Part shown: positions 1 through 28,283 of the stretch, piece after piece
Layout: every line of letters begins with the position of its first letter
How positions within the stretch are numbered: the stretch's first letter is position 1
Virus record (IMG/VR): IMGVR_UViG_3300009285_000347
Coordinates: 1-28,283 of that record
Length of the DNA stretch: 28,283 bases
Direction: 5' to 3' (one strand)
Origin: a virus
The notes under the pieces: model-generated
The model's database searches: none
What the model was told of the DNA's origin: nothing
The model's input: only the letters and a program-made list of their open reading frames with translations
Made by a program: the position numbers and the translations under genes

Positions 1-53
1 TACCTTTAGTGTCTTAGGGCCAGGATCTAAGGTGTGTAAGGCAAGGAAGGACC

Positions 54-236
54 TTGAGAGACGCTACCGCTCTCTCAAACTCTCACGGTCCTGCAAGCCT
101 GAGAAGCTGCGGCTTGCAGGCATGTTCTTGATTCGACTTCTTTTAGGGCTGAACCAGGCTTGGGAGACTACGGGTATGGTTCGAGGGGATGTAGATTGGG
201 GAGGTTCTTTCCCGCTTACGCTATCGCTTACGCGGG
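54..236. other. Cluster of four hairpins in non-coding DNA
   Basis: No credible gene is seen in the first 300 bases. Four inverted repeats follow each other: TTGAGAGA (54-61) with TCTCTCAA (71-78); CCTGCAAGCC (90-99) with GGCTTGCAGG (111-120), a perfect 10-bp stem with an 11-nt loop; GAACCA (151-156) with TGGTTC (177-182); and CCCGC (211-215) with GCGGG (232-236). The last contains a direct repeat GCTTACGC at 214-221 and 226-233. This density of stems suggests a structured RNA, perhaps the 5' part of the candidate RNA at 311-607 or a separate one cut by the window edge. The reading frame at 32-244 and its antisense partner look like chance frames over these stems. Strand and class are not known. 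Confidence 0.4.
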
Positions 237-276
237 GGACGTGAGGTATAGGCATGGGGGTATAATCTAAGGCTTT

Positions 277-305
277 TTACCATATAGCTTCAGTTGTGTT
301 ATGCT
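277..305 (+). promoter_or_regulatory. Weak promoter candidate before the structured RNA
   Basis: TTACCA (277-282, 4 of 6 matches to the -35 consensus) is followed after 17 bases by TATGCT (300-305, 4 of 6 matches to -10). Transcription would start near 312, where the base-paired region begins. A perfect TATAAT at 261-266 has no -35 partner at the right distance. This is a guess based on spacing only. Confidence 0.2.
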
Positions 306-310
306 ATTAA

Positions 311-607
311 GTGGGGGAGTGGGGTCTGACCTGTTCTGCCCGTCCAGCATTCTTGGGTCAGGATCTACCGGCTTACTTTCACCATACCACTACGGTATGG
401 CCCTATTGGGTTGCGTCGCGCTTATGACGCCCGTCACGGCGGTTTCGCGGTCGCTCGTATGACAGCCTCGGTATGAGAACTGCCAGCCGGTTCCTTCGGT
501 CCACTCCCTACAACGATGCTCATCTTTACGGCTTGCCCGCCTTAAGAGACTTGGGCCGTATTGACGTAGCCGACGCCGCCCGCTATTTTTGGGCGATCAA
601 TGACGGC
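311..607 (+). ncRNA. Candidate structured non-coding RNA, class unknown
   Basis: The region lacks a convincing reading frame but folds extensively. Stems seen: TCTGACC (325-331) with GGTCAGG (356-362); CCATACC (382-388) with GGTATGG (394-400); GCGTC (413-417) with GACGC (426-430); ACCGGC (367-372) with GCCGGT (486-491), a long-range helix; and GCCGTATTGA (555-564) with TCAAT-G-ACGGC (597-607), 10 bp with one bulge, enclosing CGCCC (577-581) with GGGCG (591-595). Two stems gain a G-U pair only when read on the + strand (T325 with G362, and CCGG with TCGG near 487-499), which favours a + strand transcript. A weak promoter-like pair (TTACCA, 17 bp, TATGCT) lies just before it. Large ornate RNAs such as GOLLD and ROOL are known from phages, but I cannot match this one to either. 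The boundaries are approximate. Confidence 0.35.
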
Positions 608-611
608 AAGT

Positions 612-770
612 TCAACGTTTTGCTGTGTTGTAGCCGAACATGAGCTTGGGTTGAGGCTTTTTCTTCTTTCGGTTCTCGTGTTCAAGAAATTTCACATAAT
701 TGTCGCACTCAGGGCAGGGCACCCTTCTTTTCCTGGGCCTCATCCCCTGCTTGCATTTCGAACAAAGCAT
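612..770 (-). CDS. Small zinc-ribbon protein, function unknown
   Basis: This is a 52-residue basic protein with two CxxC knuckles, C3-C6 and C19-C22, separated by 12 residues, followed by a lysine/arginine-rich stretch (NRKKKKPQPK) and a basic C-terminus. This is the layout of small zinc ribbons that bind nucleic acid or other proteins. The ATG at 770 is preferred over the one at 809 because AGGGA lies just upstream of it, and because the longer start would begin inside the loop of a hairpin at 788-820. It stands alone on the - strand, about 470 bases from the leftward operon, and its 3' end abuts the candidate RNA. No specific role can be given. The cysteine spacing supports it being real despite its size. 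Confidence 0.6.
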   Translation of the reverse strand: MLCSKCKQGMRPRKRRVPCPECDNYVKFLEHENRKKKKPQPKLMFGYNTAKR

Positions 771-787
771 ATCATCCCTGCAAATAG

Positions 788-820
788 ATAGGGGCACCCG
801 TATACTCAAGGTGCCCCTAT
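788..820. other. Perfect 11-bp hairpin
   Basis: ATAGGGGCACC (788-798) pairs perfectly with GGTGCCCCTAT (810-820) around an 11-nt loop. On the + strand no T-run follows. On the - strand the next bases are CTATTTG, a weak T-tract. It could be a terminator for leftward read-through, or a leader hairpin 17 bases upstream of the - strand zinc-ribbon start at 770. Confidence 0.5.
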
Positions 821-1070
821 TGCCTTGCCGTCTCGGTCAATTTCCTGGGCGTTGGCGATGCAGCGCCAGCCGCCGCGCGCGCGGTCGGGCCGACCACTAA
901 CAAGTATGTGACAATGATGGTTAGGCCTGTTTTCATGGCCTGAGAAGCCTAGCCTGAGAAGTCTGGTGGCGGGGAGGCCCTAAAGATAGGGGCCGGTGAA
1001 AGCGTAGGCGTTTCAATCCTTGTTTCCCTGGATCCGGGCCTCCCGCGCCATTGAGGTCGCTGATCGGGCG
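821..1070. other. Non-coding, structure-rich segment with competing helices
   Basis: No gene is supported here. GGGAGGCCC (972-980) can pair perfectly with GGGCCTCCC (1036-1044), while the overlapping GGCCCT (976-981) can instead pair with AGGGGCC (988-994) with one bulged base. TGAAA (997-1001) pairs with TTTCA (1011-1015) inside the larger loop. GCCTGAGAAG occurs at 938-947 and 952-961, and again in the loop region of the hairpin at 90-120. The mutually exclusive stems look like a structured RNA or switch, but no known class is recognised. Confidence 0.35.
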
Positions 1071-1072
1071 AC

Positions 1073-1127
1073 AAATAAAAAACCCATCGGCTGCGTGACG
1101 CCTCATAGAGGAGCCTATCCGATGGGT
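1073..1127 (-). terminator. Rho-independent terminator of the leftward operon
   Basis: Read on the - strand, ACCCATCGG (1127-1119) pairs perfectly with CCGATGGGT (1090-1082), and the 3' arm runs straight into TTTTTTATTTG. A small inner stem (CCTC-TAT-GAGG) sits in the loop. It lies about 115 bases after the last leftward gene, which is where the end of that transcript is expected. There is no T-run on the + side, so it is one-directional. Confidence 0.8.
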
Positions 1128-1240
1128 CTTGGAGGTTTTACCTCCGGGGATGCCAAGGAAAATGCTCCCCTTGAACGTCACGCGATGGGAAATGTAAGAA
1201 ACTTCCTGGAAAAGTCAAATTCTTTTTTGTGACTACTTTT

Positions 1241-1414
1241 CTAATACTCCGTGTTCTGCATCTCTACTTCCCGCGCATCCCTTCTCGCACAGTCGATTGC
1301 GGCAACAGCCATGACGACGATCACGGCCACCAATAGCCCAACTATCACGCTCCCGAGCACATCCAGGCATCCATCCCTGAATCGGTACCACTTGTAACGA
1401 GTATCACGATTCAT
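1241..1414 (-). CDS. Small single-pass membrane protein, unknown
   Basis: This is a 57-residue protein with one strong hydrophobic helix (residues about 20-40: VLGSVIVGLLVAVIVVMAVA), a basic N-terminus (MNRDTRYKWYRFRD) and a charged C-terminus. By the positive-inside rule the N-terminus would be cytoplasmic. The start at 1414 is chosen over an upstream ATG at 1459 because it forms an ATGA overlap with the stop of the preceding gene and has GGAAGAG upstream. It is the last gene of the leftward operon. Small phage membrane proteins include holins, spanins and superinfection-exclusion proteins. Nothing here decides between them, and no lysis genes are adjacent. Confidence 0.6.
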   Translation of the reverse strand: MNRDTRYKWYRFRDGCLDVLGSVIVGLLVAVIVVMAVAAIDCARRDAREVEMQNTEY

Positions 1415-1674
1415 AACTCTTCCAGACCATAATACCTCAGCATGGACAGTTTTGCCCACTCGATCACGGCCAGGACAGCCAGGGCTCCTCCGTCCTGGAC
1501 TTCCTCACTGATGACGATCCTGCCGCCCGTCGTGTATACCGGATTCCCGACCGTCCCGATCAACTCCTGGAACCGTGCGGAATCCTGCGGGGGGAAGATG
1601 ATGATCGACGGGCGCTCCCGGAACTGCACCCCGAGCGCAACCTCGGCGGGGGTGGCTGGACGTATTGTAGGCAT
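1411..1674 (-). CDS. Hypothetical protein (87 aa)
   Basis: The protein has 87 residues and no recognised family. It starts 7 bases after the RNA ligase stop and its stop overlaps the next start as ATGA, so it is probably made by coupled translation within the operon. It has a proline-rich N-terminus (MPTIRPATPAEV), a middle predicted as strands, and a hydrophobic helix-like C-terminal segment (ALAVLAVIEWAKLSMLRYYG). There is no signal peptide and no cysteine. The function is unknown; its tight packing in the operon is the main evidence that it is expressed. Confidence 0.6.
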   Translation of the reverse strand: MPTIRPATPAEVALGVQFRERPSIIIFPPQDSARFQELIGTVGNPVYTTGGRIVISEEVQDGGALAVLAVIEWAKLSMLRYYGLEEL

Positions 1675-1681
1675 GGGCGAT

Positions 1682-2338
1682 TCAAAAGTCCCTAAATTTG
1701 AGCTTCCACATCACGCGATTCCCTCCCCGATCCAGCAGGAGGGGGACCGTCCGAGCCACGACCCCCTCAGCCTGAAGGCCGCGACCGCCATCTTCCACGG
1801 CCGTATAACTCATGCCCGTGTCACGGAACACGTGCTTGAGGTCGTCGAATCTACTAGGCAGCCAGTTTGCGTAAGTCCCGACATGGGTCACTGGACTCAC
1901 GCCCAGGATAGCAGCCACGGCGCTGATGTTGTCGGGTTCCAACCACAACTGCCCAACCCTCACGTCAAACAACCTGAAGGATACGGTGTTTCTATAGAGG
2001 CCACCGCCCTTCTGAATCTTGGGGCCATAGCCCTCTCCGAACAGCGTCGCATCCGCGTCTCCACGATCTGCAAATGCAGCCTGCATTTTCTCAGGAGAAA
2101 ATGTCTCACTCAGGTATTGCATCAGCGACACATGCATCATTGCCTCATCTGTGCGCCCCCCGAAGATCACGGAACCAGAGCGGTCCAGATTGACGCGCAC
2201 GTTCGTCCCGTCAATCTTCTCGGTTAGATACCACTCCTTCACCAGTCCGAACTCCGGCATACGAAGCTCGTCAACCAGAACCTTGTGTTTTACCATGTCC
2301 CGCACGTAAAGCGTCTCGATCTTTGGGTAAGTGATCAT
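1682..2338 (-). CDS. RNA ligase family protein (Rnl2-like adenylating domain)
   Basis: This 218-residue protein has the nucleotidyltransferase motifs of ATP-dependent RNA ligases in order: motif I EKIDGTN with the predicted AMP-accepting Lys41, GGRTD near 60-64, motif III LFGEGYG with Glu102, motif IIIa FRLFDV near 121-126, motif IV EGVV at 191-194, and motif V WKLKF at 211-215. These enzymes seal RNA ends through an enzyme-AMP intermediate, and phages use them to repair tRNAs cut by host anticodon nucleases. T4 Rnl2 has 334 residues with a C-terminal domain. This protein stops right after motif V, so it is essentially the catalytic domain alone and may need a partner or act on a special substrate. 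Its start overlaps the preceding stop (ATGA). The family call is firm; the substrate is not known. Confidence 0.88.
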   Translation of the reverse strand: MITYPKIETLYVRDMVKHKVLVDELRMPEFGLVKEWYLTEKIDGTNVRVNLDRSGSVIFGGRTDEAMMHVSLMQYLSETFSPEKMQAAFADRGDADATLFGEGYGPKIQKGGGLYRNTVSFRLFDVRVGQLWLEPDNISAVAAILGVSPVTHVGTYANWLPSRFDDLKHVFRDTGMSYTAVEDGGRGLQAEGVVARTVPLLLDRGGNRVMWKLKFRDF

Positions 2339-2529
2339 TTCCCGATTCCCTGTATCGCCTCCGACAGGTCCACGAGGGCACTATACGCCTTCCCGGACTG
2401 CTCCTTGACCTGGGGGAATGTGAACGGGATCTCGTTCACGCTCATGGCGAATGTCTTGAGTGCCGACGTAAACTCCACCTGCTTGGCCTTAAACGCCTTC
2501 TCCGCCTTGTTCATCCGTATCCGCGCCAT
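2335..2529 (-). CDS. Hypothetical small helical protein (64 aa)
   Basis: This 64-residue, lysine- and alanine-rich protein is predicted to be mostly helical, with no recognised domain. A strong Shine-Dalgarno site (GGAGG, in the context GGAGGCTCAGCA) sits 7 bases before the ATG. The stop overlaps the start of the RNA ligase as ATGA, so the ligase is probably translated by coupling to this gene. It may be a partner of the ligase, but that is inference from the overlap only. The same GGAGGCTCA leader precedes three genes on the other strand. Confidence 0.65.
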   Translation of the reverse strand: MARIRMNKAEKAFKAKQVEFTSALKTFAMSVNEIPFTFPQVKEQSGKAYSALVDLSEAIQGIGK

Positions 2530-2554
2530 TGCTGAGCCTCCTTACTGATGCTAA

Positions 2555-2758
2555 TCATAGCAGTGTCTCCAGATAATTAGCCATCGCTACCGTTGCCCGA
2601 CTCTGTCGTAGCAAGACGACCAGCTTCTTGATCGTGGCGATCTCCACGCGATGAACCAACTCCATATCAGTCTCGTTCTCCACACGTCGCAACGCGAAAT
2701 AGTCCGACACGTCTAGCAAGCCGTCTATCTCGGGGTCGTCGTCAAGGTCGGGATTCAT
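2555..2758 (-). CDS. Hypothetical protein (67 aa)
   Basis: The protein has 67 residues with a very acidic N-terminus (MNPDLDDDPEIDGLLD) followed by helix-forming sequence. It is not recognised. The ATG lies two bases after the stop of the upstream gene, and no Shine-Dalgarno site is visible, so translation is likely coupled to that gene. There are no cysteines or membrane segments. The acidic head could suggest a DNA-mimic or protein-binding role, but nothing beyond composition supports this. Confidence 0.55.
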   Translation of the reverse strand: MNPDLDDDPEIDGLLDVSDYFALRRVENETDMELVHRVEIATIKKLVVLLRQSRATVAMANYLETLL

Positions 2759-2760
2759 AG

Positions 2761-3027
2761 TTAGGAGGATAGTAGTTCGCCATCGTCTTCCTGTTCGGTA
2801 ATGTGATCCGCTACATGCCGCAGGAACATCGCCACGGCTCCAATGTCTACCCCATCACCGTTCGTCATGCCTCGGACGTGGATGTTGTAGCGCCCGTCCA
2901 CCTCGCACATTTCTATCCCGTCACCATTCCTCTCCGTGTGCGGCACCAGTAGCACCAGCGCGGGGGCAGTCGTGCAAATGCTCCGTAATACTATCGTGAA
3001 TAGACGATCAGGCGCGTTCTCGGTCAT
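2761..3027 (-). CDS. Hypothetical protein (88 aa)
   Basis: This is an 88-residue protein of unknown family. The start at 3027 (MTENAPDRLF) is chosen because its A is also the last base of the upstream stop (TGATG) and AGGAGAAG lies just before it. An ATG at 3102 in the same frame would overlap the upstream gene by 76 bases and has no such site. An N-terminal hydrophobic stretch (FTIVLRSICTTAPALVLLV, about residues 10-28) is followed by strand-like sequence and an acidic C-terminus. The hydrophobic stretch is too polar in its middle to call a membrane helix with confidence. Confidence 0.6.
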   Translation of the reverse strand: MTENAPDRLFTIVLRSICTTAPALVLLVPHTERNGDGIEMCEVDGRYNIHVRGMTNGDGVDIGAVAMFLRHVADHITEQEDDGELLSS

Positions 3028-3374
3028 CAACTTCTCCTGTTTCCCAACACCCGCGATGCCCGAATGTCCACAAGCCACGTCTTCGACGCTTCCTCCATGC
3101 ACCCCGTAGACGCCAGCAATGCCCCAGGGATGAGGATATACTGCCGATTATCCCGGTGCCACGGCGTAACAAGCGGGCTATCCCACCCGCTGTCCCAGGA
3201 CTCGTGACAAGCCTTCTTGTGAGCCGCCTGGATCGTGTTGGCTTTGATAGCCACGGCTAATGCCTGATCCACGGCCTTCTTGCCGATCTGGTAGAACTTC
3301 CACCGACACACGTTCGCGGCATGGCAATCCCTGGCAAACCGCTCCTGGGTAGACTGAGACATCGCAAGAGACAT
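3027..3374 (-). CDS. Hypothetical protein (115 aa)
   Basis: The protein has 115 residues and no recognised domain. It contains a helical N-terminal half rich in Ala/Lys (ALAVAIKANTIQAAHKKAC) and several Trp and His residues (WDSGWDSPLVTPWHRD). The start at 3374 lies 3 bases after the regulator's stop, with GAGGA about 10 bases upstream; an alternative ATG at 3362 would shorten it by four residues. The stop shares a base with the next start. It is second in the leftward operon, directly after the HTH regulator, so it is probably expressed early. The function is unknown. Confidence 0.6.
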   Translation of the reverse strand: MSLAMSQSTQERFARDCHAANVCRWKFYQIGKKAVDQALAVAIKANTIQAAHKKACHESWDSGWDSPLVTPWHRDNRQYILIPGALLASTGCMEEASKTWLVDIRASRVLGNRRS

Positions 3375-3377
3375 GTT

Positions 3378-3599
3378 CTATATCCTCGGATCTTCCCGCG
3401 TGAATAGTTTGTCTACCGGCACGTCCAGTATCTCAGACAACATCATCTTTAGACGCTTTGGGGCAACGCGCTTCCCGTTACATATCTTCCCCAGGTAGGA
3501 CTGACTGCACCCGTAACCCCGACGCCGGACCTCAGTAGCTACCTTCCCCTGATACCGATACCTGGACATGATGATCGCTGCCTTGAGTATTAGCTGCAT
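3378..3599 (-). CDS. HTH transcriptional regulator, Xre/Cro-like
   Basis: This 73-residue protein fits a compact lambda-repressor/Cro-type helix-turn-helix. A turn and recognition-helix region (GCSQSYLGKICNGKR) is followed by a helix (APKRLKMMLSEILDV) and the PVDKLF ending typical of Xre proteins. GGAG lies 8 bases before the ATG at 3599, which supports this start over the internal one at 3569. It is the first gene of the leftward operon and borders a divergent control region with inverted operator-like repeats, as phage Cro/repressor genes do. It has no C-terminal dimerisation or cleavage domain, so it is more Cro-like than CI-like. The DNA-binding call rests on sequence pattern. Confidence 0.7.
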   Translation of the reverse strand: MQLILKAAIIMSRYRYQGKVATEVRRRGYGCSQSYLGKICNGKRVAPKRLKMMLSEILDVPVDKLFTREDPRI

Positions 3600-3642
3600 G
3601 TGGAATCTCCATCGGAGAAAACTGTGACAAGCGTAACGATTC

Positions 3643-3678
3643 TTGTGTTAAGATAAGCACATTAGACACTTTTGGCAA
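3643..3678 (-). promoter_or_regulatory. Leftward promoter with overlapping operator half-site
   Basis: On the - strand TTGCCA (3678-3673, 5 of 6 matches to -35) is followed after 17 bases by TATCTT (3655-3650, 4 of 6 matches to -10). Transcription would start near 3643, about 44 bases before the HTH gene. The 8-mer TTGTGTTA (3643-3650 on the + strand) covers the -10 edge and start site, and its exact inverse TAACACAA occurs at 3751-3758 beside the rightward promoter. A protein bound there would block this promoter. Confidence 0.5.
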
Positions 3679-3707
3679 GAAAATTGTTGAGAAAAATGAA
3701 TTTGCGT

Positions 3708-3720
3708 AACATATTATGTT
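3708..3720. promoter_or_regulatory. Palindromic operator candidate
   Basis: AACATA-T-TATGTT is a perfect 6+1+6 palindrome midway between the two divergent promoters, in an AT-rich stretch. The heptamer GCGTAAC occurs both at its left edge (3704-3710) and at 3631-3637. The inverted 8-mers at 3643-3650 and 3751-3758 flank it. This is a plausible binding site for the adjacent HTH protein; the assignment is inference. Confidence 0.4.
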
Positions 3721-3765
3721 TTAAGTTGTTGCGATGAGTAGTCCAATTCATAACACAAATTAAAC

Positions 3766-3794
3766 TTGACAGAAACTACCAAGTATGCCATTAT
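3766..3794 (+). promoter_or_regulatory. Rightward promoter of the packaging/structural operon
   Basis: A perfect -35 TTGACA (3766-3771) is followed after 17 bases by CATTAT (3789-3794, 4 of 6 matches), which is preceded by TGC, an extended -10 element. Transcription would start near 3800. The inverted 8-mer TAACACAA (3751-3758) lies just upstream. This placement puts the ATG at 3785 inside the promoter and so argues that terminase starts at 3830. Confidence 0.6.
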
Positions 3795-3829
3795 CCAAGC
3801 AAATTATACTACATATGGGGCCTCTACGG

Positions 3830-5371
3830 ATGGCTAAGAAGAACGATGCTCCTGTCTGGTCGCCACAGCCCGGGCCTCAAGCCCTTGCTATAGGAACGAA
3901 GCTATGGTGCGATGAGTTGTTGTTCGGGGGTTCTCGCGGCGGCGGGAAGTCGGAGTTTATGCTGATGGACTTCTTCATGGACGTGAAGGAGTGGAAGAAT
4001 AAGTGGCACGGAGTCCTCTTTCGGCGCAGTTACCCACAACTGGACGATATCGTTCAACGGGCACAAGAGATATACCGGGCCTGCACCGGACAGGATGGCT
4101 GGAGATCCGGCGACTATACCTACAAGTTCCCAGGTGGTTCAACCCTCAAGTTCCGACATCTGGACAATGACGCCGACGCTTCTAACTATCTGGGGCACAG
4201 CTACGGATGGGTAGGTTTCGAGGAATTGACCCAGTGGTCTACGGATGGCCCCTATAAGAAGCTCCTGGCGACTGTTAGGTCTACGACCAAAGGGCTTCCG
4301 AAACGGATACGGTCCACGTCAAATCCAGGGTCTGTGGGGCATGGGTGGGTCAAAAGACGATTCATAGACATGGCCCCCGAAGGGTCAGTGCCGTTCAGGG
4401 AAGAAAAGTCCGGCATGACTCGGATGTTTATTCGATCCCGTGTCCAAGACAACAAGATTCTCCTCCAGAACGATCCCGGCTATGTGGGACGCATCAGGGC
4501 AGCAGCTGCAGGGAACAAGCAGCTTCTCAGGGCGTGGCTCTACGGGGATTGGGACGTATTCTTCGGTCAATTCTTCAGTAGTTTCGATCCCAAGATCCAT
4601 AAGGTTGATCCCCTGAAGGTATTACCAAATGGCAAGGTTCCATCGCATTGGCGCATCGAGGGGAGCCTCGACTACGGGGAGTCCAAACCTACCGCCTTCT
4701 GTTTGTGGGCGACGAATGAGCACTGGGAATCATACCTCATCGCTGAATACTACAAGTCCGGCCTCTGGTTGAGTGAGCATGTGTCTGGGATCTGGACCCT
4801 TTGCCAGTATTGCCCATATACCAACGGGAGAATGCCGGAACGGATATGGGCAGACCCTCAGATATTCTATACACGGGCCTCCGCTAACTCTGCTACGATG
4901 AACCGGATGGTTGCGGATGTGTTCAAGAACGATAGCAAGGGACAACTTAAACTCGTGAAGTCCAACCGTGACCGGGTAGCCGGATGGCGATTCCTCAAAA
5001 ACCAAATGGCGGTAAAATTCGGGCCGGACGGAGAAATGGTCCGCAGACCAAAAATCTTCTACTTCCCCGAATGTGAGGAGTTTGAACGCACGACCCTTGG
5101 TGCCGTCTATGCCGGGTCGGAGGAGTCACCATCCGAGGATATGGACACCGACGGAGAGGATCACCTTCAGGATAGCGCTCGATACTTTGTGATGGGATCT
5201 CACAGGGCCAACGCAGTCAAGGATACTCGTAAAGAGTCTGGATTGAGCGCGTCCTATGTGTTTGGACGTAACCGCAAGGCCCGTAAGGGCATGACTATGA
5301 GACGAGAAGCCCCGATGATTACGCCAATGCAGTTGTGGCCGAGAAGCGAAACTGAAACAATGGTGGCCTAA
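3830..5371 (+). CDS. terL: Terminase large subunit
   Basis: This is the 513-residue motor and nuclease that packages DNA into the prohead through the portal. The ATPase half shows Walker A GGSRGGGKS (33-41), a Walker B-like YGWVGFEE (125-132) with the catalytic acidic pair, and the coupling motif STSNPG (162-167). The RNase H-like nuclease half shows GSLDYG with Asp281, WADP with Asp342, and an acidic cluster DGEDHLQDSARY (441-452). In-frame ATGs at 3785 and 3815 lack ribosome binding sites, and the first lies inside the promoter. The start at 3830 (MAKKND) has GGGG 9 bases upstream and is preferred, though this site is weak. The portal gene follows after 3 bases. No small terminase subunit is recognised in this window. 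Confidence 0.95.
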   Translation: MAKKNDAPVWSPQPGPQALAIGTKLWCDELLFGGSRGGGKSEFMLMDFFMDVKEWKNKWHGVLFRRSYPQLDDIVQRAQEIYRACTGQDGWRSGDYTYKFPGGSTLKFRHLDNDADASNYLGHSYGWVGFEELTQWSTDGPYKKLLATVRSTTKGLPKRIRSTSNPGSVGHGWVKRRFIDMAPEGSVPFREEKSGMTRMFIRSRVQDNKILLQNDPGYVGRIRAAAAGNKQLLRAWLYGDWDVFFGQFFSSFDPKIHKVDPLKVLPNGKVPSHWRIEGSLDYGESKPTAFCLWATNEHWESYLIAEYYKSGLWLSEHVSGIWTLCQYCPYTNGRMPERIWADPQIFYTRASANSATMNRMVADVFKNDSKGQLKLVKSNRDRVAGWRFLKNQMAVKFGPDGEMVRRPKIFYFPECEEFERTTLGAVYAGSEESPSEDMDTDGEDHLQDSARYFVMGSHRANAVKDTRKESGLSASYVFGRNRKARKGMTMRREAPMITPMQLWPRSETETMVA

Positions 5372-5374
5372 GAA

Positions 5375-7399
5375 ATGTCTGACGGGTATCCCACAGACGA
5401 CGAAGGCCGGATCGCCTTCTGGACCGCACTCCTAAAGCACGCGGAACGGAAGATTGAGCCATACTGGAAGATCGGGGACAATCTCATCCGCATCTACAAC
5501 AACCAGGCCACCAATACGCGAGAAAAGGAATCCGAATCCTCCATAGAAGGCAAGGAAGGCATCAGCCGCATCAAGGCCGGTATCGTGTTCGCCTGGATAG
5601 ATCAATCCAGGGCAGACATTCTTGAACGTAATCCGGTATTTACCGTAACACCCGAGAATAGAGAATCCGTCAGGGGCGCCCCAGTCGTCCAGGGTATAGC
5701 AAACCACTGGAACAAGGAGACGGATCAGTTCCACCAGGACGATAGGTGTTTGCTGGACGCCTTCTTGATGCCGTACGCCGTCAAGAAGATTGGTTGGAAA
5801 TCCAGGTTACAAGAAAAACAAATATCAACGTGCGACCTATCCGACTACGTTGAAGATGATCCCACCGCAGAAAACTTGCTCATGGCTGGTGGCGTGATTA
5901 TCAAGGTCATGCCAGAGCAAGACCACGAAGACCACATCGAAAAACATACCCGCGCCCTGCAAGACCCCACAATCCCAGACGAATACAAAGACACCATCAT
6001 CAAGCCTCAGATCAAGGACCATAGGTGGTATGTTGAGTTCTGGCAACCGGACATCAATACGACTATTCAGTACGAGGCTCCCTACGGTGTCCGCTGGAAT
6101 CCGAAGGATTTTCTCATTGACGGGTTTGCAGAGGATGGGCAAAGGGATGCTCAGTGGGAAGCATTCCGATGGAGGAAGAGGCTCTATGAGGTCAAGGGTA
6201 ACAGGCGTTACAAGAACACGTCTGACCTCATGCCCACTTCCAAGATGGACGTGGACGGATCATCCGAAGACGTGGACAGGCTTGGGTTCGACGACTACGG
6301 TATTGTCGAAGGATGGGAGATTTGGGCACGCAACTTTCCCGTTGAGGAGCATCGCAGAACGGACCTGCTGATTTCCATTGTCACTGGGCATGACAAGATG
6401 CTGCTCCATGAGGAGGAATGGCCCTACAATTACATTGAGGACTTCCCTTCCGAGATCCTGAACTTCCAAACGGGTGTGGATACCTGGTATAACAAGCCGT
6501 CCATATCGCTTGCTGGGGGAGATAACATCCAGAGCCTGACCAACGAGTTCCTAGATTCCATGCTGTCCACGATCCGTAAGCAGAAGAACGTGTTTTTCTA
6601 TGACAAGGATGCCTTCGACGAAGAGGATTTTGACCGCATACTTGACCTACCCGATGGGTCGGCATTCCCGATTGAGGGGCTGAAGGACATGCAGGGGAAA
6701 CCAATCATAGCCCTTCCATTCCAGCAAGTGCCCCAAGAAAGGTCCCAGATGCTCGGGATGCTTCAGGGTCTGTTTGAAAGGTCTATGGGCACGCCTCAAC
6801 CGCTCGTGTCCGCATCGAGCGAGACGGCTACCGAGGTCAACATACGAGAGAAGCGCATCACGTCCCGAGAGGACCGCAGGGCTAACCTGTTCAAGCAGTT
6901 CCAGGTCAACACGGCCCGCAAGTTCTGGCAACTCCATCAGCAGTTCCTGCCCGATAAGCAATTCCTGATTGACCCGAGAGCGGAACTATACGCCACTGCC
7001 GACGAGGAAGTCGCTAAAGGAGAATACAAGTTTCGCATCGACGTATCCAGTCGGGCCATCGCAGAAGGTGCTGAGGCTAAGAAATATCTGGACCTACTCA
7101 ACTTGCTCGTGGGCATCACCCCAACTTTGATGCAGCTTGGGTATCAACCCCCGAACTTCATGGAAATCATCCAGCGGCTCCTTGTGCGCGGATACAACAT
7201 CCAGGACCCGGAGAGCATCCTGCCAGGGATCGAGCAGGACCCGGCATATCTCCAGGCCCTTGCCGATCCGAGCACGCGCCAGGTCATTCTTGAATCGCTT
7301 GGCAAGTTGCGTGGAGGTGGAGATATGATCATGGGCCAGGGACCGGGACCGATCAACCCACAGCAGTTCGCAGCGCTAGCTGGACCTCCGAGGGCATGA
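5375..7399 (+). CDS. Portal protein
   Basis: This is a 674-residue protein directly downstream of the large terminase, the standard place for the portal, which forms the dodecameric DNA gate at one capsid vertex. The N-terminal part is helical and charged. The middle carries the wing/stem pattern of large portals (for example GDNIQSLTNEFLDSM, and helices around ASSETATEVNIREKRITSRED near 480-500, a common feature of podovirus-type portals). The end is a Gly/Pro/Gln-rich tail (MGQGPGPINPQQF). The length fits the large P22/T7-like portal class. The start is 3 bases after the terminase stop. The call rests on position, size and general pattern, not on a catalytic motif. Confidence 0.85.
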   Translation: MSDGYPTDDEGRIAFWTALLKHAERKIEPYWKIGDNLIRIYNNQATNTREKESESSIEGKEGISRIKAGIVFAWIDQSRADILERNPVFTVTPENRESVRGAPVVQGIANHWNKETDQFHQDDRCLLDAFLMPYAVKKIGWKSRLQEKQISTCDLSDYVEDDPTAENLLMAGGVIIKVMPEQDHEDHIEKHTRALQDPTIPDEYKDTIIKPQIKDHRWYVEFWQPDINTTIQYEAPYGVRWNPKDFLIDGFAEDGQRDAQWEAFRWRKRLYEVKGNRRYKNTSDLMPTSKMDVDGSSEDVDRLGFDDYGIVEGWEIWARNFPVEEHRRTDLLISIVTGHDKMLLHEEEWPYNYIEDFPSEILNFQTGVDTWYNKPSISLAGGDNIQSLTNEFLDSMLSTIRKQKNVFFYDKDAFDEEDFDRILDLPDGSAFPIEGLKDMQGKPIIALPFQQVPQERSQMLGMLQGLFERSMGTPQPLVSASSETATEVNIREKRITSREDRRANLFKQFQVNTARKFWQLHQQFLPDKQFLIDPRAELYATADEEVAKGEYKFRIDVSSRAIAEGAEAKKYLDLLNLLVGITPTLMQLGYQPPNFMEIIQRLLVRGYNIQDPESILPGIEQDPAYLQALADPSTRQVILESLGKLRGGGDMIMGQGPGPINPQQFAALAGPPRA

Positions 7400-7680
7400 A
7401 GATGGAAAAGAAAGAGAGTTACAAAGATAAGTTTGATGATGTGTGGGAAGGGATAAAGTCTAAGGGCGGGTGTATGGGACCGTTCGAGTCTCCGATGGGA
7501 CACGGTATCGTGATCAAGGCCGGTGACGAATACAATGAGGAGACGACGGAGTATCACCACTTCCTCACGCATGACGCTGACGGGAAGGCCCTGAAAAAGC
7601 CGCGCCACTTCGTTCAGCGCGAGTATAAGCCGATGCATATGGATAAGCCCACGTCCACAAAGGCTGGCAAGAAGATATAG
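7396..7680 (+). CDS. Hypothetical protein (94 aa)
   Basis: The protein has 94 residues, is lysine-rich at both ends, and has a middle containing GPFESPMGHGIVIKAGDE and a His-rich TEYHHFLTHDADGK. It is not recognised. Its ATG overlaps the portal stop (ATGA), and GAGGG lies just upstream; a second ATG two codons on (7402) is also well placed. It sits between the portal and a small basic protein, a position that often holds head-assembly accessory genes. No domain can be assigned. Confidence 0.7.
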   Translation: MKMEKKESYKDKFDDVWEGIKSKGGCMGPFESPMGHGIVIKAGDEYNEETTEYHHFLTHDADGKALKKPRHFVQREYKPMHMDKPTSTKAGKKI

Positions 7681-7684
7681 GGAG

Positions 7685-7849
7685 ATGCCCTTCAAGTCAG
7701 CCAAACAGCGGTCATTGTTCTGGGCTGCCAAGAATAGCCCATCTTTGCGTGACAAATTCCACCTGAACATGTCTGCCGTGATGAAAATGACGGAACATGA
7801 TGAAGGCGGTAAGTTGCCCAAGCGTGCGAAGAAAAAAAAGGCTGCCTGA
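7685..7849 (+). CDS. Small basic protein of the MPFKS type
   Basis: This 54-residue protein begins MPFKSAKQRSLFWAAK and ends in a lysine-rich tail (LPKRAKKKKAA). Many phages encode a short protein near portal or head genes beginning MPFKS-x-x-QRR-x-F, and this matches that pattern; its role is not established. AGGGAG directly touches the ATG, an unusually short spacing, but the conserved N-terminus supports this start. The stop shares a base with the next gene's start (TGATG). Residues 17-31 look helical. It falls below common length cutoffs and is easily missed. Confidence 0.75.
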   Translation: MPFKSAKQRSLFWAAKNSPSLRDKFHLNMSAVMKMTEHDEGGKLPKRAKKKKAA

Positions 7850-8094
7850 TGCAACTCTCAGATTTGAAGAAGGTGTATGATGGCTACATCACAGAAAACA
7901 ACGGCAATTCCCCGAAAGTATGTAAGATGGGACCTTTGCTGTTTGACGAGTTCAAGGGATTCGTTGACCCAATCATGGACGACTTAGAAAGGTTCATGAT
8001 TAAAGATCCCGCAAATCCCAGGAAGTACATGTGGAAAAAGGTGGAAGTCGTGCGGTGCGAGAGCGTTCAACCATTTAAATTTAGGTTTGAGTGA
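7849..8094 (+). CDS. Hypothetical protein (81 aa)
   Basis: This is an 81-residue protein of unknown family. Its start is overlapped by the previous stop and its stop (TGA, 8092-8094) overlaps the next start as TGATG, so it is read in a coupled chain. The last codons encode FKFRFE, and the same 16 bases at this stop/start junction (TTTAGGTTTGAGTGAT) recur at the end of the next gene. There are two cysteines (KVCKMG and VRCES) but no CxxC pair. It is mixed helical and strand-like, with no membrane segment. Confidence 0.6.
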   Translation: MQLSDLKKVYDGYITENNGNSPKVCKMGPLLFDEFKGFVDPIMDDLERFMIKDPANPRKYMWKKVEVVRCESVQPFKFRFE

Positions 8095-8315
8095 TGGGAT
8101 CTCCGAATCCAGAATATCCCGTTAGGGTGGTGCATTTGGAATGTGGTGGAACGGGGATGTGGGCAAGGAGAGCCTTGCAGAAAGGCGATTATGTACGGAG
8201 TGAACACTTTGCCGACATTAATGGGATTCAAGCAAGACATAATTCCACAATTATCTGTGGGACATGTGGCAAATACCACCACATGTGTCCAGAATACTTT
8301 AGGTTTGAGTGATAT
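8094..8315 (+). CDS. Small zinc-binding protein, unknown
   Basis: This protein of about 72 residues has C17, the knuckle C55-GT-C58 and then HHMC (C65), a plausible zinc-binding set (CGTCGKYHHMC). The ATG at 8094 overlaps the upstream stop; a GTG one codon earlier is possible. The in-frame stop is the TGA at 8310-8312, so the coding part ends at 8312, and the next gene begins at 8314. The C-terminus PEYFRFE repeats the ending of the previous gene. The zinc role is inferred from cysteine spacing. Confidence 0.55.
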
Positions 8316-8598
8316 GGGGAAAAATAAATTTTATCCTACTGACGCCGAGAATAGCCTTTTTGATGCCCTCTTTCCAAGCTATGTGTCATTTTCTCAGACC
8401 ATACTTGATAAAATGAGAGATGGGGATTATGGCAAGATTCCTGAATACGAAAACGAACCACAAGAAAAAGAGAAACCGAGTACAGACGCCGATCTAAATA
8501 GGATGTATCAAAAAGGCGTTGAAGATGGTAAGGCGTATATCAAAAAAGGGCTTGAGCAATGCGATACGACTACCAGTGTGAAAGCTGTAACGATGTAA
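8314..8598 (+). CDS. Hypothetical protein (94 aa)
   Basis: This is a 94-residue acidic/polar protein with no recognised domain. Its start at 8314 (MGKNKFYPTD) follows the repeated stop/start junction TTTAGGTTTGAGTGAT, whose AGG would serve as a weak ribosome binding site. An upstream ATG at 8143 in the same frame would run across the previous gene and is not favoured. The middle is Glu/Lys/Pro-rich (YENEPQEKEKPSTD) and looks flexible, and the C-terminal part is helical (NRMYQKGVEDGKAYIKKGL). It overlaps the next gene by 40 bases in another frame. Confidence 0.6.
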   Translation: MGKNKFYPTDAENSLFDALFPSYVSFSQTILDKMRDGDYGKIPEYENEPQEKEKPSTDADLNRMYQKGVEDGKAYIKKGLEQCDTTTSVKAVTM

Positions 8599-9011
8599 CT
8601 GAGCATTGGATGCCATTCGAGGATCGGCATACTCCAAAAACATGCCCCATGTGCGGAGGCAAGTCTACCTATCAATTCCCAGTGTCGGCCACATTCCAAC
8701 CATTTGAGGCCTACTACGATGAGGCTCTTGGAATGGACGTGCGGGGTCGCAAGGAGAAGCGGGAGGTCTTGCGGGCGATGGGACGGGTAGAAGCTGGGGA
8801 CCGGCGAAACGGGGCGCGTAACATGGAAACGTCGCCCAATACCGTCATGGTGAAACCGCTTCCAGAGAAGGGCATCACTCTATCGGACATTCAACGGCGA
8901 GAGAACTTGAACCGTAAGGCGCTCGAATCGTTCGAGATCGGCGTTAGGGAAAAGGCAACGGGCAAGACGATCATGCCCAAGACAAGATTGGTGGATTTGC
9001 CAAATGCGTGA
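8559..9011 (+). CDS. FmdB-type zinc-ribbon protein
   Basis: The N-terminus of this 150-residue protein matches the FmdB/CxxC regulatory zinc ribbon: MRYDYQC-ESC with C7 and C10, an acidic-aromatic segment (TEHWMPFEDR), then CPMCGG with C29 and C32. Such ribbons open with M-x-Y-x-Y-x-C, which fixes the start at 8559 even though it lies 40 bases inside the previous gene. Residues 45-150 are helical and charged, with the segment LPEKGITLSDIQRRENLNRKA resembling a peptide linker. In phages this family sits near head genes and has no proven function. The call is for the domain, not for a role. Confidence 0.75.
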   Translation: MRYDYQCESCNDVTEHWMPFEDRHTPKTCPMCGGKSTYQFPVSATFQPFEAYYDEALGMDVRGRKEKREVLRAMGRVEAGDRRNGARNMETSPNTVMVKPLPEKGITLSDIQRRENLNRKALESFEIGVREKATGKTIMPKTRLVDLPNA

Positions 9012-9264
9012 AACTAAGGGTTGTGTGTGGCCGAAGCCTGTAGAGACGAGTGGTTATTACGCAGGATACTAGATTTGCCCAAAGTGTTTTTGTGCTGGGG
9101 TTCACTCTGTGTTTGGGGACTTCTGCACTGCTTGCGGAAATGCTGAAAGAGGATTAAACCGTGTCGGCGATGATATGTTTTTGGAGGCTGGCATTTTTCT
9201 GAATAGGATGGATCAACTTCGGCCAGACAAATCGCGGGCAGTTTTAACAGACATCACTGCATAG
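9004..9264 (+). pseudogene. Zinc-ribbon reading frame interrupted by an in-frame TAG
   Basis: Starting at the ATG that overlaps the FmdB-type stop, the frame reads 22 codons ending GYYAGY, then TAG (9070-9072), and then 63 further codons in the same frame to a second TAG at 9262-9264. The part after the first TAG is clearly protein-like: ICPKCFC, then GDFCTACG about 13 residues later, giving a CxxC...CxxC zinc ribbon, followed by helical sequence. A ribbon of the form GY-x-CPxC would be complete if the TAG encoded one amino acid. Other genes here use TAG as a normal stop, so recoding of the whole phage is unlikely. It is either a recent nonsense mutation, a sequencing error or stop-codon readthrough. 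Confidence 0.6.
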
Positions 9265-9279
9265 AATCATCCAACGACG

Positions 9280-9300
9280 CCCCGGCCTCATGAACCGGGG
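9280..9300 (+). other. GC-rich hairpin before the terminator
   Basis: CCCCGG (9280-9285) pairs with CCGGGG (9295-9300) around a 9-nt loop, 8 bases before the larger terminator stem. Together they make a two-hairpin element in the 120-base gap between the zinc-ribbon frame and the scaffold gene. Confidence 0.5.
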
Positions 9301-9307
9301 ACGATAA

Positions 9308-9360
9308 AGCCCCACCTGATCAGGGCGCGGATAGACTATCCGTGGCAGGTGGGGCTTTTT
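9308..9360 (+). terminator. Rho-independent terminator before the scaffold gene
   Basis: AGCCCCACCTG (9308-9318) pairs perfectly with CAGGTGGGGCT (9346-9356), 11 bp, and the 3' arm runs into five Ts. An inner stem GGATAG-A-CTATCC sits in the loop. It lies 25 bases before the scaffold start. Since capsid genes must be strongly expressed, either a promoter lies within or after it, or it is partly read through or antiterminated; no clear promoter is seen in the remaining bases. Confidence 0.85.
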
Positions 9361-9384
9361 CGTTGGCCTACCAGGAGACTCTAA

Positions 9385-10443
9385 ATGAACGTTACGGCAT
9401 CCGAGAAAGTCGGAGCAGGCACCTCCGAAACTACTTCCAATCCAGCATACTCAGAGCTTATCGACAAGGCCCTTGAGGGCGTCGATCTCTCGCTGCTGGA
9501 GCAAGAGGAAGTCGGAGACCTGTTTGCTTCCGAGACTGCCGAGGATGAGACTCAGGATACCGAGGAAGAAACGGAGACGGATTCTGAGGAGAAGGCTGAC
9601 AGTGGTGACGAGGAAACGCTTGAAGCCAAGCCGGATACTGCCAAGGGCAAGTCCGGCGCGGCCAAGGGGACGGCCTCCGAGAAACTGCCCGGCATTGACG
9701 TTGTTCTCCGTGAACTTGACGAGATCAATCCAGCAGCAGCGAGGGTAGTTCGAGGTCTTCAGCGAGACTTCGGAGACTATAATACGGCCAGAAAGCAGCT
9801 TGACATCACTCAGAACCAAACCCTTGAGATGCAGCGTCAACTCAGGGAGGCCTTGAGTGAAATCAAAAACGCAGGAGATGAAGATACCCAGGGAGAGGAA
9901 GACCCCGACAATCCACTCAGTAATGTCAAGCCCGAGGAACGAGACCTGTTCAAGAGGGCATTAGCATTTGAGTTGAAGAAGTTGGGAGTCAAGACTCAGA
10001 ATGAGGCTGACATCGAAGCGCAGGCTGAATACGTCGCAGCCAGAGTCAAGGAACATGCGGCAAAGTTCGGTGAATCCTTCGGCAAGGTGGGGGAGAACGG
10101 ACAGGTCGAGTTCGCTCCCGATATCAAGGCCAAGGTCGAAGCTGTGCGAGATCGGCTGTCGTCTACCCGTCAGGGTGTAACCTGGGCAGACTTGCATATC
10201 CTGGCTATGCACGACGAGATTGTGAAGGCCGCTGCGGAAAATGCCGTAGAAGAGTTCAAGAAAGCTCTTGTTGCCAGGAATGGGAAGAAGATTGGGATGT
10301 TGAGGCGGGCCGAGACAGTAGATGGGTCCGTGGCCGCTCCGACGAATCCCAAGCTAAAGCCCGCCAAAGGCGAGACGCAGGAGGCGTTCCGGCGTCGCGT
10401 GTTTGACTTGTCCTGGGCTAAAATGCCTTCGCTCAATCGTTGA
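9385..10443 (+). CDS. Probable capsid scaffolding protein
   Basis: This is a 352-residue protein just upstream of the major capsid gene, where scaffold genes usually lie. Residues about 40-90 are extremely acidic (runs of Glu/Asp such as EDETQDTEEETETDSEE), then a Lys/Gly/Ala linker leads to long charged helices (about 125-165 and 195-300) that could form coiled coils. The C-terminus is basic (LKPAKGETQEAFRRRV...SLNR), as in scaffolds that bind the inner capsid surface with a basic helix-turn-helix tail. AGGAG lies 8 bases before the ATG. No protease motif is seen. The function is assigned from position and composition. Confidence 0.75.
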   Translation: MNVTASEKVGAGTSETTSNPAYSELIDKALEGVDLSLLEQEEVGDLFASETAEDETQDTEEETETDSEEKADSGDEETLEAKPDTAKGKSGAAKGTASEKLPGIDVVLRELDEINPAAARVVRGLQRDFGDYNTARKQLDITQNQTLEMQRQLREALSEIKNAGDEDTQGEEDPDNPLSNVKPEERDLFKRALAFELKKLGVKTQNEADIEAQAEYVAARVKEHAAKFGESFGKVGENGQVEFAPDIKAKVEAVRDRLSSTRQGVTWADLHILAMHDEIVKAAAENAVEEFKKALVARNGKKIGMLRRAETVDGSVAAPTNPKLKPAKGETQEAFRRRVFDLSWAKMPSLNR

Positions 10444-10463
10444 ACAATTAAGGAGTAATACCC

Positions 10464-11444
10464 ATGTCTGATACGATCATCAGCAGGACCTATCAGACGC
10501 TTCTCACCACGACCCATGAGACGTTTCTGTCCAGTGGGATGGTCCACGACAACATCTTTAACCAGTCCCGAACGATGCAGTGGTATCGCGAGGGTGGACG
10601 GCTGAAGATCGTGGACGGGGGGGAGCGCCTGCGGGAAGGCATCATGTACGGCACGAATAGCACGGCTGGATGGTACTCCGGCTACGGGCTACTCGACGTG
10701 ACGGCACAGGAAGGCAACACCATTGCGTCGTATTCCTGGAAGCAGGGATCGGTGAGCATCACCTACTCCGGCCTTGAACTTCGCAGCAACAAGGGCAAGG
10801 CCAAGATCGCTGATCTGGTGAACACCAAGCAGGTTCAGGCCGAGCTATCCATTGCGGACGTGATAGCTACGGGCATCTTCTCGGACGGCACGGGCACAGG
10901 AAGCCTCCAGTTGACCGGACTCCAGGCCATGTGCGAATCCACTCCTGGCACGACATCCTATGCCGGCGTGCCAACCGCGAATACTGCCTGGCGTAACCGG
11001 GCGCAGGCATCTGCCGGGGCTGCGGCTGTCAACCTTCTGCCTTACATGAGGACAATCTACAACTCGTGTTCTCAGGGCAAGGGAATGGCTGCGTCTACGG
11101 TGGACTTCATCGTCACCACGCAGACCGTGCATGAGGCGTTCGAGGCTCTGCACGTCTCCACGCTACGGTATTCTTCTGCTAAGGAAGGGGATCTGGGGTT
11201 TGGAAAGCTGATGTTTAAGGGCGCTGAAGTGGCCTGGGACCCCTACTGCACATCGGGGGCGATGTTCCTGCTCAACAGTAGGCACACGTCGCTGGTCGTG
11301 GAGCGGGATGCCAACCTGTCGATGGGGGCTGGCGGATTCCAGCGCCCCGTCAACCAGGACGGATTTGTCGCTCAGATTCTTTTCCAGGGCAACTTGGTGA
11401 CGAACAACCGGCGTAAGCAGGGCACGATCACCGGGATCACCTGA
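10464..11444 (+). CDS. Major capsid protein (HK97-fold type, probable)
   Basis: This is a 326-residue protein with AAGGAG upstream, following the scaffold gene by 20 bases. It has features of short HK97-fold capsid proteins: an N-terminal arm (MSDTIISRTYQTLL), an extended loop region around WKQGSVSITYSGLELRSNKG, a long spine helix near KAKIADLVNTKQVQAELSIAD, and a C-terminal part with a conserved FVAQILFQGNLVTNNRRKQG segment, the typical ending where the capsid surface strand closes. The gene is GC-rich and smooth in codon use, as expected for a highly expressed protein. No other gene in the window is a better candidate. Fold-level identity would need a structure prediction. Confidence 0.82.
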   Translation: MSDTIISRTYQTLLTTTHETFLSSGMVHDNIFNQSRTMQWYREGGRLKIVDGGERLREGIMYGTNSTAGWYSGYGLLDVTAQEGNTIASYSWKQGSVSITYSGLELRSNKGKAKIADLVNTKQVQAELSIADVIATGIFSDGTGTGSLQLTGLQAMCESTPGTTSYAGVPTANTAWRNRAQASAGAAAVNLLPYMRTIYNSCSQGKGMAASTVDFIVTTQTVHEAFEALHVSTLRYSSAKEGDLGFGKLMFKGAEVAWDPYCTSGAMFLLNSRHTSLVVERDANLSMGAGGFQRPVNQDGFVAQILFQGNLVTNNRRKQGTITGIT

Positions 11445-11462
11445 GAAAGGAGTCGTGACGAC

Positions 11463-11774
11463 ATGGCAAGTCTTACTCCGACGTATGACAAGGGCACTCC
11501 CGATTATTCTCGGGGCACAGTGTCAGGCACGTTCGCGACTACGAATAATGAGGGGTCTGGGAACGGTACAACCGCTGTAGATCAGATCGTACTGTTCCCC
11601 ACAAGCGTATACCTCACATCGTTCAATGCTTTCTGCCAGTCTGGGGCAGCGGCAGTGAGGGCACAGTGTAACGTCAATTCGGCAGGTACAGCCGTGAATG
11701 GGACCGTGCTGATCGAGACGAACACTGTGAGCGATGTGACTTTCCGGTTCAATGCCACTTTTATTGGAAGTTAG
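11463..11774 (+). CDS. Capsid-associated small beta-rich protein
   Basis: The protein has 103 residues and is rich in Thr, Ser, Ala and Val, with alternating hydrophobic strands (QIVLFPTSVYLTSFNAF, GTVLIETNTVSDVTFRF), predicted as a small beta sandwich. It has two isolated cysteines and no membrane segment. It follows the major capsid gene by 18 bases with AAAGGAG upstream, so it is probably made in large amounts. The position and fold type fit a head decoration or head-completion protein. No family is recognised. Confidence 0.6.
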   Translation: MASLTPTYDKGTPDYSRGTVSGTFATTNNEGSGNGTTAVDQIVLFPTSVYLTSFNAFCQSGAAAVRAQCNVNSAGTAVNGTVLIETNTVSDVTFRFNATFIGS

Positions 11775-11788
11775 GAGGTGTTTCAACC

Positions 11789-12277
11789 ATGCAGATGATG
11801 ACTCTTTCGAGGACAGAAGCTGAGAAAATCTTCATCGTGGTGGAAGCGTCTGACATCACAGACGACGTGGCTACCACAGGGCTGTACCCTGGTCAGGTGG
11901 CCGAGTGGGTGTCCACGACCACGACAGCCAAGTTGGGATATACCGTGCGGCGCGTCACCGCTGGATCGCTCAACACAACGAGCGGTCTGGCTGGAGCGAA
12001 GGTTGCTGGCGTCGTGGATACCACCATTGCCACAGGTGCGGTCGGTAGGCTCCAGGTGTTCGGACCCGCTACGGTACGGGCTTCTTCGAGCATTGACGCT
12101 GCGGGTATCGTGGTGGCCTACTCGATCAACGCCACCAACATTGGTGCCGTAGCCGCCGGAGTCACAACGACCCTGTGGTCCCCGGAATACCTCGGTGGCA
12201 TCGTGGGCTGGAAGTTCACGGCAGGCACAGGTGTCACCACGGCTACCCAGTGTACCGTGCAGCTCTACTTGCACTAA
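11789..12277 (+). CDS. Probable capsid decoration-like protein
   Basis: This 162-residue beta-rich protein has long runs of Ala/Gly/Thr/Val (VTAGSLNTTSGLAGAKVAGV, SSSIDAAGIVVAYSINATN). AGGAGGTG lies 9 bases before the ATG, the strongest Shine-Dalgarno site in the window, which suggests very high output, as for a capsid or decoration protein. The sequence carries a strand-rich C-terminus (GGIVGWKFTAGTGVTTATQC). It is the last gene before the sugar cassette. A frame on the opposite strand over the same bases has no protein-like character. The exact role is inferred. Confidence 0.6.
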   Translation: MQMMTLSRTEAEKIFIVVEASDITDDVATTGLYPGQVAEWVSTTTTAKLGYTVRRVTAGSLNTTSGLAGAKVAGVVDTTIATGAVGRLQVFGPATVRASSSIDAAGIVVAYSINATNIGAVAAGVTTTLWSPEYLGGIVGWKFTAGTGVTTATQCTVQLYLH

Positions 12278-12278
12278 A

Positions 12279-12295
12279 TGAGGGCGCGTCCCTCA
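12279..12295 (+). other. Small hairpin after the decoration-like gene
   Basis: TGAGGG (12279-12284) pairs with CCCTCA (12290-12295) around five bases, immediately after the stop of the upstream gene. No T-run follows, so it is not a classical terminator. It may stabilise the 3' end of the capsid messages. Confidence 0.4.
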
Positions 12296-12317
12296 CTGCC
12301 GGGGTTATGCTCAGGAA

Positions 12318-12363
12318 TTGAGCCTCCCGGTATGACCTCGGTAGCTTTTATAGGGAGGCTCAA
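12318..12363 (+). promoter_or_regulatory. Hairpin covering the ribosome binding site of the first glycosyltransferase
   Basis: TTGAGCCTCCC (12318-12328) is the exact reverse complement of GGGAGGCTCAA (12353-12363), giving an 11-bp perfect stem with a 24-nt loop that ends directly before the ATG at 12364. The 3' arm contains the GGGAGG Shine-Dalgarno site, so folding would hide it from the ribosome. This is the only strong stem at the junction of capsid genes and the sugar cassette. It could work as a thermometer-like or ligand-responsive element, or as a passive brake. Confidence 0.65.
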
Positions 12364-13146
12364 ATGATTAGCGTGGTAGCGTGTGTGAAAGATAGGGCGG
12401 AGAGCGTAAGGCTTTGGCTCGAAAGCCTGGCCCTCCAAACAAGGTCGGACCTCATCGAGATTGTTCTTGTTGATTACGGCAGCATCGACAATCTCGATGA
12501 GGTTATGAAAACCTCCCCTATAGGAGTCAACCTTTTCCGCGTGTCGATGCGCGAGGATGTCCCTGGGTTCCCGGAAGCATTCCTAAAGAACGTGGGGATA
12601 CGACGTGCGAGTTGCGATGTGATAGCCTGCACCAATGTTGATCTGGCATACGAGCCAAAGTTCTTCGAGAACATGGCTTCCAGGTGCGGCCCTGGAGTAC
12701 TTGTACAGGCTGTTCGTAAAGACACAAAGGAAGGATACAAGGTATCTGCGGATGGAGTCATCGAGCATAAGCCGCATGAGAAAATCAACATGGTCATAGA
12801 CTACCTTCCAGACTCAGGCCTTCCTATTGTGGCTGGGGCCGACTGCCAGATGATGACCAAGCAGGCATGGCATATTTTCCAGGGGTATGATGAGGATTTG
12901 TATGGTTGGGGGTCTCTGGACTCTGACCTTATGATGAGAGCATTGTTGTGGGGGATGGATCTCGTTATTGTCGGACACAGACATGCGACTTATGTTCACA
13001 GATGGCACGAGCAGAACCTCGAAAAGAACATGGCAGATGTAGATAGGAACCACCCGATCATCATGGGTAAGCGAGGGTGTGGGACTATCAAGCGTAATCG
13101 CCCCGACTGGGGAGGATATTCAAACAGGGAGGCTCAAGGTGTCTGA
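12364..13146 (+). CDS. Glycosyltransferase, GT-A fold (family 2-like)
   Basis: This 260-residue protein has the GT-A layout: an N-terminal strand MISVVACVKDRAESV, the nucleotide-sugar pocket VDYGS (36-40), an NVD triad at 91-93 where GT-A enzymes carry the metal-binding DxD, and the acceptor-side segment YDEDLYGWGSLDSDLMMR (175-192), typical of the galactosyltransferase/GalNAc-transferase C-terminal region. The donor sugar is not predictable. It is the first gene of the cassette, and its own ribosome binding site lies in the hairpin stem at 12318-12363. It overlaps the next gene by 8 bases. A short single-domain form like this is common in phages. Confidence 0.85.
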   Translation: MISVVACVKDRAESVRLWLESLALQTRSDLIEIVLVDYGSIDNLDEVMKTSPIGVNLFRVSMREDVPGFPEAFLKNVGIRRASCDVIACTNVDLAYEPKFFENMASRCGPGVLVQAVRKDTKEGYKVSADGVIEHKPHEKINMVIDYLPDSGLPIVAGADCQMMTKQAWHIFQGYDEDLYGWGSLDSDLMMRALLWGMDLVIVGHRHATYVHRWHEQNLEKNMADVDRNHPIIMGKRGCGTIKRNRPDWGGYSNREAQGV

Positions 13147-14176
13147 TAGGACTTTCGAGATACCGGATGGATCAAAGGTGCTCATCGGCACTCCGAATTA
13201 CACCAACTTGTTCTCATCCGAGGTTCACGCCAACCATGTTGAATGCGTCACGAAATGGAAGGAATGGGGCATAGACTTCAACTGGATGATCATCGGCAGA
13301 ACGTTCGTGCATTTTGCACGGAGTCAGGCGTGTCGTGCAGCCGTGAATGGCGGATTCACCCACATCTTTTGGCTAGACGACGACGCCATCATTGACCCGA
13401 TTCTTCTACCCATATTTCTTGAGCATGACAAGGATGTGGTTATTGCGCCCTACCCTATGCGCAGGGCTCCTTTTCAAATCGGTATCCTATCGGCTCGGGT
13501 GTTCCGATGCCGAGAGTGTGACCACTGGACCCACTGGAAGGAAGATTGCCAGCCGCCGTCATTCGCGTCGTGCGAGAAATGCGGGAAGGAAATCCCGAGG
13601 GATTTCCATGAGCACGTTGCATATCGGAATATGACCTCTGCTGATTTGGGAAAGGGGCTTATCGAGGTGGATGGTGGGGGGACGCACGCGATGCTAATCA
13701 AAACGAGCGTGCTAACAAAGTCTCGTGGATTTCCACCTCCCGGTACAGGGGAACTTGTCCCGGAGAATAGGTCCTACCCGGATCGGGCATATGCCGTCTA
13801 CATGAAGCTCAAGGACATGACGGAGAGCGAAGATCGGGATCTGGTAGACCATTATATCGGGGATCTGCCGGATCAAAGTGCGACAATGCAGGAAGAAGAT
13901 GCTAGGGATAAGCCCTACGTCACGATGCCGAAGCAGGGCACGGAAGACATGCTGCTTTGCTATCGGCTGAAGTGCAAAGGCGTCAAGATTTACTGTGATA
14001 CCGATGTCTTTGCCGATCATGTGGGGTTTGCGCCAGTCATCGGACTTAACTTCGTTCAGCAGATGGAGGCATTACGCAACAATCCAGATCCTGAGCAGAT
14101 CGTGTTCGCTGCTCCTGGGCTTCACGCCCGAGATTGGGGGTTGATGCGGAAGGATGCTAGGGCTTCCCTGACATGA
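13139..14176 (+). CDS. Glycosyltransferase with inserted zinc ribbon
   Basis: The protein has 345 residues when started at GTG 13139, which has GGGAGG 7 bases upstream; an ATG at 13079 in the same frame lies well inside the previous gene and lacks such a site. The pattern VLIGTPNYTNLFSSEVH (14-30), then FARSQ (59-63) and IFWLDDDAI (77-85) with the DDD metal site, matches a phage glycosyltransferase family. After the nucleotide-binding half comes an insertion with C124-x2-C127 and C145-x2-C148 (CREC ... CEKCG), a zinc ribbon. The catalytic half resumes with VDGGGTHAML (177-186). The end is a helical region. The ribbon may bind the acceptor protein, but this is a guess. Confidence 0.8.
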   Translation: MSDRTFEIPDGSKVLIGTPNYTNLFSSEVHANHVECVTKWKEWGIDFNWMIIGRTFVHFARSQACRAAVNGGFTHIFWLDDDAIIDPILLPIFLEHDKDVVIAPYPMRRAPFQIGILSARVFRCRECDHWTHWKEDCQPPSFASCEKCGKEIPRDFHEHVAYRNMTSADLGKGLIEVDGGGTHAMLIKTSVLTKSRGFPPPGTGELVPENRSYPDRAYAVYMKLKDMTESEDRDLVDHYIGDLPDQSATMQEEDARDKPYVTMPKQGTEDMLLCYRLKCKGVKIYCDTDVFADHVGFAPVIGLNFVQQMEALRNNPDPEQIVFAAPGLHARDWGLMRKDARASLT

Positions 14177-14481
14177 GAGTCTACCAGTGCGCTACAAATG
14201 GATGCGGCAAGGGCCTTATAACGGAGTTTCAGCCGTGGGGATTCTGCCCAAAGTGCGGTGGGCGGAATTGGAGAAAGCTCCGAAAGGCTACGCACTGGAT
14301 GACTCTGCGTATCTGGTGGATGTCTGGTAGGCAGTTGGTTGTACCACCAGAGGGGTCTATGCTTGAGCGATTCCTGCTGAAACGAATGAATGATCAGGCT
14401 GAGAATGTTCGTATCACGGAGAATGATGTAAGGCAACAAGTTCCGCAGAACCTTACAAAGGGAGGCTCACGTGTCAGATAA
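14173..14481 (+). CDS. Zinc-ribbon protein in the sugar cassette
   Basis: The N-terminus of this 102-residue protein is a zinc ribbon: MRVYQCATNGC (C6, C11) followed by GFCPKCGG (C25, C28). The rest is basic and helical with Trp residues (WMTLRIWWMSGRQL). Its ATG overlaps the glycosyltransferase stop (ATGA), and its end overlaps the next gene by 11 bases. The C-terminal codons also encode the GGAGG ribosome binding site of that gene. The tight overlaps on both sides suggest it works with the cassette enzymes. No family is recognised beyond the ribbon. Confidence 0.65.
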   Translation: MRVYQCATNGCGKGLITEFQPWGFCPKCGGRNWRKLRKATHWMTLRIWWMSGRQLVVPPEGSMLERFLLKRMNDQAENVRITENDVRQQVPQNLTKGGSRVR

Positions 14482-15292
14482 GGTCCAAGGTAAGACAGAC
14501 TGGCCACCGGCATTGATCACGTCCACGAAGTTTCCTATCCAATTTTATGTGGATAGCATCGACAACCCAGATCATCAAATCCCTGATGAGAAGCGCGCTA
14601 AATGTCCGTGGGCTGTGCTCGAAGGGGATCAGGCCAATGGTAGGCTGCTATATTTGGCTGGTGGGGTGAGCCAGAAAGGGCCGTTTGTTGTTGATGTGGG
14701 ATGGCCTGGTAAGTTTCGAGTTCAGCCTGACATGTCTAGTATTGATGAGGGGGCCTGTGATCTAATCTATGGCATTGTTCGCGCTACTCGGCCTTCCATC
14801 GTGCTTGAGACTGGGACGCATAAGGGTCGTAGCACTCATGCTATCACATCGGCGTTGTGTGAAAATGAAAAGGGATCGATCTTCACGCTTGATTGCGTGA
14901 AGTGGGTTGATCTGAATGACATTCTTAGCCCTGGGGAATGTGGACGATGCACGCAGTTAATAGGGCATAGCCCGCAGGCCTTCAACATCCACCCTCTCGC
15001 TGGATTGCAGGGTATCGACTTCGCCTTCTTAGACGGTGCACATGACGGTGAAACCCTGCTCAAGGAGATAGAATACGTAGACACGCATCGGGCAGATACT
15101 TGCATAGTCTGCGTAGACAACACGATGGATGCGGGTTGGCCGGAGATTAGAAAAGTGCTCGACACGCTTACACACAAGGGACATGTTGTTCTTGAGACAA
15201 TGGCTGGCATGGACATCATTACGTTGCGTAATGTGGACCCTAAAGTTATGGAAGGCGCTACGTTTCATGTCGATGTAGGGGGTGCGACATGA
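14471..15292 (+). CDS. SAM-dependent methyltransferase (Methyltransf_24/cephalosporin-hydroxylase-like), first copy
   Basis: This is a 273-residue class I methyltransferase-fold protein. Motif I is VLETGTHKGRST (111-122), the SAM-binding glycine loop of this family. IFTLDC supplies the acidic residue after strand 2, and IDFAFLDGAHDGE gives the DG-x-H motif after strand 4, with VDNT further on. Family members O-methylate sugars or act in polyketide or macrolide pathways, so a sugar substrate is plausible here. The start is GTG 14471 with GGGAGG 5 bases upstream, in a leader nearly identical to that of the second glycosyltransferase. The next gene, a diverged copy, overlaps by 4 bases. Confidence 0.75.
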   Translation: MSDKVQGKTDWPPALITSTKFPIQFYVDSIDNPDHQIPDEKRAKCPWAVLEGDQANGRLLYLAGGVSQKGPFVVDVGWPGKFRVQPDMSSIDEGACDLIYGIVRATRPSIVLETGTHKGRSTHAITSALCENEKGSIFTLDCVKWVDLNDILSPGECGRCTQLIGHSPQAFNIHPLAGLQGIDFAFLDGAHDGETLLKEIEYVDTHRADTCIVCVDNTMDAGWPEIRKVLDTLTHKGHVVLETMAGMDIITLRNVDPKVMEGATFHVDVGGAT

Positions 15293-15990
15293 ATTTCACC
15301 CCTGAAGATGTTGAGGTTATGAAGGAATATGCCAATCTCAAGATGGAATCACCCACGACTAGCGTGCATTTCCATTACATCATAGAACCAAAGGAACCAT
15401 ATTCACATGGGCAGATCGTTGAATTGGTGATGATTTCGGAATCTCCCGATGGAGCGTTGACCGACCTTACATTTCCAGACAGGATGAGATTCGCCGTCAA
15501 TCTATGGGCCTGTGATGAGCAGACAGCTGGGTTCATATGCTGGCTAGTGCGGACGTGGAAACCGCTCGTGTGTTTCGAGACTGGAACAAATAAGGGCAGG
15601 AGCACTAAGGCCATTGCTGACTCTCTTGAACTAAACGGCAAAGGACACATTACCACGGTAGATGTGGCGAATCATGGAGTTCAAGATAGGTTGCCACGCA
15701 CCACGTTTATTCAGGGCCGCTTGCCTGAAGGTCTCAAGATGGAACCACTAGCTTCACTTTCTGACATCGACTTCGCTTTCCTGGATGGCCCACATTACGA
15801 AAACGAAGTGTTGCAAGAACTAGAGTTCGTGAAGGCACGCAAGGCGAAACGTGGTTGTTACGTGCTATTTGATGATGCCGGTAACGGTAGTTGGCCCGGT
15901 GTATGTAAGGCTGTAAAGGAACTTCCTGGAGCGTTTATCCTTCCGACTCCACACGGGCTAGGGATTGTGCATCTGGATGCCGAGAAATGA
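15289..15990 (+). CDS. SAM-dependent methyltransferase, second copy
   Basis: This 233-residue protein shows the same blocks as its upstream neighbour: VCFETGTNKGRST (94-106) for SAM binding, ITTVDVAN, IDFAFLDGPHYENEVLQELE, and LFDDAGNGSWPGVCK near the C-terminus. The two are a tandem duplication that has diverged, mainly outside the motifs. It starts in an ATGA overlap with the first copy and ends in an ATGA overlap with the epimerase. Two related enzymes in tandem may methylate different positions of one sugar or two different sugars. The substrate is not known. Confidence 0.75.
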   Translation: MNFTPEDVEVMKEYANLKMESPTTSVHFHYIIEPKEPYSHGQIVELVMISESPDGALTDLTFPDRMRFAVNLWACDEQTAGFICWLVRTWKPLVCFETGTNKGRSTKAIADSLELNGKGHITTVDVANHGVQDRLPRTTFIQGRLPEGLKMEPLASLSDIDFAFLDGPHYENEVLQELEFVKARKAKRGCYVLFDDAGNGSWPGVCKAVKELPGAFILPTPHGLGIVHLDAEK

Positions 15991-17030
15991 AAGTCCTGGT
16001 CACGGGTGGCCTGGGATTCATCGGCGTGAACACTGCCGCGCATTTTAATGGCCTGGGCCATGATGTGTCCGTGATAGACAACTACCACCGGGCGGGGGTT
16101 GATGCCAATGAGGAATGGTTGCGCCTGGTCGCCCCGGAGGTCAAGATCAGGACCCTTGACATTCGACAGGCCTACCCGTTGAAGCAGTATATCGCCCGTA
16201 GCCACTTCGACCTAATCGTCCACGAGGCTGCTCAGACAGCCGTGACGACCTCAGTTGAAGACCCCGCCTATGACTTCGCTACAAACGCGCACGGAACATT
16301 CAACATCATGGAAGCGGCTCGTGACTCTGGATGTGCCGTGATCTACGCAAGCACGAACAAAGTTTATGGGGCAATGTCGTCAATTGAAACGTGGGAAGAT
16401 GAGGCTCGGTGGAAGTACTCTGATTGGACGTTACACATGAACGGAATTGACGAGACTGCTCCCCTTGACCCTATCTCTCCGTATGGGTGTTCTAAGCTCG
16501 CGGGCGAGCACTACGTCAAGGACTATGCGAGAATCTACGGTGTCAAGACCGTTATATTCAGGCAGTCCTGCATCTACGGACCGAGACAGATTGGGGGGAC
16601 CGATCAGGGATGGCTAACGTGGTTCACGAGAGCATGGGTTACTGGCAAGCCAATCACGATTTTCGGTGATGGTAAGCAAGTCCGGGATGTGCTTTACATC
16701 GAGGATTTAATCCAGGCTTATATCCTGGCAATAGCAAACATCGACAAAATTTCGGGAGAAGTGTTCAACATCGGTGGAGGCTCTGCGAACTCAACTTCAA
16801 TCTGGTGGGAGTTGAAGAAGATCATGGCTGATACCGTAGGGGAGCCTACTCCGAGAGTTACATTTTCAGAGTGGAGGCCCGGAGATCAGAAGATCCATGT
16901 TACAGACAATCGAAAGCTAAAGACTATCCTCGGATGGGAGCCGACGATTGGGATAGAAAAAGGCATACAGAACCTGCATTCATGGATCATTGGTGCAACC
17001 GCGAACAAGCAGATCAGGGCATCCGCATAA
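15987..17030 (+). CDS. NAD-dependent sugar epimerase/dehydratase (CDP-tyvelose-2-epimerase-like)
   Basis: This is a 347-residue extended SDR enzyme. TGGLGFIG (6-13) is the Rossmann NAD-binding loop, ASTNKVYG (121-128) carries the catalytic Thr/Ser region, and YGCSK (166-170) is the Y-x-x-x-K active site. The TNKVYG block, DYARIYG..TVIFRQSCIYGPRQ, DQGWLTWF and GDGKQVRDVLYIEDLIQAY resemble bacterial CDP-paratose 2-epimerase (Tyv/RfbE), which makes CDP-tyvelose for O-antigen. By this resemblance it may epimerise a deoxyhexose nucleotide, although no other step of that pathway is in the window, so it would rely on host CDP-sugars or act on a different substrate. It closes the cassette. Confidence 0.85.
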   Translation: MKVLVTGGLGFIGVNTAAHFNGLGHDVSVIDNYHRAGVDANEEWLRLVAPEVKIRTLDIRQAYPLKQYIARSHFDLIVHEAAQTAVTTSVEDPAYDFATNAHGTFNIMEAARDSGCAVIYASTNKVYGAMSSIETWEDEARWKYSDWTLHMNGIDETAPLDPISPYGCSKLAGEHYVKDYARIYGVKTVIFRQSCIYGPRQIGGTDQGWLTWFTRAWVTGKPITIFGDGKQVRDVLYIEDLIQAYILAIANIDKISGEVFNIGGGSANSTSIWWELKKIMADTVGEPTPRVTFSEWRPGDQKIHVTDNRKLKTILGWEPTIGIEKGIQNLHSWIIGATANKQIRASA

Positions 17031-17042
17031 GGAGGCTTTGCA

Positions 17043-17393
17043 ATGCTTAAAATGAACAACGATATTGGGTGGACTACTCCCGTTACGGCCGCAAATCTTG
17101 ATGATGACCCTGGTAAACTGGTTCAGGGCGGGGAAACTCTGTTGTATGGGTGGAGCATTGCCAATACAGCAGCAGCAGTGACGTATGTGCAGCTTTTTGA
17201 TGCGGCCGCTTTGGTTGATGTTGTCCTTGGGACTACTGCGCCAACCGCATGGATTGCTTTGTCTGCAAGCGTAGTTGGGAATGCGGAACTCACGAAACCC
17301 TTAAGATTCTCTCTTGGACTTGTTGCATTCTCCACCACGACGGCGACTGGAAGTACGGCTGCAACGTCTCATGCCACATTCTTTATTGCATAG
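17043..17393 (+). CDS. Small beta-rich structural protein (116 aa)
   Basis: The protein has 116 residues rich in Ala, Thr and Val, with strand-like segments (GETLLYGWSIANTAAAVTYVQL) and no charge clusters, the same type as the two small capsid-associated proteins before the sugar cassette. GGAGG lies 7 bases before the ATG. It resumes the structural genes after the cassette. Its content resembles virion proteins that line the capsid or neck. No family is recognised, and there is no catalytic motif. Confidence 0.6.
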   Translation: MLKMNNDIGWTTPVTAANLDDDPGKLVQGGETLLYGWSIANTAAAVTYVQLFDAAALVDVVLGTTAPTAWIALSASVVGNAELTKPLRFSLGLVAFSTTTATGSTAATSHATFFIA

Positions 17394-17402
17394 GAGACTC
17401 AC

Positions 17403-18191
17403 ATGCCTATTCTCATTGATGCACAGACAATCGCCTCTGCCGTTCAGGACCCCAAGCACAAGCTCGACCGATATGCCCGTGCGTCTCTGTCGTCTGAACA
17501 ATCCGGGACCGTACTTTACAGCAAACTTGAAAGCCAGGGAGACCTTGCCGATCTCAAGCATACGGTAGGTCCGTGGATGGAGCAGTATACCGCCGTGTCT
17601 GAAAAGCAACTGGGATTCAGAAACATCAGTGTTCAGCACGAGGACGACGATCAGCCTACAAGCGGAGTATCGGAACACGACGGCATGATCTTCACATTTC
17701 ACGGTGCCCCTGCCGGAACGGTAGCCCTTGACCCTGGTAGTAAGCAGATCCTTACCGAAGTCCAGGCCGAGATTCAGGAAGAAACATTCAACCAGAGGCT
17801 TCCGAGGTACACGAAGTGGGACTTCAGGCTCCATGAGTTGATTGTAACGGACGGCCCGGCTCGTAGCGAGAGACTGATGGAGAGCAACGAGGAGCAGCGG
17901 GCCAGGTCAGAGACGAAGTATCTTGACGGTCAAGAGAAGCTGCTTGAGAAGCAGACGGCCGTGTTCGAGCGGCTTATCACGATGATCGCTAACAACGGAG
18001 GGCAGGCAGTAGTTACAGCCGAAACTCTCAAGGACGTGGTAGAGGAGAAGGCCCTTGAGGGATTGCAGCCTGAGCAAGTAGCAGCCCTTGAGGAGCTACA
18101 GATTGCCAACGAGGAATATGCCGAGGAAAAGGCGAGGACACAGTCAATTGTTCCGGGAATGGAGATAAGGCCTGTCAAGCGAGGTCGGTAG
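17403..18191 (+). CDS. Hypothetical virion protein with coiled coil
   Basis: This 262-residue protein has an N-terminal mixed region (MPILIDAQTIASAVQD...), a strand-rich middle with HGAPAGTVALDPGS, and a long charged helix from about 155 to 200 (MESNEEQRARSETKYLDGQEKLLEKQT). It then has a short helix-loop region (ALEGLQPEQVAALEELQIA) and a basic tail. The charged helix looks like a coiled coil, so it is probably oligomeric. It precedes the adaptor directly: the next ATG begins on the base after its stop. It may be a head-completion or internal scaffold-type protein. The function is unknown. Confidence 0.6.
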   Translation: MPILIDAQTIASAVQDPKHKLDRYARASLSSEQSGTVLYSKLESQGDLADLKHTVGPWMEQYTAVSEKQLGFRNISVQHEDDDQPTSGVSEHDGMIFTFHGAPAGTVALDPGSKQILTEVQAEIQEETFNQRLPRYTKWDFRLHELIVTDGPARSERLMESNEEQRARSETKYLDGQEKLLEKQTAVFERLITMIANNGGQAVVTAETLKDVVEEKALEGLQPEQVAALEELQIANEEYAEEKARTQSIVPGMEIRPVKRGR

Positions 18192-19181
18192 ATGGCTACA
18201 TTCCTAAAGCTCCAGCAGGATCTTCTCTTCTATGCCAGTGAGGGCGTGGCTGGGGAGCCCCTTACAATGGCTAAAGCAGCCATTAACCGGGCATACAGGC
18301 GTGTCCTCCGGGCTACGAGACAGGACTCCATACGTAGAGAGTTCACACTTGCGTCTGTCTCCGGCACGGCCAAGTATGGGCTTCCCCTATCTGTCAAGCA
18401 CGTCCTCAACATCGAGGACCCTGACAACGACAGAACCATTGACGAAATCGCCGCTACGGAGTTCGATCTTCGGTATCCTGGGCGCACGGATTCCGGGGAC
18501 CCAACGGTCTACTACATCTTAGGGACGTATGGGGTTCAGCGCCAACCGGCTTCCGCAGGGGTCTTGGCGGTAGTTTCAAGTTCAACGGCTGACGTGACAG
18601 ACTTCTTTCTTCGCGTGGATGGGTATAACTCATCTGGAGTCCTGATTAGGGAGCAGGTCACAATCAACGGGACCACGAGCGTCAGTACGACGACATCATT
18701 TGCCACGGCCGGAGGGATCGAGCGCCTAACTAAGTCAACGACAAGCAGCAGCTATTCCTATACTGGCACGTTGACCGTCACGGACGACGATAGCAACACG
18801 ATTGCGACGATCCCCATGTGGGAGGAATCCCCTGAATACTTATGGATCGAGTTCTTCCCCGTTCCGAACAGCGTCATAACCTACACGGTCAGGTGCCTAT
18901 CCTACAAGCCTGAACTGATCAACGATGACGACTGGCCGGACATCGGCAAGGAATATCATGACCTGATACTGTATGATGCCGGGCAGGAACTCTTGCCTAA
19001 CTTCGGGAAGCGGGTTGAAGCCATAAACTTCGCTCGACTGGCTGCTACGGGCTACAAGGACCTGAAAAATATGCACTCTAAGCGGTTGAACAAGGTCCAG
19101 GTATTTGCGGATGTATCTCGCGCTTCCAGCCTTCCGAGGCGTCCCCTGATTCGAGGGGTTGACGTGGACCTGGCTGTCTGA
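18192..19181 (+). CDS. Head-tail adaptor (gp11/tail-tubular A-like) with inserted Ig-like domain
   Basis: This 329-residue protein begins with the helical adaptor core (MATFLKLQQDLLFYASEG, KAAINRAYRRVLRATRQ), as in podovirus connector proteins that bind below the portal. Residues 60-110 include the YYILGTYG segment. Residues about 120-208 are Ser/Thr-rich strands (TDFFLRVDGYNSSG, SYSYTGTLTVTDDDSNTIA) forming an Ig-like beta sandwich inserted into the core, which then resumes with the acidic DDDWPDIGKEYHDLILYDAGQ helix. The start follows the previous stop with no gap, so translation is coupled. The position before the nozzle-like gene fits. The fold call comes from sequence pattern only. Confidence 0.7.
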   Translation: MATFLKLQQDLLFYASEGVAGEPLTMAKAAINRAYRRVLRATRQDSIRREFTLASVSGTAKYGLPLSVKHVLNIEDPDNDRTIDEIAATEFDLRYPGRTDSGDPTVYYILGTYGVQRQPASAGVLAVVSSSTADVTDFFLRVDGYNSSGVLIREQVTINGTTSVSTTTSFATAGGIERLTKSTTSSSYSYTGTLTVTDDDSNTIATIPMWEESPEYLWIEFFPVPNSVITYTVRCLSYKPELINDDDWPDIGKEYHDLILYDAGQELLPNFGKRVEAINFARLAATGYKDLKNMHSKRLNKVQVFADVSRASSLPRRPLIRGVDVDLAV

Positions 19182-19193
19182 TAGGATACGTGA

Positions 19194-20774
19194 ATGGCTG
19201 AGCCAAAAATCACTAACGCCATACCGTCCCCCATCTTCCGCGTTCGTGGCGTCAAGAACTGGATCTATCCAGATCGGCGCATAACAGCCGAAGACTGCGA
19301 GACCCTGAAGAACATCAACATTACCGAGGAAGGCACGGCAGATAAGCGTAACGGTTACACCCCCTACAATGCAAACCAGATACTTGAATCAACGGTTGCT
19401 ATGCCGATTGTGGGTCTATTCCAGCAGGTCTACACGGGCGCACAGAGTAGGAATATTGTGGTTGCCGGAACCAAGATTTATGCGGCTGCGGCATCCGGCT
19501 CTTGGTCATCGTTGGATATTACGGGTTCCGTTTCCATAACGAACACCCCTGAAGGACGAATACGGCACGACTTCATAGACAATCAAATCGTGGGCACCAA
19601 CGGTATCAATGGCACTTTCCTTGTTCCTGCCACTGGAAATGCGACTGCGCTTGCGGGTATGCCGTGGTCAACATGTGAAGATGTGGTAGTTCACAACAAC
19701 CTGCTCGTGGCTCTGAACACGACGGAAAGCGCAACCAAATTTCCCACTCGGGCGCGTTGGTGTGACATCAACAAAAGCACCTACGTTATCGACATTGCAA
19801 CCTGGCCCGATGCAAACAGATATGAGGTTGAAGATGAAGGGTTGCCCATCGTCGGTGGGGCTAACAACTTCGGCAGATTGCTAATCTTCAAACAAAATGG
19901 GCTGTTCCCGGCCTATCTTAGATGGAACCTCGGATTTATTGAGATGCTTGTCTTGGAGAACCAGATTTATCGCGGGTTTTCTCCTATAGCCAAGGCATCT
20001 ATCATATCCAGGCCCGAGTTTACGTGGTGCGTGGCGAGGGACGGCGCATACATCGTTGTCCCCAATGGTGACGGGTTCAATGTGAAACTCGTCACCAAAG
20101 ACATTCAGCGGGATTGGAACGCCCTTGCACAGAACCGACTCCAATACGCCCAATCGTTCATTCGGCAGAAGGACCACCAAGTCAGGACTCTCCTGTCTTC
20201 ATCGACGAACACTACCGGGCACGATAGAATCTTGGTATACGATTGGGAAACCGGGGATGTGTTTTGGGATAATCCAAATGATGACCTCAACACTGTATGC
20301 TCGTCGTCGTTGGGATATAGGGAGACTGGTGAGGAGTTCGACTTTTTCGGCACATATGACGGTTACGTGATGAAGGGCAATATTGGGACTCAGGACAATG
20401 TCACGGACATTCCCTGGGAGATCAAGTGGCACGCGAACGACCTTGGGTTGCAGGCCAGATCGAAGAATATTGTTAATTTCAGGCTATTCTACCAGGAACA
20501 ATCGGTAGGGCTACAGGATATAACCGTAACACTGAATTTGAATCACGGACAGAACGCACGAACTACAACGATGACTCTTGGCTCTGGGAACCTATATGAT
20601 AACGGGCTGGAATATGATACCGGGCTGGAATACGGTTCATTGGGCGTAAACTCTGCGTCTTACCATGTGAATCGAGTAGCGGAAAACATCGCTCCACAGT
20701 TGACATCCTCTCAGTCTGCTTCTATCATTGGTTATCAATGCGACTTTGACCCGACCGAACCCATTTCTGAGTAA
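19194..20774 (+). CDS. Tail nozzle-like protein (packaged-DNA stabilisation/tail-tubular B-like)
   Basis: This is a 526-residue protein of all-beta character with repeated blade-like segments (SWSSLDITGSV, GAYIVVPNGDGFNVKL, DRILVYDWETGDVFW), consistent with the beta-propeller body of podovirus nozzle proteins that sit beneath the adaptor and close the DNA channel. The N-terminus (MAEPKITNAIPSPIFRVRGVKNW...INITEEGTADKRNG) has a pattern seen in such virion proteins: a short anchor then a domain describing a mapped value. Near residues 465-480 a short tandem repeat, YDNGLEYDTGLEYG, is visible. It is next to the adaptor gene. The assignment is by position and fold pattern. Confidence 0.6.
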   Translation: MAEPKITNAIPSPIFRVRGVKNWIYPDRRITAEDCETLKNINITEEGTADKRNGYTPYNANQILESTVAMPIVGLFQQVYTGAQSRNIVVAGTKIYAAAASGSWSSLDITGSVSITNTPEGRIRHDFIDNQIVGTNGINGTFLVPATGNATALAGMPWSTCEDVVVHNNLLVALNTTESATKFPTRARWCDINKSTYVIDIATWPDANRYEVEDEGLPIVGGANNFGRLLIFKQNGLFPAYLRWNLGFIEMLVLENQIYRGFSPIAKASIISRPEFTWCVARDGAYIVVPNGDGFNVKLVTKDIQRDWNALAQNRLQYAQSFIRQKDHQVRTLLSSSTNTTGHDRILVYDWETGDVFWDNPNDDLNTVCSSSLGYRETGEEFDFFGTYDGYVMKGNIGTQDNVTDIPWEIKWHANDLGLQARSKNIVNFRLFYQEQSVGLQDITVTLNLNHGQNARTTTMTLGSGNLYDNGLEYDTGLEYGSLGVNSASYHVNRVAENIAPQLTSSQSASIIGYQCDFDPTEPISE

Positions 20775-20780
20775 CTAACT

Positions 20781-21788
20781 ATGGCTACCGTCACAAGAGC
20801 TTCGGCTGCATTGCCGACGTTGCGCGGGAAGATCATATCCGCCGCACTGACGGATTCGTTTACCAACATTTTCGCGTTTCTTGAATCCAATACGATAGAT
20901 GATTCCAACGTGGATTACACATCCACAGATGGCGTCGTGGTGGTTCGGCAGGCCCAAGCTATAACCGGGCTCAAAACATTTGAGAATACGTCTGTAGGTG
21001 CTGGTGGCCTACGGACGGTTATTAACATATCACAGAACCCGACCTCTGGAACATCCACAGACGCGGATGGAATATCCGTACCGTTTTTGGGAGACGACGA
21101 TGCAGGAACTCAGGTTACGTATGCCCGCCTGGATATACTTTTTGATGATACTGGAGCCGGGTCTACAGATGTATCCATAAACTTCAGGGGCATACAGGCA
21201 GGAACAGCCAGAGAGTTCCTATCGCTTGGTTCTACAGAAACCACATTTAACGAAGACGCTCAAGATATTGATTTCCGCATAGAGTCAGATACGAATGCCA
21301 ATGCTTTCAACGTGAATGCTGGTTTGTTCACGGGCGTTGGCGCTATCGGCTTGGGCGCGGCAGCTACGGATGCTGGGGCGGTCCTTATTGATCCCCCAGC
21401 ATTTACCTCTACGGCCAGCACGAATATCGCAAGGCTAAACATTGAGAACACTGCCGCTATCACGGTTCCCGCTGGAACAACGGCGCTCGCGGCTACGCTA
21501 TTCCTGGGTGAGCCTAACCTGACAGCGACCGGGACGATTACGTCAGCCGTTACTTTATACATAGAGGGAGCGCCAACTGAGGGCGGGACGAACAATTATT
21601 CTTTGTGGGTTGATGCAGGAAACGTGAGATTAGACGGGGCGCTAATTCTAAATGACGGCACATATAGTAATCCTCTTAGAATAGGCTCTGCAAGGCTATG
21701 GTATGATTTAACTAATACCACCATGAGGATTAAGCACGGATCAGATCCATCCTCCGAAACGGATGGAAATTCTTTGATGGAAGGCTGA
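20781..21788 (+). CDS. Tail fibre or appendage protein
   Basis: This 335-residue Thr/Ser/Ala/Gly-rich protein has many short strands (TGLKTFENTSVGAGGLRTVINISQNP, LARLNIENTAAITV) in a trimeric-fibre style, and a GA-rich middle (GVGAIGLGAAATDAG). The N-terminus (MATVTRASAALPTLRGKIISAAL) may anchor it to the particle. The C-terminal segment ARLWYDLTNTTMRIKHGSDPSSETDGN resembles the closing domain of long-fibre proteins that display structured data-like strands. No receptor-binding or enzymatic motif is visible. It follows the nozzle-like gene by 6 bases. Confidence 0.6.
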   Translation: MATVTRASAALPTLRGKIISAALTDSFTNIFAFLESNTIDDSNVDYTSTDGVVVVRQAQAITGLKTFENTSVGAGGLRTVINISQNPTSGTSTDADGISVPFLGDDDAGTQVTYARLDILFDDTGAGSTDVSINFRGIQAGTAREFLSLGSTETTFNEDAQDIDFRIESDTNANAFNVNAGLFTGVGAIGLGAAATDAGAVLIDPPAFTSTASTNIARLNIENTAAITVPAGTTALAATLFLGEPNLTATGTITSAVTLYIEGAPTEGGTNNYSLWVDAGNVRLDGALILNDGTYSNPLRIGSARLWYDLTNTTMRIKHGSDPSSETDGNSLMEG

Positions 21789-21789
21789 T

Positions 21790-22190
21790 ATGAGATCAAT
21801 TATAGCTATTGTTGTACTTTTGCTTGCTGTGTCTGGAGTGGCATATTCAGCGCCTACAAAGTATGCTCCTCCGGCAGACACGTTCTTTCTATCAGCGAAC
21901 AAAACTTTTATTAGTGATGGAAGAACACAGATGGCCGCGGACTCGGCCGTGGTGATCATGCCCGACACGACCTTTGCCGCCACCACGACCGCCGGTGGGA
22001 GTGCATACAGGATCATCGTCGGCTCGTTGCTGGACCCCGCGACGTGCTGGGACTATGCGCGGTTCCGATCACGGCAGGGAGCCAGGGGGTCGCGGTGAAG
22101 GCGCGGGGGTATGGACTGGATTGGGTCCTCGGATGGGCACAGGAGGCCGTGGCGACGGGAGTGAAGCGGATCAGCGTTTTGGTGGAGTGA
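21790..22190 (+). pseudogene. Signal-peptide protein gene, probably frameshifted at a C-run
   Basis: The first frame (21790-22098, 102 aa) begins with a Sec signal (MRSIIAIVVLLLAVSGVAYSAP), then TKYAPPADTFFLSANKTF. At CCCC (about 22036-22040) the coding sense switches. In the -1 frame the sequence reads on as DVLGLCAVPITAGSQGVAVK and ends GWAQEAVATGVKRISVLVE at TGA 22188-22190, a strand-rich ending like DUF2190/decoration-type proteins. Adding one C would join both into about 133 residues, whereas the first frame as read ends in an unlikely CWDYARFRSRQGARGSR. Base composition also rises sharply to GC-rich near 21930. The gene may be a mutated or mis-sequenced single gene, or use frameshifting. 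Confidence 0.5.
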
Positions 22191-22196
22191 GGGCAG

Positions 22197-22388
22197 ATGC
22201 TAACATTGGATGATCTCATCAGGGACCGAGATAATCTCATAGTGCAAATCCAGCAGTATCAGGGCGCTTTGGGTTACATTAAGCAGAAGATTTCAATGCT
22301 CAGTAAGGCAACTGCGGCTAAGGAGAACGGGAAGACCAAGGAAGATATAGAGGAGTCTGTTACGGAACCCGTCACAGAATCGGCGTAA
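22197..22388 (+). CDS. Small coiled-coil protein (63 aa)
   Basis: This 63-residue protein has a helical N-terminal half (MLTLDDLIRDRDNLIVQIQQ) with heptad-like hydrophobics, followed by a Lys/Glu-rich flexible end (ENGKTKEDIEESVTEPV). GAGGG lies 5 bases upstream, and the gene directly precedes the large appendage gene. It may be a chaperone or small structural partner of the next protein, but only the location supports that. It is not recognised. Confidence 0.6.
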   Translation: MLTLDDLIRDRDNLIVQIQQYQGALGYIKQKISMLSKATAAKENGKTKEDIEESVTEPVTESA

Positions 22389-22390
22389 AT

Positions 22391-25300
22391 ATGCCACTCA
22401 AAGTCAATTTTGCCCTGCCTTGGACTAAGACCCGTAAGCGTCTGGATGATCCCTACCAAACAGACGCAGAAATATACGGGCTAACAGACCCGACTCAGGC
22501 CCTTGGACGTGCCGCAAGGTCTGGCGTGGAGACTGCGCTTGGGGCACAGATTCCCAAGCTGAACTTCGATCCTGTAGCAGAGCGGACTGCCCGTACAAGC
22601 TTGATTGAGCGTTCTGCACAGCAGGAGAGGGAAAAACTTGGGAGACAGTTTGCCTTGACCCCTGGGGGCACGACTACGGCCGGACTCCAAGGCGGGGAGC
22701 AGCAGAGGCCTTTCGAGCTGCTATCGTCCAACGTGCTTAACCTGAAAGATACCCTTGAATCAGAGCTATCCCAGCGCACTGGCACGGAAAGCAGGGCTAA
22801 TGCTGCAGCGTTACAGGGCATACAGGGGGGGATTGAGACGAGCGCCCTTAATGCCGGGCAGTTGAACCTATCGGCTGTTCAACAAGGATTGCAGGCTCAG
22901 GGCCAGGGCTTTACTCAGGGCCTTCAGGAAGGCGAGTTGACGGGCGATTATGGCGGCAAAGACACCCTCGCAAAGACTGAACAGGCGTTCAGGCAGAAAG
23001 CGACAACAGCTGGATTTACGGGCATGTTTGACAATGCTGCAACACAGCAGGCTCAGAACGACAAACTCTCCAGAGCTATTGCCACTGGACAACAGACCGG
23101 AACGTTCACGGACCCGGATACTAACATAGTCTACAGCACACAGGCTGCACTTGAACAGGCGTTCAGGCAGGGGGCGACTTCGGCTGGTCTAACCGGGACT
23201 ATGCCGCTCCTCAATAAGGACGGCACCCCAAGTATCGACCCTGCTACGGGACAACAGCGCATGGGCACCACGCTGGAGGCTCAAAGACTTGGGCTTGAGA
23301 CGGCTCAGACATTCGGCAAATCTGGCCCTATAGCTAGTGGATCACAGACACTAGCGGGGATGGGGCAGGCTGCGGACATTCTATTCCGGGCTGGGGCCGC
23401 GACGGGGAACATCCCACTTGTTAAGCCGGATGGATCGCCTATGTTGAATGCTGACGGGAGCCAGAAATATGGCACGAGTCTTGAACAGCAGCAGTTATAT
23501 GGTGGGGAGTTTGGAGGCGGAGACTCATTCACTACGGCATCTGGAGAGAAGGTAGAACTTGCTGGCAAAAAGAGTGGAACTCTTAGAGATGGAACTCCTT
23601 TTGACGTTCTTTCCAATGGTGTCGTTGTAAATTCTAAGACCGGGCAACCTATTGGAAACATTACAACGGGGGAGATAGTTTGGAAGGGAACCCTTGATGG
23701 GCTTAACTCCGCCATTGATAGGGCTGCAAAACAGGGTGCTGCGACGGGAACCTATACGGACCCTAAAACTGGACTACCATCCACCACGCTGGATGCCGAA
23801 AAACTCAGGCTGGAGCGTGAGGGGGTTTATGGTGGTGTGGCTCCTGTAGTGTTTAACCAGTCCCAGCTACAGGTTGCAATCGGATCGAAAACAGGCGACC
23901 CCGACTACGTTGCTGGATTTGACGTAGACGGTGACGGCACGATAACAAATTCTGATGCCTCCACGGTAGCACAGCAGTCCACGACAAATCCTGATGGGTC
24001 TTTTAGTTACAAGCCTGCTGGTTCTCGCACGTTAGCTGGTCAGACTGCTGACACACAGACGGGTCTTGCCAAATCCACACAACGCCTTGAGGAAGAGAAG
24101 ACCTACGGAGGTGTCACCGTAAAGAATGCAGACGGAACTACTACGTTCCATCCGACCGCAGACTTCCAACTCAGGACAGCAGAGCAGAAGCAAAACTACC
24201 AGCGGCTTGCCCTGGAGTTTAAGGCACAACGGGATTCTGCAAGCCAGACATGGGCACAGATAACGGGTATCACCGCTGGCAAGCCTGGAACGATGAGTGC
24301 GTCAGACTTCCAGCAAGCAATGGCAGACTCAGCGGCTGGTAGGGGATTCGATCCATCAGCGGACTTCAACGAAGACGGTAAGGTGGACGAACAGGATGCG
24401 TTATTTGATGCGGAGAGAGCAAATCCCGCTGATAAGGCAATCGTTCCTGACGATCAAGCACCTATTCCCACACTTGAGGCAAAGAAGGTCCAGGCCAGCA
24501 TACAACAAGGGGCGCGATCTCTAGGCATCACTGAAAAAAGCCTAACGGACAATCTTGCTCTAAATAGGGACCAGTTTAACCAGGGCGTTGCTGAATTCAA
24601 GAGCAATTTCGGTGGAGCACTTGTCGATGTGAATGGTGGGCTATCTCAGACGTGGAAGAAGTATGATCCAGCCGAGCAGACATCCAAGGTTGCAGATCTT
24701 AACAAGGCTATTCAAGCCAATTCAGATACAGCCTTGGTAGATTATAACAAGGGGGATTATTCTAAGGTTGCTCAATACGACGCTACCAGGAAGCAGCTTG
24801 AAACGCAGAGAGATTACGTCCAGAAGTGGGGTGGCGAATACGTCCAGCCAACGGCACTTGAACGGCAGCAATTCGATGAAAACACGAGGCAGTATAACAA
24901 GAACCTCGATGTAAGCCTTGAGCAGTTCGCGGCTAAGATGGGGCTTGAGAAATCGAAGATGACTAATGATCAGTGGGGCGATCTTGCCCTAATCTTTGCA
25001 AACACCATGTCGGCGGTCTACGCTGCAAACGCAAGTAGGGGGAGCACAAATACGGGCGGCGGAACTGCCTCTGGCCCTGGCGGTCAATATGGACCTCCAA
25101 CTGGCACGGGCAAAACCGGCCCATCATTCGGGATTAACTTCAACATCTCTTCAGACCGCAACATCAAGCACTCTATCCGCAAGATCCCTCACGGCTTAAA
25201 TATGCGGGCCGTGATGAAGAGTGATAAGATGGCAAAGCACGGCTTTAAGAACATCACACATGAGCAGATTTTGAGGAAGATTGCATCAATGCCCGTGTCT

Positions 25301-25483
25301 ACGTGGAAGTATAATGGGGAGGATACGACCCACATAGGGCCGATGGCTCAGGACTTCAAGAAGGCATTTAAGGTAGGAGATAGCGACAAGCACATTCACG
25401 TTGTAGATGCTATCGGGGTGAACCTGTCAGCGGTCAAGGCTTTAGACAAGAAGGTCCGCAGGCTTGAAAAGAGGGTTGGGTAA
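22391..25483 (+). CDS. Large virion appendage protein with dockerin-like loops and S74 chaperone domain
   Basis: This is a 1030-residue protein. Residues 190-480 carry degenerate repeats of about 50-70 residues around the theme ALEQAFRQGATSAG...TYTDP-KTG. Two calcium loops of the dockerin/EF-hand pattern D-x-[DN]-x-D-G-x-[IV]-x-x-x-D occur at 511-522 (DVDGDGTITNSD) and 658-669 (DFNEDGKVDEQD). A helical region spans about 690-880, then a Gly/Pro linker (885-912). The C-terminus (from S921-D922, SDRNIKHSIRKI, through WKYNGEDTTHIGPMAQDF) matches the peptidase S74 intramolecular chaperone, which trimerises tail fibres and spikes and cuts itself off before the Ser. It is probably a long tail appendage. 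Confidence 0.75.
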   Translation: MPLKVNFALPWTKTRKRLDDPYQTDAEIYGLTDPTQALGRAARSGVETALGAQIPKLNFDPVAERTARTSLIERSAQQEREKLGRQFALTPGGTTTAGLQGGEQQRPFELLSSNVLNLKDTLESELSQRTGTESRANAAALQGIQGGIETSALNAGQLNLSAVQQGLQAQGQGFTQGLQEGELTGDYGGKDTLAKTEQAFRQKATTAGFTGMFDNAATQQAQNDKLSRAIATGQQTGTFTDPDTNIVYSTQAALEQAFRQGATSAGLTGTMPLLNKDGTPSIDPATGQQRMGTTLEAQRLGLETAQTFGKSGPIASGSQTLAGMGQAADILFRAGAATGNIPLVKPDGSPMLNADGSQKYGTSLEQQQLYGGEFGGGDSFTTASGEKVELAGKKSGTLRDGTPFDVLSNGVVVNSKTGQPIGNITTGEIVWKGTLDGLNSAIDRAAKQGAATGTYTDPKTGLPSTTLDAEKLRLEREGVYGGVAPVVFNQSQLQVAIGSKTGDPDYVAGFDVDGDGTITNSDASTVAQQSTTNPDGSFSYKPAGSRTLAGQTADTQTGLAKSTQRLEEEKTYGGVTVKNADGTTTFHPTADFQLRTAEQKQNYQRLALEFKAQRDSASQTWAQITGITAGKPGTMSASDFQQAMADSAAGRGFDPSADFNEDGKVDEQDALFDAERANPADKAIVPDDQAPIPTLEAKKVQASIQQGARSLGITEKSLTDNLALNRDQFNQGVAEFKSNFGGALVDVNGGLSQTWKKYDPAEQTSKVADLNKAIQANSDTALVDYNKGDYSKVAQYDATRKQLETQRDYVQKWGGEYVQPTALERQQFDENTRQYNKNLDVSLEQFAAKMGLEKSKMTNDQWGDLALIFANTMSAVYAANASRGSTNTGGGTASGPGGQYGPPTGTGKTGPSFGINFNISSDRNIKHSIRKIPHGLNMRAVMKSDKMAKHGFKNITHEQILRKIASMPVSTWKYNGEDTTHIGPMAQDFKKAFKVGDSDKHIHVVDAIGVNLSAVKALDKKVRRLEKRVG

Positions 25484-26841
25484 TGCCACTCAGACTTCCA
25501 TCTCTGAACCTTGCTGGTGTAGGGTTGCCTCGGCTTGGGATTGGATCAAGCGTTAGGCCACGCAATCCAGTGGTTAGACCAGGAACAACACCATCTCCCG
25601 ATAGCCGTATGCCGCAAACTCCGCCGACGCCCACGCTCTATGATGGCTCTGACATAACCTCGTCGGTCGATTCGCTTGCGCAGGATTCTACCAGGTCGAG
25701 TAGGGCGGAAGAATCCACCGAAATGACCACGCCGCATAATGGCATCGCGAGAAACGCTGATGGAAGTATCAACTGGATGTCTATCTTAGCTCCGGCTCTT
25801 GGTGCTGGTGCTGCTGCAATAGCCGGTGGTGGGGCTATGAACGCCCTCAAGATGGGTTTATCTGGCGTTGGGGGGATGGCTAAGGGCACACTGGAAGGGC
25901 AGGCAATCCGGCGCAAAAAGGAACAGACCGACCGCGAACTTGGCATCAAGGGGACTGAAGCAGCGTCTCGCAAGACGACTGCGGAAAACATGGACACGGA
26001 TCGGCAGGACCGTCTCCATGAGGCCAAGATAAGGAATGCAGTCAAGACGCGGGTTATACCGACCGATGTAACGCCAGAGGAAGCGGCACAGATCAAGGCA
26101 TCTATCGAGGATGAGGAAGAAAAGAAGGCCGTTGGTGAAATTGAGGCGGCAAAGACTCCTGATGCCCTTGATGGGATCAAGGTCAGAATCCAGGGCAATG
26201 AGTGGCTATCGGGCAAGACTCAGGCTGGACTTATTTCCAGAGCAGAAAGCAACAAGACTGGACTATCAACTAAACTTGAGAGAGAAGTCAGCAAGGAAGA
26301 CTTCGACAAAGAGACTCGAACACAACAGCTTGAGATCAATAGGCTCACTGCCGAGGGCGCTAAGGAGCAGCGGAATGTCATAGCGGCGCAGAAAACGCAA
26401 GACATGTTGAAGCACGCCGTTGAGCTAAACGATTGGGACACATTTATCCTCGTCAAGCCTGCGGCTACCAGGGCGCAGTTTGATGCGCTGAGGGATGATC
26501 GGCTTAGGGAGAAAGCCCTTGAGTGGGATTATAGGAACCCGAAGAAAGATGAAAAGACTGGAGGGTCTATTCCTCGAACTCAAGAGGAACTGGATGCCCT
26601 GGCAAGGAGCCTCGGGGCGGGTAGGAGTAGCGCTGACGCCGGAGTGGATGAGGCAAAGATTTCGGAGTATGTTAACGCTTTGCTCAAATATCCAGAGAGT
26701 GAGCGCAAAGCAAAGCTGGACCAAGCGGATCTTTCTCCATCTGAGAAAGCAGCCGTCTTAAAAAGGTTGCCGTTTGGAGGCAAGGGCGAGGTTTTAGACA
26801 CGACTCGCAAACAGCAGGCCATTGGTGAACTAGGGTTCTGA
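25483..26841 (+). CDS. Internal virion/ejection-type protein with Gly/Ala membrane segment
   Basis: This is a 452-residue protein. After a Pro-rich N-terminal stretch, residues about 98-135 form a Gly/Ala-rich hydrophobic segment (WMSILAPALGAGAAAIAGGG...ALKMGLSGVGGMAKG), like the pore-forming parts of podovirus ejection proteins. From about 140 to 350 it is a long charged helix with many Lys/Glu/Gln, probably coiled coil, and the C-terminal part contains Leu/Lys-rich helices. Its ATG overlaps the stop of the appendage gene (TAATG), and MPL begins both. Ejection proteins are packed inside the head and form a channel across the envelope. The role is inferred from this architecture and position. 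Confidence 0.5.
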   Translation: MPLRLPSLNLAGVGLPRLGIGSSVRPRNPVVRPGTTPSPDSRMPQTPPTPTLYDGSDITSSVDSLAQDSTRSSRAEESTEMTTPHNGIARNADGSINWMSILAPALGAGAAAIAGGGAMNALKMGLSGVGGMAKGTLEGQAIRRKKEQTDRELGIKGTEAASRKTTAENMDTDRQDRLHEAKIRNAVKTRVIPTDVTPEEAAQIKASIEDEEEKKAVGEIEAAKTPDALDGIKVRIQGNEWLSGKTQAGLISRAESNKTGLSTKLEREVSKEDFDKETRTQQLEINRLTAEGAKEQRNVIAAQKTQDMLKHAVELNDWDTFILVKPAATRAQFDALRDDRLREKALEWDYRNPKKDEKTGGSIPRTQEELDALARSLGAGRSSADAGVDEAKISEYVNALLKYPESERKAKLDQADLSPSEKAAVLKRLPFGGKGEVLDTTRKQQAIGELGF

Positions 26842-26842
26842 C

Positions 26843-28225
26843 ATGCCAACACAAGAACAAGTCAAGAAACTAAAAGATACAATCCTCAAGTATCCAGACC
26901 AGAAGGATACTCTTTTGGCTTATGCTAAGTCAAAGGGGTTTACGGATGAAGACCTTTCCGATTCACCCCAATCATTTCCGCAAGCATTTAGGAGCACTCT
27001 CGGAAAGATAGGTAGAGCCATAGACGTGGAATCCGATGCTATGGCTGAGGGAGTTGCAAGCGGAGCAACATGGGGCATGATGGATGTGCCAAAAAGGTCT
27101 ACGCCTGGAACGGTGAACCTCCCGTTCATTGGTGAGACATCCCCGTCGAGAGCAGTGGGGACTGTGCTTGGAGCAGCCCTAAGTCCTATAGCTGGACCTG
27201 TTGGATGGGCGACGGGCTCATTGACACGAGCCGCCGCGCCGATTGTGGGAAATGTTGCTGCAACTGCCCTGAGTGGCGCGACTGCTGGCGCTGGTCTTGA
27301 AACGGTGAAGCAACTTGCCTTTGACGATGAGATGGACGTAGCCAAGATAGGGACAACGGCCGCGTTATTTCTTGCCGGAGACTTGGCGGCAGAGTATGCG
27401 CCAGCAGCGGTGAGTCAGCTTAGGGCGTGGGGATCTAAAATACCCAAGTCAAAGATGGAACTTGTTGAGAGGTTCAAGGAGTTGCCGGAGGTCAGGGCTG
27501 AAGCGGAGAACCTTGCCAAGACAAGCCCCCTGTTCAACAAAGACTATCAGGAGATGTTGCAGAGGCAGAAACTTGCTCAGGATCAGATGCTTGGGATTAA
27601 GCCTCTCGGGGAAGACCGGATGCTTCCTGCTCCACCCGTTCAACCAACACGCATACAAGAGAATCCTGAGACGGCTCTTGCCGGGACAAGAGAGACGATT
27701 GATAGAACCATTAACCCAAACATTCCACTCCTCCCAACAGACGCTATGGCTGGGATGTCATCGAGTTTGCGCGAGTCTCCAGAAGTCATAGCCGCTGCAA
27801 GAACAAGGGCAGAAATTCAATCCCCATCACGCCAAATTGCAAGCACCTCGTCTGCACAAGCACCTCCATCGTTGCCATTTATGGGGCCAGAGAGGGCCGC
27901 GCAGATAGCCGAGTTGGAAGGGTTCAAGGCGGCGGCTGAACAAAAGATGCTCCAGGCTCAGCGTCGCAATGCTTCTAAGGCTATGGCAAAGAGGCCAAGC
28001 GAGTCCACCATTTCTGGTTCGGAAAGCACGCTTCCATATAGCGATGCCAAGAAGTTGCCCATTGAGTTATCTTCTCCTGGGCAGATCAATCTTTCCAATG
28101 TTCTTGTGGGAGATATTACGCGCAAGAACGCTCAGGCTATACTTGGACATGCAAAAGAGCTTGAGAAGGCTGCAAAGAAAAAGCTCGCCGAGAAGGCCGC
28201 AAAATCCAAAGCCAAGAAGAAATAG
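26843..28225 (+). CDS. Internal virion/ejection-type protein, second
   Basis: This 460-residue protein has an amphipathic helical N-terminus (MPTQEQVKKLKDTILKYPDQ), then two Gly/Ala hydrophobic segments (about 103-152, AVGTVLGAALSPIAGPVGWA... and 168-190, KIGTTAALFLAGDLAAEYA) that could cross a membrane, then a helical region and a flexible Pro/Ser/Thr stretch (320-400). The tail is extremely lysine-rich (ELEKAAKKKLAEKAAKSKAKKK). It starts one base after the previous stop. Like its neighbour it resembles proteins that leave the particle with the DNA to make a channel in the host envelope. No lytic transglycosylase motif is present. Confidence 0.5.
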   Translation: MPTQEQVKKLKDTILKYPDQKDTLLAYAKSKGFTDEDLSDSPQSFPQAFRSTLGKIGRAIDVESDAMAEGVASGATWGMMDVPKRSTPGTVNLPFIGETSPSRAVGTVLGAALSPIAGPVGWATGSLTRAAAPIVGNVAATALSGATAGAGLETVKQLAFDDEMDVAKIGTTAALFLAGDLAAEYAPAAVSQLRAWGSKIPKSKMELVERFKELPEVRAEAENLAKTSPLFNKDYQEMLQRQKLAQDQMLGIKPLGEDRMLPAPPVQPTRIQENPETALAGTRETIDRTINPNIPLLPTDAMAGMSSSLRESPEVIAAARTRAEIQSPSRQIASTSSAQAPPSLPFMGPERAAQIAELEGFKAAAEQKMLQAQRRNASKAMAKRPSESTISGSESTLPYSDAKKLPIELSSPGQINLSNVLVGDITRKNAQAILGHAKELEKAAKKKLAEKAAKSKAKKK

Positions 28226-28227
28226 CC

Positions 28228-28283
28228 ATGCCAGATGACCCCATAGAGCAGTTAAACCGAAAATATGCCCCATCTTCTGTAAG
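28228..28283 (+). CDS. Start of the next gene, cut by the window edge
   Basis: An ATG at 28228, two bases after the previous stop, opens a frame reading MPDDPIEQLNRKYAPSSV to the end of the window with no stop. It continues the same direction and tight spacing as the upstream ejection-type genes. Too little is visible to name it. Confidence 0.5.
   Translation, partial: MPDDPIEQLNRKYAPSSV

Follow-up and report, generated by a model that had tools for sequence, protein, structure and literature searches.

Why would a phage carry genes for sugar transfer, sugar editing and methylation in the middle of its head genes? The window, by which we mean the whole stretch of DNA analysed, is a 28,283-base viral contig from IMG/VR that is classed as linear and is probably a fragment. 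Its late genes (terminase, portal, major capsid protein or MCP, and neck) match those of the Myxococcus phage Mx8 family, the MCP being 27-33% identical, and the genes follow the order MCP, g11463, g11789, leader, six-gene cassette, small head/neck genes. The tailed phage lineage to which the window belongs is known from metagenomes only; judging by the metagenome numbers of relatives and by gene context, it is probably marine. An earlier note had placed two glycosyltransferases, a zinc ribbon, two SAM methyltransferases and a Tyv-like epimerase at positions 12364-17030, between capsid-decoration and neck genes. All six open reading frames were confirmed there (Table 1), and so were the flanks, with the decoration gene g11789, recognised by a fold match, before the cassette and the small head/neck genes after it. 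The overlapping starts and stops hold as well: all six genes lie on the same strand, with overlaps of 8, 4, 11, 4 and 4 bp down the cassette, starting from GT1/GT2, and a gap of 12 bp separates the epimerase gene from the next one. As the arrangement is syntenic with many relatives, it is not a product of chance.

Table 1. The decoration gene, the leader and the six cassette genes of the window, with the basis of each assignment.
Feature	Positions	Strand	Basis
g11789, predicted exterior capsid decoration protein, proposed glycan acceptor	11789..12277	+	AlphaFold model, tree
Leader, strong hairpin then CTTTTATA (attenuator-like), carries GAGCCTCCC	12278..12363	+	fold z -2.2, dinucleotide shuffles
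GT1, family-2 type GT-A glycosyltransferase, accessory, rare	12364..13146	+	Pfam
GT2, predicted core GT-A glycosyltransferase with internal zinc-ribbon insert	13139..14176	+	AlphaFold model, invariant motifs
Small zinc-ribbon protein	14173..14481	+	four invariant Cys
MT1, class I SAM O-methyltransferase (Methyltransf_24), sugar acceptor putative	14471..15292	+	Pfam, motifs
MT2, second Methyltransf_24 enzyme, sugar acceptor putative	15289..15990	+	Pfam, motifs
NDP-sugar 2-epimerase, CDP-tyvelose 2-epimerase type	15987..17030	+	sequence matches, catalytic residues

Pfam, PHROGs and NCBIfam give no glycosyltransferase match for GT2, which also lacks a meaningful match among PDB sequences and a characterised sequence relative. 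We identify it as a glycosyltransferase because its AlphaFold model (pLDDT 84, pTM 0.84) has a GT-A fold and because its DDD and GTEDM motifs are, together with TPNY and FVxFAR, invariant across 23 GT2 sequences. In the numbering of 13145-14176, D78-D79-D80 form the DxD-type motif, and the acidic catalytic motif GTEDM occupies residues 265-269. The model is closest to STIV A197 (Z 18.2, rmsd 2.4, 172 residues, 18% identity), followed by human LH3 (Z 17.6), mimivirus R699 (15.5), yeast Mnn9 (14.8) and COLGALT1. On the strength of this model, GT2 is a GT-A glycosyltransferase that is predicted to transfer a sugar to an acceptor. Its most likely start is the GTG at 13139, placed behind GGGAGGCTCA (a strong ribosome site), rather than 13079. 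GT1 is recognised by Pfam (Glycos_transf_2, 1.7e-8, and Glyco_transf_7C, 1.9e-6), with a galactosyltransferase-like C-terminal part, and only 3 other distinct loci carry such a gene. A zinc-ribbon insert, with the cysteines of CRECDH...CEKCG, occurs in GT2 of the window and of several relatives; a separate zinc-ribbon gene usually lies directly 3' of GT2, and its product keeps C6, C11, C25 and C28 in 12 relatives. This small protein is a possible adaptor for GT2 or for the acceptor.

The two methyltransferases, which are 30% identical to each other, match Methyltransf_24 in Pfam with E-values of 4e-10 (MT1) and 4e-12 (MT2), that is with 40.9 and 47.6 bits against a gathering score of 26.3. Both have the SAM motif and metal-type acidic residues (ETGTHKGRS, DGAH and VDN in MT1; ETGTNKGRS, DGPH and FDD in MT2). 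By these motifs they are Methyltransf_24 O-methyltransferases, for which a sugar is the putative methyl acceptor. The Tyv-like character claimed for the epimerase (Pfam 2e-54) was borne out: its nearest PDB matches are the solved CDP-tyvelose 2-epimerases TaTyvE/StTyvE (9rl0, 1.1e-78, and 1orr, 3.1e-75), ahead of the next family (2e-38) by about 37 orders of magnitude in E-value. It keeps the TNK segment at 123-125, Y166/K170 and the Gln-Gly-Trp (DQGW) loop, and differs in that the VAM segment reads VTT; in TaTyvE, the TNK segment, the Tyr and the Lys are essential or catalytic (PMC13098431). On the other hand, TaTyvE accepted all NDP-glucoses tested, and therefore tyvelose itself is not implied for the window; conversion of NDP-glucose to NDP-mannose is done by a relative of the window epimerase (PMC7851689). 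No CDP-paratose pathway genes were recognised among the open reading frames of the window, which is a partial contig. In our analysis, an edited host hexose appears as likely as tyvelose for this enzyme.

Single-sequence scans with the MCP and MT2 returned zero relatives, but profiles did find them. Loci were sampled by an MCP-profile scan, which is independent of the cassette, and this gave 50 distinct clusters, 39 of them spanning MCP to neck. A GT-A gene lies downstream of g11789 and before the neck genes in 36 of these 39 spanning loci (21 of type A and 15 of type B), and the three loci lacking it are among the most MCP-divergent matches (38-41% identity). Type A is built on GT2, to which a zinc ribbon, one or more methyltransferases, GT1, an SDR enzyme or sulfotransferases may be added; the last are seen in L027 (Sulfotransfer_3, 1.9e-9) and, more weakly, in L053. 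Type B has a divergent GT-A, then a family-2 glycosyltransferase, often fused to Methyltransf_11, and then a CgeB-like GT-B. With only 34% (L014) and 25% (L032) identity to the window epimerase, the SDR enzymes in these two loci appear to have been acquired separately. The same gene order, which the earlier note proposed to look for in relatives, is thus kept as a slot, while its contents vary. Similarly, the idea that the six genes form one unit holds as far as their overlaps go, but the set is not fixed: GT2 is its near-invariant core, methyltransferase and zinc ribbon are common, and GT1 and the epimerase are rare. The six-gene cassette of the window is among the fullest, not a typical one, and marks one extreme of a variable slot. 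The MCP profile also matched two MAG contigs, and in L132, the one of the two that was examined, the stretch from MCP to neck genes holds no gene of glycosyltransferase size; a GT2 profile search found no relative in bacterial genomes.

What would these enzymes act on? No target had been named before, and g11789 now offers a candidate, which moves together with the cassette. Its AlphaFold model (pLDDT 82) finds, as best PDB matches at Z 9-12, phage capsid outer proteins (of HFTV1, FCWL1, XM1, T1, TW1, Sf11 and Pam3) and the head-fibre base of phi29 gp8.5. In reading such lists of fold matches, a family that did not appear was not taken to be ruled out. With this decoration-type fold, and with its gene near the MCP gene, g11789 is a predicted capsid decoration protein. 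Since the model resembles outer capsid proteins, an exterior acceptor encoded beside its own enzymes is plausible. We also noted that N-x-S/T sites in type-A decoration proteins number 67 against a shuffled expectation of 30 (2.2 times); as evidence of Asn-glycosylation this excess was set aside, the proteins being homologous and the neighbour g11463 showing the same.

Trees of the MCP and of six other neighbour genes were scored for changes between A and B cassette types. The g11789 tree needs a single change, at a split with an SH-aLRT support of 99. The MCP tree needs 5, all of them forced by starred branches, and the portal tree 7 (5 forced), or 5 when four rows are left out; the remaining counts are 5 for g18192, 4 for g17403, 4 for g9385 and 7 for g11463 (2 forced). 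A single type-B clade is rejected on both the MCP (AU p 6e-92) and the portal (AU p 3e-99). From one change on the g11789 tree versus 5 on that of the MCP and 5-7 on that of the portal, it follows that the decoration gene and the enzymes move together. Individual loci illustrate this. L057 is the sister of the window in the MCP tree and its nearest row in the portal tree, and it has a type-B cassette with a type-B decoration protein; for both its decoration protein and its GT2, the window has its nearest relative in L111, at 0.74-0.77 of self score, and the MCPs of the window and L111 share only 44% identity.

Distances between sequences tell a similar story, with a g11789-GT2 rank r of 0.80 and a partial Mantel r of 0.76 (p 0.0002) once MCP, g17403 and g18192 are removed. 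The MCP and g17403, which flank the module, correlate at r 0.83. Much of the overall signal is the A/B split, and within type A the g11789-GT2 partial r is weak (0.18, p 0.10); nearest neighbours for g11789 and GT2 agree there in 10 of 22 loci, against about 1 expected. We conclude that the exchangeable module consists of g11789 and the cassette enzymes, with g11789 as its first gene.

It is possible that co-transfer arises through linkage alone, as g11789 adjoins the cassette. In this scenario, to which we assign a minor though real chance, the enzymes glycosylate another part of the virion (tail, fibre or major capsid protein) and g11789 hitchhikes by adjacency. Only a leader of about 90 bases separates g11789 from the cassette, and remote GT2-like genes are also found elsewhere, such as behind large fibre-like genes in L054. 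However, none of the at least 5 switches parted g11789 from the glycosyltransferase, and the g11789-GT gap is longer than the g11463-g11789 gap, yet breaks are seen only at the latter. Moreover, after control, the correlation left between MCP and GT2 distances is weak (partial r 0.21 over all loci, 0.14 in type B). Adjacency may account for part of the g11789-GT2 co-inheritance, but g11463, which flanks g11789 just as closely on its opposite side, is not co-inherited in this way.

We thus consider it probable, if well short of certain, that the cassette lets the phage glycosylate its own capsid decoration protein, with a glycan that in the window would be both methylated and epimerised. During late expression, the soluble GT-A enzyme GT2 would take a sugar from a nucleotide-sugar donor of the host and attach it to g11789, other head proteins being possible further acceptors, and GT1 would add a second sugar. 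The Tyv-type epimerase could supply one donor by flipping a host NDP-hexose at C-2 (e.g. gluco to manno), MT1 and MT2 would O-methylate and thereby cap the glycan, and the zinc ribbons might aid recognition. Swapping of the decoration gene and enzymes as one unit among relatives would then alter coat chemistry (methyl, epimer, sulfate). What the analysis shows are the genes, their folds and motifs, the synteny, and the joint inheritance of g11789 with the cassette; the acceptor, the identity of the sugar, the sequence in which the enzymes act and any part played in shielding or attachment are what we infer here. Of the earlier proposal of a methylated unusual sugar on capsid or fibres, a virion-directed methylated glycan remains the best-supported reading, but the epimerase alone cannot make tyvelose.

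A virion target is favoured by the slot being fixed between decoration and neck genes in those 36 loci, by the GT2 fold being nearest to STIV A197 and to the protein glycosyltransferases LH3/COLGALT1, and by the accessory partners found elsewhere, all of a glycan type (GT-methyltransferase fusion, CgeB-like GT-B, sulfotransferase). These partners, with methylation and the epimerase, fit a protein or polysaccharide glycan better than hypermodified DNA glycosylated in a T-even-like manner. Such a role would be a highly improbable one for a cassette between decoration and neck genes, and among the genes of the window, a fragment, none was recognised as base-hydroxylating or thymidylate-synthase-like, even if GT2 does carry a zinc ribbon and DNA is a frequent substrate of phage glycosyltransferases. 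The virion reading is further favoured by the cassette enzymes themselves, as none of the six proteins has a transmembrane-like segment (maximum KD19 1.42). Conversion of the host surface (O-antigen) or superinfection exclusion, in the manner of a gtr operon, is therefore improbable: the cassette differs from that operon in having neither a GtrA flippase nor a membrane-anchored GtrB, nor any flippase-like gene, all relatives of the window lineage have it within the late head operon, and its type is linked to the type of the capsid protein g11789. What speaks for a host-surface role is a weak match of GT1 to a PHROG GtrB-like family (1e-5) and the fact that O-antigen clusters often contain epimerases and methyltransferases.

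To our knowledge, few phages glycosylate their own particles. Virion glycosylation is described for the mycobacteriophages Che8 (gp110), Corndog (gp38) and Myrna (Freeman 2023, cited in PMC12363180), where phage-encoded glycosyltransferases are reported to decorate the phage's own capsid and tail-tube proteins. The window enzymes, which would act in a similar manner, differ in belonging to an anchored, exchangeable module with a decoration gene. Sequence homology to known virion glycosyltransferases of this kind was not found, and tblastn with GT1, GT2 and MT1 against 50,697 phage records gave no match at 1e-5. In STIV the capsid protein is glycosylated, and A197, an essential protein, is the suspected enzyme (PMC10551542); it shares with GT2 the soluble GT-A fold, being its nearest solved structure, and belongs to a virus with a glycosylated capsid protein. 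However, STIV is an archaeal turreted virus of another virus group, A197 is only 18% identical to GT2, and the cited text describes no methyltransferase or epimerase partner for it. In chlorovirus PBCV-1, virus-encoded glycosyltransferases and methyltransferases (A064R/A061L) build capsid glycans and cap them by O-methylation (PMC9614988). The same domain logic recurs in the type-B GT-methyltransferase fusion, by analogy and with no homology shown; PBCV-1 is a eukaryotic giant virus with multi-domain enzymes. Closer to the window, Mx8, BUCT555 and ppBjS10J-1 share its MCP family and late gene order, but in these and other cultured relatives the slot contains neither an annotated glycosyltransferase nor a cassette of this kind.

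The principle of phage virion glycosylation is thus known, while the anchored, exchangeable module is new in the window lineage and was not found among the sequenced phages searched. Because related phages swap the enzymes together with the capsid gene g11789, our results suggest that the phage covers its own head with sugars and that this coat is changeable. Throughout this lineage, known from metagenomes only, the glycosylation slot stays linked to a single outer capsid protein while its chemistry varies, including methylation and probable sulfation, and g11789 is a concrete candidate acceptor. The window and L057 form a natural pair with sister capsid genes and differing predicted coats.

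The leader between g11789 and GT1 may add a layer of control. Hairpins follow g11789 in most type-A relatives; there was no Rfam match, and no excess of sigma-70 promoters was seen. An identical ribosome site, GGGAGGCTCA, precedes GT1, GT2 and MT1, and GAGCCTCCC in the leader is the complement of this common site. The 8-mer GGAGGCTC accompanies 11 of the 97 cassette gene starts and is absent from all 834 other starts, and its complement GAGCCTCC occurs once in the region just 3' of g11789 in all 5 loci using it. Judging from these sequences, the leader would act as an attenuator lowering enzyme output relative to head proteins, and it may block the shared ribosome sites of cassette genes. Taking this further, one may tentatively speculate that the locus is a capsid glycotype locus resembling O-antigen loci, in which a decoration protein recombines as one unit with glycosylation enzymes of its own, so that capsid surface chemistry (methyl, epimer, sulfate and branched GT-B types) is exchanged, with the RNA leader damping the enzymes through their shared ribosome site. 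Over all type-A loci, leader-ribosome-site pairing is weak (p 0.015 versus structural genes, 0.045 versus swapped leaders), and a general pairing across type A was set aside, the pairing holding in about six loci. In L027 the pair is another one, AGCCCTC with GAGGGCT.

In the window, the two cassette glycosyltransferase genes, GT1 and GT2, and the methyltransferase gene MT1 are each preceded by the same ribosome site, GGGAGGCTCA, and its complement sits within a leader hairpin that lies 3' of the decoration gene. The same motif pair was also found in the related metagenome loci L014, L111, L029 and L017.

In some relatives, sulfotransferase-like genes occupy the slot between the decoration and neck genes, and thus these phages may sulfate their coat. 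GT2-like genes also occur outside this slot.

Decoration proteins that go with type-A (GT2-based) cassettes, from the window and its relatives, carry 2.2 times as many N-x-S/T sites as expected from shuffled sequences, and the sites fall at positions that these homologous proteins have in common; the neighbouring g11463 shows the same excess. An RNA ligase-like gene of the window lies upstream of the terminase, on the opposite strand. A second zinc-ribbon protein is conserved between portal and MCP.

Coordinates of the features discussed
Feature	Locus	Position	Strand	Remark
Ribosome-site/leader motif	window	12278-12363, 13127-13136, 14460-14469		
Decoration gene	window	11789-12277	+	
Sulfotransferase-like	L027	9273-9950		cassette slot
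Sulfotransferase-like (two)	L053	6905-7588, 7576-8274		cassette slot; weak match
Family-2 glycosyltransferase fused to Methyltransf_11 domain	L078	10840-12117		type-B cassette; also in relatives
Remote GT2-like	L054	9797-10555		outside slot, behind large fibre-like genes
Remote GT2-like	L012	7791-8582		outside slot
Remote GT2-like	L055	2361-3011		outside slot
RNA ligase-like	window	1682-2338	-	PHROG 548, 2e-21
Second zinc-ribbon protein, FmdB-like	window	8559-9011
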